A DNA stretch of 64,000 bases from Poriferisphaera corsica. GTDB lineage: Bacteria > Planctomycetota > Phycisphaerae > Phycisphaerales > Phycisphaeraceae. Location of the stretch: NCBI RefSeq assembly GCF_007747445.1, contig NZ_CP036425.1, positions 3,828,175 through 3,892,174 of the forward strand. Direction: 5' to 3'. Below, piece by piece: positions 1 through 64,000 of the stretch. The notes beneath the pieces were generated by a model. That model saw only the letters and a list, made by a program, of their open reading frames with translations. It made no database searches and had not been told where the DNA came from. The stretch's first letter is position 1; the number at the start of each line of letters is the position of its first letter. Both the position numbers and the translations under genes were made by a program.

Positions 1-27
1 GTGCGCGCAAATGCAAAAGCGCATTTT

Positions 28-43
28 TGGCACGCGGTTTGCA
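28..43 (+). promoter_or_regulatory. Sigma-54 (-24/-12) promoter
   Basis: TGGCACG, four bases, then TTGCA, with the GG and GC doublets separated by exactly ten bases, matches the RpoN consensus. It points towards the zinc-ribbon gene at 219. The stretch after it holds imperfect inverted repeats rich in TGCGCAC (around 38-72 and 121-154). No activator gene is visible nearby. A second site of the same type lies at 34893. Confidence 0.6.
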
Positions 44-218
44 TATGCGCACGGATGTGTGCATATGTGAGCAGATTATTTTTATTCTATTCGTCAATTA
101 GATTGAGTATAAGACTTTGATGTGCGCGCGATCCCATTTTTGCGCACAGATTGTCATGATCTTGAACTGAGTCTTTTTCTAAACGAGTAGAAACAAAGCA
201 TGGCTGCAAACGTCTTGA

Positions 219-1961
219 ATGATGGGTGAACTAATCCTATTTATTTTGAAAAGCGATGTAATGGAAAAACCGGGAATTGAAATGATTGAGCCGATGGCAA
301 CGTATGTCATGGGTTCGGACGTGGACTTTGTTGAGATGGGTCTACTATCAAAGGGTGAGCGGGGCGGGGTTTATATGCTTGAGTATGCGCGGGGGATAGA
401 TTTGTGGGGACTGGGATGGCATTACTGGATTGAGATTGCGGGGCTGATGGCGGTGATGTTGATCGTGATTGGGATGGTCGGAATCTATAGACGGCGCAGG
501 AAATTGGCGGATGTGAGGCCTGGTGAATCCTACTGCAGTCATTGCGGGTATGGGCTGAGCGGTTTGAAGCAAGGGGCGAGCCAATGCCCGGAATGCGGAG
601 CGAAAGATGTAGGCGAGAGCGGTAAGCGGCGGCGGGTGATGAAACGGATCAAAGGAGGAACCGGTTGGCGATGGGCGATGGTTTTCGGTGCTGTATTGAT
701 TGCTGCGATGACGGGGGTGTTCTGGTTTGGCGCGGAAAATGAGCATGTGTGGGTGGACAATATGGCGAAGGTGATGGGGGCAGGCGATGGGGTGAAAGTG
801 AAGAGTAGTTATGCGGGTGATGATCAGATGATTCGTCGGCTTGGGATCAAGAGTTGGCTTAAAGGGAAGGATTATGAGAGCCGATGGGCGTACCGGGCGT
901 GCAAGGCGGTGTTGAGTGATGAGCTGATGAAAGTGGTGGATGGGCATAGCGTGCAGCAGGTGAATGTACTGCGGGCAAAGGGGGTAGGGAGAGTGAGGGG
1001 GAAGGATGGTGATGCGGGGCGGGTTGAAATTAAAACAATCTCTATTCGCGGAATAGACGATTGGGATTGCAAGCCTCAGGAGAATCTTCATATAGGACAG
1101 GTGCCGACAGCGCCGATGTTGATTCGATTTGGCGATCGAACATGGTTTTATGAGGGATGGATTGGATCACATCACGATCGGCTGTTTATGGTGGATGAAT
1201 CTAAAAATGTAATGCAAGAAATTGTGTTTGATCAGAGCGGTATGGCGGAGTTTTATGATTTACTTCGAGGCCGACCCGAGACGATGTCGTATAAGATTTC
1301 GGATGGGCTGTATTTGCTGCATCAATCGAATCACTGGGAAGCAAAGCGATTAGGCGAAAGGGCGTGGCATCACTTTTATGTGTTTGATTTTGATCAGAAA
1401 GTTTTAGGCCATTACAACAGTTTTGCGGATGTTATGGAGATGAATGTGGGGGCTTGGATGTTGGTTCAGGATGCACTGATGAAGCTTCGGTTGGAACATT
1501 TAAAAGGAGATAATCAGGTTGGGAATCGTCAGCGGTTTTTTGAAATATTGGGTGATAGGTGGATGAGTTTGAGTGAGCCGCTTGAAGCAAAGCCAGTTGA
1601 ATACAGCAAACATATTGCGTATATGGGCAATTTTACCTACACGATTCCGGCGATTGATCGAAAGATGAGTAATCGCTGGCGCGTGAGGGGAGATATGAAG
1701 GGGGACATGGGGGGGATCATGGGAAGAGACGTCAAGATGAATACGGATGGGGAGATTTTTGTTGATCGTCGGGCAAGTGCGATTTGTAAGATTGCGATGC
1801 CTTGGGATGCGATCGTGGAATCGAGGATGGATGATGAGGGATACTTGTATGTGATCGGGATGCAAAAACATGGCAATGATGAGCGGTTTGGGGTTTGGGT
1901 TTATGATTTGCCCGCCCCCCCCAGAAGCCCCCGGAAAACTTTTGGAAAAGCGGGTATTTGA
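219..1961 (+). CDS. Zinc-ribbon membrane protein, planctomycete-type hypothetical
   Basis: I do not recognise a function. After a soluble N-terminal segment there is one membrane helix (about residues 68-88), then a zinc ribbon made of two CxxC pairs (CSHCG and CPECG, about residues 107-126). A second helix follows (about 150-170) and then a long extracytoplasmic C-terminal domain rich in aromatic residues. It is clearly paralogous to the protein at 36799-38589: both share a GERGGVY-like stretch, a DLW motif before the first helix, the zinc ribbon, and a WVYD motif near the end. The start is uncertain. Met15 (position 261) aligns better with the paralogue and no good ribosome site is seen. 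The last residues follow a C8 run at 1915-1922, and a slip there would give a different C-terminus (see findings). A sigma-54 promoter lies at 28-43. Confidence 0.7.
   Translation: MMGELILFILKSDVMEKPGIEMIEPMATYVMGSDVDFVEMGLLSKGERGGVYMLEYARGIDLWGLGWHYWIEIAGLMAVMLIVIGMVGIYRRRRKLADVRPGESYCSHCGYGLSGLKQGASQCPECGAKDVGESGKRRRVMKRIKGGTGWRWAMVFGAVLIAAMTGVFWFGAENEHVWVDNMAKVMGAGDGVKVKSSYAGDDQMIRRLGIKSWLKGKDYESRWAYRACKAVLSDELMKVVDGHSVQQVNVLRAKGVGRVRGKDGDAGRVEIKTISIRGIDDWDCKPQENLHIGQVPTAPMLIRFGDRTWFYEGWIGSHHDRLFMVDESKNVMQEIVFDQSGMAEFYDLLRGRPETMSYKISDGLYLLHQSNHWEAKRLGERAWHHFYVFDFDQKVLGHYNSFADVMEMNVGAWMLVQDALMKLRLEHLKGDNQVGNRQRFFEILGDRWMSLSEPLEAKPVEYSKHIAYMGNFTYTIPAIDRKMSNRWRVRGDMKGDMGGIMGRDVKMNTDGEIFVDRRASAICKIAMPWDAIVESRMDDEGYLYVIGMQKHGNDERFGVWVYDLPAPPRSPRKTFGKAGI
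1915..1922 (+). repeat. C8 homopolymer inside a gene end
   Basis: Eight C residues lie 42 bases before the stop codon of the zinc-ribbon gene. Both other frames stay open beyond the run, so polymerase or ribosome slippage would change the C-terminus. Confidence 0.8.
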
Positions 1962-2052
1962 ATTATTGGAATGATGACAATGGGGATTCTCGCTTGATTG
2001 GAAGTATGCCTGGGTGGTTGTGTTACAGGGATTTTATTGGCTCGCCGCGAGG

Positions 2053-2130
2053 TGTCGCGGCGGCTATGGATAGGATGTCGGTATATAAAACACTCATGAG
2101 TGTGAGCGTTTTGACTAAACCTAATGCCTA
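2053..2130 (+). repeat. Direct repeat copy 1, with terminator-like palindrome
   Basis: This copy carries the string CGGCGGCTATGGAT, then GATGTCGGTATATAAAA, a palindrome (ACACTCA/TGAGTGT at 2090-2103) and GAGCGTTTT. The same order recurs at 2339-2425. It lies just past the zinc-ribbon gene and may serve as its terminator. Confidence 0.6.
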
Positions 2131-2287
2131 ATTAGATGTTTATGATTGCTGGAAAGTACACCCGGAAGTGATCCCAGCAGTTAGTAGACGTTTAATTTTC
2201 GTTCTCGTCTGTTGGGTGGTTAAAAGAAGTTGGGCATGATGCGGAGGAAAGCGATTGCAGGCGAATGGAAGTTTGATTGAAGAACAT

Positions 2288-2308
2288 CCCACGACCGGCG
2301 GTCGTGGG
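2288..2308 (+). repeat. 21-bp hairpin element, copy 1
   Basis: Perfect nine-base arms CCCACGACC and GGTCGTGGG around a GGC centre, followed by CTTG. It belongs to a family of six in the window whose stems vary in compensating pairs. Confidence 0.75.
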
Positions 2309-2338
2309 CTTGAAATTGCGGCGATGAGGCCCAATACG

Positions 2339-2425
2339 TCACGCGGCGGCTATGGATGAGATGTCGGTATATAAAAAACGCTCACGGGATGTGAGCGTTT
2401 GAGGAATGTCTAATTCATCGTTAGA
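2339..2425 (+). repeat. Direct repeat copy 2
   Basis: Diverged second copy of the element at 2053-2130, about 285 bp further on. It contains the dacB terminator hairpin and ends in a CTAAT...GTTAGATG string. Confidence 0.6.
2373..2400 (-). terminator. Intrinsic terminator of dacB
   Basis: A perfect ten-base stem (AAACGCTCAC with GTGAGCGTTT) around a five-base loop. Read on the minus strand it is followed by a run of T. It sits about 110 bases past the dacB stop. Confidence 0.7.
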
Positions 2426-2447
2426 TGTGTGTTTGTTTGGGAGACAC

Positions 2448-2468
2448 CCCGACACCGGCGGTGTCGGG
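2448..2468 (+). repeat. 21-bp hairpin element, copy 2
   Basis: Perfect arms CCCGACACC and GGTGTCGGG around GGC, with ACAC before and CTTG after. Compared with copy 1, the base changes in one arm are matched by complementary changes in the other. Confidence 0.75.
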
Positions 2469-2509
2469 CTTGAGATTTAAATGTGTCAAAACAAGTGTGT
2501 GTGGGAGGG

Positions 2510-4057
2510 TTATTTCTTTTCGGCTTCTTTGTTTTTGTTGTAGGTGCCGAGTGGGTCGAAGAGGTAGGCGCAAGCTGCGTCTTGAGCGGCGTTGACTTCA
2601 CGGGTTGGAACGGTGTAGTTGTTGCACATGAATGAGAAGATGAAGGGTTGTCCGGCTTCGGATTCGATGTAGCCGGAGAGTGTGCGTGCGTAGGAGATGT
2701 AGCCGGTTTTGGCCCGGACTTTACCGCGAGCGGGTGAGTTTTTAAGACGACGGCCGAGGGAACCATCGACGCCGGCGATGGGGAGTGATTGGATGAATGA
2801 TTCTTTAGCTTTGGAATCGGTGGCCATGTATCGGAGGAGGTGCACCATCTGGCGAGGTTGGAAGTTATTGCGTGATGAGAGGCCGGAACCGTCGTAGATG
2901 TTGACGGCGTCGGGTTGCGGGCCGTCGATTGATTTGAACCATTCTTTGACGGCGATGGCGGCGGAGGCGAATGAGCCTGATTTGCCGGTGTTGATGGCGA
3001 GGGTGCGGCCGAAGAGATCGGCGAAGAGGTTGTGAGAAGGTTTGTTGACGACGGCTGCGAGGTCGTGAAGTGATGGTGAGACGTGGGTGATGACGGTTGT
3101 GCGTTTAGAGGCGCTGTCGATGCCTTCGATTTCGAAGGATTTGAGGTCACGGATATTGGAGGCTTTGCCTTGGACTTCGACACCGGCGTCGAGGAGCGCT
3201 TGTTTGAAAAGGTGTGCTGCGTATTTAGGTGAGTTCCAGATGGAGGCGCGTTCGCGGTATTCTTTTTTATCGAGTGCGACGTTGCCAGAGAAGATGACGG
3301 TGTTGGATTCTGGGTCACGCCAGACAACGTCGGCGTTGGTGGATTGGCCGGCGGAAACAGTTTTGGCTTTGTTGACGATGTTGATGTAGTCAGTGTCGGG
3401 GACGATGCGGAGGATGGGTTTGTCGCCGACTTTTTTGCCGGGGGCGATGTAGATGCGGACAGTGTTTTCTTCGATGTTGAGGCCTGAGGAGCCTGCGGCG
3501 TACCAGTAGGGGATGTCAGAGAGAGACCAGTCGCCGTTGTAGTATTCTACGGGGAGGATGCGGGGGTCGCCGATGATGCGGCCGTAGACTTTGTCGATGC
3601 CGGCTTCTTTGATCTGGCGTGCCCACTCGGCGAAGAGTGCGGTTGATTCAGTGTTACCGGCTGGATGCCAGGCACCGAGTGACGGGTCAGCGGAGCCGAC
3701 GATGACGAGATCACCGTTGAGAGCACCATTGCGGATTGAGCCGACGGCGTCGACTTTGGTTTCATAGCGGAAGTCCGAGCCAAGGGTGTCGAGCGTGGCG
3801 GCGGAGGTGAAGATCTTCATGTTAGAAGCAGGGGTGAACTGCTTGTTGCGGTTTTGCTGGTAGATGATGTCGCCGTCGATGGTCTCGACGGTGATGCCCC
3901 AGAATGCGTTGGCGAATTTTTCCTGGTTGAAGATCGCGTCGAGCTTTTCTTTGACCTCGGAGGTGGAGAGGGTGGTTTGGGCAGAAAGCGCGGTTGAGAA
4001 TGAGAGAAGCAGGAGCAGCGCGAAGAGGCTGGATGATTTGAAGAAGTTGCGTGTCAT
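2510..4057 (-). CDS. dacB: D-alanyl-D-alanine carboxypeptidase/endopeptidase (PBP4 type, family S13)
   Basis: This enzyme trims or cleaves peptidoglycan stem peptides in the periplasm. A signal peptide ends near residue 26 (ALSAQ). The three serine-enzyme motifs of the penicillin-binding fold are all present: SxxK as S78-N-M-K81, SxN near residue 391 (SSRN) and KTG near residue 449 (AKTGYI). The length of 515 residues fits the S13 family, which carries an extra domain between the first two motifs. The next upstream gene on the same strand is an M14 peptidase lipoprotein, followed by a divergent amidase, so three cell-wall hydrolases are clustered. A terminator follows at 2373-2400. Confidence 0.93.
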   Translation of the reverse strand: MTRNFFKSSSLFALLLLLSFSTALSAQTTLSTSEVKEKLDAIFNQEKFANAFWGITVETIDGDIIYQQNRNKQFTPASNMKIFTSAATLDTLGSDFRYETKVDAVGSIRNGALNGDLVIVGSADPSLGAWHPAGNTESTALFAEWARQIKEAGIDKVYGRIIGDPRILPVEYYNGDWSLSDIPYWYAAGSSGLNIEENTVRIYIAPGKKVGDKPILRIVPDTDYINIVNKAKTVSAGQSTNADVVWRDPESNTVIFSGNVALDKKEYRERASIWNSPKYAAHLFKQALLDAGVEVQGKASNIRDLKSFEIEGIDSASKRTTVITHVSPSLHDLAAVVNKPSHNLFADLFGRTLAINTGKSGSFASAAIAVKEWFKSIDGPQPDAVNIYDGSGLSSRNNFQPRQMVHLLRYMATDSKAKESFIQSLPIAGVDGSLGRRLKNSPARGKVRAKTGYISYARTLSGYIESEAGQPFIFSFMCNNYTVPTREVNAAQDAACAYLFDPLGTYNKNKEAEKK

Positions 4058-4164
4058 GTTGTTATCCCTGTGAATCGTGTTGTGATGGAAGGTGTGGCTG
4101 TGTGGTGTGTGCGGAGGTGTGATTAGATGTTCAGTTTAAAGGTTGTTGGTTTGAGCCGGAATGA

Positions 4165-4944
4165 TTATTTGCCCGTAGTCGTGATTGTCGGGTCGTCGGG
4201 GAATGTGATGGCGGCGAGGATTGAGTCGATGTAGCGATCCCAGATGTCGATTGAGGGGATTGAGTTGGCGTCGCGGTGGAGTTCAAATGTGATGATGGGG
4301 ATATTGAGGTCGTTGCCAGCCCATGAGCCGAGGGAGCCGGGACGAGAGCCGAGTTTTTTGACGGGGAGCGAGGTGAATTTGCCCATGTGTTCGGCGAGGG
4401 GTTGTGCTGGGCCGTCGTAGTCGATGCATTTGAGGGGTTGATGCATCATGATGATGCGATCGGGCTTCGCGTTGAGGATGAGGTCATGGAGGATCTGAGA
4501 TTCGGGTTCTGAGAGGGCTTCCCTACCATAGCGATTCGAGTTTTTACGGTTATTTGCTCCAAAATTCCGGTTTAAATCGATGCCGTTGGCGTTGAAGCGC
4601 TGCTTGGCGGCGATGCCGTCGGGGTTGAGTGCTGGGACGATGATGACGGAGCGGTCTTTGAGGAGAGCGGGGTTTTGTTCGAGGAAGCCGATAAGACGCC
4701 AAAAAGCGGGGGTCGCGGCGGCTTCGTTGCCGTGGATACCGCAGACGAGGAGGACGGTATCGGGTGATGTGGCGGTGGTGTCGGTGAGGGTTGTGGCGGA
4801 AATGGGGCGATCTTGGATGGAGCGGCCAAGGATTTGGTCGGTGCGGTGGATGGTTGAAGAAACTAAGGGAGGAGATGGGGTAACGGCACAGCCAAAGAGG
4901 GATGTGAGACACAAAGCGAATATGGCGATGTAAATTGATTTCAT
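4165..4944 (-). CDS. M14-family zinc carboxypeptidase lipoprotein (MpaA-like)
   Basis: The protein is a probable lipid-anchored metallopeptidase. The lipobox ends at Cys19 (SLFGC). M14 landmarks are visible: the zinc ligands H71 and E74 in GIHGNE, the substrate-binding DLNRNF with R126, a third ligand at about H168, and a catalytic Glu at about E221 in TFELH. The short domain of about 240 residues resembles murein peptide amidase A and the succinylglutamate desuccinylase-like branch. Linkage to dacB and an amidase favours peptidoglycan peptide cleavage, but that is an inference. The start has no clear ribosome site, and the predicted divergent promoter (-10 at 4952-4957) would make the mRNA almost leaderless. 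Confidence 0.82.
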   Translation of the reverse strand: MKSIYIAIFALCLTSLFGCAVTPSPPLVSSTIHRTDQILGRSIQDRPISATTLTDTTATSPDTVLLVCGIHGNEAAATPAFWRLIGFLEQNPALLKDRSVIIVPALNPDGIAAKQRFNANGIDLNRNFGANNRKNSNRYGREALSEPESQILHDLILNAKPDRIIMMHQPLKCIDYDGPAQPLAEHMGKFTSLPVKKLGSRPGSLGSWAGNDLNIPIITFELHRDANSIPSIDIWDRYIDSILAAITFPDDPTITTTGK

Positions 4945-4951
4945 GAGTGTG

Positions 4952-4997
4952 AATATAACACTTGCATAAGTGTTGGGACAAGTCTTATATTAGACTT
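4952..4997. promoter_or_regulatory. Overlapping divergent promoters embedded in two palindromes
   Basis: Plus strand: -35 TTGCAT (4962-4967) and -10 TATATT (4986-4991), 18 bases apart, for the amidase. Minus strand: -35 TTGTCC (4976-4981) and -10 TATATT (4952-4957), 18 bases apart, for the M14 gene. A perfect palindrome AACACTT-GCAT-AAGTGTT covers 4957-4974. A second, AAGTCT-TATATT-AGACTT, covers 4980-4997. Either could bind a regulator controlling both genes. Confidence 0.55.
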
Positions 4998-5051
4998 CGG
5001 ACGGTGGGATCTGATTTCCATGACTAGATCAAGAATAAACGGAGCTAAGCT

Positions 5052-6284
5052 ATGAGGCGGATGATGTTAACTGGGTTGGCGGGATTGACACTATCGAGTG
5101 CGATGCTGGTTGGTTGTGTAGATCAGACAAAGATCGTTGAGAAGCCGACAAAGGTGGATGCGTTCTTAGAGCGTGTTGAAAAAGGTGAGCCGATGCCTGT
5201 TGAGGAGATTCTGGCTTACATCGAAAATGATCGAGATGCGTTTAATGGATGGGGTGAAGGGTATGAGTTCCCGGTGCATCCGGCTGAGAAACATTTGAAG
5301 GGCTGGACGATTGTACTGGATCCGGGTCATGGTGGTGATGCACATAAGAAAAATTGGAAGCGCGGGCCAACGGGCGTACGCGAGGCAGCGATCAATCTGC
5401 GTGTTGGTTTGATCCTGAAGGCGCTGCTTGAGAACAGTGGTGCGCAGGTGAAACTGACGCGTGCGGATGATTCATATGATATGAGTTTGGCGGAGCGTGC
5501 TGAAGTTGCGAACACGATTGTGCGGAAGCGTGATGGTGGTGTTGGTGCGGACTTGTTTGTATCGCTGCATCATAATGCCTCTGGGCCGACGGCGAACTAT
5601 ACGACAGTTTGGTTCCATGGGCCGGTGAAGTGGTCGGAACCAGATTTAGATCCGGCGAAGTATGTGGCACATGAATTGGGATGGGCGCTGCGAACACAGG
5701 TCGCGAAGACGAGCCCGATCATGAACGATCAGCAGATGTATGCCAAGGGGTTTGGCGTGCTGAAGATGACACGCGTGCCAGCGTTTTTGTGTGAGAGTTC
5801 GTTTCACACGAACCCCGACGAAGAACAACGGTTGCGTGATGCAGAGTATAACCTGCGAGAAGCGTATGCCATCTACAAAGGTTTGACTGAGTACGCATAT
5901 GGCGGACGGCCAACCCAGGAAGCACCTAACGTAAAGATAGATGGTTCTGAGATGGTGATTGAGACAGTGCTTGATGATGGCAGCGATAAGGGGTGGTGGG
6001 GCCATGACAAGGAGCGTACAGTAGCATCGACTGTGAACGTCAATGTGAACGGCGTACAAGCATTCGCGAAGTACGATGCGAAGAGCAAGAAGCTTATCGC
6101 GAAGGTTGCTGTGGCAGATTTACCTGAAGCGGAAAGCTATGAGGTCTGGGTACATCACCAGAATATGTTCAAGCACTCGAACTACCCACAACGCTATAGC
6201 GTAGCATTTAGTGAAGGGTTAGTTGATGGCGCGAAAGCAGAATCGAAAGCGATGCTGGTGAAGCGTAATGGCATAGAAGACTAA
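5052..6284 (+). CDS. N-acetylmuramoyl-L-alanine amidase, lipoprotein (amidase_3)
   Basis: It cleaves the bond between MurNAc and the stem peptide. A lipobox ends at about Cys22 (LVGC). The catalytic domain spans about residues 85-290. The zinc site is formed by His in LDPGHGG (about 93), Glu in TGVREAAINL (about 113) and His in SLHHNAS (about 173), with the catalytic Glu in FLCESSFHTN (about 247). A roughly 120-residue C-terminal extension follows, of unknown role, probably beta-rich. A GGAG site precedes the start. It is transcribed divergently from the M14 gene and ends at a strong terminator (6362-6387). Confidence 0.92.
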   Translation: MRRMMLTGLAGLTLSSAMLVGCVDQTKIVEKPTKVDAFLERVEKGEPMPVEEILAYIENDRDAFNGWGEGYEFPVHPAEKHLKGWTIVLDPGHGGDAHKKNWKRGPTGVREAAINLRVGLILKALLENSGAQVKLTRADDSYDMSLAERAEVANTIVRKRDGGVGADLFVSLHHNASGPTANYTTVWFHGPVKWSEPDLDPAKYVAHELGWALRTQVAKTSPIMNDQQMYAKGFGVLKMTRVPAFLCESSFHTNPDEEQRLRDAEYNLREAYAIYKGLTEYAYGGRPTQEAPNVKIDGSEMVIETVLDDGSDKGWWGHDKERTVASTVNVNVNGVQAFAKYDAKSKKLIAKVAVADLPEAESYEVWVHHQNMFKHSNYPQRYSVAFSEGLVDGAKAESKAMLVKRNGIED

Positions 6285-6335
6285 CCTTCTGTTAGTCGAT
6301 TTAGTCTTGATATACAACAGCTGCTGCTGTGAAGT

Positions 6336-6387
6336 GGCAGGGGAACTGATTTCCCACTAAGGCCCTGCGAAAGCAGGGCTTTTTTTG
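6336..6387 (+). terminator. Tandem hairpins and intrinsic terminator of the amidase gene
   Basis: A weak hairpin (AGTGG...CCACT) is followed by GCCCTGC-GAAA-GCAGGGC at 6362-6379 and an eight-T tract. Confidence 0.85.
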
Positions 6388-6931
6388 TTGCGTACGGTGA
6401 CTATTGAGCGGTAAGTGTAATAAATCTATTCTTACAATTCTCCTCATCCACCTAATCGTTAGTTATCTCTAATTGCTTCGGCTAGGTGAGATGGACGATC
6501 AAACGATCTTTTCGCCAGACATAAAGCGAGAGATCTATTCGATATTTGAAGATCGATTCTTGTCGTTGTAACGACTGAAAGATGAGAAGCAACAAGAACC
6601 GAAAAGGGGAGAAGCAGTGATAAAGATTGAAGCAGAAAAACTGACGAAACCGTGTCACACGATACTGCGGGAGAAGAATCTGTGAAAAGGTATGCCTGCA
6701 GCGATGATTAGCTGTAGGCATTGTATGAGATAAACTGTGCATATGATTGCGGTGGATACTATATTCATATCTATCTAATCATTAGTTTGTTTGACTAGCT
6801 ATAGCCATGTGTTAATGGATACGTCTTTTGAGGCATGGTTATTGCGTCTGATTGCGTTTGGTTTCGATGAGTTTTTGTTGTGTTCGTGCAACTTGATGCG
6901 TGTGTATATCAGCGGCTGATGCAAGTCCATA
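6388..6931. other. Intergenic, no gene supported
   Basis: AT-rich spacer. It holds one copy of the 19-bp CTATCTAATNATTAGTTAG motif (6771-6789) and a related partial string near 6451. An 86-codon minus-strand frame here lacks coding character. Confidence 0.5.
6771..6789 (+). repeat. 19-bp AT-rich motif, copy 1
   Basis: CTATCTAATCATTAGTTTG matches the consensus CTATCTAATNATTAGTTAG at all but one position. CTATAG lies 12 bases beyond it. Confidence 0.55.
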
Positions 6932-6948
6932 GGGGGGGGGGGGGGGGG
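6932..6948 (+). repeat. G17 homopolymer
   Basis: Seventeen G residues end one base from the stop codon of the minus-strand hydrolase gene, so its mRNA carries a C17 tract directly after the stop. Confidence 0.9.
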
Positions 6949-6949
6949 A

Positions 6950-8188
6950 TTAGTGCATGCTCACCTGGTGTGACATGGGTTGGTAGTGGAGGCCGGCGAT
7001 GGCGTTGGTTCGCGGTGCGGCGGCGGGATTGAGATTGGTGTCGAAGAAATTGACGATGGATTGCCAAGTGGCTTGTTTATAGAGGAGTGACCAGTGATCG
7101 TCGCCGGGGAAGGTGATGCGTGTTGTGTTTTTCGGGCGGGCGGTTTGGATTTGTTCGGAGGCATATGACGGGCAGATCTGGTCGGATGTGCCGTGGAGGA
7201 GGAGGAGTGGGGTTTGAGTTTTGGTGATGGCGGTGGAGGGTGAGAAGGTGTCGGGATTGACGCGGAGACGTGAGGCGGCTTCACGGAGGCCGTCTTCGAC
7301 GAGGTTGTTACCGCCGAGGGATTGAAGGGTGGCGTAGAGTTCTGGGTGGAAGATTTTTGCGATGTTCATAGGCGCGGTGGTGTCGGCCATGAAGTTATTG
7401 GGGGAGATTGAGGCGATGGCTTTGATGCGTGGGTCGTTGGCGCCGGCGAAGATGGACATCATTGAGCCGTAGGAGTGACCCATGATGCCGAGGTTACCTG
7501 AGAGGAGGTTACGGTCTTGGAGGTCGTCAACGAGTTGTTTGAGGTCATGGGTTTCGAGCTTGCCGAAAGTGATCTGTTCACCGGTAGAATCGCCTTGGCC
7601 GCGCAGGTCGGGCATGATGACACGGTAACCTTGGTTGGAGAGAACAGCGGCGAGTGGCCAGAGGTAAGGTTCTTTGCGGGTGTAGCCGGAGTGACCTTGT
7701 AGAAGGATGATGGTGCCGCGTGGTTTTGCGATATATTTTTGGCGGAGTGTGGTTTCATTGACAGCGGGATGAGAGATGGTGATGCAGAGTTGATAGGGGA
7801 GGTAGTCGGCGGAGATGGTGCGGTTGTGCGTAGCGATGGGCATGGGTTCTGCGTCACGGACAGCTTTCTCCCAAGGTTTATCGTCATGGAGAGAGAAATC
7901 GGAGTGGACGTAGTAAAAGTTGGGCTTAGGTTCGACGACAAAGTAGGTCATCAGGGCGGCATGTTTGCCACGGCCGACGGGGAGGACATTGGCGGCATCG
8001 AAAAGGAATGGGATATCCCGGGAGATGTCTTCGTTGGCTTTAACTTTGATGGTGAAGTTAGAAGCGGTGGGATTTGGCGCTTTGAGCACCTGATCGGCAA
8101 TGATACCCTGCAAGCAGCCTGGCAGGGTGAAAATGGACAGGAGCAGGAAGAGAATGGCAAAGCCAAAACGACGGGTAGGAATGCGCAT
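6950..8188 (-). CDS. Alpha/beta hydrolase lipoprotein
   Basis: A serine hydrolase of the alpha/beta fold, probably anchored to a membrane. Starting at Met (8188) gives a clean lipobox ending at Cys25 (LPGC). The 13 extra upstream codons would spoil the signal peptide. The nucleophile lies in MGHSYGSM (Ser about 241), with an acid in HGTSDQICP (about 338) and a His in GDDHWSLL (about 366). An oxyanion-type stretch ILLQGHSGY and the DLRGQGDS motif precede the nucleophile. The substrate cannot be told. It could be an esterase, a lipase or a peptidase. The gene stands alone. Confidence 0.8.
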   Translation of the reverse strand: MRIPTRRFGFAILFLLLSIFTLPGCLQGIIADQVLKAPNPTASNFTIKVKANEDISRDIPFLFDAANVLPVGRGKHAALMTYFVVEPKPNFYYVHSDFSLHDDKPWEKAVRDAEPMPIATHNRTISADYLPYQLCITISHPAVNETTLRQKYIAKPRGTIILLQGHSGYTRKEPYLWPLAAVLSNQGYRVIMPDLRGQGDSTGEQITFGKLETHDLKQLVDDLQDRNLLSGNLGIMGHSYGSMMSIFAGANDPRIKAIASISPNNFMADTTAPMNIAKIFHPELYATLQSLGGNNLVEDGLREAASRLRVNPDTFSPSTAITKTQTPLLLLHGTSDQICPSYASEQIQTARPKNTTRITFPGDDHWSLLYKQATWQSIVNFFDTNLNPAAAPRTNAIAGLHYQPMSHQVSMH

Positions 8189-8934
8189 TAGTTGAAAACT
8201 CGATGTTGTTGTTCGTGACCCAATCACTGATTGCTCAACCGCTGCGGAGGAAGGAGGAAGGCGTCAAAAATTTTGCGGGGTGAGGTATGCGTATTTATGA
8301 GGGAGACGCGTGGGGGAATCGAGGAATGCGTTCCATATATGATAGGTGAGATTAGGTATTATCCAAGGGTTAACCTGTATTTTTTTAAAAACTGTATGTG
8401 ACATATTGCGAGAACACGTCTAGTACGATTTTCGTAAAAAAGATCGATTAAGTCTATATTGTCGTGAAACGGATCCCGTTGGGCTGCGTCAGTTGTATTG
8501 AGAGCTGATTGTGGTCATTTGGGTCGAATTTTGGAGGATGTCGGTTGGAAAAACTGAACATTCAGTCTCGATTGGGGCTAGGAGAATGAGATGTGGGATT
8601 AGGGAAATGGTCGTATGATTGAAGGAGATTTATATTGCCAAGAATTAGGTATTCGAGGATACTGAATAGTGATTGGCGCAATCTATCGATCCTTCAAATC
8701 AGGATGTTGGTGTGGACGGAGCGAAAGGAGGGGATAACGGATGGGAACATGGGACGGGGTAAGCGGCTGGGATGGGGCGAACAGTGAGAGAAATGGGCTG
8801 AGTTGGGTTGTATTTGGGCAAGCAAGAGCGAGCCTAAGTTAATACTGGGATATACTTGAAGTGAAGTATGTTCAGGTGAGATTGACGGGGAATACGGCGT
8901 ACGAGAAGCGTATGCTGAACATTGAAGGATATTC
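8189..8934. other. Intergenic, no gene supported
   Basis: A stretch of about 750 bases between the divergently placed hydrolase and regulator. It presumably holds both promoters. I see no conserved RNA or convincing ORF. Confidence 0.4.
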
Positions 8935-10032
8935 ATGACGACAACTCCATCTCCTAATACTAAGACATTGCAGCCGATCGAGGCGAGAGCGGGTTGTCCG
9001 CTGTACGAGGTTGTGAAGGAAACGGTTGTTAGCGCAATAGAAACGGGGCATTTTCTGCCTGGTGGCCGGATGCCGAGTACGAAGGAATTGAGCCGCCAGC
9101 TGGGTGTGTCACTGGTGACAGTGCATCGCGCGCTGCAAGACTTGGTGAACGTTGGCTATCTAGAGCGAACGCAGGGGCGTGGTACGTTCGTGGTGGAGGA
9201 TCGCAAGAGCAAGACAAGAGAATTTCGTTTTGGGTTGGTGATCAGACGTGAAGCATCGGTTGCTGATATTTATCACAGCCAAATCTTAGAGGGGATGCGT
9301 CAGGCATCGCATGAGCATGCGATTGACCTGAATATGATGCATTTTGAGAACGATCCGCGAATGGATTGCGATGGGCATTTACTGATCAATCCGACACAAC
9401 AACAGTTGTTGGAGTATGCGGATAAGTTAAATCGCAATCAGCCGGTCTTGGTGGTGGGGACAAAATCGTCGATCAAAGGCGCGCCATCGATTGACGTGGA
9501 TAATGCGAATCTGGCGGATCAGGCGATCCGGCATTTGCACAGCTTGGGGCACAGACGATTTGTGTTAGTGGTGGGTGCGAGGGAATTGAGCACCAGCCAA
9601 GAGCGTGTGAAGGGGTTTGATGCGATTTGCGACCAACTGGGTATTGCCCGTGAGGATCGTGTGATTGTGCAGGCGAGCAGTTGGCATTTGCTGGCTCAAG
9701 ATAAAATGAAGCTGACACGAGCATTGAACATTGCGAACAGGCCAACGGCGGTGTTTGCAGGCGGGTACTTCCTGTCGCTTGATACGTATGATGCTGTTTC
9801 GACGATCGGGTTGCGAATACCGGAAGACATTTCGGTGGTGGGCGTGGACGACCCGGCGAGTGCAGCTCACTTGTCGCCGCCGCTGACGACACTGAGACAG
9901 CCACTGGCTGATATTGGCTACAACGCGGTGATGACGATGCGTGAGCACCTGACAAACAAAGATCATGAATTGCATTCACAGATCTTGCAGCCTGAGTTGG
10001 TGATCCGGAAAAGTTCGGGTTCACCGCGCTGA
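8935..10032 (+). CDS. GntR-type DNA-binding/LacI-type ligand-binding transcription regulator
   Basis: The N-terminal winged helix of the GntR family covers about residues 20-85 (PSTKELSRQLGVSLVTVHRAL, then RTQGRGTFV). It is joined to a periplasmic-binding-protein-like sensor domain (about 95-360) of the LacI/GalR type, as in AraR. Such proteins usually repress sugar genes until a sugar binds. The start is supported by GAAGGA six bases upstream. It lies directly before the amino-sugar operon at 10496-16513 and is separated from it by its own terminator, so that operon is its likely target. The signal is probably an amino sugar, which is an inference. Confidence 0.88.
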   Translation: MTTTPSPNTKTLQPIEARAGCPLYEVVKETVVSAIETGHFLPGGRMPSTKELSRQLGVSLVTVHRALQDLVNVGYLERTQGRGTFVVEDRKSKTREFRFGLVIRREASVADIYHSQILEGMRQASHEHAIDLNMMHFENDPRMDCDGHLLINPTQQQLLEYADKLNRNQPVLVVGTKSSIKGAPSIDVDNANLADQAIRHLHSLGHRRFVLVVGARELSTSQERVKGFDAICDQLGIAREDRVIVQASSWHLLAQDKMKLTRALNIANRPTAVFAGGYFLSLDTYDAVSTIGLRIPEDISVVGVDDPASAAHLSPPLTTLRQPLADIGYNAVMTMREHLTNKDHELHSQILQPELVIRKSSGSPR

Positions 10033-10078
10033 TTTGAGACTTGCTGAAGGGCGAATGTAATATCAACAAAAGAATAAG

Positions 10079-10107
10079 AACCCTGCCCTATCGGGCGGGG
10101 TTTTTTT
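10079..10107 (+). terminator. Intrinsic terminator of the regulator gene
   Basis: CCCTGCCC-TATC-GGGCGGGG followed by seven T. Confidence 0.88.
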
Positions 10108-10153
10108 GTGGCAGAGAAAGGGGGAATGATGTGAGAAACTAGCGAAGTTTGCG

Positions 10154-10183
10154 TTGACGTTTTGGGCGAAAATACGGTATATT
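10154..10183 (+). promoter_or_regulatory. Sigma-70 promoter of the amino-sugar operon
   Basis: TTGACG and TATATT spaced by 18 bases, about 310 bases before the symporter start. This leaves a long leader in which I found no clear terminator or riboswitch. Confidence 0.6.
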
Positions 10184-10495
10184 ATATAACAATCTGACAC
10201 GAAAAAGGGGAAGGAATTTCGTACAGATGTTTGCGAAAAAGGGGGGAGGGAACAGGTGAATGGGTTGATGTGTGTGAGGTGATATTGCTCTGCGACAGTT
10301 GAAGTATTAAACGTATAAGTTGTTTTTATATTTAGCGTTAGTACTGTAGAGCGGCGTTGACAATTGAAGGATTGATGATGAGTCGTCGAGCAAGCGAGAA
10401 AGCTTTGATTGCGAAATTCGTAATAGAAGTTGTGCTAAAAGCTGAGGTTCACATCTTTCTGGCAGGTAAAGTAACCACATTTTCTGGATGAACTG

Positions 10496-12388
10496 ATGAC
10501 GTACACACTTGCTGCTTTCGGCACACTGGACTGGTTTGTAATCCTGGGGTACATGGCGGTCATGGTAGTCGTGGGTCTTTTCGCGTCGAGGGGACAAAAA
10601 GACGAAGAGACTTACTTCTTAGGTGGTCGAAAGATCCCAACGTGGGCGGCAAGTATTTCGGTGCTTGCAACGGCGTTGTCTGCGGCAACGTTTATTGGTG
10701 TGCCACAAAGTACGTATAACGGCGACATCAGTTACATGATTTTGAATATCGGCGGGATCATTGCTGCGATTTTGGTGGCAACGATGCTGATTCCTGCGTA
10801 CTACAAAGCGGGTACGGTGACGATTTATGGTTATCTAGGCCAACGAATGGGTAGCGGTGCGAAGATCGCGGCGAGTATCACGTTCTTCTTTGGTCGGCTG
10901 CTTTCATCGGGTTCACGCTTCTATATGGTGGGTATCCCGTTTGCGTTATTGATCTTTGGCGAGCGATTTTTAAATCCTGAAACAGAGAGCATGAGCTTCA
11001 TGGAACGATTCCTGGAGCAGGATATGTTCATGATCTTCACGCTGATTATTCTCGGGATTATTGGCGTGGTTTATGTTGCGTTTGGCGGGATTACTGCGGT
11101 GATCTGGACGGACGTAATTCAGTTCTTCGTGATGACAGGGGCTGTGATCTTTGCGATTGTTTGGATCTATACCAGCTTGCCTGCTGATACGGATGTCATA
11201 AAGGAGCTGACTGAAGCGGCGGTTTATGAGGTACAGCAGGTCGAGGCGAATGTGCTGGGGAATGCTGAGGGGGCGCCGGCGATCGAGGATACGGGGATTG
11301 TGAATGATGCGTTGAGCGCTGAAGCGAAAGGATCCGTGCTGGTTCAGAAGATGAACGAAGACGGCACTGTATTTACTAAGAATAAGCTGAATCTTTGGGA
11401 CTGGGGTATCAGCAAGGCTGGCGAACTGGAATACTGGAAAATGTTTACGTTCATCGCGGCGTTGGCATCGATCTTAGGCACGATGGCGAGTTACGGTGTT
11501 GACCAGGATATGGTTCAGCGCACGATGACGACGAAGTCGCCGGCGAGAGCGAGCTGGGGGATGGTGAGTGCGATTTTGTTCAGTATCCCGGTTGTGTTCC
11601 TGTTTGTGATCGTGGGCCTGCTGCTGTCGTTCTACTATGCGAGACCTGACATCATGGCGCCCGCTGAGGTGCTATCAAAGGAAACATCTGGGTTTGTATT
11701 CCCGATGTTCATGAAGAATGAGATGCCAACGATTGTGGCAGGCTTGGCTGTTGCTGGTTTGCTGGCTGCTGCAATGAGTACGTATGACAGTGCGGTGAAC
11801 TCAATGTCATCTACAGCGGTGACGGACATCATTGCACCGATTGCTGAAAAGATGGGCCATAAACTGGATTCGAAGAAGACGTTATTCTTCTCACGAATCA
11901 TGGTTGCGATCGTTGGTGTGATGCTGACGGTGTTTGGTGTTCTTTCAATCTATCTTGCAAGAACGTTTACCGACCTGCTCTCCTTCGCATTGGGTGTGAT
12001 GTCTTATCCGTATGCTGGCTTGTTGGGCGTGTTCCTGGTTGCTGTTTTGACGAAGAAACGTGGCAACTCAGTGAGTGCGATTGCGGCGATGGTTGTGGGC
12101 GCTTCACTGGTGTTTGCACTAAATAACTCGGCAACCATTTGGTGGTGGTTTGAACATGGCTTCACGAAGGCGACTCCTGAAGAGTGGACGGCTTGGTGTG
12201 AGTTCCATGTGATTCAGTGGCCATACTGGATGCTGATTGCGACACCGATCACGTTTACGATCTGTGCTTTGGGTAAGTCACCTGAAAAACTGGTACGTAA
12301 ACAGGCGGAAAAGAAGCAGATTGAAATCGAAGAAAAAGCTGAGAAGAAAGCTGCGAAACGTGCGGCAAAAGGCCAAGCGCGTGCGTGA
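10496..12388 (+). CDS. Sodium:solute symporter (SSS family)
   Basis: An inner-membrane transporter that couples sodium entry to solute uptake. The protein has about 13-14 hydrophobic helices and typical SSS stretches (an ATALSAATFIGVP segment near residue 65, then GGITAVIWTDVIQ near 200). It is longer than usual at 630 residues, for two reasons: a hydrophilic insertion of about 80 residues between helices (about 222-300) and a Lys/Glu/Ala-rich cytoplasmic tail. It is the first gene of an operon with a ROK kinase, MurQ and a cytoplasmic GH20 enzyme. The cargo is therefore probably an amino sugar or a small peptidoglycan- or chitin-derived sugar (inference). Confidence 0.88.
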   Translation: MTYTLAAFGTLDWFVILGYMAVMVVVGLFASRGQKDEETYFLGGRKIPTWAASISVLATALSAATFIGVPQSTYNGDISYMILNIGGIIAAILVATMLIPAYYKAGTVTIYGYLGQRMGSGAKIAASITFFFGRLLSSGSRFYMVGIPFALLIFGERFLNPETESMSFMERFLEQDMFMIFTLIILGIIGVVYVAFGGITAVIWTDVIQFFVMTGAVIFAIVWIYTSLPADTDVIKELTEAAVYEVQQVEANVLGNAEGAPAIEDTGIVNDALSAEAKGSVLVQKMNEDGTVFTKNKLNLWDWGISKAGELEYWKMFTFIAALASILGTMASYGVDQDMVQRTMTTKSPARASWGMVSAILFSIPVVFLFVIVGLLLSFYYARPDIMAPAEVLSKETSGFVFPMFMKNEMPTIVAGLAVAGLLAAAMSTYDSAVNSMSSTAVTDIIAPIAEKMGHKLDSKKTLFFSRIMVAIVGVMLTVFGVLSIYLARTFTDLLSFALGVMSYPYAGLLGVFLVAVLTKKRGNSVSAIAAMVVGASLVFALNNSATIWWWFEHGFTKATPEEWTAWCEFHVIQWPYWMLIATPITFTICALGKSPEKLVRKQAEKKQIEIEEKAEKKAAKRAAKGQARA

Positions 12389-12465
12389 AATTGAAGACTA
12401 TCGGTCGTTGGCATTCGGTTTGTAAGGATGTGAACGATTGAGCAAGGATAAAAAGGGAGCGGACT

Positions 12466-12511
12466 ATCGGATCGCAGTAAAAACGTGGAATGCGTTTTAC
12501 TGCGGTCCGAT
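12466..12511 (+). other. Long intercistronic hairpin
   Basis: An imperfect stem of about 17 bases (ATCGGATCGCAGTAAAA with its near complement) around an 11-base loop sits between the symporter and kinase genes, with no T-run. It may stabilise or process the operon mRNA. Confidence 0.55.
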
Positions 12512-12536
12512 ATTTATGCCGGATACGTAAGAATCA

Positions 12537-13517
12537 ATGATTGAGTTGAAGGATGTCATTTCGATAGGTGTGGATATCGGCGGAAGCGCTACGAAGATGT
12601 CGCTCCTGCATGGGGAAGAGGAAGTTGTATTGCGCGGTGAGTTTCGCAGCAGGCCGGGATTGGCACAGTTGGGTGATGAACTGAGTGAGATGCTGGATGT
12701 GCTTTTGGGGATGAGTGGTGGGGGTTTGAATCGAGAAGATATTAATGCGGTGGGTGTATCGTTGGCTGGGCCAGTGAATGCGGATGGTGTGTTGGAGCAT
12801 GCATCAAATATTCCTGCAATGAAGGGGTTGATGATTGGAGATTGGTTGCCGGGGGTTTTGGGTGTGGACTTAGAGGCATTGGCATTGACCGACGCACTCA
12901 GTGCGGCGTTGTGCGAGCATCAACGAAATCCTGTCGCAGGGCGAGCGATTTACTTATCGATGGGGACGGGTGTTGGGGGCGCAGTGCTGGATGATGGTAT
13001 CCCGCTTGTGATAACACGCGGGACGCCGGGACATTTTGGTCATTTGGATGTATCAGGGGGTGAGGACGATGCGCCGATGATTGTGGGGAGTGGGCGGGGA
13101 TCATTGGAGGCGTATGTCGGAGCGAATATGCTGCGTCAGGCAGGGGTGCCGCTGGAAGATCCAGAAGCATGTCTGGAGCATGACCGGATGCAGATGGCGT
13201 TGGGTGGATTGTCGCGGGGGATCAGGATATTGCTGGCGATTTACCGGCCGAACTATATTTATTTGATGGGCGGGATGTCGATGGTGTTCGAGCCAACATT
13301 GCCGCTATTGCGTACGATGATTGCGGATGGGTTGACACCGGCGGCGCCAGAGCAATGGGTTGTTGAGCGAGCGGAAAGTGGCCCGTTTGCGGCAAGTATT
13401 GGGGCGGCGAGTGTGGCACAAGCGAAGGTCTTGCGTAACTGTATGAAGCACGACGGGATGAGCGAGACAGAGATCAGGATTCAACAGGCTTCAAAACGTA
13501 AGGCGGTAGACGCGTAA
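12537..13517 (+). CDS. ROK-family sugar kinase
   Basis: A probable cytoplasmic kinase for GlcNAc, glucose or a related amino sugar. The phosphate-binding motif VDIGGSATK is near residue 13, followed by a second glycine-rich segment MGTGVGGAVL (about 142). The ROK region that normally holds a His and three or four zinc-binding Cys after GHLD is degenerate. GHFGHLDVSGGEDD lacks the CxCGxxGC cluster, so zinc is probably not bound. The stop codon overlaps the murQ start (TAATG), which implies coupled translation and a shared pathway. Confidence 0.83.
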   Translation: MIELKDVISIGVDIGGSATKMSLLHGEEEVVLRGEFRSRPGLAQLGDELSEMLDVLLGMSGGGLNREDINAVGVSLAGPVNADGVLEHASNIPAMKGLMIGDWLPGVLGVDLEALALTDALSAALCEHQRNPVAGRAIYLSMGTGVGGAVLDDGIPLVITRGTPGHFGHLDVSGGEDDAPMIVGSGRGSLEAYVGANMLRQAGVPLEDPEACLEHDRMQMALGGLSRGIRILLAIYRPNYIYLMGGMSMVFEPTLPLLRTMIADGLTPAAPEQWVVERAESGPFAASIGAASVAQAKVLRNCMKHDGMSETEIRIQQASKRKAVDA

Positions 13518-14461
13518 TGAGTGAGTTAGTCAATCAGGCCAAAACAACGGAAGACCGTGGACACCTGACAACAGAGAAGCGATTAGACGCTTCGAGCGAG
13601 TTGGATACGCTGTCGACGGAAGGAATGTTGCACGTGATGAATGGGGAGGACGCAAAGATAGCAGCGGCAGTCGAGAAAGCGGTGCCTGCGATCGCAGGAT
13701 TAGTGGATTCGATCGTTGAGCGGATGAAACGGGGTGGACGCATTATGTATATCGGTGCGGGGACAAGTGGGCGTTTGGGCGTGTTGGATGCGAGTGAGAT
13801 ACCGCCTACGTTTCAGGCTGATCCGAGTATGGTGGTGGGTATTATTGCTGGAGGCGACGGGGCGCTGCGAAAAAGCAGTGAGAGTAAAGAAGATGTTTAC
13901 GATGGATCATACGAGGCGTTGGATGAGCTGGGTGTGAATGGTGATGATGTAATGATCGGGATTGCGGCAGGTGGGACGACGCCGTATGTGTGGGGAGCGT
14001 TAGAATATGTGAAGAAGAAAGGGGGCGTGACGGGGTTTGTCAGTTGTGTTGAATTAGGCGAGATTGAAAAACGATTTGGTGTTGCTGTTGATCATAAGAT
14101 TGAATTGATTGTTGGGCCGGAGGTTGTAACGGGGTCAACGAGAATGAAATCGGGAACCGTGACAAAGCTCGCACTGAACATGATTTCGACAATCACCATG
14201 GTGAAGCTTGGGAAGGTTTGGGGGAACTTGATGGTGGATGTGAAGGCAACAAACGCAAAACTTGTTGATCGTGCTGTGCGAATGCTAATGGGGCAGACAG
14301 AATTAGAACGGGAAGATGCTGCGAAGCTGCTTGAAAAAGCGGATGGGCATGTCAAGGTCGCTCTTGTCATGCAGAAGAAGGGGATTAATGCGGAAGAAGC
14401 GCGGTCGTTATTGACTAAATATGAAGGGGTGCTGCATCCGATCTTGGGGAGGCCACGATAA
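13517..14461 (+). CDS. murQ: N-acetylmuramic acid 6-phosphate etherase
   Basis: It removes the lactyl ether from MurNAc-6-phosphate to give GlcNAc-6-phosphate in peptidoglycan recycling. It contains one SIS domain. The sugar-phosphate-binding stretch GAGTSGRLGVLDASE (near residues 78-92) includes the family signature and the catalytic Glu, and GGDGALRKSSESKED follows. The length of 314 residues fits the family. Start and stop overlap with the upstream kinase by one base. MurQ needs MurNAc-6P, so either the preceding kinase or an unseen enzyme such as AnmK or a PTS must supply it. Confidence 0.94.
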   Translation: MSELVNQAKTTEDRGHLTTEKRLDASSELDTLSTEGMLHVMNGEDAKIAAAVEKAVPAIAGLVDSIVERMKRGGRIMYIGAGTSGRLGVLDASEIPPTFQADPSMVVGIIAGGDGALRKSSESKEDVYDGSYEALDELGVNGDDVMIGIAAGGTTPYVWGALEYVKKKGGVTGFVSCVELGEIEKRFGVAVDHKIELIVGPEVVTGSTRMKSGTVTKLALNMISTITMVKLGKVWGNLMVDVKATNAKLVDRAVRMLMGQTELEREDAAKLLEKADGHVKVALVMQKKGINAEEARSLLTKYEGVLHPILGRPR

Positions 14462-14523
14462 TTCGAGAGTGGGTTTGAATCGGAGAGGGATACAGTTCAG
14501 TGTGGGACAACGTAGCGAATACT

Positions 14524-14545
14524 GCCGCGCATGGTCGCGGCTTTT
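14524..14545 (+). other. Small GC hairpin with T-run between murQ and the hexosaminidase gene
   Basis: GCCGCG-CATGGT-CGCGGC-TTTT. A weak terminator or attenuator that may lower expression of the last gene. Confidence 0.4.
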
Positions 14546-14599
14546 ACTAATGAATATCGAGCAGCATAAAGCTGCTTACGAATACCAAGGAGTATGGTT

Positions 14600-16513
14600 G
14601 TGATACTTGTTCCGATGCCACGCGAGATGAAATGTGTTGAGGGTGTGTTGAAAGTTGGCGGCAAATTAGCGGTTACATACGAAGGATTGTCGCCAGCGTT
14701 TGCGGAACGTGCGAAGGCGGTCGCATTCGATGCGGTTGCAGCGGCGTGCGATAAGGATGTGCAGGATGAAGTTAAGGTTGCATTAAAAGTCGATGCGGCA
14801 AAAATCGAAAACAACCAAGGATATGAGCTAGTCATCAGCAAGGATGGAATCAAGGTTGTGGGTGGTGGTGATGCAGGTGTGTTTTATGGGTTGATGACAG
14901 TAAAGCAGATCGCGAGACAGTCTAAGGGTGGGTTAGATTATGTTTCGATTCAAGACTGGCCGGATTTTGAGCACCGCGGAGTCATGATGGATATCAGTCG
15001 AGATAAGGTTCCGACGATGGAAACGTTGCGGATGCTCGTCGAGATGTTCGCTGAACTGAAGATCAATGAAGTTCAGCTGTATATGGAACATACGTATGCA
15101 TATGAAGGGTATGAGGTGGTGTGGGAAGAGGCTTCTCCGATGACACCAGAGGAATGCAAGGAGTTGGATGGGTGGTGCCAAGATTACTTTATTGATCTTG
15201 TCCCGAACCAGAATACCTTTGGGCATATGGAACGTTGGTGCAAGCATGAGCCGTACCGTCAGTATGCGGAAGCACCTGATGGATTCTGGCGTGACGAACT
15301 GAAAGAGCCATGGTGGGTGGCAAATCCTGTGAGCTTGTGCCCGACGGACGACAGGGCTATCTCATTATTAGATGACATGTTTGGTAAGTTACTCCCAAGC
15401 TTTACCAGCGGGACGTTTAACATTGGGATGGATGAAACGTTCGATCTGGGCAAAGTGCGGACAAAAGAGATTTGCGCCGAGAAGGGAAAAGGGCGGGTAT
15501 ACCTGGATTACCTGCTGAAGGTCTACGATCTTGCGGCGAATAAGTATGGGAAGAAAGTGCAGTTCTGGGCAGATATTTTGCTTCACTATCCTGAGTTAGT
15601 AAATGATTTGCCAAAGGATATCGTGGCGATGAACTGGGGTTATGAAGACGATCATCCGTTTGAAAAAGAATGCAAGATTCTTGGGGAGAGTGGCCGACCG
15701 TTCTATGTGTGCCCAAGCACATGTACGTTCTTGTGCGTAACAGGACGAACAGAAAACACGATGGCTAACCAGCGAAACGCGGCCTACTACGGGAAGTTGA
15801 ATGGCGCAATTGGTTACCTGAATACGGATTGGGGTGATAATGGACATTGGCAACCACTAACAGTGAGCTTACCGGGTTATATGTATGGAGCTGCGGTGAG
15901 CTGGTCGCTGGATACTAATCGCGAGTTAGACATAGCAAAAGCAATGGATGAGCATGTATTCATGGACAGTGCTGGTGTAATGGGCAAGACGGTGATGAAG
16001 GCAGGAAGCATGCCAGTGCAGGTCGCGAAAGTGTCGAAGAATTGCTTGGGCTGGTTGATGCAGCGTCTTGAGAACAAATATTTGGGTGATCAAATGTTTA
16101 AGATGCCTTGGTTCAATATCGGGCCGATTAATGAAGAAAACCTGAGCGAAGCGGAAACAATCATGGATGAAGTGATTGCGGAGTTGGATCAGGTTAAAAT
16201 GGATCGTGCGGATGCAGATCAGGTTGTACGTGAAATGAAGCTTGGATGCGAGTTAATCAAAATCTCGGTGCATCTAAATAAAGCAAGAGTAGCGGAAGAC
16301 GTTGCGTCGTATGACTTGTTAAGTGAGGCGAAACGGAAAGAACTGGCGGCTGAGCTTAAGGCCTATATTGGGCCATATCGGGAGAGTTGGTTGAAGCGAA
16401 ATCGTGAAGGCGGATTAAAGGATAGTGCGGGTCGGTTTGAAACGATTTTGAAGATGCTGGAAAATGCTGAGCCGTATGTTTTACCTAAGCCTGCATTTGA
16501 GATTGCGAAATAA
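14600..16513 (+). CDS. Glycoside hydrolase family 20 beta-N-acetylhexosaminidase, cytoplasmic
   Basis: It removes terminal GlcNAc or GalNAc by substrate-assisted catalysis. A GH20b-like N-terminal domain (about residues 5-125) precedes a TIM-barrel domain. The barrel shows the paired catalytic acids D-E in NIGMDETF (about residue 277), then a WADI segment and a conserved Trp-rich end. There is no signal peptide, so the substrate must enter the cell first, fitting the symporter in the same operon. The start is taken as GTG at 14600 because AAGGAG ends at 14592. An ATG at 14594 would be only one base from it. A terminator follows at 16534-16566. Confidence 0.87.
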   Translation: MILVPMPREMKCVEGVLKVGGKLAVTYEGLSPAFAERAKAVAFDAVAAACDKDVQDEVKVALKVDAAKIENNQGYELVISKDGIKVVGGGDAGVFYGLMTVKQIARQSKGGLDYVSIQDWPDFEHRGVMMDISRDKVPTMETLRMLVEMFAELKINEVQLYMEHTYAYEGYEVVWEEASPMTPEECKELDGWCQDYFIDLVPNQNTFGHMERWCKHEPYRQYAEAPDGFWRDELKEPWWVANPVSLCPTDDRAISLLDDMFGKLLPSFTSGTFNIGMDETFDLGKVRTKEICAEKGKGRVYLDYLLKVYDLAANKYGKKVQFWADILLHYPELVNDLPKDIVAMNWGYEDDHPFEKECKILGESGRPFYVCPSTCTFLCVTGRTENTMANQRNAAYYGKLNGAIGYLNTDWGDNGHWQPLTVSLPGYMYGAAVSWSLDTNRELDIAKAMDEHVFMDSAGVMGKTVMKAGSMPVQVAKVSKNCLGWLMQRLENKYLGDQMFKMPWFNIGPINEENLSEAETIMDEVIAELDQVKMDRADADQVVREMKLGCELIKISVHLNKARVAEDVASYDLLSEAKRKELAAELKAYIGPYRESWLKRNREGGLKDSAGRFETILKMLENAEPYVLPKPAFEIAK

Positions 16514-16533
16514 CTATAAGAAATTAATGAAAG

Positions 16534-16566
16534 AAAAACGCTCAGTTATGCTGGGCGTTTTTTTTT
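16534..16566 (+). terminator. Intrinsic terminator of the amino-sugar operon
   Basis: AAAAACGCTCAG and CTGGGCGTTTTT around a five-base loop, with a nine-T tract. It ends 25 bases before the mnmC start. Confidence 0.88.
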
Positions 16567-16591
16567 GCCTAGATCCGGATATGATGTATTG

Positions 16592-18553
16592 ATGAGCGGA
16601 ATTGAGAAACCAAAACTGACTTGGGGCGAAGACGGTGTACTGAGAAGTGAACTGTTTGAGGATGTATACTTTTCTGTTGAAGGCGGCGCAGAGGAAACAC
16701 GGTATGTGTTTTTAGAAGGAAACGGACTGCCAGAACGATTTACAGAAAAAAAGAAGTTTGTGATTGCCGAAACGGGGTTTGGAACAGGGCTGAATTTTCT
16801 AGTCACTTGGAAGATGTGGCAAGAGGCCAAACAACACGGAGAGGTTGATGAAGATGCAGTGCTGGAGTATGTATCTTTCGAAAAATATCCGCTCAGCCTA
16901 GATGAAATCAAGCAAGCGTTGGGGTTGTTTGATGAATTCAAAAATGATCTGGAATGGTTTGATATTTATTACCCGGAAGTATTGATGCGGGGCGTGCATA
17001 AGATCCAATGGATTGATGGGGTGGTACTGACACTCGTGCTGGGTGATATTAATGAAATGATTTCAGAGATGCGATTTAAGGCGGATGCATGGTATTTAGA
17101 TGGGTTTTCGCCTAGCCAAAACAAAGGGATGTGGACGGAGCATGTGTTTGATTGGATAGGTAAATTAACGGCCCCAAAAGGGACGGTGGCAACTTTTACG
17201 GCAGCTGGATTTGTTCGGCGCGGGTTAATAGGGGCGGGATTCGAGATGAAAAAGGTGAAAGGGTTTGGGAAAAAACGGGAGATGTTGGTTGGTGCATACT
17301 GCGGTGCTGGCGTGATTGAAGATGGCAAGCCGTGGTTTGATATTCGTGCTCCGAAGATTAAGCCTAAGCGCGGGTTAGTAATTGGTGGCGGTATTGCAGG
17401 GTGCGCGGCGGCATGGTCATTGGCTGAACGAGGCGTCACAGTTGATTTGCTTGAAAGGAACACAATTGCAAGCGGCGGATCGAGTAATCTTGCGGGATTG
17501 TTTCAGCCGCACCTGTCGGTTGAATGGAGTGAGCAAGCACTTTGGGTTAATACGGCGAATCAATATGTGATGCAATGGTTGGATCAATACGCGATACCCA
17601 ATGATGTGCCGATGTATGATCAGTGCGGAGTGTTTCATCCGGCAATAAATGAGCGAGATGAAAAACGATTTAGAAAAATCATTGAAGCGGATCATTGGCT
17701 GCATGGCGATGCGGTGAGATGGGTTGAAGAAGGAAAAGGTGGGTGGAAGCGTCCGGAGAAATGTACGTACGGCGGATTGATGGTAGATGCGGGAGGATGG
17801 GTAAAACCAAATGAATTATGTGAAATGCTTTTAAATCACAAAGGTATCGCTGTTTTTGAAAAACACGAAGTACAGCGGCTCATTAGAACTGATGATGAGA
17901 AGTGGGCGATAAATAACGATTGGGATACAACATATGATGTGGTTGTGATTGCAAACGCGATAGATGCGAAACGGTTTGATGTTTTGAATTGCTTGCCGCT
18001 TCGAGTTGTGCGCGGACAGCTGAGTATGATTGAAGGTAATAGCGGATTAACATACGCGGTGAGTGGAGATTGCTATATATTGCCAAAAATAGATGGAAAA
18101 TCAGTCGTGGGCGCAACTTTTGGGCCAGATGATTTTGATATGGACGTACGAGAACAAGATCATGAGAAGATTATGACGGATTTAAAAATGGTTTTACCGA
18201 AGGCGTGGGAGAGATTGAAAGACAAGCCTTGGAAAGGTAAGGTTGGATTTAGATGCGTCGGGGAGGATCGATTGCCAATGGTGGGCTGCGTACCTGATAT
18301 TACGTTTTATGAACGTGCGTATCAAGATTTAAAGGATGGCAAGGTAGGTAAGCAATACGAGAAAGGGCGATATCTACCTGGTCTGTATGTGAATCTGGCA
18401 CATGGTTCTCGCGGGTTAGTTTCTGGATTGCTTGGCGGGGAATTGATAGCGGCAATCGCTCATGATGAAATTTTGCCTGTGGAGAAATGTGTGGCTGATG
18501 CGGTGAATCCCGCAAGATTTGTGATTCGAAAAATAAAACGCGGTTTAGTTTAG
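16592..18553 (+). CDS. mnmC: Bifunctional tRNA mnm5s2U biosynthesis protein MnmC
   Basis: It completes the wobble modification mnm5s2U34 of certain tRNAs. The N-terminal domain is a SAM-dependent methyltransferase (FVIAETGFGTGLNFL near residue 60, then FSPSQNKGMWT). The C-terminal domain is an FAD-dependent oxidase with the dinucleotide fold GLVIGGGIAGCAAAW near residue 265 and SSNLAGLFQPHLS. The length of about 653 residues matches the two-domain form. The ATG at 16592 is preferred because the frame upstream runs into the terminator T-tract. With so little room, its promoter must overlap that terminator. Confidence 0.93.
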   Translation: MSGIEKPKLTWGEDGVLRSELFEDVYFSVEGGAEETRYVFLEGNGLPERFTEKKKFVIAETGFGTGLNFLVTWKMWQEAKQHGEVDEDAVLEYVSFEKYPLSLDEIKQALGLFDEFKNDLEWFDIYYPEVLMRGVHKIQWIDGVVLTLVLGDINEMISEMRFKADAWYLDGFSPSQNKGMWTEHVFDWIGKLTAPKGTVATFTAAGFVRRGLIGAGFEMKKVKGFGKKREMLVGAYCGAGVIEDGKPWFDIRAPKIKPKRGLVIGGGIAGCAAAWSLAERGVTVDLLERNTIASGGSSNLAGLFQPHLSVEWSEQALWVNTANQYVMQWLDQYAIPNDVPMYDQCGVFHPAINERDEKRFRKIIEADHWLHGDAVRWVEEGKGGWKRPEKCTYGGLMVDAGGWVKPNELCEMLLNHKGIAVFEKHEVQRLIRTDDEKWAINNDWDTTYDVVVIANAIDAKRFDVLNCLPLRVVRGQLSMIEGNSGLTYAVSGDCYILPKIDGKSVVGATFGPDDFDMDVREQDHEKIMTDLKMVLPKAWERLKDKPWKGKVGFRCVGEDRLPMVGCVPDITFYERAYQDLKDGKVGKQYEKGRYLPGLYVNLAHGSRGLVSGLLGGELIAAIAHDEILPVEKCVADAVNPARFVIRKIKRGLV

Positions 18554-18715
18554 AAATCATGATCTATGTATATTGATGACAGAATAGGGCTAGGTGAATG
18601 GTGTTACATGATTTATTTATCTTTTGATTGATTTACTTTTTAGAATCATTCGATGTTTGGTGGAATGATTTTTAGAGGTTCGCAGTTATGTTGCTGACGA
18701 ATGAAGGGAATGAAC

Positions 18716-19339
18716 ATGATTGAAAAGGTAAAGCCCGAAGCAGTCCAAGAACGGACGGATGCTAATGGTCACTTAAAAATAGATTTCGAAGCCGCCGAAC
18801 ATGCAATGCGGCAGTTTTTACATGCGATGGGTGAGGATGTTGATCGCGAGGGGATTATTGATACGCCACGTCGCGTGACAAAAGCGATGATTGAGTTGAT
18901 GTCAGGGCGGCTTGAGGATGTGGGTGAAATATTAAGTCGTCGATTCAAACAAGAGACTGATTCGCCGGTGATGTTGCGGGATATAGAGCTTTTTAGTTTG
19001 TGTGAACATCATTTATTGCCGTTCATTGGGAAGGTACATATTGCATATTTACCTGGTGACGGACATGTGGTTGGTTTATCAAAGTTGGCACGGCTAGTGG
19101 ATGCTTATGCTAAGCGACCTCAGATCCAAGAGCAATTAACGAATCAGATCGCGGATGCACTGATGGAGCATTTAGAGCCTAAGGGTGTCTTAGTCTGGAT
19201 CGAATCAGAACACATGTGTATGAAGATGCGTGGGATTAAGAAATGCAATCCGGTCATGCAAACTATTGCGGCGCGAGGATTGTATGAATACGATCGTGAA
19301 GCAAGAAAAGAACTGCTGGGTATGCTACGAGGCACGTAA
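18716..19339 (+). CDS. folE: GTP cyclohydrolase I (type IA)
   Basis: It converts GTP to dihydroneopterin triphosphate, the first step to folate or tetrahydropterin. The zinc ligands are visible: C96 and H99 in [11 protein letters not shown], and C168 in [10 protein letters not shown]. The GTP-binding and catalytic stretch [20 protein letters not shown] is intact. The start at 18716 places GAAGGG at a proper seven-base distance, whereas two upstream ATGs (18701, 18710) do not. The length of 207 residues is normal. Confidence 0.95.
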
Positions 19340-19350
19340 GTAGGAAGTCT

Positions 19351-20472
19351 TTAGCAGGAATCGCGCACAATCAGATCGCATGGCAATTCAATATGACGCT
19401 GATCATCGCCTGTAATATTGAGTTTATCGATCAATAAATTGAATGCTGTACGACCAATCTCATTTAAAGGCTGATGTACTGTGGTGAGCGAAGGGGTCGA
19501 TTTTGCGGCGGGTTCAAGGTCATCGAATCCTGCTATGGCAATAGTATTAGGCACGTCAATATTGTTTTCTTGGCAGTAGTTCAAAATGTTCAATGCAATC
19601 ATATCATGAAGACAGATGATCACTTCGGGTGGCTGGCGCATTGCAAGAAGGACTTGGATCTCTTGTATGCCTTGTGAAGAGACTTCACGTGGTGCGGTCA
19701 TGAGGAAATACTCGTTTGGGATGGGCAAACCTGCCTCTGACATCCCGCGACGAAACCCTTGCTCGCGCTGATTGATGGTATACACGGTGGAATCACCTGT
19801 GAGAAAGGCAATGCGCTTGTAACCTTTTTCGATGAGGTGCTTGGTGAGTTGATAAACACCTTCATCATTTTGTGCTGTGACAAATGAGACATCGGGATCA
19901 TCACAGTCATCTAGCAGCATATCGAGAACGACAACGTGCTGCCCGGTATTACGCAGCATCTGAATGATTTGCAGGTTATTGGGATTAGGGGTGTGCTGAA
20001 TCGGAAAGAAAAGTGAGCCGATCGCTTTCTGTTTATTGAGCTGAGCTGCTTGCTCATATGCGGTTTTCGAGTCTTGGCGATTATTGTAAAGAAGAATTTC
20101 GTAGCCTTGCTTTTTTGCCTCGGTTTGGATGGATTCGATGATTTGATCATAAGCACCGTAGCCAATGGTGTTGAGTGAAGTTAGAACGCCGATGAGATTC
20201 TTTTGCTCCGTAGAGCGTTTGAATTTAACGAATGTGCCTGAGCCTCGGCGACGGAAAAGAAAACCATCTGCAACAAGCTCATTAATTGCACGATGAACGG
20301 TCTTACGTGAGAGGTTGTAATGCTTGCAGAGCGCAAGCTCGGTTGGGATCTGCTGACCGAGCGCGTACTCTCCTGAGATGATTTTCTCTTGAAGCATTGC
20401 ACGTACAGCAGCATATCTCGGGAGATCTTTGCCTGGTAGTTTTTCCGGTGTTGTCTCGGGGCCGATACTCAT
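19351..20472 (-). CDS. GntR-type DNA-binding/LacI-type ligand-binding transcription regulator
   Basis: A second hybrid regulator of the AraR type. A GntR winged helix lies at about residues 20-85 (IPTELALCKHYNLSRKTVHRA, RRRGSGTFVKF). A LacI-like sensor domain follows (about 95-370), ending in the usual DLIVRDS region. It is convergent with folE (11 bases between stops) and divergent from the OPT transporter at 20732, which may be its target. The ligand cannot be inferred. Confidence 0.87.
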   Translation of the reverse strand: MSIGPETTPEKLPGKDLPRYAAVRAMLQEKIISGEYALGQQIPTELALCKHYNLSRKTVHRAINELVADGFLFRRRGSGTFVKFKRSTEQKNLIGVLTSLNTIGYGAYDQIIESIQTEAKKQGYEILLYNNRQDSKTAYEQAAQLNKQKAIGSLFFPIQHTPNPNNLQIIQMLRNTGQHVVVLDMLLDDCDDPDVSFVTAQNDEGVYQLTKHLIEKGYKRIAFLTGDSTVYTINQREQGFRRGMSEAGLPIPNEYFLMTAPREVSSQGIQEIQVLLAMRQPPEVIICLHDMIALNILNYCQENNIDVPNTIAIAGFDDLEPAAKSTPSLTTVHQPLNEIGRTAFNLLIDKLNITGDDQRHIELPCDLIVRDSC

Positions 20473-20731
20473 ACGCTACATCATATTAGATTCTTTTGAA
20501 TTGAGACAATAACATCATTCCGAATATGGATTAAATCCAAGACACTGAGAAAACATAGGGGATTACGATCAATTAAAAGGATAGATTCGCGATCCAAGAT
20601 AAGTATAAGTAGAAAATTGGGAGTTACGCTAAGAATTCGGACGAAATTATGATTGTCTGGTCGCAATACAGAGGATTATAGCACTGCACGCCTACACCGT
20701 GCTTACGATATATCTACCCAAGGGGATTAGC

Positions 20732-22717
20732 ATGGCGATGCATCAGCACGATCGGGGTCACCATAAGAATGAACCTTATATCCCTGCATCAGCATCGTTG
20801 ACTGAGATTACTGTTCGAGCGATTTTGTTGGGCATCAGCTTGAGCATTCTGCTTGGTGCGGCGAATGTATATCTTGGACTCAAGGCAGGTATTACCGTAG
20901 CAGCATCGATCCCTGCAGCGGTCGTTTCTATGGCTGTCCTGAAAATGTTCAAGAACTCGAATATTCTTGAAAACAATATTGTTCAGACTGCTGCGTCGGC
21001 TGGCGAATCTCTCGCGGCGGGGGTGATTTTTACAATACCGGCACTCGTGATACTTGGCATATGGGATTCATTTCATTATTGGGAGACAACATTGATTGCA
21101 GCTTTGGGTGGCGTGATTGGTGTATTTTTTACAGTCCCTCTTCGTCGCTCACTCATTGAACAAAACAAGCTTCAGTACCCGGAAGGCGTGGCAACTGCTG
21201 AAGTTTTAAAGGTTGGCGATCAAGGCGCAGGTGCAAAAAGTTTATTGGGCGGAGGAATTATTGGCGCATTATTTAAGCTTGGAGATTCCGGCTTTAGGCT
21301 ATGGACGGGGATATGGGAGTTTGCAAAACCAGTTCAAGGCAGTGTGTTCTATTTTGGAATTAATCTATCGCCTGCATTAATTGCTGTTGGCTACATTGTC
21401 GGGCTCAATATTGCCACACTCGTTTTTATTGGCGGCGCAATCAATTGGCTGGTTGCAATACCTATTTATGTCGCAAGCAATGAATTACCTGAAAAAGAAT
21501 CCATGATCGACTTGACGTATCACGTATGGTCAACCAAAACACGATATATCGGTGTTGGAGCTATGGTGGCTGGAGGGTTGTGGGCTTTAATTCAGATGAG
21601 GGGTAGCTTGTTTACTGGCGTCATCGCGAGCATGGAAGCTTACCGGCAAAGTAAACTTAAAAGTTCCGACCAAGTAATGCGTACAAGCCGTGACATTCCT
21701 ATCCAATGGATAGGCCTTGCATTACTTTTTTCGTTGGTACCGCTTGTACTCATTTATATTTACATCGTCGAGCAAGTACCATTGGCACTGGGCATGGCGG
21801 TCATGATGCTCATTGCTGGTTTCTTATTCTCAGCTATCTCAGCGTATATGGCTGGCCTTGTTGGCTCCTCAAACAATCCTGTTTCAGGTGTAACGATTGC
21901 GACCATTTTATTTGCGTCATTATTGCTACTCGGACTGGGCATGGGTACGTCCAAGGGACCTGCTGCAGCGCTTCTGATCGGAGCGGTTGTCTGTTGCGCC
22001 GCCGCGATTGGCGGTGATAACATGCAGGATCTCAAATCCGGTTACATCGTTGGAGCCACACCATGGAAACAGCAGATCATGCAGCTAATCGGTGTGATCG
22101 CTGGAGCATTAGTCATGGCGCCAGTTTTAACATTGCTTCTCAAAGCCTATGGGATTGGGCCTATCACAGTTGAGGGACAAAAACCTTTAGCCGCACCACA
22201 ATCCGAACTCATGGCTTCCGTGGCTCAGGGTGTGTTTGCTAAAAATTTGCCTTGGAATTTTATTATTGCTGGCATAGCTGTAGCAATCGCAGTGATCATT
22301 GCAGACCTCATTCTTGCAGCCAAAAAAGCATCATTCAGAATGCCTGTCTTGGCCGTTGCGGTCGGTCTATACTTACCATTCGAGTTGAGCACATCTATCT
22401 TCCTAGGCGGGTTAGTCGCGGCTGCTGCGGGGCTCTGCTTTAGAAGAAGACGCCGTAATCTACAGAGTAACATTGAACTCACAGCAGCAGACCATCATCG
22501 TGACAGCGGTATGCGTCGAGGGCTACTGTTTGCTGCGGGGCTTATCACCGGCGAAGCATTGCTTGGTATCCTATTGGCCATCCCAATTGTGCTATATAAA
22601 GGCATAAACCCGCTAGATTTTGGATTATCTTCTCTCTCTGCATGGCCTGGGATTATACTACTCGCAATCGTGCTGTATCTGCTATACCAACTCTCAACTA
22701 AGCACGCAAAAGAATAA
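20732..22717 (+). CDS. OPT-family oligopeptide/siderophore transporter
   Basis: An inner-membrane transporter of the OPT/YSL superfamily, which imports peptides or metal chelates. Multiple hydrophobic helices run through the protein. Family-like stretches include GAANVYLGLKAGITVAASIP (near residue 45), NNIVQTAASAGESLAAG and a LQYPEGVATAEVLK segment. The start at 20732 gives a His-rich hydrophilic N-terminus and has AAGGGG seven bases upstream. The frame extends 11 codons further without support. It is divergent from a GntR/LacI-type regulator and convergent with a sugar isomerase-like gene. Confidence 0.88.
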   Translation: MAMHQHDRGHHKNEPYIPASASLTEITVRAILLGISLSILLGAANVYLGLKAGITVAASIPAAVVSMAVLKMFKNSNILENNIVQTAASAGESLAAGVIFTIPALVILGIWDSFHYWETTLIAALGGVIGVFFTVPLRRSLIEQNKLQYPEGVATAEVLKVGDQGAGAKSLLGGGIIGALFKLGDSGFRLWTGIWEFAKPVQGSVFYFGINLSPALIAVGYIVGLNIATLVFIGGAINWLVAIPIYVASNELPEKESMIDLTYHVWSTKTRYIGVGAMVAGGLWALIQMRGSLFTGVIASMEAYRQSKLKSSDQVMRTSRDIPIQWIGLALLFSLVPLVLIYIYIVEQVPLALGMAVMMLIAGFLFSAISAYMAGLVGSSNNPVSGVTIATILFASLLLLGLGMGTSKGPAAALLIGAVVCCAAAIGGDNMQDLKSGYIVGATPWKQQIMQLIGVIAGALVMAPVLTLLLKAYGIGPITVEGQKPLAAPQSELMASVAQGVFAKNLPWNFIIAGIAVAIAVIIADLILAAKKASFRMPVLAVAVGLYLPFELSTSIFLGGLVAAAAGLCFRRRRRNLQSNIELTAADHHRDSGMRRGLLFAAGLITGEALLGILLAIPIVLYKGINPLDFGLSSLSAWPGIILLAIVLYLLYQLSTKHAKE

Positions 22718-22724
22718 AAAACAA

Positions 22725-22746
22725 CGACGATTTTAGTCAATCGTCG
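22725..22746. terminator. Bidirectional terminator hairpin
   Basis: CGACGATT and AATCGTCG around six bases, between convergent genes. A run of six A on the plus strand gives the T-tract for the minus-strand gene. Confidence 0.65.
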
Positions 22747-22773
22747 CCGTTAGATAATGATGTATTGATGACT

Positions 22774-23562
22774 TTATACCATTGCAACCGGTAGGTCGCA
22801 CAAGTTTTCCGCCACGTAATCCAAGCTAATTTTCAATGATTCAAATGGATCTACTGGACACTCATCTTGCTCAATAATAAACCACTCACAACCAGCAGCT
22901 TCAGCGGCAGGAATAATATCTTTAAAACTCAGATTACCGTTACCAATTTCAGCAAACGTGATCTCGTTTTTATCGGTGATCATGTAATCTTTCATGTGGA
23001 ATAACGGTAGTCGGCCTGAAAGCTTATTACACCACGAAACATTCTCACATCCACCGTAATGAAGCCAATATGAATCGATTTCGCCTTGCAAATACGCTGG
23101 ATTTGTTTCGTCATATATACGTTCAAGAATCACTTGGCCATTAAGCCTGCGGCATTCCATATGATGATTATGATAAGTTAGAATCTGCCCCGCATCAGCC
23201 AGCACCTTGCCTGCTGCGTCCAAACCTTTGATGAGTCCTGCAACATCGTCTTCTGAACCGAAATCAATATCCTGAGGCCAAGGGTAAGCTGTATACTTAC
23301 ACTTTAGATTATTGAGCTTTTCAACAACAGCTTCAGGTGTTTTCAAAATCATGTCTGGCGATTCATGTGTTGCACAACAGATCAAGCCTTCGCCTTCAAT
23401 CATTTTACATAGTTCATGATCATCTATTTGGCATTGACCTGACATCTGAACTGCGGCATAGCCTATTTCTTTGATCTTCTTAAGTGATTTAGCGATATCC
23501 GCTGGTGACTGCAAAAAAGCTCTGCAGGTGTACATCTGCGCTGCTACTTGATTAATTTTCAT
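22774..23562 (-). CDS. Sugar phosphate isomerase/epimerase-like TIM-barrel protein
   Basis: A xylose-isomerase-like TIM barrel. It shows the usual start (IKEIGYAAVQMSG), a metal-site His segment YHNHHMEC near residue 135, EIDSYWLHYGG with a ligand Asp, and a late Glu in WFIIEQDEC. The substrate is unknown. Family members act on inositols, keto-sugars and similar compounds. It begins the carbohydrate locus that continues with a rhamnosidase, a LacI regulator and an esterase on the other strand. Confidence 0.82.
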   Translation of the reverse strand: MKINQVAAQMYTCRAFLQSPADIAKSLKKIKEIGYAAVQMSGQCQIDDHELCKMIEGEGLICCATHESPDMILKTPEAVVEKLNNLKCKYTAYPWPQDIDFGSEDDVAGLIKGLDAAGKVLADAGQILTYHNHHMECRRLNGQVILERIYDETNPAYLQGEIDSYWLHYGGCENVSWCNKLSGRLPLFHMKDYMITDKNEITFAEIGNGNLSFKDIIPAAEAAGCEWFIIEQDECPVDPFESLKISLDYVAENLCDLPVAMV

Positions 23563-24307
23563 AACACACCCTTAAAATAAATAGTAAAAAATCTACCCGA
23601 TTTAAGCTTGCTACTCTATCAAACCTATTTCATGAGTAAATGCTATTTTGTTGAATAATGAAAATAAATGAGCAGCTAAACAGAACACCGCTACATAAAC
23701 TCTGAATCAACAATTATCTATCAAAGGCAATAAGGCATATTCCGCTAGATATCCCATACATCTGCGTTACATTTATCGCACCTCGAACGGTACTGCATTC
23801 GTGCTAACAGTATCCATTTCGCACACTCATTATCACGATCTACCTCTTCAATCGAAATCATTCCTAAACAAAGTAACTGACACACAAAAGCCACCGCTAT
23901 CTCACATCGCTTCAACTTCGTATTGATACAGCTCTGATCAAAAGCGATTTTCAGAAAATACGTACGTAATACTTTTTATCTTCACTTGCCTAAACAGCTT
24001 CCTAACCTACAACAAAAGCTTATCCAATCATCATTTATATCGGAGCGAGTTACCTATTTATCCTTCGTGCAATTAAAGTTTCGGCGACAATCATCTTGAG
24101 ATCAACGATTGATTGAAACCTCGCCCGACATGCTGGCGTTCATTGCCTATTGAAGATACACTATACAATACTTTTGAGCAACTATTGCTCTTTAATTATT
24201 AACTTGAATCTGAATGCAAATAACCCAATAGACAGCTAATAAAAATAGATCACTCTCGAAACAGCAGGGCAGGAAAGCTAGATAACATACGGCGAAAAGA
24301 GGTAGGT
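23563..24307. other. Divergent intergenic region of the carbohydrate locus
   Basis: About 745 AT-rich bases between the isomerase-like and rhamnosidase genes. It should contain both promoters and probably LacI-type operators, but no palindrome stood out enough to call. No ORF is supported. Confidence 0.4.
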
Positions 24308-26722
24308 ATGCACAAAATCAGTTCAAACGCCAAAAGAATTTGGAGCAATGATAAGCCAAATCAATATTCTGTCTGTTTTTTCAGAAAAGTTTTTATACTT
24401 AACGAAGTACCGGAGACTGCCTCGTTTTTTGCTTATGCTGAACATCGCTGCAACATCTGGATCAACGGAACCTATATCGGCAGAGCACCTGCATACAGTC
24501 ATCCCGATCAAGCGTTTGGTTACCAATACGATGTTACAACATTATTACGTCCTGGAAAAAACGCTATTGCGGTTTCGGTCAACGCCTTCAATTTCTCAAC
24601 ACATTACCACGTGCCAAGACATGAACCCGGCTTAGTCGCGGAGCTTATACTCGACAACACATCATTCCTTACCACAGACGCGTCATGGATCTGCAGCTCT
24701 GATACTGGCTACAAAAAGGATTCACCTAAACGAACATGGGCAATAGGACCTATTAATGTGATAGATCTCAAGCATGCACCAAGCTCAAATTGGCATAGCA
24801 TTGACTATGATGAAAAAAAATGGACTCCCGTTACTACCCATGATGTATATGTAACGCCAGAGTCAGCCTACACACCAAGCCTAAAATATCAAACAATAGA
24901 GGCAAATAAAACAACGTTGTATTCAACGTCAACACCTCCTACCACCACAAATGATTTCAAACAATACGGACATCATCTCGAACAAACCGATTACAAAGCA
25001 GCACCTTCACATATTCGCATATGTACTTCTAAAGAAAACTGCATCAATCTAAATAGCACCTCTAAATCAACGGGATTAATTGTTGAAATCGATCTCGGAG
25101 CCAACCATACCGGACAACCATTTTTCGATATTACAACTGAATCTACTGGTACGATTGATATTGCATGGTCTGAAATTCTTGACGACAATCAACATCCAAT
25201 GTTCTTTAAGCATGGCAACATTTTTGCTGATCGCATCTTAGTGACAACAGGGAACAATCAATACCTCAGCCCCGATTTTAGTTCCGGCCGATACATGTCA
25301 CTTTTCTTACGCGAATTCCAAGGTCATATACACATTCATCAATTTGGCATGATCTCTTCTGAACCCGACCTCAATTTCAATGCAACATTTCAAACACCAA
25401 CCCACACACATACGCAGATTTTTGATCTCTGCAAACGTACGCTACGCATGGGCACGCAAGAAGCGCTTCTGGATTGCCCATCACGTGAACAAGCAACTTA
25501 CATAGGCGACGGCCATTACGTTGCCCATCACATCGCCCAAGCAACTGGTGACATTCGCTACTGGACCGATCTAATCAATCAACAGTTCCATCGTCAAGCA
25601 CCCAATGGACTAATCCGTTCATCCATATACTCAGGTCGTAATGACACACTTTTGGACTACAACCTATTAGCAATCGCTCTGATGCGTGACTACCTACATT
25701 ACACCAGCGATATTGAGACGATTCGAAGACATTTACCTGCCGCAAAAAAATGCCTTGAATTCTTTATCACACATTTAGACGACAACCATGTATTCACATG
25801 GGAGTTCGAAAAGGCGAATCATTCCAGCCCATGGGAAAATAAGTACAACCCAGATTGGCCTCATCTCAATGACCAAACCATCTTTATTGATCACCCGGGC
25901 ATGGGATGGCATTGCAAAGGTGAACCGGGAATCAATCGATCAGGCATCAACGCTGCAATGAATGCGCTATTTTGCATCACCTGCGATGCTCTGGCTGACA
26001 TCTGCCATGAAGTCGGTGAAATTAATGACGCAAACCAGTTACGCAATATTAAACAGCAAAACACGAAGCAGTCTATCAATCTGTTTTTAAATCAAGACAA
26101 ACATCTATTCGCGGATGGCATTGATAATGATTGTTTACATAAACAAATAAGCCAGCAAACAAACACATGGGCCATGTTGGCCGGCTGGGCCGATCACAAC
26201 CCACTTATCCAAGATGCGATTCTCGAACTACTCATTAACCCACCAGAAAATGCCGCTAGAAACACAGCGTATTTTTGGCATTTCAGCTTTCCACTCTTAT
26301 ACAAATACGATAGCCTCTCAGATGCACTCAAAATCATTGACGAAAAATGGGGCCACATGATCAAACGTGGGGCCACCACTTTATATGAAACATTCAATGG
26401 TGATCACTTTGACTCTCACTGCCACCCATGGTCCGCTTCACCACTACCTGTCTATCTCAATTACATTCTTGGCCTTCCCGACACTCACAATTGCCCTGAT
26501 CACATCACCCTTAAGCCACAAACCAATCTACTTAGCATTGCCGAAGGCTCAGTCATCACAAAGCAAGGCCCGATCCAAATCAAATGGAACAATAATCAGA
26601 TCATTGGTTCACTTCCCACAGGCATCACTGCTTCCCTAATTCTTCCCAATGAAAAACAACCCATCGCCACTGAACTATCTGGGAACTGGCAAATCAAGCA
26701 CCCAGCCCCTACTACAGCTTAG
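24308..26722 (+). CDS. Alpha-L-rhamnosidase, family GH78-like
   Basis: It hydrolyses terminal alpha-L-rhamnose by inversion. An N-terminal beta-sandwich of about 160 residues carries the family-like WINGTYIGRAPAYSHPDQ segment. A middle domain follows, then an (alpha/alpha)6 barrel from about residue 375 with the diagnostic LLDCPSREQATYIGDGHY, and a C-terminal beta domain. No signal peptide is seen, so it probably acts in the cytoplasm on imported oligosaccharides. The exact linkage could differ. The AT-rich region upstream has GAGGTAGGT before the start. Confidence 0.85.
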   Translation: MHKISSNAKRIWSNDKPNQYSVCFFRKVFILNEVPETASFFAYAEHRCNIWINGTYIGRAPAYSHPDQAFGYQYDVTTLLRPGKNAIAVSVNAFNFSTHYHVPRHEPGLVAELILDNTSFLTTDASWICSSDTGYKKDSPKRTWAIGPINVIDLKHAPSSNWHSIDYDEKKWTPVTTHDVYVTPESAYTPSLKYQTIEANKTTLYSTSTPPTTTNDFKQYGHHLEQTDYKAAPSHIRICTSKENCINLNSTSKSTGLIVEIDLGANHTGQPFFDITTESTGTIDIAWSEILDDNQHPMFFKHGNIFADRILVTTGNNQYLSPDFSSGRYMSLFLREFQGHIHIHQFGMISSEPDLNFNATFQTPTHTHTQIFDLCKRTLRMGTQEALLDCPSREQATYIGDGHYVAHHIAQATGDIRYWTDLINQQFHRQAPNGLIRSSIYSGRNDTLLDYNLLAIALMRDYLHYTSDIETIRRHLPAAKKCLEFFITHLDDNHVFTWEFEKANHSSPWENKYNPDWPHLNDQTIFIDHPGMGWHCKGEPGINRSGINAAMNALFCITCDALADICHEVGEINDANQLRNIKQQNTKQSINLFLNQDKHLFADGIDNDCLHKQISQQTNTWAMLAGWADHNPLIQDAILELLINPPENAARNTAYFWHFSFPLLYKYDSLSDALKIIDEKWGHMIKRGATTLYETFNGDHFDSHCHPWSASPLPVYLNYILGLPDTHNCPDHITLKPQTNLLSIAEGSVITKQGPIQIKWNNNQIIGSLPTGITASLILPNEKQPIATELSGNWQIKHPAPTTA

Positions 26723-26833
26723 ACACCTCGACTAAGCGTATATCAATCATCCATGGTACCGGCCAATTCACAAGCTATCTTCTTATAAGCAAGCATTTAA
26801 CGGTTACACACAGCAAGCTTTTTCCCACATTTC

Positions 26834-26863
26834 TTGGCACACACCCGCACAATAAGATATAAT
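26834..26863 (+). promoter_or_regulatory. Sigma-70 promoter of the LacI-type regulator
   Basis: TTGGCA and TATAAT spaced by 18 bases. A hairpin (GGGCAACT with AGTTGCCC, 26873-26905) lies just past the expected start of transcription and could be an operator or a 5' stabiliser. Confidence 0.6.
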
Positions 26864-27001
26864 TGACTTCAAGGGCAACTTTTGCGTTTTATTGCTTAGT
26901 TGCCCATTCTCAGGAATTTCTTTTAAAATCTAAAGACTCCAACCTTCGTTTATTGTCTTTAGACCAATTAAAGATCAAGCATAATTCAGAGCGGCTTCAA
27001 C

Positions 27002-27976
27002 ATGGCTTCAAAGAAAACACAAGAATGTGGTTCAATCTACGACTTGGCAAAACAAACCGGCCTATCCACCAGTACCATTAGCCGTGTGCTCAATCAGCGT
27101 GGTCGCATCAGTACCGAAACACGCCAGCGTGTCTTGGCTGCTGCCCGAGCTGCAGGTTTCCGGCCTCGTGCGGCTGTTCGTCAACAGACAGTAGCTCTTG
27201 TTATTGACCGAATGAAATATGCAAGCTTCGGCGGCTTCGTCACCTCGATCGTCACCCACCTCATCTGTGAATTAGCCTCATATGATATGTCCGTTGAGGT
27301 CTACACCGAAGACAATCTTGATCAATTGGGAACACGTTTTATCGATGGCGTTATTGCCCTGACTTGGGATCCAACGTCTATCTCAAAATTACAATCTCTC
27401 AAAAACGTCCCAATCATTCTCATCAACCGCCCCAACTTCCCCGGCCTATCCACTGTTGCCACCGATCACAAGCAAGGTGGTGAGATGGTTGCCGACTACC
27501 TCATCAAACATGGCCACGAACGCATCGCATTTCTTGGCGAAGAACAAGACTGGGGTGCTAAACAACGCATCGAAGGCATTGAAGAAACACTTCAAAAAAA
27601 CAAAATTACCAAATCAAACCTAATCATAGGCTTCACAGAACATCAACCTGTGTATGGCGCACTCAAACGTCTTCTCACACAAAAACCTACCGCTATTTTC
27701 CTCGCTGGTGAAGACCTCACAATCGAAGCTATTTACGTCCTCAATTCTGTTCTCAACACCAAGATCCCTAAGGACATCTCCGTCGTCGGCCTCGAATCCC
27801 CAAAAGTCTCACAGTTCGTCCAACCTCCACTTACTTCCCTCGCACAGCCACTCCACAATCTCGCCTCAGAGACACTCAACCTCTTACGTGATCAAATCGA
27901 AAAGAACAGTTCAAAACCACGCCAAATGGTCATTAGCAACCAACTTGTTGAACGCGAATCTGTCATACAGATCTAA
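27002..27976 (+). CDS. LacI-family transcriptional regulator
   Basis: The N-terminal LacI helix-turn-helix (IYDLAKQTGLSTSTISRVLN, residues about 12-31) and hinge helix are followed by a two-lobed sugar-binding domain. Motifs such as DGVIALTWD, GHERIAFLGE and DISVVGLESPKVSQFVQPPLTS match the family. It lies between the rhamnosidase and the esterase and probably controls both. Only 11 bases separate it from the esterase start, so the two are likely co-transcribed. Confidence 0.92.
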   Translation: MASKKTQECGSIYDLAKQTGLSTSTISRVLNQRGRISTETRQRVLAAARAAGFRPRAAVRQQTVALVIDRMKYASFGGFVTSIVTHLICELASYDMSVEVYTEDNLDQLGTRFIDGVIALTWDPTSISKLQSLKNVPIILINRPNFPGLSTVATDHKQGGEMVADYLIKHGHERIAFLGEEQDWGAKQRIEGIEETLQKNKITKSNLIIGFTEHQPVYGALKRLLTQKPTAIFLAGEDLTIEAIYVLNSVLNTKIPKDISVVGLESPKVSQFVQPPLTSLAQPLHNLASETLNLLRDQIEKNSSKPRQMVISNQLVERESVIQI

Positions 27977-27987
27977 AGGCTCTGCTT

Positions 27988-28983
27988 TTGTTCAAACACG
28001 ATTATCCATTCGATCCGACCTATGGCTACCCTCTCTCCGATCTCCTAAAGGTCATGCCACCTCCCCCAGCACCTGGCTATGCTGAGTTTTGGCAAGACAC
28101 ATTTGCGCAAGCGATTCAAATCGATCCACAACCTATCGTCACCGACTCGCATACTACAATAAACAACTACCAAACCTATGATATTTCATTCACAGCCTGG
28201 CCGAACATCAAGCTTGGTGGTTGGCTTCTTAAACCCACCCATAAAGCACCACTAGCCAATATTATTGTGAGCCATGGCTACGGTGGTCGAGCTATTGTCG
28301 AAGCCGCACAACATAACATCCCCGCAAACTATTTCTTCTACTGCACGCGTGGCTTCCATCGCTCACAGCAACCTGACATCCCCATCAACAACAGCGATCT
28401 CCATGTCCTTTGCAATATAAACTCCCCCGAGACATACATTCATCGCTACTGCGTAGCAGACATCTGGGCAGCCGCCTCCGCTCTCATTCAACTCGAACCC
28501 GATCTCGCCCACAACCTTTTCTATACTGGCAGCAGTTTTGGTGGTGGCATGGGCGCGCTAGCCCTGCCCTGGGACACCCGATTCAAAGCCGCCTGCCTTG
28601 AAGTGCCATCCTTCGGCAACCACCCATTCAGACTCTCTGTTCCATGCATCGGCTCCGGCGAAGCTGTTCGAAAAGCGCATCTCAACAATCCTGCAATCGC
28701 CCAAACAATCAAGTTCTTTGATGCCGCATCGGCCACACAATTTATAACCATCCCCACTCATTACACGCTCGCACTTTTCGATCCCGCTGTCCCGCCCCCT
28801 GGGCAATTCTCTGTCTACAACGGGCATGCCGCACCAAAACACTACAGCACGATCAAAGGCGGGCACTTTATCTATCGCGGGATCAAAGAAGACTACAAAA
28901 ATTATGCGCAAGCGCAGAATCAATTCTATTGTGATCTCATATCAGGACCAAGCAAACAAACCCTTCACCCAATAGCTAAATAA
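27988..28983 (+). CDS. Acetyl xylan esterase/cephalosporin-C deacetylase family (CE7)
   Basis: It removes acetyl groups from sugars or oligosaccharides in the cytoplasm. CE7 marks are present: an N-terminal PLSDLLK...PGYAEFWQ segment, the RGFHRSQ-like region, and the nucleophile motif GSSFGGGM (Ser about residue 180) with AACLEVPSFGNH after it. Late Asp/His residues sit near GHFIYRG. The start is TTG, with AAAGG eight bases upstream. No in-frame ATG exists before the conserved N-terminal helix. Confidence 0.86.
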   Translation: MFKHDYPFDPTYGYPLSDLLKVMPPPPAPGYAEFWQDTFAQAIQIDPQPIVTDSHTTINNYQTYDISFTAWPNIKLGGWLLKPTHKAPLANIIVSHGYGGRAIVEAAQHNIPANYFFYCTRGFHRSQQPDIPINNSDLHVLCNINSPETYIHRYCVADIWAAASALIQLEPDLAHNLFYTGSSFGGGMGALALPWDTRFKAACLEVPSFGNHPFRLSVPCIGSGEAVRKAHLNNPAIAQTIKFFDAASATQFITIPTHYTLALFDPAVPPPGQFSVYNGHAAPKHYSTIKGGHFIYRGIKEDYKNYAQAQNQFYCDLISGPSKQTLHPIAK

Positions 28984-28985
28984 AT

Positions 28986-29013
28986 AGCTCACTCTGCGAT
29001 CCACAAGTGAGCT
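28986..29013. terminator. Hairpin between convergent genes
   Basis: Perfect arms AGCTCACT and AGTGAGCT around 12 bases, followed by a short T-rich stretch. Confidence 0.5.
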
Positions 29014-29036
29014 GTCATTTAATGCCAACGAACTGA

Positions 29037-29849
29037 TTACTTGTTTCGACGCTCTAGATAAACATTTCCAAATTTCGATTCATTCCTAAACGGCCACTTA
29101 GATGCCCCCTTCCAATACAACGCGCTCTCTCGTCCCTTCCCATCATCATCCTGCATCGAAAGCGTGAATCCAATTGTCTTACCCGGACCAGCAATCCCCC
29201 CCATCACACCCCAGGCCAAACGCATTTCATATTTCACGACATACCCAGCCCCATCATCTCCCCTAACTTTTGTTGCACCTGACCAATACGCATCTTGCCC
29301 AAATGTTCTCGGATATCCTGAATAATCACTATTTGCAGACCCATTAGCTACGAGCGCAAACTCGCCGCCATACTTCAGTTCATCACGATCTTTCGTCCGC
29401 GAATCCTCAATTTTATTGTGATCTCCATCAATAAACACTTCAAGCGTATCATCCGCCCATGATGGGATCTTCCCAATCTCACCCACCTCGCAACTATCTG
29501 TTGAATACACATCATCATAGACCTGCACAGCAACATACAGCGCATCATCATCACATCGAACTGCAAATCCGAACCATAAATCTTTCCCACCATCTAGCGC
29601 TTTCGTTTCTTCATCTAATACACCATTCTCTTGGTCTACCCACTGCCATTCTACATCTCTCCATTCATCCAGTTCACCATCTACCACAATACCCTCCTGA
29701 TACTTCGCAATCAGCGTATCCGCATCCACCGCGACATCACATCCACAATCTGGTGCAACACTTCCAACACCACCTATTCTTTGATTCGCACACCCAGTCA
29801 TTAATACACAACCACATACAACCATCATCAACGCAATTCGACTCAACAT
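29037..29849 (-). CDS. Lipoprotein with CBM9-like (DOMON-type) sugar-binding domain
   Basis: A probable lipid-anchored carbohydrate- or heme-binding beta-sandwich. Starting at 29849 gives a standard signal with the lipobox ending near Cys20 (LMTGC) and AAAGGG at good distance. The domain shows family-9-like motifs: IVVDGELDEWRDV near residue 53, LWFGFAVRCDDDALYVAVQVYDD, and SWADDTLEVFIDGDHN. No catalytic domain is attached. It lies between the CE7 esterase and another exported protein, so it may capture sugars for the locus (inference). Confidence 0.75.
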   Translation of the reverse strand: MLSRIALMMVVCGCVLMTGCANQRIGGVGSVAPDCGCDVAVDADTLIAKYQEGIVVDGELDEWRDVEWQWVDQENGVLDEETKALDGGKDLWFGFAVRCDDDALYVAVQVYDDVYSTDSCEVGEIGKIPSWADDTLEVFIDGDHNKIEDSRTKDRDELKYGGEFALVANGSANSDYSGYPRTFGQDAYWSGATKVRGDDGAGYVVKYEMRLAWGVMGGIAGPGKTIGFTLSMQDDDGKGRESALYWKGASKWPFRNESKFGNVYLERRNK

Positions 29850-30013
29850 CTTCACACCCTTTATATACATGCTTCATTGCGTGCGCCGTATCAATAACAT
29901 GTTACATGATCAGATAAAACCACTTGCTATCACAAAGCAAGCCGCGCTATCGCAAGGTATCAACCAACATCAAGAATGTGCATCATACCCAACCCCAAAC
30001 AACCGTGGAACAC

Positions 30014-30868
30014 TTATTTTGCAGACTCAAAACCCATACGCTCTACAAACACATTAATTTCACGCAGATGCAGCATATGAGCATCTCCATCATTCCCAGC
30101 ACAACCAATCACAACAAACCCATCCTTCTCTGCCTTGCTCACTTGCTCAAACCCTTCAGCTAAAACAGCATACTCTTTTACCCGCTTTGTACCCGCCGCC
30201 TCAATAAGATCATCTGCCGTTTCCTGAGTTCCTGCATAGCTACCCGGCACAACCTCGCTATGTGTAATAATCATCTGTTTTTCACCCTCACCTGCAGCAC
30301 GCGCGAATCTTCGAAAATTTTTCATATGCTCGCCATAAGGCACATTTTTCCCTTCCACCTTCTCATACCCCGCATACAGCGAATCCGCCATCAACAACAC
30401 AGATATCTGATCAAAATATCTTTCATCCTTCAAAATCTCACGTACCGCCCCAAAGCCCGCACTAAATGAAGACACTCCAATTCGGCCCAATTTCAAATCA
30501 TCTGAAAACCGATCCAACTCATGTGTACACATAAGCGCTTCAAGTAACATACGATCAAATAAATCTCGATCTTCTTTAAACGGCTTCGTATACACACTAC
30601 TCAAACCATTCAAACTCACTGCTAAAACAGCCACGTTCAATTTCGAATCATCTATCTCTTCAATAACATAGGATGGGTTCCCATGAAAATGCACCAACAG
30701 ATCAATCCGCCCATCAATTGCCTTCAAGTGCTTCGGCACATACACCCGCCCCATCGACAGCTCATACCACTTCCCCTTCTCCGCATCCGCAGCATAAGCG
30801 ATGCCATGACCAACAACCCCAACAAGCAGAGACAGCAACAAAACCAGTAGCATCGTTATTCGCACCAT
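30014..30868 (-). CDS. Exported alpha/beta-hydrolase-like protein
   Basis: Not assigned to a named family. Starting at 30868 (GGAGA seven bases upstream) gives a signal peptide ending near AYAADA. A LLVHFHGNPSYV segment and GVSSFSAGFGAVREIL, a GxSxG-like nucleophile elbow, suggest a serine esterase fold. A late Asp and His (GNDGDAHMLH) could complete the triad. The protein is probably periplasmic, with unknown substrate. It is read towards the CBM9-like lipoprotein gene. Confidence 0.65.
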   Translation of the reverse strand: MVRITMLLVLLLSLLVGVVGHGIAYAADAEKGKWYELSMGRVYVPKHLKAIDGRIDLLVHFHGNPSYVIEEIDDSKLNVAVLAVSLNGLSSVYTKPFKEDRDLFDRMLLEALMCTHELDRFSDDLKLGRIGVSSFSAGFGAVREILKDERYFDQISVLLMADSLYAGYEKVEGKNVPYGEHMKNFRRFARAAGEGEKQMIITHSEVVPGSYAGTQETADDLIEAAGTKRVKEYAVLAEGFEQVSKAEKDGFVVIGCAGNDGDAHMLHLREINVFVERMGFESAK

Positions 30869-31023
30869 CAATATTCTCCATAACCAGTCAGCCACCCCGC
30901 CTATCGCATATTCACCACAGCAACATCATAACTCTCAAAATCAATTTCTGAAATACTTTCATCCAACATTAGAACTATAAACACCTTAAGTAACCCTTAA
31001 TTCGCATACCCTTCACAAACCTC

Positions 31024-31056
31024 ACAAAAAAACCTGCCAGATTACTCTGACAGGTT
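31024..31056 (-). terminator. Intrinsic terminator of valS
   Basis: On the minus strand, AACCTGTCAGA-GTAA-TCTGGCAGGTT is followed by seven T. Confidence 0.88.
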
Positions 31057-31081
31057 ATTCTCATCGATTCTACTTGTCTGT

Positions 31082-34000
31082 TTAACTCAAAGCTGCCAGC
31101 TGCGATTCGACACTCGCAAGCTCCTTTTCCGCTTCCATCAATTGGTCGCGTGTCTGCTGCACAAGGTGCTCCGGTGCTTTATCAACATAACTACTATTCG
31201 ACAGTCTACCCTTCAATGCCCCCACGCTCTTCACAAGCTCAGATTTACGCTTATCCAGCCTCGTTCGTTCTGTATCCGCATCAATCAAACCATGCAGGTA
31301 AACCTCAAACTCGCCCACAGTTGTCACGGCAGCATCCCCAGGCTTCTCAACCTCATCACCAAACGCAACCAACTTCACGTTTGCAAGCGCCTCAGCAAAA
31401 CCCCCTTCGACCAACACACGTTCTATTGCATGCTTAGGGCCCCTCACTGACACTTCCACCGTCTCACGAGGCACGACTTTATACGTCGTACGCACCTCAC
31501 GAATCGCACCAATCACAGCCTGCATTTTCTCGAAAATCTCGCCTGCATGTTCATCCACATGCAACACATTAACCTTCGGCCAAGCCGCTTTCATCAGCAA
31601 CCCACTGCCCTCAGCATCAATCCCCTCTATCCCTCGATTAGGCATGACTGCGTTCAATGCTTCCCACAATTTCTCAGTCACAAACGGCATAGACGGATGC
31701 AACAGCCTCAACGACACATCAATACACGTCGCTAATACCTGCTTCTGCTTCCCATTCTCACGAATCGTCGGCTTAACCGCCTCAATATACCAGTCACATA
31801 AATCTCGCCAGAAGAAATCATATAAATCCTGCGTATATACACTGAACTCATACCCCTCCAAAGCCTTACTCGCACCATTCATCACATTCGCCAACCTGCC
31901 AATGATCCAACGGTCCGCAACACCCAATCCCTCGTCACTCGGGCTGACCGGCCCATCAGCCTGCTCGCCTTCACTCAAATTCCCCAAACTAAACCGTACC
32001 GCATTCCAAAGCTTATTCGCAAAACGCTGGCCGTAGTCAAATTTCTCACTCGTATTACGTGCCGCCGGCACGTCCTCACGTGGCTTCGCAACGCCTGAAG
32101 CAACACCATAAGAGCTGATCATCTGACCACCCTTATATTCCTGCTCTGGTGCAGCGACCTTATGACCACCACTCGCAGTAATGTACTTAGGCGTAAACGT
32201 CTCACCACTATGCGGATCAACCATATCCACAGACATCCTCACGTCTTGCGTCTGAGTCGTCATGCTCGTAAGCGTAAACCGCATCGCATCTGCACCGTGA
32301 CTATGAATAATATCCAGCGGATCGACCCCATTCCCCAACGACTTACTCATCTTTTGGCCATGACCATCTTGAATCATCGCATGAATAAACACGTCCTTAA
32401 ACGGCAATCTATTCATAAAATAGACATTAAACATCACCATGCGGCTAACCCACAACGTAATGATTTCTCTCGCCGTACTCAGCACACTTGTAGGATTCCA
32501 TTTTTGCAATACCTCGTTCGCAGCATCCAACGCACGATCATTCACCCACCCCATCGTGCTCATCGGCCAAAGCGCCGAGCTAAACCACGTATCCAAAACA
32601 TCAGGATCCTGTTCAAAACCAAGATCCTCTAACAGCTTCACCGCATCAGCATCATCTTCACTTCTCACGCAAATATAACTCGCGCTTAGATCAACCTGAC
32701 GCTGTTGGCCCTGCATATCCGTATCGTTATGCTGCAATGCAATCCGATCCTCATTCCGCATCGCAACCAACGTTTCAAGCATCAATCGAAGCTGCTCTTC
32801 GCTCCGCGAATCAATCTTCTCATCATGCTTAAACGACCACACCGGAATCCGATGCCCCCACCACAACTGGCGAGAAATACACCAGTCCCGAATATTCTCA
32901 TGCCACATCTGGAAAGTTTTCGCATAACGCGGCGGCTGGAACTCCAAACCACCTTCCCATTCACCCTGCGCTGCCCGCCCATCCTTACATGCAAACGAAT
33001 CACCACGCTTCCACACACAACCATCTAATTCCTGACGCTGCTCCTGCTTCATCGCACGCAGCGCCGCACCCGCCAAACGATCATCCGCAACCTTCACATA
33101 CCACTGATCCGAGAGCCAAGGCTCAACCGCAACATGTGAACGATAGCTATGCCCCACCGCATGACGGTACGGCTTAATCTCCGCCATCAATTCCTTTTCT
33201 TTAAACCAACGCACGATCCACTTCCGCGCCTCCTCACGAGACAAACCCAATATCGGCTCTATCTCCTGAATAGTACATTCATCCCAATCTTCCCAACCAA
33301 AATCTTTGCTAATCGCCCCATCCGGCCCCATCACATTAATCACAGGCAGATTATGCCTTAATCCAATCTCCCAGTCGTTAGGATCATGCGCCGGCGTCAC
33401 CTTCAAAAACCCGCTCGCCATTTTCGCTTTCGCATCATCACTTTTTTCATCCGGGATCACCACATAATCATCCCCAACAATCGGAATAATCCGCCCTACA
33501 ATCGGCAACCTCACATGCATCCCAATAAACTTCGCACGCGGCTCATCATCAGGATTCACCGCCACCGCCGTATCACCCAACATCGTCTCCGGGCGTGTCG
33601 TCGCCACAGTTGCAAAGTCACCCGTATCAACCCATTCCCCATCATCATTCTTCTCAACCACAGGATACTTCATATACCAGAAGCTCCCATCCACATCCTG
33701 CATTTCGACTTCATCATCCGCCAGCGCAGTCTGCGTCGCAGGATCCCAGTTCACTAACCGCTTACCGCGATAAATCAGGTCATCCTTAAACAGCTTATAA
33801 AAAGCCTCTCTCACCGCCTTCGCGCACTGCTCGTCCATCGTAAATCGCTGACGATCCCAGTCACACGAGCACCCCATCAGCTTTAACTGACTCGAAATCA
33901 CCCCCTCATACTCATCCTTCCAAGCCTGAATCTTGCCCACAAATTCATCACGCTCAAAATCTGTTCGCTTCTTTCCCTCTTCCGCCATGACACGCTTCTC

Positions 34001-34327
34001 AACCACCGTCTGCGTCGCGATCCCCGCATGATCCGTCCCCGGCATCCACATCGCATTCTTACCCAACATCCGGTTATAACGCACCAACACATCCTGCAAC
34101 GTATTGTTCAGTGCATGCCCCAAGTGCAGCGCAGCCGTAACATTCGGCGGCGGAATCACCACACCATACGCCTCACCCTCATCACTCGGATCCCCATGCC
34201 ACGCCTTCACCGCATCCCACTTCGCAGCCATCGCATCTTCAACCGCCTCCGGTCGATATTGGCTCGCTAATTCAAATCCACCCACCTGCTGCGCTTGTCC
34301 CTGTTCCATTTCTTGATTCTCAGACAT
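31082..34327 (-). CDS. valS: Valyl-tRNA synthetase
   Basis: It charges tRNA-Val and edits misactivated threonine. It is a class I enzyme with the HIGH motif as HLGH (residues 68-71) and KMSKS near 656-660. The CP1 editing domain lies between them and the anticodon-binding domain follows. A C-terminal coiled coil of about 70 residues (from TERTRLDKRKS) is typical of ValRS. At 1081 residues it is longer than many bacterial ValRS. An extra stretch of about 45 residues follows the KMSKS region (YKGGQMISSYGVASGVAKP). A valine-rich leader ORF and alternative hairpins lie upstream (34465-34580), which suggests attenuation. Confidence 0.97.
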   Translation of the reverse strand: MSENQEMEQGQAQQVGGFELASQYRPEAVEDAMAAKWDAVKAWHGDPSDEGEAYGVVIPPPNVTAALHLGHALNNTLQDVLVRYNRMLGKNAMWMPGTDHAGIATQTVVEKRVMAEEGKKRTDFERDEFVGKIQAWKDEYEGVISSQLKLMGCSCDWDRQRFTMDEQCAKAVREAFYKLFKDDLIYRGKRLVNWDPATQTALADDEVEMQDVDGSFWYMKYPVVEKNDDGEWVDTGDFATVATTRPETMLGDTAVAVNPDDEPRAKFIGMHVRLPIVGRIIPIVGDDYVVIPDEKSDDAKAKMASGFLKVTPAHDPNDWEIGLRHNLPVINVMGPDGAISKDFGWEDWDECTIQEIEPILGLSREEARKWIVRWFKEKELMAEIKPYRHAVGHSYRSHVAVEPWLSDQWYVKVADDRLAGAALRAMKQEQRQELDGCVWKRGDSFACKDGRAAQGEWEGGLEFQPPRYAKTFQMWHENIRDWCISRQLWWGHRIPVWSFKHDEKIDSRSEEQLRLMLETLVAMRNEDRIALQHNDTDMQGQQRQVDLSASYICVRSEDDADAVKLLEDLGFEQDPDVLDTWFSSALWPMSTMGWVNDRALDAANEVLQKWNPTSVLSTAREIITLWVSRMVMFNVYFMNRLPFKDVFIHAMIQDGHGQKMSKSLGNGVDPLDIIHSHGADAMRFTLTSMTTQTQDVRMSVDMVDPHSGETFTPKYITASGGHKVAAPEQEYKGGQMISSYGVASGVAKPREDVPAARNTSEKFDYGQRFANKLWNAVRFSLGNLSEGEQADGPVSPSDEGLGVADRWIIGRLANVMNGASKALEGYEFSVYTQDLYDFFWRDLCDWYIEAVKPTIRENGKQKQVLATCIDVSLRLLHPSMPFVTEKLWEALNAVMPNRGIEGIDAEGSGLLMKAAWPKVNVLHVDEHAGEIFEKMQAVIGAIREVRTTYKVVPRETVEVSVRGPKHAIERVLVEGGFAEALANVKLVAFGDEVEKPGDAAVTTVGEFEVYLHGLIDADTERTRLDKRKSELVKSVGALKGRLSNSSYVDKAPEHLVQQTRDQLMEAEKELASVESQLAALS

Positions 34328-34464
34328 CTTTTATAACCTTCTGCAAATCCAATGATTACAAGCCAGCCATCAAAGCAGCTCAACCATCATTATTGACGTT
34401 ATGTATTAGTTTGTTCTCCCAACACGAGAACCGTGTCAGGCGTATCATTCCGTGCAATCAAACA

Positions 34465-34512
34465 GATCACACATCCCTTTCACAGAAGGGGAAGGATCGG
34501 GGGTCGTCCCCT
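34465..34512 (-). promoter_or_regulatory. Candidate attenuator of valS
   Basis: Just after the leader stop, AGGGGA (34512-34507) can pair with TCCCCT (34492-34487). That segment can instead form a hairpin with GAAAGGGA (34481-34474), bounded by GATC/GATC. The two folds exclude each other, as in peptide-dependent attenuation. The T-tract after the hairpin (TGTTTGATT) is weak, so termination strength is uncertain. A further hairpin GTTCTC/GAGAAC lies at 34413-34431. Confidence 0.5.
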
Positions 34513-34556
34513 CAGCGAACGGCGACGCCGACCGCTACATGACTTTGCATCATCAT
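34512..34556 (-). CDS. Valine-rich leader peptide of valS
   Basis: A 14-codon ORF reads MMMQSHVAVGVAVR and ends in TGA. Four of the last eight codons are Val (GTA, GTC, GTC, GTT). It begins about 12 bases after the expected transcription start. Like the ileS leader, it is followed at once by a segment able to pair with the 5' arm of the next hairpin. A ribosome stalled for lack of Val-tRNA would leave that segment free. This is seen directly in the sequence. The regulatory role is an inference by analogy with pheST- and ilv-type leaders. No strong ribosome site is visible. Confidence 0.55.
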   Translation of the reverse strand: MMMQSHVAVGVAVR

Positions 34557-34574
34557 CCGAATCATATCAGCCGC

Positions 34575-34605
34575 ATTATAGCAACATTAAACCTCGACTG
34601 ACCAA
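34575..34605 (-). promoter_or_regulatory. Promoter of the valS leader
   Basis: An extended -10, TGCTATAAT, lies on the minus strand (TATAAT 34580-34575), with TTGGTC 19 bases upstream. Transcription would start near 34568. Confidence 0.6.
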
Positions 34606-34892
34606 CCACCTACTATCAACACAAACACTTCTAGACGTCATCTCCGCGAGCATCCAATCCCGCTCAAAACAGCCGCACATTTACGACGTATCTTGCAACA
34701 AATACCGCGTCACACCCCACTCCTGATCATCAACCGCTCATCTCAAATCCCAAGCATCACCTATCTATCTTACGAAATATCGCAAATACATTTACTAATT
34801 TTCGTAATTATACGATTTTATCAACACCCTTTATTTCATCCGGCCAGATTATAAGCACTTAAATTCAAAGTACTTAAACACTACTTGACTTT

Positions 34893-34908
34893 TGGCACGC
34901 GCTTTGCA
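34893..34908 (+). promoter_or_regulatory. Sigma-54 (-24/-12) promoter
   Basis: TGGCACG, CGCT, TTGCA, with GG and GC ten bases apart, is an essentially perfect RpoN site. It lies 68 bases before the cysteine hydrolase gene. It differs from the site at position 28 by one base over the 16-base core. Confidence 0.75.
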
Positions 34909-34975
34909 CTAACCGCAACAACGAGAAGCCAGAAAGTCTGGCAGAAGCACACAAACAAACTTTAGGACAAACCGT

Positions 34976-35836
34976 ATGCCATCTTTCACCACAAAACTAA
35001 GCGTCAAACAAACCAGCCTCACCCTTGGAGCCTGTGCCCTCGTCGGCACCCTCGCCACAACCATGCTCCTCAGCACCAGCTCCGTTGACGCCAAACCAAG
35101 CTCGCTCAAAAAAGTCGAAGCCTCCGCACACCCCGGCGGCAAACCCGAAGCACCACTCCCCAAATACGACATCAAGCTCGATCCCAACCGCGTCGCCGTC
35201 GTCATCACCGACCCACAAAACGATTTTCTCAGTCCAAACGGCGTCACATGGGGTGTCGTCGGCGAATCCGTCACCGAAAACAACACCGTCCAGCACATCC
35301 ACGACCTTTTCGTCACCGCACAAAGCAACAACATCCCCGTCTTCGTCAGCCCACACTACTACTACAAGCACGACCACACCTGGAAATTCGAGGGCGCTCT
35401 CGAATCACTCATGCACCAAATCGGCATGTTCGATCGCCCCAACGCACTCGACCTCACTAACTTCGAAAACTCTGGCGCCGATTGGCTCGATCAATACAAA
35501 CCTTACATCAACAACAAAAATACAACCGTCACCAGCCCACACAAAGTTTACGGGCCAGAAACCAACGACCTCATCCTACAACTCCGCAAGCAAGGCATCG
35601 ACCAAGTCATCCTCGCCGGCATGTCCGCGAACCTTTGCACCGAAGCACACATGCGTGAACTCGTCGAACAAGGCTTCGAAGTCATCGTCGCCGCCGATGC
35701 AACCGCTGCCGCCAAGCTCCCTCACTACGACGGCTACGAAGCCGCTTACATCAACTTCCGCTTCATCGCCAACGGTGTATGGACAACCGACCAAGCCGTC
35801 ATCGAACTCAACAAAGCCGGCCGCGCCAAAAAATAG
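34976..35836 (+). CDS. Exported cysteine hydrolase, isochorismatase-like
   Basis: A protein of the isochorismatase/nicotinamidase superfamily. The catalytic triad is present: D79 in VVITDPQNDF, a Lys near 190 (SPHKVYGP) and Cys near 220 in SANLCTEAHMRELVE. It has an N-terminal signal-like segment (residues about 13-40, ending in VDAKP), which is unusual for a family that normally works in the cytoplasm. The substrate is unknown. It sits behind a sigma-54 promoter and 75 bases before a YHS protein gene that is also exported, so the two are probably one operon. Confidence 0.83.
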   Translation: MPSFTTKLSVKQTSLTLGACALVGTLATTMLLSTSSVDAKPSSLKKVEASAHPGGKPEAPLPKYDIKLDPNRVAVVITDPQNDFLSPNGVTWGVVGESVTENNTVQHIHDLFVTAQSNNIPVFVSPHYYYKHDHTWKFEGALESLMHQIGMFDRPNALDLTNFENSGADWLDQYKPYINNKNTTVTSPHKVYGPETNDLILQLRKQGIDQVILAGMSANLCTEAHMRELVEQGFEVIVAADATAAAKLPHYDGYEAAYINFRFIANGVWTTDQAVIELNKAGRAKK

Positions 35837-35911
35837 CCAACCTTTTACCAAAGCCTCATAACAAACAACAGGCTTCGCATTAGAGCGAAGCATCAAACCG
35901 GAGATATTAAA

Positions 35912-36427
35912 ATGACTCGCCTGAAGAACTACCCAATGACAATTATTGCCGTCACCGGCCTCCTCTTCGTCAGTATCGTTACCGTCATGGAAGTCACAGC
36001 CAAACCAAACACATCACCCTCAAACTCAAAAGCTTACCTCCACGCCTACAACCTCCCAGCCTCAGGCCTCGCTCTCGACGGCTACTGCCCCGTCGCATAC
36101 CACGTACTCAACAAACCCGTCAAAGGCTCTCCCGAACACTCATCCATCTACAACAGCGTCACCTACAACTTCGTCAACGCCGACGCTAAAAAATACTTTG
36201 ATCAAAACCCTGAAAAATACCTCCCTGCCTATGGCGGCTGGTGCGCCTTCGGTATGGCCATCGAAGATAAATTCCCCGTCGACCCCACCAACTTCAAAAT
36301 CGTCGACGGCAAGCTCATGCTCTTCCTACGCAACCAAAACGTTGACGCCCTAAAACTCTGGAACCAAAACAATGAGGAATCCCAACTCACCAAAGCCAAC
36401 AAGCACTGGGAAAAAGTAAGCCAATAA
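35912..36427 (+). CDS. Exported YHS-domain protein
   Basis: A small protein with an N-terminal membrane or signal segment (residues about 10-30). A YHS-like domain lies at about 50-145: GYCPVAYHVLNKPVKG, YNFVNADAKKYFDQNPEKYLPAYGGWCAFGMA. Related exported YHS proteins are thought to bind metal ions, and the two Cys in GYCPVAY and GGWCAFG fit this. A GGAG-type site precedes the start. Its likely partner is the preceding cysteine hydrolase. The physiological role is unknown. Confidence 0.85.
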   Translation: MTRLKNYPMTIIAVTGLLFVSIVTVMEVTAKPNTSPSNSKAYLHAYNLPASGLALDGYCPVAYHVLNKPVKGSPEHSSIYNSVTYNFVNADAKKYFDQNPEKYLPAYGGWCAFGMAIEDKFPVDPTNFKIVDGKLMLFLRNQNVDALKLWNQNNEESQLTKANKHWEKVSQ

Positions 36428-36765
36428 TCCGTAACCCAAACACCCACACGTAGCTTCGCATTGACAAAACACAAAAGCAAAATGGCATCAGCCTAAAATA
36501 ACCATAAAAGTCAATAAACAAGCCTACATAGCGAGTGTATATAAAAAGCCGATTGCCCAATGACTCAATGGATTTGAGTATCGCTCAAAGCAAACTGCTC
36601 ACTGAGCAACCAAACAAACATCAAAGGCATGACGCCCACCAACGAGTCATTTCGCAAACGCTTAAGAGCATCAAACTTGCTCAACAGATCAACCCGATCA
36701 CGATACACAGTGATCGCCCAAAAAATTGAATCACCACGGTATGACAACCATACCACTCCTAACCC
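36428..36765. other. Intergenic, no gene supported
   Basis: AT-rich spacer between convergent genes. A short hairpin GGTATG/CATACC lies at 36739-36755. No ORF shows coding character. Confidence 0.4.
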
Positions 36766-36799
36766 AGCTGGCGCGATCCACCCATCCCGCCAGCTTTTT
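36766..36799 (+). terminator. Intrinsic terminator of the YHS operon
   Basis: AGCTGGCG and CGCCAGCT around a 14-base loop with five T. It touches the stop codon of the convergent zinc-ribbon gene. Confidence 0.75.
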
Positions 36800-38589
36800 C
36801 ATTGAAGAACCACCTCCGTATCCCACTCAACTTCACTCACATCATAGACCCACGCATAACACCTACCCTTAATATCATTCCGATGCTTCCCAATAATCCA
36901 TAATTGCCCTATATCATCCAAGATCGCCCCACCAACCTTCACCCCATGAACAGCTACCCGGCCAATCTCCCGCACAACCTCACCGCTACAATCAACCGAT
37001 TCATCCGCATACAATCGACCATCTTTATCTACGAGCAATCGCCTACCTGCATCATAAAAATCATTCTTTTTGTAACCTCTGCTATACTCAAATGACCGCC
37101 GTCTCATATCTTCAACCACAACAGCGTCAATAGCCTCATGATCTCGCCATTCTTCTCCGATCACCTCAATCAAAGCCGCTACTTTCTTCTCATCCACACG
37201 TGATTCGATCATCCCCATGGCCTGCTTCACCCTGCCCCACGCATCGCCTACAACCGCCTGATAAGCTGCTGATTCTCCTCGCTTTTCAACCGCCATCACA
37301 CTCGCAAATTGTTTTCGCTTCAAATCAAACCCCATCACGACATGCGTTTTCACATCCTCTTCCACCTCCCAATCATCCCAGTAGTGATCATCTTCACCGT
37401 GCACCAAATACACACCTTTTTCCACCTCATACTGGCGCCACATCATCCGATTCTGCGTTTCATCTGCTGCATTCAAATAGCCCGTATTGAATATCCGTAC
37501 CTCACTACCATAATCACGTCCATTTGATTCGTTCAGTAAATCATCAATCCCCGTCGCTACAAATCGTCTCATCATCGCCGCTTCACCATCAACCAAATAG
37601 AATCTCCCAGCGTGATGACCATCACTATTATCATAATCTTCATCTATCGGCTCGTAGTACCACAACCCATCTCCCCAAACAAACCATTCAGGCACATCAA
37701 CACGATTCGGTCCGTTGTCTAAACTATCCCCTAAATATTGATATTCAGCATAACTCACACCGTCATCGTAAATCATCGGCCGCCTGACTACTTCGTCTCC
37801 CTGTATATCCAAGACCACAAGATCCCCACCCCAAACTTCATGCCATCTCGTAAACCCTTTAAGCCAATCACTTCCATATTGATGAATCATTCGACTCGCC
37901 AAACCACTCCTTATACTCAACCACCGACTCACACCAATATCACGTATTGAGTACCTCAGATCCCATTGGCCATTAACATACCCAGCTAAACTACCATGAT
38001 CTCCCATCCATTTCGCCACCGTTTCCACCCATCTCCAACGCCCTCTCTGCCCACTCAAATTTTCCCCGCCATACCACAACAAACTCACTATCGTCATCAT
38101 CAAGATCACAACAGCAACAGCACCCCATCTCACCACCCTTTCACCAATCAAACGCCCCCGCCTCACCCTTCGTTCACGCCCGCCCTCGCCAATACCTTCA
38201 ACACCACATTCCGGACAAAAAAGCTCATCATCTTCTAACCCCATTAACCCATACCCACACTTCCTGCAATACGGTTCATTCTCTCTCACATCCGTCAACA
38301 CCCCCCGCCTCCTCCAAAGCCTCATCAACTGCCAAATCAGCACCAACACACCAACACCAAAAACGATCTCTAACCAAAAATGCACACCGTAAGACCACAA
38401 ATCTAGATATCTCATCGATTCAGACACATAAACACCACCTCGCTCCGCCCCAATCTGCTTTACCGCCATCTTCATCTCTACATCCACCACATCCGCGTCA
38501 AACACAAACTCCGCCATCGGTCTAATCACTCGCCCAATTTCTTCTGCCATCACAGCCTCCGAATCTAAAGATTTCCAATTATCTTCCAC
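36799..38589 (-). CDS. Zinc-ribbon membrane protein, paralogue of the 219-1961 gene
   Basis: I do not recognise a function. The order of parts is the same as in its paralogue: a soluble N-terminus, helix 1 (about residues 68-90), a double CxxC zinc ribbon (CRKCG and CPECG, about 106-126), helix 2 (about 145-167) and a large acidic, aromatic-rich C-terminal domain ending in YAWVYDVSEVEW. The two have diverged widely over the C-terminal domain but keep the membrane core, so both copies are probably functional. No partner gene is obvious. Confidence 0.75.
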   Translation of the reverse strand: MEDNWKSLDSEAVMAEEIGRVIRPMAEFVFDADVVDVEMKMAVKQIGAERGGVYVSESMRYLDLWSYGVHFWLEIVFGVGVLVLIWQLMRLWRRRGVLTDVRENEPYCRKCGYGLMGLEDDELFCPECGVEGIGEGGRERRVRRGRLIGERVVRWGAVAVVILMMTIVSLLWYGGENLSGQRGRWRWVETVAKWMGDHGSLAGYVNGQWDLRYSIRDIGVSRWLSIRSGLASRMIHQYGSDWLKGFTRWHEVWGGDLVVLDIQGDEVVRRPMIYDDGVSYAEYQYLGDSLDNGPNRVDVPEWFVWGDGLWYYEPIDEDYDNSDGHHAGRFYLVDGEAAMMRRFVATGIDDLLNESNGRDYGSEVRIFNTGYLNAADETQNRMMWRQYEVEKGVYLVHGEDDHYWDDWEVEEDVKTHVVMGFDLKRKQFASVMAVEKRGESAAYQAVVGDAWGRVKQAMGMIESRVDEKKVAALIEVIGEEWRDHEAIDAVVVEDMRRRSFEYSRGYKKNDFYDAGRRLLVDKDGRLYADESVDCSGEVVREIGRVAVHGVKVGGAILDDIGQLWIIGKHRNDIKGRCYAWVYDVSEVEWDTEVVLQ

Positions 38590-38750
38590 TCATCTTCTCT
38601 GCCATACAAGCTTTTTTCATCACCTCAACTCCTCCACCCCCAAACATTCTCACACCAACCCCTTTCCCTATCTTGCTCCCTACCCTACACTGCCGATAAA
38701 CTCATACATCGTTTCTTGGCTCCCGGTTCACCCATCCCAAACCACCCATC

Positions 38751-39974
38751 ATGCCTCACAGAAACCCAAATCCCGCTCCCTATCAGCCGACCCATAACGA
38801 GCCCCCACGCCTCGTCGTCATCACCAATCTCCGCGCCATCACCCCTTCCTCTGACCGCGTCATTCTCACCGAAAAATTCGTCGACGGCATGTCCCAATAC
38901 GCCTCACACTGGAACGGCCCCATCCGCGTCATCGCTCAACCCTCTCGCAGCACCGACTCCAACCTCGACCACATCGAATACCCCCTCTCCTCACTCCCCT
39001 TCGAATTCCGCTGCTTCAACTTCACGAACGATGCCCTCAAACCCGCCCTCCAGGATGCCGCCATCGTCCTCGCAGGCTTCGATCACGACAAAACCCTCCT
39101 CGCACCACTCTGCAAACAACTCAACGTCCCCCTCATCTACATCACCGAATACTCCACCCGCACCCAACTCCAAATCATCGCCGCAGGCAACGCCCCTTTC
39201 CTCAAAAAACTACGCGCCTCACTCTGGGTCAAACAACAACGCAAACCCAAAAACCGCGCCCTCTCACAAGCCACCGCCCTCCAATGCAACGGCACACCCA
39301 CCTACAACGAATACACCTCCATCAACCCCAATCGCCTCCTCTACTTTGACACCCGCGTCACCGCCAACCTTCTCGCCACACACCAACAAATCGACAACCG
39401 CCGCGACGACCACTCACCCATCCGCCTCCTTTTCTCAGGCCGACTCATCCCCATGAAAGGCGCATCCCACCTCCCACACATCGCCCACTACCTCCTCGAA
39501 AACCGCACCCCCTTCCAACTTAAAATCGCAGGTGATGGCGAATCTCTCCTCGAAATTAAAAACCTCATCAAAACCTACAACCTTCAAGACCACGTCCAAA
39601 CCCTCGGCAACCTCGACTTCAAATCACAACTCCTCCCACTCGCTAAATCATGGGCCGATCTCTTCGTCTGCCCACACCGCCAAGGCGACCCCGCCTGCAC
39701 CTACCTCGAAACCTACTCCTGCGGAATCCCCATCGTCGGATACGACAACGAAGCACTCACCGGCCTCGTCTCACTCACAAACATCGGCTCAACCGTCCCC
39801 CTCAACAACACCAAACAGCTCGCCGATCGCATCACTGCATTCGCCCATAAGCGTGACAAACTCTACCGCCACGCCCACCGCGCCCTCGACTTCGCATCCG
39901 AAAACACGTTCGAACTCACTTTCAAAAAACGCATTGAACACCTCAAATACTACCTCAATCCCCCCCCTGCATAA
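38751..39974 (+). CDS. Glycosyltransferase, GT4 type
   Basis: A GT-B fold glycosyltransferase using a nucleotide sugar, probably for a surface glycan. The C-terminal half shows the donor-site motifs LLFSGRLIPMKGASHL (near residue 225), KIAGDGE and TYLETYSCGIPIVGYDNEAL with the conserved Glu pattern E-x7-E near 320-328. The acceptor-side N-terminal domain is divergent. No glycan gene cluster surrounds it. C-rich codon use on the plus strand follows the local strand bias. Confidence 0.83.
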   Translation: MPHRNPNPAPYQPTHNEPPRLVVITNLRAITPSSDRVILTEKFVDGMSQYASHWNGPIRVIAQPSRSTDSNLDHIEYPLSSLPFEFRCFNFTNDALKPALQDAAIVLAGFDHDKTLLAPLCKQLNVPLIYITEYSTRTQLQIIAAGNAPFLKKLRASLWVKQQRKPKNRALSQATALQCNGTPTYNEYTSINPNRLLYFDTRVTANLLATHQQIDNRRDDHSPIRLLFSGRLIPMKGASHLPHIAHYLLENRTPFQLKIAGDGESLLEIKNLIKTYNLQDHVQTLGNLDFKSQLLPLAKSWADLFVCPHRQGDPACTYLETYSCGIPIVGYDNEALTGLVSLTNIGSTVPLNNTKQLADRITAFAHKRDKLYRHAHRALDFASENTFELTFKKRIEHLKYYLNPPPA

Positions 39975-40151
39975 TCCCCTCCACACCAATACACCAACAT
40001 ATCAATACCCCCACTCCCATTTACCCGCTACCACCGCCTCTGCTCGTTTTGCCTCCCCACTTTTCTTCTATTCTCACAACCATTCTTTTTTATCTTCTCT
40101 CCTTCCTCATTTTCTTCCACACCTCTCTTTTATTCCTTACCCCTCTTACTG

Positions 40152-40197
40152 CTCACCCTCACCTCTCACCTCTCACCTCTCACCTCTCACCTCTCAC
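40152..40197 (+). repeat. 7-bp tandem repeat
   Basis: About six uninterrupted units of CTCACCT. Confidence 0.85.
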
Positions 40198-40225
40198 AGA
40201 AGCTAATCAGCTATAGCAAAACAAA

Positions 40226-40244
40226 CTAACTAATTATTAGATAG
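40226..40244 (-). repeat. 19-bp AT-rich motif, copy 2
   Basis: Exact match to CTATCTAATAATTAGTTAG on the minus strand, with CTATAG about a dozen bases away, as in copies 1 and 3. Confidence 0.6.
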
Positions 40245-40660
40245 TAAAATAATTAGTTACAAGCCCATTTTTTAACCATACCGTCACCATTACAATCATT
40301 CTAGCCTTACACACTCCCCCAATCCTACAAATCTCAATAGCTAGCGATCCATGATCGCCGAACGCACATCCAGATCCACCGCATCTCACTATTCAAGCTT
40401 AATCGCTAACAAGTCACACTCGTTAGAATCCTCACCAATAAACCGCTCACCACCCGCCTCACCACACCACCTCGTCTCTTATCCCGCCACCGCATTTCAC
40501 AGAACTACATAACTTCAGTGAGTTGTACTAACGAAATTATTAGTTAGCTTGAATTAAATAAAAAACATGACGACACACCCATTTTCTACTCTAGCAACAG
40601 CATTACTCGACATTCTCAACTGTTCAATGAACTGAGATATAAACAAACCACACTAACCCC

Positions 40661-40696
40661 AAATAAAAAAAGCCTCACGATCAAAATCGCAAGGCT
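40661..40696 (-). terminator. Intrinsic terminator of ffh
   Basis: AGCCT-CGAT stem with a symmetrical internal mismatch, followed on the minus strand by a T-tract. Confidence 0.75.
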
Positions 40697-40715
40697 CTCA
40701 TTTCTTAATCTATAT

Positions 40716-40843
40716 TCGCGCGTCATCTCAAGGACGACTTTGAAACCTCGATCCTAACGCAACAGGAAGGAGGGAGGGAAGGATTTTCGCGCGCCCTCTC
40801 AAGGGCAGGCTTGAAAACGATACTCCCACGCAACAGGGGGGGG
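40716..40843 (-). repeat. Two diverged copies of the 56-bp repeat family
   Basis: On the minus strand, each copy reads C-run, TGTTGCGT, a variable part, CAAGCC or CAAAGTC, CCTTGAGA, then CGCGCG. The second begins with C8 directly after the ffh stop codon. Confidence 0.65.
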
Positions 40844-42361
40844 TTACTTTCTTTTACGTTTTTTCTGCTTGAATGTTGGCTTATGCTTCGTGCTTCCCTT
40901 CATCTTCGGCATCCCATGCCCATGCTTACCACGCATCCCCGCCATCGCACCCGACCCCATCCCCGCCATACTCTTCACCTTACTCATCATCCCCGCACCA
41001 CTCATCTGCTTCGACAGTTGGCTCACCATCTCAAACCCCTTCACCAACTGCGACACATCCTTCGCGTCCGATCCCGATCCCTTCGAGATACGCCGCCTAC
41101 GCGAGTTGTCCAGCAAATCCACATCTTTACGCTCCGCCACCGTCATCGACTGAATAATCGCCTGCGTTCGATCAATCTGCTTATCATCCAGATTCAAATC
41201 CTTCAGCTGATTTCCGATCCCCGGCAACATCCCCAGCAAACTCTTCATCGACCCCATCTTCCGAATCGCCTGCAACTGCTTCAGGAAGTCGTCCATCGTC
41301 AACTTCCCTTTTTCCATCTTCTCCTGCAGCGCCAGCGCCTCCTCCTCACTCACCTGCTCCTGCGCCTTCTCAACCAACGACACCACATCACCCATCCCCA
41401 AAATCCTGCTCGCAATTCGCGACGCATGGAACTCCTCAAGCGCATCCAGCTTCTCACCCACACCAATAAACTTAATCGGCTCCCCAACAATCTTCTTCAC
41501 CGTCAGCGCCGCACCACCACGCGTATCCGAATCAAACTTCGTCAGCACCACACCGTCCAATTCCAACTGAGCATGGAACGCCTTCGCGCTGTTCACCGCA
41601 TCCTGCCCCGTCATCGCATCAATCACCAAATAAATCTGGTGCGGGTTCACAGCATTACTCACCTGCCGCAACTCACCCATCAATTCATCATTCACATGCA
41701 ACCGCCCAGCTGTGTCCAAAATCAACACATCTGCCCCTTGCAGCTTCGCACTCTCTAACGCACGATTAGCCACCTGCACCGCAACACCCACAGCCTGCCC
41801 ATACTCCGCACATTTCTCAGGCTCGCCGTGGAACATCACCTTCCCTGAACCCTCAACCTCCTGCTCAACCTGATTCGCCAACACTTCCAACTGCGTCACC
41901 GCCGCCGGCCGCTGCAAGTCGCACGCCGCCAGCATCACGTTCTTGCCCCGCTTCTTCATGTACCCCGCCAACTTACCACACGTCGTCGTCTTTCCACTCC
42001 CCTGCAAACCCGACATCATAATAATCGTCGGCCCCGGCTGGACATACATGATCGGCTCACGTTCAATCGGACGCCCCTCATCATCCATCGCCTCCTCACC
42101 ACCCAACAACTTCACCAACTCATCATGCACAATCTTAATCATCTGCTGACCAGGCTCAACGCTCTTCAGCACCGATTCACCCAATGCCTCAGTCAACACT
42201 GTCTCACAGAACGCTTCTGCCACTTCATAATGAACATCCGCCTCCAGCAGCGCCTCCCGCACCTCGTCCATGCTCTCGCGAACATTACCTTCACTGATCG
42301 TTGCCTGCCCCGACAACTTCCGCATCACACCTTCAAATTTTTCGCTGAGATTCCCAAGCAT
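40844..42361 (-). CDS. ffh: Signal recognition particle protein Ffh
   Basis: The SRP GTPase that targets membrane and exported proteins co-translationally. An N-domain helical bundle precedes the G domain with GLQGSGKTTTCGKLA (near residue 115), DTAGRLHVND and TKFDSDTRGGAAL. The C-terminal M domain is Met-rich with GSMKSLLGMLPG and the RNA-binding RRRRISKGSG stretch. It ends with a basic KKRKRK tail. The length of 505 residues is normal. No SRP RNA gene was found in the window. A C8 run starts right after the stop. Confidence 0.97.
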   Translation of the reverse strand: MLGNLSEKFEGVMRKLSGQATISEGNVRESMDEVREALLEADVHYEVAEAFCETVLTEALGESVLKSVEPGQQMIKIVHDELVKLLGGEEAMDDEGRPIEREPIMYVQPGPTIIMMSGLQGSGKTTTCGKLAGYMKKRGKNVMLAACDLQRPAAVTQLEVLANQVEQEVEGSGKVMFHGEPEKCAEYGQAVGVAVQVANRALESAKLQGADVLILDTAGRLHVNDELMGELRQVSNAVNPHQIYLVIDAMTGQDAVNSAKAFHAQLELDGVVLTKFDSDTRGGAALTVKKIVGEPIKFIGVGEKLDALEEFHASRIASRILGMGDVVSLVEKAQEQVSEEEALALQEKMEKGKLTMDDFLKQLQAIRKMGSMKSLLGMLPGIGNQLKDLNLDDKQIDRTQAIIQSMTVAERKDVDLLDNSRRRRISKGSGSDAKDVSQLVKGFEMVSQLSKQMSGAGMMSKVKSMAGMGSGAMAGMRGKHGHGMPKMKGSTKHKPTFKQKKRKRK

Positions 42362-42426
42362 TTTTAGTTTCTCCGATCAACCACGCCTATCGCATGATGA
42401 GTTATCACAAACAATCACACCACAAG

Positions 42427-42447
42427 CCCCGTACCGCTGGTGCGGGG
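42427..42447 (-). repeat. 21-bp hairpin element, copy 3
   Basis: Arms CCCCGTACC and GGTGCGGGG with one mismatch, centre GCT (AGC on the minus strand), with CAAG before and GTGTAG after. It lies upstream of ffh. Confidence 0.65.
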
Positions 42448-42651
42448 GTGTAGTACAAAAACAAAAGCCCTAATGAAACACCCGAAGCGATAAACTTCCG
42501 GGGGAGGGGGATAAACCGAGAAATGTCATACCTTGATCGGAGGCTCGAACATTATACCCGAGCCACGGTCGCATCACCATCTCCCCCGATACGTCATACA
42601 CCTCTTTCAATCCCACCCTTGACCCGACGCGCAAACAAATCGCCACCCCAA

Positions 42652-43290
42652 TCATCTTCCAGCTGACTTCTCATAAAAGTGCAGCGACATCGACCCGTAA
42701 TGATGCGGCTCAGGCTCCCCCCAACCCTCAACAACCGGCGCACCAATCAGCTCCGGCAACCTCAGCACCATCAAACCTTCATCATGCACAACCCCCGCCA
42801 ACATCCCCATCATCCGCACGATCCGCTCCCGCTCCTCACCATGCGTCTCATGATCCATAAACCGGTACGGCGGATCAATAAACGCCATCGCATACAACTT
42901 CTCTGGCAACATATTCACCCAAGTCCCCGTCATCGCATTCGCCTGCACAACCTTCCCCCGATCCTCCTCACCCAATTCCAGCAAATTTGTCCTCAATCGT
43001 TCCACCGCATCCCGATCCATATCCACAAACGTCGCCGTCCGCGCACCTCGCGACAACGCCTCAATCCCCATGCTCCCCGTCCCACTAAACACATCCAGCA
43101 CCGGCCCCGCAGGCACCTCCTCCGTATCCTCCTCATCCATCGCCGCAAACGGATCGTCTGGCAACAAACCCATCGCCCACAACCTGTTAAACAGATTCTC
43201 CTTCACACGATCCGTAATCGGCCGCGTCGTCTTCTCATCCGCCGGCCCAATCAATTTCCTACCACGATGTATTCCTGCTATGACTCTCAT
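42652..43290 (-). CDS. rsmD: 16S rRNA (guanine(966)-N2)-methyltransferase RsmD
   Basis: It methylates G966 of 16S rRNA with SAM. The conserved start MRVIAGIHRGRKL, the segment TRPITDRVKENLFN, SAM motif I LDVFSGTGSMGIEALSRGA and the catalytic IDPPYRF (DPPY) are all present. The start at 43290 fits the family N-terminus. The frame extends 20 codons further without match. It lies in a minus-strand series with a pseudopilin and a small membrane protein upstream and ffh 290 bases downstream. Confidence 0.94.
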   Translation of the reverse strand: MRVIAGIHRGRKLIGPADEKTTRPITDRVKENLFNRLWAMGLLPDDPFAAMDEEDTEEVPAGPVLDVFSGTGSMGIEALSRGARTATFVDMDRDAVERLRTNLLELGEEDRGKVVQANAMTGTWVNMLPEKLYAMAFIDPPYRFMDHETHGEERERIVRMMGMLAGVVHDEGLMVLRLPELIGAPVVEGWGEPEPHHYGSMSLHFYEKSAGR

Positions 43291-43343
43291 TCCTATATTA
43301 TAGACCCTCTCAGCAAACTCGCACCCTTGCCCCCCAATCCCCA

Positions 43344-43967
43344 TTACCAACCCATCCCAAGCGGATCTGCATCAACTCCCATCCTCTCTGCCACCGCCTC
43401 ATCCAGAGCCGCCATATACGCATCTTCTTGAGCCGTCGTCCCCAAACCCCACCATTCACCCGATCCACCATCCTCACCATTCATCGCCGCCTCCGTCTCC
43501 TCTCCCCAATCTCGGCTCATCGCCTCCATCTCACGCATATACCCTAAAACCGCCTGATCTCGCTCCGCCTTCGTCTTCGCAAACGCAAACGATCGGCCAT
43601 GCTGCACCATCTTCCACTCACCATACAACTCCGCGCCTAGCAATCCATGCTCCTTCACCAAACGCTTCTGATCCGCTAACGACATACCACGAAACAGCTC
43701 ATCCGTCTTACGCATATACGACTCATACTCATCGCGGTCCAGATACATCATCGACTCGCTATTCAGCTCCCTCATCGCCTCCCCCGCATCCTTCGGCAAT
43801 CCCGGCTTTGCCAACTCCCACATCAATACCCATCCACACAATGTCATCAACACCAACCCCAAACACATCGCCCCCCACCAACGTTTCTTCTTCCACCAAC
43901 GATCCACGCCCTGCCCTCTCTGCCCTTTTTTCACTCGTCTTTTCTGTTTCTTTGTTCTCATCTTCAT
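43344..43967 (-). CDS. Hypothetical single-pass membrane protein
   Basis: Not recognised. A strongly basic N-terminus (about 30 residues) is followed by one transmembrane helix (about 32-52) and an acidic, Met- and Glu-rich helical domain. The N-terminal charge suggests that the C-terminal part lies outside. Its start codon directly follows the TAG of the pseudopilin gene, and its ribosome site GAGGAG lies inside that gene's end. The two are therefore translationally coupled and may act together. Confidence 0.7.
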   Translation of the reverse strand: MKMRTKKQKRRVKKGQRGQGVDRWWKKKRWWGAMCLGLVLMTLCGWVLMWELAKPGLPKDAGEAMRELNSESMMYLDRDEYESYMRKTDELFRGMSLADQKRLVKEHGLLGAELYGEWKMVQHGRSFAFAKTKAERDQAVLGYMREMEAMSRDWGEETEAAMNGEDGGSGEWWGLGTTAQEDAYMAALDEAVAERMGVDADPLGMGW

Positions 43968-44576
43968 CTACTCCTCATTTTCCATCGCCTCAAGTTCAGA
44001 CTCACTAAACCCTTCAACATGCCCATCCGCAAACACAACATTCTCATCTCGATGAAATTGACTAACCTCCAATTTGCTCCCATCCTCTAACTCAACACGT
44101 CCCGGCTCGTAGTCATACATCAACCAAACATCACTATCATTAAAACCCTCTCCCCAATACCGCATCGCCTGCGTCACCTCCAACACCTTCTTCCCTCGAA
44201 ACATAATCTCATACATATAGCTCGACCCACACGCATCAAACAAAACATCATCACCATCGCATCGATACACCGCATTCTTTCCCTCTCGATCCAATGGCAA
44301 ATAATTCTTCATCACAGAAGGTAATCCCTCCCGCAAATCTCCCGAAGCCACCGGGCTCGGCATAAACTTCGCATTCGGCAAATACCCCTCAAAATCCTGC
44401 AAATACGACTGCATCACCGTCCCAATCTGCCGCAGATTCGATTTACACTTCACCGACACTGCGCTCCCCCGAGCCATCGCCAAAGCCGGCATCAAAATAC
44501 CTATCAATACCCCTATAATACTGATTACAACTAACAACTCGATTAACGTAAACCCAATCCGATATTTCTGTTTCAT
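43968..44576 (-). CDS. Type II secretion-like pseudopilin (prepilin N-terminal signal)
   Basis: The N-terminus RIGFTLIELLVVISIIGVLI is a class III prepilin signal, cleaved after Gly by a prepilin peptidase, with Glu5 of the mature protein present. The rest resembles the large planctomycete pseudopilin families: KCKSNLRQIGTVMQSYLQDFEGYLPN after the helix and an end motif HRDENVVFADGHVEGF of the H-x9-DG kind. The start at 44576 gives the usual short basic leader. It is probably part of an unlinked secretion or pilus system. Confidence 0.85.
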   Translation of the reverse strand: MKQKYRIGFTLIELLVVISIIGVLIGILMPALAMARGSAVSVKCKSNLRQIGTVMQSYLQDFEGYLPNAKFMPSPVASGDLREGLPSVMKNYLPLDREGKNAVYRCDGDDVLFDACGSSYMYEIMFRGKKVLEVTQAMRYWGEGFNDSDVWLMYDYEPGRVELEDGSKLEVSQFHRDENVVFADGHVEGFSESELEAMENEE

Positions 44577-44670
44577 AACCATATCCCTCAATTTTCGCGC
44601 ATTCCATAACATCCAACACCCTATGAGTGACACAACCTCACACTTGGTTTACCACCACATCCAAATTTCC

Positions 44671-44795
44671 CTTCACCCCTGTTGCGTACGGATTTAGCTT
44701 CCAAGACCGGATCTTGAACAGACGCGCGTCTCTCCCCCCTGTTACATTTGGCCATCACTTACAAGCCCGCCCTTGATCCCTCGCGCACCACAAGC
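44671..44795 (+). repeat. Two diverged copies of the 56-bp repeat family
   Basis: CCCCTGTTGCGTACGGAT starts one copy and CCCCCCTGTTAC the next, about 60 bases later. Each continues to a CTTGA and CGCGCG-like part. Confidence 0.6.
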
Positions 44796-44835
44796 CCATG
44801 ATCAGCAGAGGATAACTCACCATTTCTCCAACAAG

Positions 44836-44856
44836 CCCGCCACCGCTGGTGGCGGG
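44836..44856 (-). repeat. 21-bp hairpin element, copy 4
   Basis: Perfect arms CCCGCCACC and GGTGGCGGG around GCT, flanked by ACAAG and GTATCC. It is in reverse orientation relative to copies 1 and 2. Confidence 0.7.
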
Positions 44857-45061
44857 GTATCCTACAACCCAACAACCAATCGTCTGCAACCTCTTAAAGC
44901 ACACAACAATTCCAACCAGCCTAGAGATCCAAAAGAAACCGAGAAAGTGAACGAGTTCCCACCCCACCATTCTCCCCCCACCACTACCACTCACACCCGC
45001 ATCCCCTTACAATACCAACCACACAACCAACCCCAACAAAAACGCGCAAGGAGCCGCCCTC

Positions 45062-45919
45062 ATGGGTAAGCCCAAATCCAAAGATAAATCAAAATCTAAG
45101 CTGAAAACCAGCAAAAAATCACAACACACACAAGCAGAAACCGCCGACAAGTACCGCTGCTACCAACTCTCTGTCCAGGAACCCGAGCACGAAGCCGAGT
45201 TCTTCGACGATGTCTACCAACAAGAGTATGACCGTAAACCCGTCACACTCCGCGAAGACTTCTGTGGCACACACGCCGTCTGCTGCGAATGGGTCAAACT
45301 CGATGACGATAAAACCGCACTCGGCGTCGACCTCGATCCCGAATGCGTCGAATGGGGCATCGCCAACAACCAATCCGAACTCACCGACGAGCAGCGAACC
45401 CGCATTACCCTCGAACTCGACGACGTTCGCACCGTTTCCAAACAAAAATACGACATCCTCGCCGCCCAAAATTTCTCCTTTTGGCTCTTCAAGACTCGCA
45501 AAGAGCTCCTCGAATACCTCAAGATCGCCCACAAAAACCTCGGCAAAGAAGGCATGATGGTCATGGACATGATGGGCGGCGGCGAATGCTACGTCCCTCA
45601 AGAAGAAGAACGCGACATCGACGGCAAGTTCACCTACGTCTGGGAACAACACTCCTACAACCCCATCACGCACGACGCCTCCTTCTACATCCACTTCCGC
45701 TTCAAAGACGGCTCAGAAATCCACCGCGCCTTCGAATACCATTGGCGTTTCTGGTCCATCCCCGAAGTCCGTGAACTCCTCGAAGAAGCCGGCTTCTCCA
45801 AAACCGAAGTCTTCTGGGAAGGTGAAGACGAAGACGGCGAAGGCGACGACAACTGGGAAACCACTGAAGAAGCATACCCAGACCCCTCCTGGATCTGCTA
45901 CATCACCGCCTACAAATAA
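45062..45919 (+). CDS. SAM-dependent class I methyltransferase
   Basis: A Rossmann-fold methyltransferase of unknown substrate. A Lys-rich N-terminal tail of about 30 residues precedes the domain. The SAM-binding region begins at REDFCGTHAVCCEWV (near residue 65) with the acid LGVDLDPEC about 25 residues later. The middle shows KYDILAAQNFSFWLF. The C-terminus is very acidic (GEDEDGEGDDNWETTEEAY). AAGGAG precedes the start. The gene stands alone and ends at a terminator. Confidence 0.82.
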   Translation: MGKPKSKDKSKSKLKTSKKSQHTQAETADKYRCYQLSVQEPEHEAEFFDDVYQQEYDRKPVTLREDFCGTHAVCCEWVKLDDDKTALGVDLDPECVEWGIANNQSELTDEQRTRITLELDDVRTVSKQKYDILAAQNFSFWLFKTRKELLEYLKIAHKNLGKEGMMVMDMMGGGECYVPQEEERDIDGKFTYVWEQHSYNPITHDASFYIHFRFKDGSEIHRAFEYHWRFWSIPEVRELLEEAGFSKTEVFWEGEDEDGEGDDNWETTEEAYPDPSWICYITAYK

Positions 45920-45998
45920 TCCCCCCCACCAACCACCTCCCCCCCGGAAGTTGACTACTTCCACGCCTAACATACAGTTAGACACATACTAAAAGTTA

Positions 45999-46030
45999 AA
46001 AAACGCTCAGCACCCCACTGAGCGTTTTTT
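45999..46030 (+). terminator. Intrinsic terminator of the methyltransferase gene
   Basis: AAACGCTCAG and CTGAGCGTTT around seven bases, with six T. Confidence 0.85.
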
Positions 46031-46268
46031 ATTTAACGAATGCAATCAACAACAAATCCACTAATAGCCGCGGAGCCACGCTCACCGGAAGCCTCACCCC
46101 CCTCCTTTCTCCCCTCTCCCCACAATCTTCTTAACCTCACAATCTCAATGACCTGCTTCCGGGGTCGGCCACCTAGAGGGCACATCCAAACAACATAAAT
46201 AACCTTGCATTTAAGCACTTAATTGGAATACGATAAACACTCTCGCTCATCCGGCTGAAAGGCAATTC

Positions 46269-47117
46269 ATGGAAACAGGCATCACATTATTAGGCGATCT
46301 CGGCAAACCAGCCACTGCACTTGTTGAAAAAATTGGGGTGGCTACTGGTATTCTATATGAACCAACAAGAATTAAACGTAAGGCCAGAGCTGAAGCAAAA
46401 GCTGAACACATTAAGGCAATTGCAAAAATCGACCAAGGCAGACAAGTACGCGCACTTCAAAGATTTATTGCTGAAGAAGAACGCAAGCAAGAAAACATGG
46501 AATCAATAATTGAACAAGCGTTCCCTCTGATTGATGATAACGCAAAGCCTAAAGCCATTGAAAATGATTGGCTGTTAAACTTTTTCGAAAAATGCAGACT
46601 TACATCAGACCAAGACATTCAGAAAATCTGGGCAGCAATACTCGCTGGTGAAGCTAACACAAATGGTAATTTCTCAAAACGAACAATCAACTGCTTAGCG
46701 GATTTTGATTCACGTGACGCTATGCTTCTCCAGCATCTATGCACTTTTGCGGTTACTTTTAATCAGGATCAGGCTATACTAATTTACAGTTTTCAAGATC
46801 GTATATATGACGGACCTATGCACATCTATGAACTATTACAGCATTTTCAATCTTTTGGCTTGCTCTCAATTAATAATATAAATTTTTATAATTTGGAATA
46901 CCCCAGTATTGTGGATTTGAAGTACTTCTCTAAGAATAAAAAAATTCACAACCTTGACCATTCATACACAAAAATCAATATTGGCAAAGCCCTATTATCC
47001 AGAACTGGTTGCGAGTTAATAAAGGTATGCAAATCGTCACCTGAAGCTCTTGAATATGACAAATTTTATGCATACATGATTGATCGTTTAAAAAATCAAA
47101 AACTTTCAATTTATTAA
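46269..47117 (+). CDS. DUF2806-like protein
   Basis: A helical N-terminus of about 80 residues with many Lys and Glu, probably a coiled coil, precedes a segment typical of DUF2806: DDNAKPKAIENDWLLNFFEKCRLTSDQDIQKIWAAILAGEANTNGNFSKRTINCLADFDSRD, abbreviated here by its core WLLNFFEKCR (near residue 98) and WAAILAGEAN (near 117). The function is unknown. Such genes tend to be accessory. The gene is more AT-rich than its neighbours, stands alone between long AT-rich spacers, and has poor ribosome-site context, which suggests horizontal gain. Confidence 0.65.
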   Translation: METGITLLGDLGKPATALVEKIGVATGILYEPTRIKRKARAEAKAEHIKAIAKIDQGRQVRALQRFIAEEERKQENMESIIEQAFPLIDDNAKPKAIENDWLLNFFEKCRLTSDQDIQKIWAAILAGEANTNGNFSKRTINCLADFDSRDAMLLQHLCTFAVTFNQDQAILIYSFQDRIYDGPMHIYELLQHFQSFGLLSINNINFYNLEYPSIVDLKYFSKNKKIHNLDHSYTKINIGKALLSRTGCELIKVCKSSPEALEYDKFYAYMIDRLKNQKLSIY

Positions 47118-47942
47118 TAATCAATTCACAAAATAGTAATCTGATACACCACGGCAAGCACAGATATTCATAACTGCCAATACTCTATACTCAACTCCAC
47201 ATCCAACAACCCACAAGCCACCTACATATATTGGCTATAGTTAGCTATACTAACTAATTATTAGATAGCTTCAAACATTTTGCACGCATCTACTCAATCA
47301 ACCACAACTCACACAAACGCGCCACGCTGAGTACCCATCCCCCCTCATTCCCTCATACCCACTAAACGCTCTGGAGCAAAAAACGTGCGCGTAAATTGTT
47401 CAATAACCAAACGATTTTTGAATTCATCCCCAGCGCGCACAAACGCGCATGAAACACCGGTCTTATAGTCATCAACACCATTGCCCACAATGACTTACAA
47501 CCACGATTCTCAAATCTGAGAAAACGGGCTAGTTCCATCGGTTTTGAAGCAGAAACAGAAAGAAATCATCCAAAAATCGCGCGTTTTAGCCAGAAACAGC
47601 CAAAAACCGATCGCGAGTTTGCGCACAAAAACAATCTATTAAACATAACGCGCGCACAAAGCCGCATTTTTGCTCCGGTCTTACAGCAAAACCCCGCTGT
47701 TTCATCATCAACCAACACCACACGTCCACCCAACAATCCATCTGCGATCGTCTCCAGATCACATCAACAACCCGTTAACATGGACAAAACACCACCCATA
47801 TGGGTTCGCCTCCAATCCCCATTCCCTGCTATTATGTCGATCTTAAGACCGCATCCCTCTTTTCCCTCCGCCCCTCTGTCGCTCAATGCTATGTCAGCGT
47901 TCACGAACGAAACCCCCTGAACCCAAGACCCAACGAAAAGCC
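47118..47942. other. Long AT-rich intergenic region before hisS
   Basis: It contains one 19-bp motif (47250-47268), several TGCGCGC or GCGCACA strings like those at the window start, and a direct repeat CCGGTCTTAYAG (47457-47468 and 47675-47686). One frame is His-rich but has no ATG. No gene is supported. Confidence 0.45.
47250..47268 (-). repeat. 19-bp AT-rich motif, copy 3
   Basis: Identical to copy 2. CTATAG lies 12 bases upstream on the plus strand. Confidence 0.6.
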
Positions 47943-49238
47943 ATGAAGATCGAAAAACCCAAAGGCACACGTGATTTTTACCCCGAGGATATGGCCTGGC
48001 AGAACTATATAACTGATGCCTGGCGAAGAGTTTCCATCCGGCACGGCTTCGAAGAGGTCGACGGCCCGATCTTCGAAAAACTCGATCTCTATAAAGTAAA
48101 ATCCGGCGACGGCATCGTCTCTGAACTCTTCAGTTTTCGTCGCGAGAATGGGTCGACCGACTTCGCGCTTCGCCCTGAATTCACACCGACCCTCGCCCGT
48201 ATGGTTGCCGACCGAGCCAATTCATTACCCAAGCCTATTAAATGGTTTACGATCCCGAACCTTTGCCGCGCCGAGCGTCCGCAACGCGGCCGCCTTCGCG
48301 AATTTCTCCAATGGAACGTCGACCTGCTCGGCCTCGAATCCGAACTCGCCGATGCCGAAACCATCCTTGTTGCCATCGACTTCCTCAGCGAGCTGGGTGT
48401 CACACCAGAACACGTCCGGGTCAAAATCTCACACCGCGATGTGGTCAAAAATATTCTCATAACCCTAGGTGTACCAGAGGATAAGATTCTTGACGCATTC
48501 AACCTTCTCGACCGCCGCGACAAGATGGAATCTGAGGATTTCGAAAAAGCAGCCATGGCATTGGGACTCGATGAACACCGTGTTCAGCGTTTCCAAGAAG
48601 CCTGCCGATCACGATATCGCACCGGGTCACTGGGTTCACTCTGCAAAGCGATCGGAATGCCTGAAACGGATGTGAAAGAACTTCAAGAGTTGGATGACAA
48701 ACTGCATGACCTCGGAATTGCGGAGTGGTGCGAGTATGACCTCGGCATCGTGCGCGGCCTAGCTTATTACACAGGCGTGGTTTATGAAATCCACGAATCA
48801 TCGGGTGCAGAGCGTGCGCTGGCTGGAGGCGGCCGATATGACAATTTGATCAACCTGTTCGGCGGGCCCAAAACACCGGCGGTCGGGTTTGGCATGGGTG
48901 ATGTTGTCCTCTCTAACCTATTACGCGACAAAGGTTTAATTCCCGATCATATCGGCCATCGCCCTGATATTTATGTGCTTGCTGTGAGTGATCTGGGAGC
49001 GAAAAAGGTATTACCTTTGGTTGCAGATTTGAGAGCCAAGGGTTTACATGCGAGGTTCTCATATAAGACGACTAAGAATATGGGCCGATTGTTAAAAGAG
49101 GCGGTCGGTGCGAGTTCACGGTATGCGTTGATATTGGATGATGCACCGGAGAGCGGCCAGCTGAAGAATCTTGATACGCAGGAGCAGGTCGAAGTGAGAC
49201 TCGATGAGGTGGCGAAAACGCTCCATGATGCTGTCTAA
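47943..49238 (+). CDS. hisS: Histidyl-tRNA synthetase
   Basis: It charges tRNA-His and is a class II enzyme. Motif 2 reads NLCRAERPQRGRLREF (near residue 110). The HisRS-specific LGIVRGLAYYTGVVYEI follows near 265 and motif 3 AVGFGMGDVVL near 318. A C-terminal anticodon-binding domain completes the protein. The ATG at 47943 fits the usual start MKIEKPKGTRDFYP. The frame runs 19 codons further without support. The G/C bias of the plus strand flips inside this gene near 48.6 kb although the protein is intact (see findings). A terminator follows at 49293-49323. Confidence 0.96.
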   Translation: MKIEKPKGTRDFYPEDMAWQNYITDAWRRVSIRHGFEEVDGPIFEKLDLYKVKSGDGIVSELFSFRRENGSTDFALRPEFTPTLARMVADRANSLPKPIKWFTIPNLCRAERPQRGRLREFLQWNVDLLGLESELADAETILVAIDFLSELGVTPEHVRVKISHRDVVKNILITLGVPEDKILDAFNLLDRRDKMESEDFEKAAMALGLDEHRVQRFQEACRSRYRTGSLGSLCKAIGMPETDVKELQELDDKLHDLGIAEWCEYDLGIVRGLAYYTGVVYEIHESSGAERALAGGGRYDNLINLFGGPKTPAVGFGMGDVVLSNLLRDKGLIPDHIGHRPDIYVLAVSDLGAKKVLPLVADLRAKGLHARFSYKTTKNMGRLLKEAVGASSRYALILDDAPESGQLKNLDTQEQVEVRLDEVAKTLHDAV

Positions 49239-49292
49239 TCATGCGTTAGTATAGCGATTTTATATTGCTATATCTGTTGATACGAAACTGTA

Positions 49293-49323
49293 AAAAAGCT
49301 GCGATTTATTCGTGGCTTTTTTT
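49293..49323 (+). terminator. Intrinsic terminator of hisS
   Basis: AAAAAGC-CGA and TCG-GCTTTTT with a symmetrical TG mismatch and a long T-tract. Confidence 0.75.
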
Positions 49324-49398
49324 GTTTATATGACAGGATGAAACGAATAAAATGTAGATCATAAGGATCATGAGAATAGAATATGAGGTGCGTGTTTG

Positions 49399-49815
49399 AT
49401 GAACAGATGGCCGATTGGGATATTGACTAATCAAGTGTTAGCCGCGCTGAATTTGTTTTTTTGGGGTGGGTTCGTCGTGTGGCTATGGGGCATGATGGGC
49501 GGGGACATATTCGGGGACATGATGGGGTATGTTTTGGTGGCATGGTTTGGGATGCCGTTTGTGGTGATGGCGGGTGGGTTTTTGATGATACCAACGTCGG
49601 GGGCTGCGCTTGGTGTGTTGGTGGCTGGGGATGTATTCGTCGTGGGCCTGGGCTATGCGGTGGTTAGTGAGATGACTGTCGGGACGGGGAATGGGATTGC
49701 GGTAATGCTATTGCCGGTGCTCCAGGCTGTGGTTGCGGCAGGAATGGTCATGGGCGCGTGGTTGTGCGAAGCAGTGGTTCGGTATCGACGGAGTGGTGCG
49801 AATTATGTCAATTGA
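49399..49815 (+). CDS. Small four-helix membrane protein
   Basis: Not recognised. The 138 residues form about four hydrophobic helices with short Gly- and Met-rich loops and a basic C-terminus (RYRRSG). There are no catalytic motifs. The ATG at 49399 is preferred to the TTG before it. It stands alone between hisS and the repeat array at 49895. Confidence 0.6.
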   Translation: MNRWPIGILTNQVLAALNLFFWGGFVVWLWGMMGGDIFGDMMGYVLVAWFGMPFVVMAGGFLMIPTSGAALGVLVAGDVFVVGLGYAVVSEMTVGTGNGIAVMLLPVLQAVVAAGMVMGAWLCEAVVRYRRSGANYVN

Positions 49816-49873
49816 TGGGTGGGTGCAGTAACGATTTAAAATGCAGGCAATTCGTTTATAGGCAGCAGGATAC

Positions 49874-49894
49874 CCCACAACTAGCAGTCGTGGG
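49874..49894 (+). repeat. 21-bp hairpin element, copy 5 (degenerate)
   Basis: CCCACAACT and AGTCGTGGG around AGC, with two disrupted pairs. It runs straight into the 43-bp repeat array. Confidence 0.55.
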
Positions 49895-50063
49895 CTTGTA
49901 AATTACACCTGCATGTGCGCGCCTGCCCAGTGGCGGACTTGTAAGTTAAATCTGTATGTGCGCGTCTATTAAGTAGCGGGTTTGTAAGTTTAACCTGTAT
50001 GTGCGCGTCTGTTCAGTGGCAGGTTTGTAAGTCTAATCCGTACGAACAGGGAGGGGGGGGGGG
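49895..50063 (-). repeat. 43-bp tandem repeat array ending in G11
   Basis: Units start at 49895, 49938, 49981 and 50024, exactly 43 bases apart. Each has YTTGTAA, then TGTATGTGCGCGTC. The last continues into TCCGTACGAACAG and a G11 run, the reverse complement of the 56-bp unit at 50961. It is a shortened relative of that family in opposite orientation. Confidence 0.75.
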
Positions 50064-50216
50064 AGAGGATGGGGTGTTGACGGAAAAATCAACAGTAATA
50101 CAAGCAGATTGAAGGCGCGGCTCTGGATATCAGGAAAGATGAATCTATAGTTTGGTCAACGAGAGTTTGGTCAACAAGTTTGAAATTGCATATCACCTGA
50201 GAAAAGGAGTTTTACA

Positions 50217-50948
50217 ATGTCTGAGAATCATAAACCACTGGTCGTCATTACGGGTGCGTCATCGGGGATCGGTGCGGCAACAGCAAAACTGTTTTCGGAG
50301 AACGGGCATCCGCTGCTTTTATTGGCGCGGCGAGTTGATCGGTTAGATGCGTTGGGTTTGCCAAACGTGATCTGTGCGCAGGTCGATGTGACAGATCGCG
50401 ATGCAGTAAAGGAAGCGGTAAAAGATGCGGAGGAGCAGTTTGGACCAGTGGATTGTATGGTCAATAATGCGGGCGTGATGTTGTTAGGATTCTTGGCGGA
50501 TCAATCGCCTGATGAGTGGGACAAGATGTTGAGTGTGAATGTGATGGGTGTGCTCAACGGGGTCAATGCGGTGCTTAAGCCAATGGTTCAGCGGCAAGGC
50601 GGAACGATTATCAATGTGTCGTCAGTGGCTGGTCGGAAAACGTTTCCCAATCATGTGGTGTACTGCGGAACCAAGTTTGCGGTTCACGCGATCACGGAAA
50701 ACCTGCGAGAAGAAATTGCAGCTAGTAACGTTCGCTTGACCACTATTGCACCAGGTGCTGTTGAAACTGAATTACTCTCACACACCACGGACGAAAATAT
50801 TAAATCAGGTTACGAGGATTGGAAAACAGCGATGGATGGCATCATCTCAGCTGAAGATGTCGCACGGTCGGTGTACTTCGCCTACAGCCAACCACAATCC
50901 GTCTGCATCCGCGAAATCGTCCTAGCCAAAACAACTCAACAACCCTAA
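50217..50948 (+). CDS. Short-chain dehydrogenase/reductase
   Basis: An NAD(P)-dependent oxidoreductase with a classical SDR fold. The cofactor motif TGASSGIG lies near residue 11, NNAG near 83, Ser in INVSSVAGRK near 135 and the catalytic pair YCGTK near 149-153. The length of 243 residues is typical. The substrate is unknown. AAAGGAG precedes the start. The gene lies between two repeat arrays in opposite orientation. Its first two thirds are G-rich on the plus strand and its last third is strongly C-rich, so it may be mosaic. Confidence 0.9.
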   Translation: MSENHKPLVVITGASSGIGAATAKLFSENGHPLLLLARRVDRLDALGLPNVICAQVDVTDRDAVKEAVKDAEEQFGPVDCMVNNAGVMLLGFLADQSPDEWDKMLSVNVMGVLNGVNAVLKPMVQRQGGTIINVSSVAGRKTFPNHVVYCGTKFAVHAITENLREEIAASNVRLTTIAPGAVETELLSHTTDENIKSGYEDWKTAMDGIISAEDVARSVYFAYSQPQSVCIREIVLAKTTQQP

Positions 50949-50952
50949 CCCA

Positions 50953-51345
50953 TCCCCCCCCTGTTCGTACGGATCAAACTTACAAACCTGCCCTTGAGAA
51001 GGCGCGCATCTCCCCCCTGTTCGTACGGATCGAACTTACAAACCCGCCCTTGAGAAGGCGCGCATCTCCCCCCTGTTCGTACGGATCAAACTTACAAACC
51101 CGCCCTTGAGAAAGCGCGCATCTCCCCCCTGTTCGTACGGATCGAACTTACAAACCCGCCCTTGAGAAAGCGCGCATCTCCCCCCTGTTCGTACGGATCG
51201 AACTTACAAACCCGCCCTTGAGAAAGCGCGCATCTCCCCCCTGTTCGTACGGATCAAACTTACAAACCCGCCCTTGAGAAAGCGCGCATCTCCCCCACTG
51301 TTCGTATGAATCAAAGTCTCACAACCGGATCTTGAGATGTAAACA
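50953..51345 (+). repeat. 56-bp tandem repeat array, six units plus a diverged seventh
   Basis: CTGTTCGTAC recurs at 50961, 51017, 51073, 51129, 51185 and 51241, exactly 56 bases apart, then once more in changed form at 51298. Each unit includes CAAACTTACAAACC, GCCCTTGAGAA, GCGCGCATCTC and a C-run. The whole unit is conserved and there are no spacers, so this is not a CRISPR array. It starts five bases past the SDR stop codon. Confidence 0.92.
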
Positions 51346-51368
51346 ATTAGCTGCGAATTGCAAGACAC

Positions 51369-51389
51369 CCCACGACCGGCGGTCGTGGG
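51369..51389 (+). repeat. 21-bp hairpin element, copy 6
   Basis: Identical to copy 1 over the stem and centre, with ACACC before and CTTG after. Confidence 0.75.
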
Positions 51390-51524
51390 CTTGTGATTGT
51401 TTAGGTGTATGCGGTATGTATGAGATTAGGATTATAAAGCACAGCACGGATGTAAACGACTTCTAGTTCGAAAATCGAATATATCCAGGCTGAATTCCGG
51501 AATACACATTATTTCATTTAAAAC

Positions 51525-51546
51525 AGGCTGCAAGTACTTGCGGCCT
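51525..51546 (+). other. Hairpin upstream of the HTH gene
   Basis: AGGCTGCAAG and CTTGCGGCCT around TA, one mismatch. It could be an operator. TATAAT at 51573-51578 lies between it and the gene. Confidence 0.45.
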
Positions 51547-51595
51547 ATTGTAAATTCAACGCCAGAATGGTCTATAATTGAATCGGAAGGATTTT

Positions 51596-51898
51596 ATGAT
51601 GGGTCAGAAAAACCACAAGCATATCGCTATTTTGAAACGTGAAATTGAAACACGTGTTAAAGATAATGAGCAATATTCGATGAGAGCATTTGCGCAGTGG
51701 TTGGGTTTGGACCCGGCGTATCTATCACGGGTACTGAACGTAAAGCAAGAGATCTCGACCACTGCGGCGAAGCAGGTAGTGAGGCGATTAGATCTAAGTG
51801 AGAAAGAGCGGGTACATTTTCTGGAATCGGTTGCTGATGAAAAACGGTGCTCTTCGTTAAAGGACATGGATCCGGAGTTGACGGATTGTGATAAGTAA
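51596..51898 (+). CDS. Small HTH protein, TIGR02147-like N-terminal domain
   Basis: A stand-alone DNA-binding domain of about 100 residues. The core RAFAQWLGLDPAYLSRVLNVKQEIS (about residues 28-52) is a lambda-repressor-like helix-turn-helix. With LDLSEKERVHFLESV it resembles the N-terminal part of TIGR02147 proteins, but the long C-terminal domain of that family is missing. The start at 51596 places GGAAGGA at proper distance. The next gene, a HYExAFE protein, starts about 115 bases later and may be co-regulated. Confidence 0.68.
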   Translation: MMGQKNHKHIAILKREIETRVKDNEQYSMRAFAQWLGLDPAYLSRVLNVKQEISTTAAKQVVRRLDLSEKERVHFLESVADEKRCSSLKDMDPELTDCDK

Positions 51899-52013
51899 TT
51901 TTTGTTTCAGATTATACAATGGGGTTTTATAATCGTTTCAGAAAGTTTCGGATAGGCAATTGGATGTGTGGATATGTTGCGGCTACACATAATTTGGATA
52001 AAGGGTAAAGAAG

Positions 52014-52553
52014 ATGCAACGCCGCTTTCATTATGAGTTAGCTTTTGAGCATTACCTAAGAGAAAACGGGATTCCGCATATTTCAGTGGATGAAGCGAAA
52101 CGATCTCTGATCGGGAATAAGGGTGCGGGGAAGGTTAACATTAAGAGTTTTGATTTTGTAGTTTATGCAGAAGGCGGGGCTAACTTATTAATAGATGTAA
52201 AAGGGCGAAAGCATGCGGCGAATACGGGACGGGCATTACAGAATTGGGTGACAGAGGATGATGTGAAGGGGTTAACGAAATGGCAGCATATTTTCGGAGA
52301 TAACTTCGTGCCGGTGTTTGTGTTTTTATATTGGTGCGATGTGCAGCCGCCGGATGCTTTATTTATGGAGATCTTTGAGTTTAAGGATCGGTGGTATGCG
52401 ATGACGGCGGTGAAGCTGGAAGAGTATATGAGCTATATGAGGCCGCGATCTGCGGCATGGGGAACGGTGAGCATACCGACGAGTTCGTTTGACCGGATAC
52501 AGAGGCCGCTACAGGATTTACTGACTGGGCTCAGTGAAACCAAATCTATCTAA
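52014..52553 (+). CDS. HYExAFE family protein, possible PD-(D/E)xK nuclease fold
   Basis: The signature HYELAFEHYLRE lies at residues 6-17. This family is, to my knowledge, largely confined to planctomycetes and has no known role. A stretch FDFVVY (residues about 45-50) followed by LLIDVKGRKH (about 58-67) is the D-x(n)-(D/E)xK pattern of restriction-like nucleases, so a DNA- or RNA-cleaving role is possible (inference). The C-terminus has an aromatic-rich region. It follows a small HTH gene. Confidence 0.75.
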   Translation: MQRRFHYELAFEHYLRENGIPHISVDEAKRSLIGNKGAGKVNIKSFDFVVYAEGGANLLIDVKGRKHAANTGRALQNWVTEDDVKGLTKWQHIFGDNFVPVFVFLYWCDVQPPDALFMEIFEFKDRWYAMTAVKLEEYMSYMRPRSAAWGTVSIPTSSFDRIQRPLQDLLTGLSETKSI

Positions 52554-52564
52554 TGATTGGTTAG
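52546..52564 (+). repeat. 19-bp AT-rich motif, copy 4
   Basis: CTATCTAATGATTGGTTAG differs from the consensus at one position. It overlaps the end of the HYExAFE gene. Confidence 0.5.
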
Positions 52565-52759
52565 TTGTTTAGGGTTGATATTTAGGGGTGGCCATTAGTT
52601 TGATTGTTTTATGTGTTTAAAATGGGTGTTCACCTCCCATAAGTGGATTATTGTGTGGGATATTAAGGGGAAAAGAAGCGGTGAGCCGAATGTGGTAATA
52701 CATGGCTGCAAAGAATGAACGGTGGCGGCCGCGAGATAACTACAGAAGGAACGAACACC

Positions 52760-52957
52760 ATGAAGAATCTAATGACATTGCTGTGTGCATTGTTGCTCTG
52801 CGGCTCATTCACGATGGTTGTTGGCTGTGCTGGCGATCAGGACGTTGATGAGAAGGACAAAGTCGAACAGAAAGACGACGACAAGAAGATGGACAAAGAT
52901 AAAGACAAGAAGATGGATGATGATAAGAAGATGGAGAAGAAAAGCCGTCGGTATTAA
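52760..52957 (+). CDS. Small Asp/Lys-rich lipoprotein
   Basis: A 65-residue protein with a lipobox ending at Cys22 (VVGC), followed by an almost purely charged tail of alternating Asp and Lys (DDKKMDKDKDKKMDDDKK). The start at 52760 has AGAAGGA nine bases upstream. The tail is probably unstructured and might bind metal or polyanions or span the periplasm. A terminator lies at 53127-53168. Confidence 0.72.
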   Translation: MKNLMTLLCALLLCGSFTMVVGCAGDQDVDEKDKVEQKDDDKKMDKDKDKKMDDDKKMEKKSRRY

Positions 52958-53126
52958 TGATCGATGGTGGGAGAAATGGCGGGGTGATGCGATTGCTGCT
53001 GTGCAACGTAGTGGCGGTTGTATCTGAGAAAGCTAACAATAAGTAGTTGCGTGCAATGCGCGGCTTAGAATATCCCTCCAGGTGGTTCGTGATGGATATG
53101 ACAACAACGATATCAATAAAGATCAG

Positions 53127-53168
53127 AGACTGCTCAGCTGTGTGAAAACACGGTTGAGGGTCTTTTTT
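53127..53168 (+). terminator. Intrinsic terminator
   Basis: A long, bulged stem around GAAA, from AGACTGCTCA to TTGAGGGTCT, followed by a six-T run. Confidence 0.7.
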
Positions 53169-53250
53169 CTTTGAGTGATAGCGATTTGTTGCAGGTGAAA
53201 GATATCTATTACGGATGAATAGACCGTGATGGTCAGGACAAATGATGACG

Positions 53251-53347
53251 CTTACAAGTCACATGCTCCCGTGATGTAAGGGTCATGGTATGCACATGGT
53301 TGCGTGCTGCTTTCCCGCAAGTTTTCGGCGGCAATCATGTTGCATAC
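53251..53347 (+). ncRNA. Candidate structured element, class unknown
   Basis: Two consecutive stem-loops. CTTACA-TCAC pairs with GTGATGTAAG (53251-53280). GTATGCACATG pairs with CATGTTGCATAC (53288-53347), enclosing 37 bases that can form an inner GC-rich fold. It lies between a terminator and the Cys-rich lipoprotein gene. I could not match it to a known riboswitch. Confidence 0.35.
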
Positions 53348-53614
53348 ACCAAGCGTTTTCGCTCGGCAAGGATGCTGTAGAAGGTATCGTTATTGAGTGA
53401 TTGTGAGTGGGGAAATGGGGCGGAAGGGAGGCTGGATGGGTGAGAAAGAGAAGCCGGAAAGAGGCTAGGTGAGGATGAGAGGAGCATGTTTAATACCCCA
53501 AGATGGGGCGACGATATCGCTGTGGTTACAGGTTTATATCAACTTGTGACGACGGCGATTCGTTGTAATGTGGACGTGGTGGGTCATGTCTCTTGAGGAT
53601 AAGGATGATGAATC

Positions 53615-53941
53615 ATGCGCGTCGGAAAAATTGAATTTGATACAGAACGGGGCATGTCGTTGTGTTTGTTTGTGCTGTTACGCAGCGTGGTACTACTGTT
53701 AACTTTTCTATTGTTATTGATGATGTTTGGCGTACTGGGAGGCTGCGTGGGGAATGTGTCGGACAAGATTGGGACTGGGGACAAGGTGAATATCATGGCG
53801 TGTACGTGCTGCAAATGTGATCCGTGTATGTGTCCTGAGAAGACGACGAAATCGATTGCCCCTTCAACGGGACGTGTTGAAACAAAAGTAGTGTGTCCTT
53901 GCTGCACATGTGATGTTTGTGATTGTGCAACAAAATCTTGA
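53615..53941 (+). CDS. Cysteine-rich lipoprotein with two CxCCxCDxCxC clusters
   Basis: After a hydrophobic signal, the lipobox ends at Cys44 (VLGGC). The short mature part holds two near-identical clusters, CTCCKCDPCMC and CPCCTCDVCDC, separated by about 25 residues. Such clustering is typical of thiolate metal binding as in metallothioneins, but the exact pattern is not one I can assign. A lipid-anchored metal-binding protein is the best guess. AAGGA lies about ten bases before the start. The convergent gene is an autotransporter, sharing a terminator. Confidence 0.75.
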   Translation: MRVGKIEFDTERGMSLCLFVLLRSVVLLLTFLLLLMMFGVLGGCVGNVSDKIGTGDKVNIMACTCCKCDPCMCPEKTTKSIAPSTGRVETKVVCPCCTCDVCDCATKS

Positions 53942-53960
53942 AATCAGGTATTGATAAAAG

Positions 53961-53990
53961 AAAAGCGGCCACATGTATGCGGCCGCTTTT
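53961..53990. terminator. Bidirectional terminator
   Basis: Perfect ten-base arms AAAAGCGGCC and GGCCGCTTTT between convergent genes. Confidence 0.88.
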
Positions 53991-54010
53991 TGTTGGTTGG
54001 AAAATTTCAT

Positions 54011-57000
54011 TTAGAAGAGAATGTTGAGGCCGAGAGTAATGTTTTGCGTCTTGAGGCTGCTGCGGTGCTCGTATGCGTAATCGAATGAAGCTTTCATACG
54101 ATCGTTGATCTGGTAGTCGAAGCCGGTGCCGAATTCGATGGCATTTTTATCGGATTCGATGCCGGTGGTGCTGAAGGGTGTGGAGCCAACGGACTGGAAG
54201 GTTGAGGTGACAGTTGGAGCATCGTTAGCGAAATCGTATTTGTAATTAATCTGAGCATTGAGCTTGAGATTATCTGAAGCTTGATAGATGCTCTTCAGGC
54301 CAACGGTGGCTGTGACGATATCGTTGTCGAATGAATCGACGTTGAGATTCAGAGCGCCGGCTTTGGACTCTTCATATTTTTCTTGTGTGAAATATGTGTA
54401 GGCGATTTGAGCATTGGGGATGAAGGCGAGACGTTTGTCGTTAGAGACGATGTCGTAAGAAACACCGAGGTAGTTGGTGAAAGTGTGTGAGTTCACATCG
54501 TCGGCTTCGGCGGTTCGGCCGAGTGCGGTTTCACGTTTGTAATCGGCGAGGCCGAGGGTGTAGATGGAACCGCCTTCGAATTTGAAGTTTTCATCGGTCC
54601 AGGCGAAGTAGGCACCTAACGTGAAAGCGTCGAGATCGGTTGAGCCACGAGATTGGTTGGAATCGATGTCGGCATGAGCGAAGCCGAAGGCTGCGCCGAG
54701 GAGGACGTTGCCTGTCATGCGGTCGAGGCCGACGAGTGTGCCAGCAGCTTTGGATTCGTAGCCGGGGATACTGCCATCATCGTCTTGCTCTGTGAATGAG
54801 CCGAAGGCTGAGGTCCAGAACTCGTAGCCATCTTCATCACGCATGGTTGGGCCGGAGAAGAGGAGTGGGTAAGCGTCTGAATCAGCAGCGGCGATAGCCT
54901 GGCCGGCATTGAGTGTTTGTGTGCGTACGGTGAGTGAGCGAGCGATAGATGATGTGGTTTCGGTAGCAGCGTTGGCGGTTGAGAGTGACTGTTGTGGAGT
55001 GATTTTATTGAGCTGCTCTGCGAGTTCCTCTTCTGAAAGGTCTTGGAATTTGTCGAGGACGTCGGCTGCGTCGCCGGTGAGGTCGGCGTCGAAAGCATCC
55101 TGGAGTGATTGCGCGGCTTTGAATGCTGGAGTGTTTGCGTATTCCTGAAGGTCAGCGAAGGTTGATGCGGTGAGGATGATTTGGTTGCCGGTGGAGGAGA
55201 GTTCGGCTTCGTAATCGATAAGAGCAGTGTCTTTGATGAGGTTGAGGCCGGTGACGTCGGATTCAAAAGTGATTGTGTTTACTGAATCGACGAGTGTGAA
55301 TTGGGCTTCGCCTTGGAGTGGGCCGTTGAGCTGGGTGCTGATATTTGCACCGTCGTTGAAAGAGGCGTTTGTGGTTTCGATTGTTGAGGTTGTTTTTGAT
55401 GCGGCATCGAGTGTGTAGTGGAGTCCGCCGTTGGCTGCGACGTTTAGGTTTGTGGTTTTGATGTTTCTGTTGAAGCCGAGGGTGCCGTGGTTGACGTTGA
55501 TGGTATCGAAGACGTTGCGTTGATCGGTATTGTCGTAATCGTTGGCGAAGTTGAGTTGCCATGTTTCTGTTTGGGTTGATGTGGTATCAGAGTTTTGGTT
55601 GATATTGAGTGTTTCGATGCCGTAGAGGTTGTGGTTGTAGGTACCAGTGCCGCGGAGGGTGAGAACATCGGCGGTGGTTTGGTCGCTGAGACGGATGTCG
55701 CCGATGATGTTTGCGCCGGTGGATAGGGTGATTGAGTCGTCGCGATTCGATGGCGACCAAGTTCCGCCCGCATAGGATTCGCTTGAAATCGCTGCGGCAA
55801 CGCCGCTTGGGTCAGTTGCGATAGCGGAGATTATGCCGGTGATGTTGCCGATGGTGATGGGGCCGTTGTGTGCTTCGATGCCATAGACTTCGCTGGCGCC
55901 TTGAGCGTAGATGCTGCCAGCGATGGTGTTGATGGTGATGCCGCCGGAGCCTTGCGTGGTGATACCGTAGACGTTGCGGCCTGAACCGGTAACGTTAATG
56001 TTGCTGGTTGATGTGATGTTGCCAATCCGAATGCTCTGAGCGCCGAAGCCTTCGGCTTGAATGCCCATGGCAGAGCTGTAGCCGAAACTGTTATGGCCTG
56101 TGCTGAAGACGGTGATGTCGCCGGCGAGGTTGCCGGTGATGTCGAGATCGCCGCTACTGGCGACAATGCCGCGGACGAAAGTGCCGGATCCGCCGACGTG
56201 GATATGGCTCTCCTCAGCAATCGAATTAATCAGGACATTATCAGTTGCGTACAGACCGCTGACAAAAGATTGGTCAGATGTGTTTTTGCCGCCCGTGGCG
56301 GTGATGCGGCCGCCGAAAGTGCTGGTGATCTCGAGGTCTGAGCCGGCGTAGATGCCAGCGACATTGCTGCCGGTTGCGGCGATATTGATGTGGCTGTCGG
56401 CAGATACGAAATTGATTGAGACGTTGTCGGCTGCGCGGATACCGTAGGCGTAGGAAGCGCCAGCGTTTTGACCGGCATTGATGGTGACGTCGCCGACGAA
56501 TGTGTTTGAAGACGTAAAATCGCCATTAGCGGTATAGAAGCCGGCAACGTTGGAGCCTGTAGCGTTGATTTCGATGTTGCTGGTGTCGTCGAAGTCGCCG
56601 ATCGTGATGTCGTTATCCGCGTAGAGGCCGTATGCATTGGATACGTTCGCGTTATTACCGGCATCGATGGTGATATTACCACTCAAATAGTCGATGTCGA
56701 TGCTGTTTGAGATGGAGCGTATGCCGTAGGCTTGGTCATTTGTTGTGGTGACATTGATCTGGCCGCCGGAAGTGACAGTGCCGATATCGACGAGTTGGCC
56801 GGCATGGATGCCTGTGACGTCTGAGGTGCCGGTGGCAGATATATCGCCAGAGAGTGCGCCGATGGATACACCTGAACCGGCGTTGATGCCGTAGAGGCTT
56901 GTTGATCCATTGACGGTGATATCACCTGCGAGTTGGTTGGTGATGTTGACGTTGCCGGCTTGGCTGCGGAGTCCCATACCGAGAGCGCTGTTGCCGGTGA

Positions 57001-58435
57001 TTGTGATTGATGCGGTGTCAGTGAAGGCATTGATATTGATGTCGTTGATAGCGGTCATTGCGTATTGGCGGAAACTTGAAGCGGTGCTGTTGAGCGTGAT
57101 GTCGCCGGCGAAGTCGCCGAGGATGTCGATTGTGTTGCCCTGGATACCATTGACATCCGAACCTGCGCCGGTTGCGGTGATTTGGCTGGTTTCGGCGATG
57201 GATCCGATGGTGACGCTGCCACTTGAATATAGTCCTGTAGCACCATCAGTGGTAGATACGACGGTGATATCACCGGCGAGTTGGTTGGTAATGGTGAGGC
57301 CGTTTGCGGAACCGGCGGAAATACCATTGATCACATTTCCGGCGCCGGTGACGGAGATGAGGCTGGTGTCAGCGATTGAGTCTAAGGTGACACCTTGCTG
57401 GCCGAATATGCCGAAGATTTGGTTACCGTTTGATTGCACGTCAATGTCGCCGGCGAGGGGGCCGGAGATGGTGACGTTGCCGGCACTTGCATGGATACCG
57501 GAGACGCCGTCGCCAGTACCTGTCACATTGATTTCACCGGTTTCTGCGATTGATCCGATGGAGATGTTGCCTGCAGCGGAAGTGATTGCAGATGCGTTGG
57601 ATTCATCTGTGGAGCTTTTGCCGGCGTGCACTTCGATGTTGCCGCTAAGAGCGCCTTTGATATCAACGGCGCCATTGGCATAGATGCCGTGCACATTGGA
57701 TGTATTTACGATACGCGATTGATAGTCGGAATCTGATTCGCCGGAACGTTTTGTGTTGATCAGGAAATCACCTGCCATGTCGCCGTCGCCACCTGTGCCT
57801 GTGGTGCCGATGGTGATTGTGCCGCCGGTATGGATGCCGTAGATGTGCTGGCCGGTGCCTGCTGCGGAGATGATGCCGGTTTCAGCGATACGCGTGCTGG
57901 TTATGGCACCAGATCCGGCTTTGATCGCGTAGACATTGGAATCGCCACCGGGGTCGACTTGTCCTGTGACGCTGAGCGTGCCTGCGACGGTTCCCAAGTC
58001 GAGGTTCCCGCTATCGATAGAGATGCCGCGTGTGCCGTAGTCTAGTGAGTAGACTTGGTAGTTTGAGTTAGCAGCGAGATCGATGGTTAGATTGGCAGTG
58101 CCAGTTGCTGAGATTGAATGAAGTTGACCACTTGTATTGAAGGTTTGAACTTTCCCTTCGATACTGATGTTCATGTCATCGCCAGATGTCATCCAGTACG
58201 TGCCGGCCGCGAGGTTGATGTTATGCGGGCTGACTAAGTCGGGGTCAACAACGCTGGTCGGGACATTAACTGTGACAGCACCGGTGAAGGATTGGAAGTC
58301 TGGGTCAGGACCGCCGATCTGATATTCCCAATTGCTACCACTCGTGTTAACTAAGCCAGCGTTAAGTGAAGATGGAATCGCCATGGAACAGAATGCGGCG
58401 AGGAGAATCGCGGTGGAATAGGATGAAGATTTCAT
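54011..58435 (-). CDS. Autotransporter (type Va) with beta-helix passenger
   Basis: A very large surface protein of 1474 residues. A signal peptide ends near residue 26 (SLNAG). The passenger (about 60-1130) is built from at least ten imperfect repeats alternating IGSIAETSxIxVTG with a NVxGI...LAGDITV block, typical of a right-handed beta-helix. A linker with a helical EELAEQLNKITPQQS segment (near 1140) leads to a C-terminal barrel of about 280 residues that ends in Phe, with DEDGYEFWTSAFGS as its start. The fold implies display on or release from an outer membrane. Function may be adhesion or aggregation. No protease motif was seen. Confidence 0.9.
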   Translation of the reverse strand: MKSSSYSTAILLAAFCSMAIPSSLNAGLVNTSGSNWEYQIGGPDPDFQSFTGAVTVNVPTSVVDPDLVSPHNINLAAGTYWMTSGDDMNISIEGKVQTFNTSGQLHSISATGTANLTIDLAANSNYQVYSLDYGTRGISIDSGNLDLGTVAGTLSVTGQVDPGGDSNVYAIKAGSGAITSTRIAETGIISAAGTGQHIYGIHTGGTITIGTTGTGGDGDMAGDFLINTKRSGESDSDYQSRIVNTSNVHGIYANGAVDIKGALSGNIEVHAGKSSTDESNASAITSAAGNISIGSIAETGEINVTGTGDGVSGIHASAGNVTISGPLAGDIDVQSNGNQIFGIFGQQGVTLDSIADTSLISVTGAGNVINGISAGSANGLTITNQLAGDITVVSTTDGATGLYSSGSVTIGSIAETSQITATGAGSDVNGIQGNTIDILGDFAGDITLNSTASSFRQYAMTAINDININAFTDTASITITGNSALGMGLRSQAGNVNITNQLAGDITVNGSTSLYGINAGSGVSIGALSGDISATGTSDVTGIHAGQLVDIGTVTSGGQINVTTTNDQAYGIRSISNSIDIDYLSGNITIDAGNNANVSNAYGLYADNDITIGDFDDTSNIEINATGSNVAGFYTANGDFTSSNTFVGDVTINAGQNAGASYAYGIRAADNVSINFVSADSHINIAATGSNVAGIYAGSDLEITSTFGGRITATGGKNTSDQSFVSGLYATDNVLINSIAEESHIHVGGSGTFVRGIVASSGDLDITGNLAGDITVFSTGHNSFGYSSAMGIQAEGFGAQSIRIGNITSTSNINVTGSGRNVYGITTQGSGGITINTIAGSIYAQGASEVYGIEAHNGPITIGNITGIISAIATDPSGVAAAISSESYAGGTWSPSNRDDSITLSTGANIIGDIRLSDQTTADVLTLRGTGTYNHNLYGIETLNINQNSDTTSTQTETWQLNFANDYDNTDQRNVFDTINVNHGTLGFNRNIKTTNLNVAANGGLHYTLDAASKTTSTIETTNASFNDGANISTQLNGPLQGEAQFTLVDSVNTITFESDVTGLNLIKDTALIDYEAELSSTGNQIILTASTFADLQEYANTPAFKAAQSLQDAFDADLTGDAADVLDKFQDLSEEELAEQLNKITPQQSLSTANAATETTSSIARSLTVRTQTLNAGQAIAAADSDAYPLLFSGPTMRDEDGYEFWTSAFGSFTEQDDDGSIPGYESKAAGTLVGLDRMTGNVLLGAAFGFAHADIDSNQSRGSTDLDAFTLGAYFAWTDENFKFEGGSIYTLGLADYKRETALGRTAEADDVNSHTFTNYLGVSYDIVSNDKRLAFIPNAQIAYTYFTQEKYEESKAGALNLNVDSFDNDIVTATVGLKSIYQASDNLKLNAQINYKYDFANDAPTVTSTFQSVGSTPFSTTGIESDKNAIEFGTGFDYQINDRMKASFDYAYEHRSSLKTQNITLGLNILF

Positions 58436-58819
58436 GATTGACCCATTTCAATAAGAGCGCATAAAAATAGCGCAACTGCTTCGAGCTGAACGCAGAAAGG
58501 ACACAGAACAAGTTTGATTGGTAGGAAAAACAGTACCAGATCGTGTGTGGGTATTATCGGTTGTAATCTGGGTCATTGGCAACTACAGCCGGCTGATTGT
58601 TGAAAACGAATTATCTTTACTTGTTTAGTAACAATTATGGTGCGATTTAGACTGAATATGGATTTATTATCGGAATGAGGGGGATCCGGGGTATTTTTCA
58701 AGCAATGTATTATCGGTCTGAATGTGGGAGGCGGGGATTGATTTGAGACTTAATAGTCACACCAAGCCGAGGATCAGAAAGGCCATCGTGAGGCTGCGAT
58801 TGAGGGGGAAACGGTTATT

Positions 58820-58847
58820 TTGCCGAGAAGTGGGGAGGCGGTATACT
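58820..58847 (+). promoter_or_regulatory. Promoter of the ileS leader
   Basis: TTGCCG and TATACT separated by 16 bases. Transcription should start near 58854, a few bases before the leader ORF. Confidence 0.6.
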
Positions 58848-58860
58848 AAATAGCTTAAAG

Positions 58861-58914
58861 ATGAAACCGCAAATATTGATTATCGCTGAAATTATTATCA
58901 TTAGCACTGCATGA
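58861..58914 (+). CDS. Isoleucine-rich leader peptide of ileS
   Basis: A 17-codon ORF reads MKPQILIIAEIIIISTA and ends in TGA. Seven codons are Ile (ATA, ATT and ATC all used), four of them in a row close to the end. It lies between a promoter and an intrinsic terminator upstream of ileS. Directly after its stop, GGCAGGG can pair with CCCTGCC of the terminator. This is the standard layout of ribosome-mediated attenuation (trp, his, ilv, pheST leaders): stalling at Ile codons would free the antiterminator. The ribosome site is weak and the 5' end very short, so it may be translated from a near-leaderless transcript. Confidence 0.75.
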   Translation: MKPQILIIAEIIIISTA

Positions 58915-58916
58915 GT

Positions 58917-58974
58917 GGCAGGGCCGGCGATCGTTACAACGAACAGTCAACCCTGCCTACAAGCGGGGTTTTTT
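58917..58974 (+). terminator. Attenuator: antiterminator segment and intrinsic terminator before ileS
   Basis: The terminator is AACCCTGC-CTACAA-GCGGGGTT (58949-58970) followed by T, one G-U pair in eight. GGCAGGG at 58917-58923 is exactly complementary to CCCTGCC at 58951-58957, so the two structures exclude each other. A ribosome resting at the leader stop (58912) would cover GGCAGGG and allow termination. Confidence 0.75.
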
Positions 58975-59086
58975 ATTGTTTTGGGGAGAACGGGAGGCGG
59001 GGCCGTCGATGGCGGCGGGGGATATGATTTTGAAGCATACGAGGGCCTGAGATGGCCCGTAAAGGAAGATATAGGAAGCACTTAAG

Positions 59087-61930
59087 ATGAGTGACCAGGC
59101 AGAAAAGCGTAATTACAAGAAGACATTGAACTTGCCGAAGACGGCGTTTTCGATGAAGGCGAATCTGGTGCAGAACGAACCGGCATCACAGAAGCGATGG
59201 GACAAGCTTAATGTGTACGGGCTGTTGCGTGAGAAAGGGAAAGAGGGCGGATATGCGAAGGGCGGATTTGTGTTCCATGACGGGCCTCCGTATGCGAATG
59301 GGAATATTCACATGGGGCACATGCTGAATAAGGTGCTGAAGGATTTAGTGGTGAGAAGTCGTGGGATGATGGGATATGACACACCGTATACACCGGGCTG
59401 GGATTGCCATGGGTTGCCGATTGAGCACAAGGTGATGCAGGATTTGGGCGAGAAGGCGAAAGAGATGGAGCCGATCCAGATCAGGCGGAAGTGTAAGACG
59501 TATGCTGAGAAGTTTGTGAAGCTGCAGAAAGGGCAGATGCAGCGGCTATTGACGATGGCGGATTATGATGATCCGTATTTGACGATGTTGCCGCGATATG
59601 AGCGAGGGGTGCTAAACGTATTCGCGGGGTTAGTGGAAAAGGGGTTGGTTTACAGAGCGCTTAAGCCGGTGCACTGGTCGGTTGAGAATCAGACGGCGTT
59701 GGCGGATGCGGAGCTTGAGTATTACGACCGTGAAGACACGTCGGTTTATGTGAATTTTGAGATCGAAGGGAAAGAGAACGAGTACCTGATGATCTGGACG
59801 ACCACGCCGTGGACGCTGCCTGCGAATATGGGCGTGGCTGTACATGAGCGTTATGAGTATGGGAAATTTAAGCTGCCAAATAGTGGTACGGCTATTGTGG
59901 CATTAGAACTGGCGAAGAAAGTACTGGCGGCGGGCGGTGTTGAAGATGCTGAGCCGATTGAGACGTTCAAAGGTTCGGAGCTGGTTGGGCTGAAGTACAA
60001 GCAGCCTTTGACTGGAAAGGTTTGCCCGGTTGTCCATGCAGAATACGTGACACTGGAAGATGGTACGGGGATGGTTCACACGGCACCGGGCCATGGTGTT
60101 GAGGACTATCAAACGGGTTTGCGTGAAGGAATCGAGATCTATTGCCCGGTTAGACCTGACGGCACGTATGACGAGACGGCGCCGGAGTGGTTAGTGGGCA
60201 TGCACATCTGGGAAGCGAACGATAAGGTTGTCGAATTTTTGCGTGAAGCGGGAAGCTTGTTCCATGATCATAAGTTCATGCATAGCTATCCGCATGACTG
60301 GCGAGGGAAATCGCCGGTGATTTTCAGGGCAACGGAACAGTGGTTTGTCGGCGTAGATAAGGCGTATGATGGTTGTGGGGAAGGCTTGCGTCATGCGGCT
60401 GAGGTCGTCACCAGTGACGGCGGGGATGTACGATTCTTGCCTGAGTGGGGTCGCAATCGTATGCGTGGGATGCTTGAGTCGCGGCCAGACTGGTGTATTA
60501 GTCGCCAGCGTTCATGGGGTTTGCCGATCCCAGCGTTTTATAATGAAGCGGGCGAGCCGCTGATGACGACGGCGAGTGCGAAAGCTGTGGCGGAATGCTT
60601 CGGTAAGCATGGGTCAGATTCGTGGTTTGTTGCTGAATCTAATCAGATATTAGAAAGCTATGATGTTGCCAACGATGCGGAAGCTCCGGAATGGGCGAAA
60701 GCTGAGGGGGCGTTAGCCGGTCTACGCAAGGGCAAGGATACGTTTGATGTTTGGTTTGAGTCAGGTTCAAGCTGGAATGCGGTTGTGCGTGAAGGCTGGG
60801 AAGCAAAGCAATCCAAGCATGCTGATGAGAACGTGAAAGAAACCACGGATCTTTATCTTGAAGGTTCTGACCAGCATCGTGGTTGGTTCCAGCATTCGCT
60901 GCTGCCGAGCGTGGCAATTCATGGCGTGAGCCCGTTTAAGACGGTGCTAACGCATGGATTTATGGTCGACAAAAACGGCCACAAGATGAGTAAATCATTG
61001 GGTAATACACTTGATGTACAGGATTTGATGAAAGAGTATGGCGCGGATGTTTGCCGATGGTGGATCTGTTCACTAAATACGGATAACGATATTAAGGTTG
61101 ATCAATCGTATTTTAAAGTGGCGGGTGAAGAGTATCGTAAGGTACGTAACACGATCCGTTTCTTGCTGTCGAACTTGAGTGACTTTGATCCAAAAACTGA
61201 TGCTCATAAATTTAGTCATGATGATGCACGGAGTATTGATGCGTGGGCGATGAAGGCTTACGTTGATATGGCAAAAGGAGTTGTTGATAAATATGAGAAT
61301 TATCAGTACCGATCACTAAGCCGCGATCTGTTCAACTTCTGCAATGATACGATGTCGAGCGTTTATCTTGTTGCGGTAAAAGATCGTTTATATTGCGATA
61401 AGACGAACAGTGCGAGACGCCGCAGAAGTCAATCGGCTATCTATCGGATTGTTAGTGGCTTGATACGCTTATTGGCGCCGATCATGCCACACACTGCTGA
61501 TGAAGCGTGGCGAGCATTACTGAAGGTTGACCAGAAAAGTAACGAATGCGTGCACGTCAAAGAGTTCCCGACGATGAAAGGCTGCAGCCTGATTGCAGAA
61601 CTTGCAAGCAATGAGTGGACGGGTGTTATGGATACTCGAGATGAGATGCTCAAAACCATTGAGGACTACCGCCAAGAAGTAGGGATCGATAACCCATTAG
61701 ATCTTGGCTTGGTATGGAATAAGATCAAGGATGTGGATCTCAATGCATTTGATGCTGTAGATCTTGCAGATCTGATTGGTGTGAGCCGTTTTGCTACTGG
61801 CGAAGCGATTGCTGTCCAAGATCTGCGTGAGGAATCAAGATGCGAGCGTAGTTGGAAACGTGATGGCACCGTGAAGGAACGCGGCGATGGCGGCATGCTT
61901 AGCGACCGTGATGCTGAAGCAATATGCTGA
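59087..61930 (+). CDS. ileS: Isoleucyl-tRNA synthetase
   Basis: A class I synthetase that charges tRNA-Ile and edits valine. The HIGH motif is HMGH at residues 75-78 and KMSKS lies near 633-637. The CP1 editing domain (MIWTTTPWTLPANMG, HTAPGHGVEDY) and anticodon domain are complete. The C-terminal zinc finger of bacterial IleRS is degenerate. The usual CxxC pairs read CERS and SDRD, leaving one Cys of four, so zinc is probably not bound. AGGAAG precedes the start. Expression is probably set by the Ile-rich leader and attenuator upstream. Confidence 0.97.
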   Translation: MSDQAEKRNYKKTLNLPKTAFSMKANLVQNEPASQKRWDKLNVYGLLREKGKEGGYAKGGFVFHDGPPYANGNIHMGHMLNKVLKDLVVRSRGMMGYDTPYTPGWDCHGLPIEHKVMQDLGEKAKEMEPIQIRRKCKTYAEKFVKLQKGQMQRLLTMADYDDPYLTMLPRYERGVLNVFAGLVEKGLVYRALKPVHWSVENQTALADAELEYYDREDTSVYVNFEIEGKENEYLMIWTTTPWTLPANMGVAVHERYEYGKFKLPNSGTAIVALELAKKVLAAGGVEDAEPIETFKGSELVGLKYKQPLTGKVCPVVHAEYVTLEDGTGMVHTAPGHGVEDYQTGLREGIEIYCPVRPDGTYDETAPEWLVGMHIWEANDKVVEFLREAGSLFHDHKFMHSYPHDWRGKSPVIFRATEQWFVGVDKAYDGCGEGLRHAAEVVTSDGGDVRFLPEWGRNRMRGMLESRPDWCISRQRSWGLPIPAFYNEAGEPLMTTASAKAVAECFGKHGSDSWFVAESNQILESYDVANDAEAPEWAKAEGALAGLRKGKDTFDVWFESGSSWNAVVREGWEAKQSKHADENVKETTDLYLEGSDQHRGWFQHSLLPSVAIHGVSPFKTVLTHGFMVDKNGHKMSKSLGNTLDVQDLMKEYGADVCRWWICSLNTDNDIKVDQSYFKVAGEEYRKVRNTIRFLLSNLSDFDPKTDAHKFSHDDARSIDAWAMKAYVDMAKGVVDKYENYQYRSLSRDLFNFCNDTMSSVYLVAVKDRLYCDKTNSARRRRSQSAIYRIVSGLIRLLAPIMPHTADEAWRALLKVDQKSNECVHVKEFPTMKGCSLIAELASNEWTGVMDTRDEMLKTIEDYRQEVGIDNPLDLGLVWNKIKDVDLNAFDAVDLADLIGVSRFATGEAIAVQDLREESRCERSWKRDGTVKERGDGGMLSDRDAEAIC

Positions 61931-61952
61931 TATAACTAGATATGTGATTACT

Positions 61953-61983
61953 AAAAGCCTTGCTCGAAGCAGGGCTTTTTTAT
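61953..61983 (+). terminator. Intrinsic terminator of ileS
   Basis: AAAAGCCTTGCT and AGCAGGGCTTTT around CGA with a T-tract. Confidence 0.88.
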
Positions 61984-62165
61984 TAGCCCAAACGTCATAA
62001 CCCGCATAACTCTAAGTCAATAAGTGAAGATATGTTAGTTATTCTGAATATCAAAAGGAGATTGCGGACATCCATACAGGTCGCGGTATGAGTAAATGCA
62101 AATCGGGACGATAAAAACGATGTGTGTTGAATTAAACTGCTTGTGTTTGGATGAGGATTAATGAC

Positions 62166-62597
62166 ATGAATCTAAGAATTGCTGAGATACGTTTACCAGA
62201 GGTAGATGATGCAGTTTTATTTCTTGGAGGATGCGGATGTGAGATTGATCGTGGCTATGTGCAGCATACATTGAGCCTGATCGCTCGAGATGAGATGGGT
62301 GAGATTAGAGGTGTGGCAATGTGTGCCGGCATTGAAGGGAAACCTCACACGAAGTTACTTGTTGGTTGCTCTGAAGGCATTGATGAGGACGCAATACAGG
62401 AAATTACAAATAAAGCCATTATGAAATTGCATGCAGTAAAAATGAGTAAGTTTAAAATCCTTCTTTACGGGTCGATTAAAGGGCAAACATTTTGGCCGCG
62501 AAACAATTGGCTCATACATCTAGATGAAACTGATCAGGTTTCGATTGATGACTATGACGTGAATGACAAGGCTGACTCTAGAAGTTTGGTTGCGTAG
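62166..62597 (+). CDS. Hypothetical protein
   Basis: Not recognised. The 143 residues form a mixed alpha/beta protein with a Cys-rich LFLGGCGCEID stretch near residue 18 and further Cys at about 53 and 70. It has no signal peptide or membrane helix. The start at 62166 is preferred because GAGGA lies eight bases upstream. Its last 20 bases overlap the end of the convergent phosphatase gene, which may limit simultaneous expression. Confidence 0.6.
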   Translation: MNLRIAEIRLPEVDDAVLFLGGCGCEIDRGYVQHTLSLIARDEMGEIRGVAMCAGIEGKPHTKLLVGCSEGIDEDAIQEITNKAIMKLHAVKMSKFKILLYGSIKGQTFWPRNNWLIHLDETDQVSIDDYDVNDKADSRSLVA

Positions 62598-64000
62598 ATG
62601 CGTGCGATTGGGTTGTGTTATTTAGATCATATTTGATGATGATCAATGTGATATCATCTTCTTGCAAAGAGGTATTGCGGAAGTTTGCAATATCGTTAAG
62701 TATGACATCTGCGATACTTGATGCTGAACGATGAGAATTCTTCCGAATTATTTGCTGCAAGCGTTCTTTGCCATAAAAATCACGATTTTCATTTCTTGTT
62801 TCCCATATTCCATCTGTGCCGAAAAACAGAATCTTACCCGGTGTAATCGAGGTTGATTTTGCGCCGCTATAGGGCCAATCGTGCAATACTCCCAACGGGA
62901 TGTCTGTTCCAGAAAGTTCGGTGAAGACGCGCCTATCCATATCATAGACTAAGGCTGGGTCGTGACCAGCCGAAATATAGTTCAGATTCAATTGTGAATT
63001 TTGCTGGCCAGATTGAGTTATGTTCATATAGAACAATGTCATGAATTTACCTGCAAAACGTGACTCACATAAATGGGCGTTAAGACTTTTGAATATTGTC
63101 TTGAGGTCATCTGGCGATATAACATGAACTCTTAGCAAAGCCCGCGTTGTGGCCATAAGAAGAGCAGCGGCGATGCCGTGCCCAACCACGTCGCCGATTG
63201 CGACGCCCAGTGTAGGATGAGGCGCATTCTCAAATGTAATGAAGTCATAGTAATCACCGCCTGTTTCATCGCAATAGAGGGAGCATCCAGCAATATCTAA
63301 ATCATGGAAAACAGGGGGTTTTTCAGGTAATAATGCTTGTTGAACTTGCATTGCAAGATCGATCGATTCGGAAAGCCGAAGATGATCTTGCAGCTTGGGA
63401 ACCATGGCGTTGAATGTATTGGCGAGCTGCCCGATTTCATCTGAACGACGTGGAAGATGAACTTGGGTATCAAGGTCGCCGGAGGCAATACGTTCTGCGG
63501 CGCGTGCCATTCGAAGAATCGGTTCGGTAACTGTACGTGAACGCGACCATGCGAGCACGATCACAAGGATGATCACACCGATCAGAACAACCGTTGAAAT
63601 GCGGATGAGTTGCCATGTTTTCTCTTCAGCAATACTGCGAATGACAGAGGCTCGCTCGTCAATTTCATTAAAAGGCACCATCACAAGAAGGCATGCTCTA
63701 GGACCAATAGAAGCGTAACCCCATACAGCCTGCTTCTCGTTTTGCATTACATTCATAATACCTGAGTTTTGATCAAGCATATCTTCGATCAGTTTGTTTC
63801 TAACATTCGTAGATTCAATCACCAACGGGTGGATGTTAAGTTGCAATTTCCAATCAAGTTGTTCGTTTTGGAGCTCGGTATCTGCAATAATCACGGGTGT
63901 TGGTATGTCACCAGCAGCTGGGTTATAGGGTTCAAGCGTGTTTGTATTGGCTAATGCGATGAGTAGTAATCGAGAGTTAGACCATTGTGATGGCAGACGG
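62578..64000 (-). CDS. HAMP-SpoIIE (PP2C-type) phosphatase, N-terminus beyond the window
   Basis: A membrane receptor with a serine/threonine phosphatase output. The frame stays open to the window edge (reading back through NPAAGDIPTP and LLLIALANTNTLEP), so the 5' end is missing and the GTG at 63894 is not the true start. An extracytoplasmic sensor part is followed by one helix (VVLIGVIILVIVLAW), a HAMP domain (AERIASGDLDTQV, RSDEIGQLANTFNAM) and a SpoIIE domain with GGDYYDF, GDVVGHGIAAAL, SAGHDPALVY and FGTDGIWE. Metal-binding Asp residues are intact. Such proteins often act on anti-sigma-factor antagonists. The partner is not in view. Confidence 0.9.
   Translation of the reverse strand, partial: RLPSQWSNSRLLLIALANTNTLEPYNPAAGDIPTPVIIADTELQNEQLDWKLQLNIHPLVIESTNVRNKLIEDMLDQNSGIMNVMQNEKQAVWGYASIGPRACLLVMVPFNEIDERASVIRSIAEEKTWQLIRISTVVLIGVIILVIVLAWSRSRTVTEPILRMARAAERIASGDLDTQVHLPRRSDEIGQLANTFNAMVPKLQDHLRLSESIDLAMQVQQALLPEKPPVFHDLDIAGCSLYCDETGGDYYDFITFENAPHPTLGVAIGDVVGHGIAAALLMATTRALLRVHVISPDDLKTIFKSLNAHLCESRFAGKFMTLFYMNITQSGQQNSQLNLNYISAGHDPALVYDMDRRVFTELSGTDIPLGVLHDWPYSGAKSTSITPGKILFFGTDGIWETRNENRDFYGKERLQQIIRKNSHRSASSIADVILNDIANFRNTSLQEDDITLIIIKYDLNNTTQSHASTQPNF

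Follow-up and report, generated by a model that had tools for sequence, protein, structure and literature searches.

Does the short region in front of ileS in Poriferisphaera corsica sense isoleucine through a leader peptide, and is the same arrangement found elsewhere? An earlier note on this DNA, made from its letters, had read the region as an Ile leader-peptide attenuator. We analysed the window, meaning the whole stretch of 64,000 nucleotides (G000:C1:3828175-3892174) of a genome that is a single contig of 4,291,168 bases, together with the corresponding regions of related genomes. Our analysis suggested that the region is very probably an Ile leader-peptide transcription attenuator controlling ileS, and that a sister copy controls cimA. 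The cimA copy, a stop codon that most relatives have within the antiterminator arm, and a near-leaderless promoter position are new with respect to the earlier note.

Organization of the Leader Region

The ileS gene lies at 59087-61930 (+) and encodes an isoleucine--tRNA ligase of 947 aa, which scores 843.7 bits with TIGR00392 (cut-off 621.4). Counted from the promoter through the T-run, the leader measures about 120 nt; its parts had been placed within 155 bases upstream of ileS, and all of them do lie upstream, but 112 nt separate the end of the element from the ileS ATG. The announced promoter-like site is present, with a -35-like TTGCCG (58820-58825, +) and a -10-like TATACT (58842-58847, +) separated by a 16-nt spacer, which together gave 9/12 promoter matches in our scan. 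A gap of 13 nt separates the -10 box from the leader ATG, and TATACT stands at an equal distance in L020, the nearest relative (90% IleS identity); among relatives with a named record the nearest is strain ZRK32 (CP066225.1), with an IleS identity of 89-90%. The leader ORF, MKPQILIIAEIIIISTA followed by the stop (58861-58914, +), has 17 codons as described before, seven of which encode Ile, and its four consecutive Ile codons ATT ATT ATC ATT (58891-58902, +) form the putative stall site. A simple test detected no Shine-Dalgarno-like sequence before this ORF.

The candidate antiterminator 5′ arm GGCAGGG (58917-58923, +) was read directly from the sequence; the earlier note was right about its presence, but the arm starts 2 nt after the stop and not directly behind it. 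CCCTGCC (58951-58957, +), its exact complement, would act both as antiterminator 3′ arm and as terminator 5′ arm, with the correction that its last C sits in the terminator loop. The intrinsic terminator, AACCCTGC-CTACAA-GCGGGGTT and then a T-run, occupies 58949-58974 (+), the stem covering 58949-58970 and the T-run reaching 58974. Two further segments are possible partners of each other: segment 1, AUCGCUG, made of Ile-Ala codons (58882-58888, +), and segment 2, CGGCGAU (58925-58931, +). Downstream of the terminator, the window and L020 share a TATGAT (59023-59028, +, in the window) flanked by GGGGRATATGATTT, possibly a second promoter that would bypass the terminator, or another element. The divergent neighbour of ileS (54011-58435, -; 1474 aa) encodes a repetitive, secreted-looking protein whose C-terminal region, by eye, resembles an outer-membrane barrel.

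Taken singly, promoter and terminator were not exceptional. Positions 56000-63500 contained nine promoter-like sites against 9.9 expected and six terminator-like sites against 6.7 expected, so neither was in excess. The sequence holds two mutually exclusive helices; when the leader was folded, a check proposed earlier, the global fold was only mildly better than shuffles (z -1.68; 11/200 shuffles as good). At least five Ile within eight codons occurred in 4 of 1470 short ORFs of the window, one being the ileS leader and one lying antisense to it. Judged from sequence comparison, the combination of the leader parts with their conservation is far beyond chance.

Ile Leaders Upstream of ileS in Related Genomes

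IleS was searched in 101 genomes and matched in 100, of which 90 contributed upstream regions, 45 from the window family (f1) and 45 from other families of the order; the remaining ten were left out of the counts because the match was cut by a contig end, was split or belonged to another synthetase. An upstream region passed our rule when it held an ORF of 8-40 codons with at least three Ile per eight codons, whose stop lay 10-65 nt before an intrinsic terminator, at most 420 nt from the gene. Within f1, 22/45 ileS upstream regions passed and 23/45 failed. Outside f1 the rule was passed by 4/45, including L074, which proved to be a false case composed of the end of the upstream gene and that gene's terminator. 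Control genes of the same family gave none under the Ile rule: 0/29 for valS (26 with the full 420 nt; shorter at L239, L246 and L251) and 0/30 for aspS (29 with the full 420 nt; shorter at L305), with gene starts set by tblastn and valS L248 skipped as having no start. Triplet-shuffled ileS upstream regions passed in 4/900 cases. With an Ile ORF and terminator in 22 of 45 family genomes and controls near zero, the earlier proposal of Ile leader-peptide attenuation of ileS is supported. The earlier note had also looked to close relatives for an Ile-rich ORF and alternative pairing, and both were found: L020 and 20 further f1 genomes retain the Ile-rich ORF and the terminator before ileS, and the arm GGYAGGG is present in 23/25 collected ileS leaders. 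The two leaders without this anchor, L055 and L036, are absent from the arm listing; L036 was restored for alignment A1 and L055 was not.

Some leaders have departed from the common form. At L034 (genome G035) the Ile run is partly replaced by Val and Phe (..ITIALIVFFSPGTR, then the stop) with arm and terminator kept, and this leader is perhaps a changed or decaying sensor. L067-L070, from family f5 of the order, carry diverged ileS leaders ending ..PH TGA GGC.., with a hairpin GGCCCCGCC..GGTGGGGCC and a poor T-run; two of the four have a 7-bp GGCGGGG/CCCCGCC arm.

A Sister Leader at cimA and the Spread of the Element

A covariance model, R1, was built from 24 ileS leaders. In the window's own genome it recovered the ileS site (70.9 bits, E 4.5e-13) and one other, C1:1983890-1983991 (57 bits, E 1e-9), the next match having an E of 0.01. 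This sister leader, MTTANNSIIAIAIIITYPM followed by the stop, has the same arm-terminator layout, its arms being changed but matching, and it directly precedes the citramalate synthase gene cimA (483 residues; TIGR00977, 593 bits against a cut-off of 450). Citramalate synthase supplies isoleucine synthesis from pyruvate. The functions of both targets, IleS (TIGR00392) and CimA (TIGR00977), thus match the codons of the leader, and ileS (tRNA charging) and cimA (synthesis) probably form one Ile regulon, as far as sequence comparison can indicate.

The cimA gene was found in 46/51 family genomes, and 35/46 carried an Ile leader and terminator in front of it, comprising 29/30 loci closest to the window genome's own cimA and 6/16 others; here the rule was measured within 450 nt from the start of the DTTLRDG motif. 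For G019 the rule chose another ORF than the likely leader. Ten of the 46 cimA upstream regions showed no Ile leader, and L279 failed the rule, yet matched the R1 model at E 3.4e-6. A DNA pattern of three parts (arm, terminator and T-run) was also searched, with genes assigned by position. It gave 36 matches in 28/51 genomes, namely 17 at ileS, 18 at cimA and one at aspS, and the reversed pattern gave 0 matches in the 51 genomes; the window genome's own two copies are absent from the 36.

Over 400 genomes of the order, R1 at E ≤1e-4 matched 57, consisting of 39 from f1, nine from f6, eight from f3 and one from f2, and over 392 genomes of the phylum it matched ten, nine of them in f1 and f6; strict filters applied to both scans, with nine and ten candidates scored per genome, respectively. 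All eleven f6 matches were inspected: two lie at ileS (L063, L101), and the other nine accompany a gene that carries the cimA motif DTTLRDG. Among these nine, L326-L329 pass the Ile rule, L330 fails it, and L220, L221, L222 and L253 were read by eye. Inspection of f2 and f3 covered five of nine genomes (leaving aside G156, G250, G347 and G383), and the one match inspected in each of G108, G146, G226, G233 and G359 had no Ile leader by the rule and are probably plain terminators. Since the filters were strict, absence outside f1 and f6 is weak evidence; within the reach of the scans, the Ile element is therefore a feature of two families.

Promoter Position and a Probably Near-Leaderless Reading Frame

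For 53 leaders (25 at ileS and 28 of 30 at cimA, L272 and L279 being left out), we sought the best -10 hexamer within 45 nt upstream of the start codon. In 41/53 leaders it had 5/6 matches or more and ended 6-10 nt before the leader start; among several in-frame start codons the choice was made by hand, and this may make the pattern look somewhat sharper. Shuffled upstream regions had such a hexamer at 5-11 nt in 1.9% of cases. Shine-Dalgarno-like sequences were seen in 4/53 leaders, all four among the 12 without a close -10 box. The usual distance from the -10 box to the transcription start is 6-7 nt, so the RNA would begin on the AUG or at most about four bases before it, and the leader ORF is probably leaderless or near-leaderless on this reading of the sequence. 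In the window, the gap of 13 nt gives a predicted 5′ leader of about six bases.

Arms of the Proposed Switch, Covariation and Predicted Folding

The end of the reading frame and the RNA switch overlap in most relatives. The last leader codon is CGG in 21/25 ileS leaders and the stop is TAG in 22/25; in most relatives the antiterminator arm is CGG-UAG-GGC, which pairs with GCCCUGCC and includes the UAG stop, and this explains why the ending is conserved. In the window and L020 the frame ends a few bases earlier, with TGA, and the arm is GGCAGGG, fully complementary to CCCTGCC. What is conserved in the peptide is mainly its Ile codons and the residues dictated by the RNA arms.

The terminator helix covaries clearly among relatives (0/500 shuffles reach its score), and the aligned ileS and cimA cases retain the terminator together with its T-run. 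The alignment of relatives that the earlier note had asked for confirmed the conserved Ile codons, but the arms leave little room for covariation within ileS: the antiterminator arm shows almost no variation across the aligned ileS leaders, so that the pairing there rests on complementarity and not on covariation. Adding 30 cimA leaders brought modest covariation (score reached in 14/500 shuffles, paired cells in 3/500), to be read with the fact that an arm-like motif had partly guided the choice of the aligned sets and that the cimA rows of alignment A2 were anchored on several such motifs. A U-A pair occurs in the cimA copies of the window genome and L257 at the place where most leaders have U-G.

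Folding predictions were made for 23 leaders. With the arm hidden as it would be by a ribosome at the stop, the terminator was predicted in 23/23. With a ribosome on the Ile codons and the terminator 3′ arm still unmade, the antiterminator was favoured in 22/23, and at full-length equilibrium in just 13/23; because of this last figure, the model leans on folding order. Without a ribosome, before the 3′ arm is made, the antiterminator was favoured in 20/23, and in the window leader even at full length. Here, consequently, the segment 1:2 pairing that serves classical attenuators as a back-up is weak. Support for it is mixed: its fixed-register pairing count was not above shuffles, but the register-free arm swap gave a positive signal (70/20000). 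In these predicted structures the antiterminator excludes the terminator, and a ribosome at the stop codon would mask the arm.

Proposed Mechanism and Alternative Explanations

In the mechanism that we propose, RNA polymerase would start on the leader AUG or a few nt ahead of it, and a ribosome would initiate on the leaderless or nearly leaderless 5′ end. When Ile-tRNA is ample, the ribosome would reach the stop and cover GGCAGGG, leaving CCCTGCC free so that the terminator could form. When charged tRNA-Ile is scarce, it would stall on the Ile codons, GGCAGGG would stay open and pair with CCCTGCC, and the antiterminated transcription would continue into ileS or, at the sister copy, into cimA. 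It is the comparison with relatives and controls that makes an attenuator by far the best reading.

The region might also be an ordinary terminator of another transcript beside an Ile-rich ORF that arose by chance. This would agree with the regional promoter and terminator counts, which are not above shuffles, with several weak model matches elsewhere that resemble plain terminators and with the false rule case at L074. That the parts are conserved together at both ileS and cimA, with none in the valS and aspS controls, argues otherwise, and no long upstream plus-strand gene needs a terminator, because the neighbour at 54011-58435 is divergent. We consider this explanation very improbable; on the sequence evidence, the pattern search, the family counts and the controls refute it in practice. 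That a T-box riboswitch senses uncharged tRNA-Ile directly is suggested by the T-boxes reported before ileS in several Actinobacteria (PMC1262725, in extract). A search of the entire window with all families of Rfam 15 gave 0 matches at gathering score; at E up to 1 the region matches only two sRNA families, both far under their gathering scores; and the leader, of about 120 nt, has a reading frame as its conserved feature, which makes a T-box extremely improbable here.

Alternatively, the unit could chiefly make a short stable RNA or a peptide that has a separate function, like the trpL leader RNA and peptide of Sinorhizobium (PMC7298713, in extract). Such a role is compatible with attenuation and does not exclude it, but as the chief function it is improbable, considering that the leader is conserved mainly in Ile codons and arm-set residues and occurs at two Ile genes in many genomes. 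Polarity through coupled transcription and translation, either Rho-dependent or by translational control, with the hairpin in a minor part, draws on the window's valS gene, whose Val-containing leader ORF has no visible T-run terminator; another leader mechanism may therefore exist in the family. At ileS and cimA the T-run terminator is conserved in the aligned cases, and we regard polarity as an unlikely main mechanism for these two genes.

Leader Designs at Other Genes

The window's valS gene (31082-34327, -) is preceded by a leader ORF, MIRMMMQSHVAVGVAVR followed by the stop (34512-34565, -), with four Val codons and a TATAAT 9 nt before its ATG. The end of the valS leader is nearly fixed in a number of relatives as GTCGCCGTTAGCTGA GGGGACGACCCCC (..V-A-V-S and the stop) plus a small hairpin, and no T-run terminator was seen in the window or in those relatives. 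The sequence TGAGGGGACGACCCC occurs once each in 13/301 genomes of the order, and in every case its position places it shortly before valS; the reversed control occurred once. The valS leader has no Rfam match.

Leaders with other codons were met sporadically. Two aspS genes have leaders with Asn or Asn/Asp codons. At aspS of G022 (L171), the leader MRYPFGAPGGNGHNNPSPSR is joined to CGG-UAG-GGC, an 8-bp partner that makes a good arm, and a terminator; at aspS of G006 (L180), the leader MLTAPTNANRQDHTPQGR ends CGG-TAG before a terminator, and its arm pairing is unconvincing (4 bp). The other 29 aspS loci showed no such leader, save one chance-looking ORF. An Asp/Asn leader as a general aspS feature was rejected, since the Asn/Asp rule held in 2/30 loci, L312 among them without the arm motif; it is sporadic at best. 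At leuA of G021, a Leu-containing ORF is followed by TAGGGC and a terminator, the arm being only 5 bp. At L255 (G573:C58, family f83), a gene that looks by eye like leuA is preceded by tandem Leu-rich ORFs, MLNGSLKLLLLSPSCGRE and MSACRTLLLLALLLLGLP, both ending in a stop; the first of them may have an earlier start. A terminator follows each, with arms of 8 and 6 bp, and the arrangement looks like tandem Leu attenuators as judged by sequence. We can only tentatively suggest that planctomycetes of the window's order share a lineage-specific design, with a leaderless ORF and the stop within the antiterminator, as a regulon system for amino-acid supply, reading Ile at ileS and cimA and occasionally Asp/Asn (aspS) or Leu (leuA), together with a terminator-free Val type at valS; this generalization could be right, at a little less than even confidence, which the unconvincing arms at aspS of G006 and leuA of G021 have lowered.

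Significance and Comparison With Known Attenuators

A comparative study from 2010 reportedly treated attenuation of amino-acid and aminoacyl-tRNA operons and may contain related predictions. The earlier note knew of no peptide-based control of ileS in planctomycetes, and this agrees with the open-licence PMC literature, the accessible portions of which gave us no description of leader-peptide control of ileS or cimA, or of such control in planctomycetes. The main text of a survey of premature terminators mentions no planctomycete and no ileS, as far as the extract extends (PMC2965389), and the extract of another study uses distance statistics to examine the short leader genes of Planctomycetes, without ileS (PMC4833913).

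If our interpretation is true, ribosome-speed attenuation would be an established regulatory system in Planctomycetota, with no earlier description found in open-licence literature, and ileS and cimA would be joined in a one-amino-acid regulon without a protein regulator. The design would also be very compact, the RNA starting on or close to the AUG and the stop lying within the switch helix. Transcription-translation coupling has been debated in Planctomycetota, and these leaders would then be a natural system in which to study how leaderless translation is coupled to transcription. For annotation of the Ile leader element, the covariance model is available.

Judged on sequence and predicted folding, the region has what defines a leader-peptide attenuator, namely a cognate-codon ORF, a terminator, a competing antiterminator and a matching target, with translation and stalling as proposed steps. 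The classical leader-peptide attenuators are those of trp, his, ilvGMEDA and pheST in enterobacteria. They share with the planctomycete leader the short cognate-codon ORF, the competition between an antiterminator and a U-tract terminator, the match between gene product and codon and, by analogy, ribosome stalling as the sensor that we propose. In contrast to them, the ORF here is probably near-leaderless and mostly lacks a Shine-Dalgarno-like sequence, the UAG lies in the arm in most relatives, the targets are ileS and cimA, the host is a planctomycete, and the segment 1:2 hairpin is poorly supported. In mycobacteria, leaderless poly-cysteine leader ORFs act as amino-acid sensors; they resemble the present case as short leaderless sensor ORFs and differ from it in that, to our knowledge, they have no intrinsic terminator switch of the planctomycete Ile type. 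In Firmicutes, a T-box riboswitch precedes ileS, serving the same gene and the same physiological signal; T-boxes sense tRNA directly, and the window has no T-box match. Similar in target class are leuS and trpS of Streptomyces, for which classical attenuators were predicted (PMC1262725, in extract) and which likewise represent leader-peptide attenuation of an aminoacyl-tRNA synthetase gene, for other amino acids and in another phylum. Similar in the layout of the 5′ end is trpL of Sinorhizobium meliloti, where the 5′ end of the attenuated RNA is the ATG of the leader ORF (PMC7298713, in extract); there the amino acid is Trp, the host is an alphaproteobacterium and the 5′ end was reported, whereas the planctomycete 5′ end is predicted from the position of the -10 box only.
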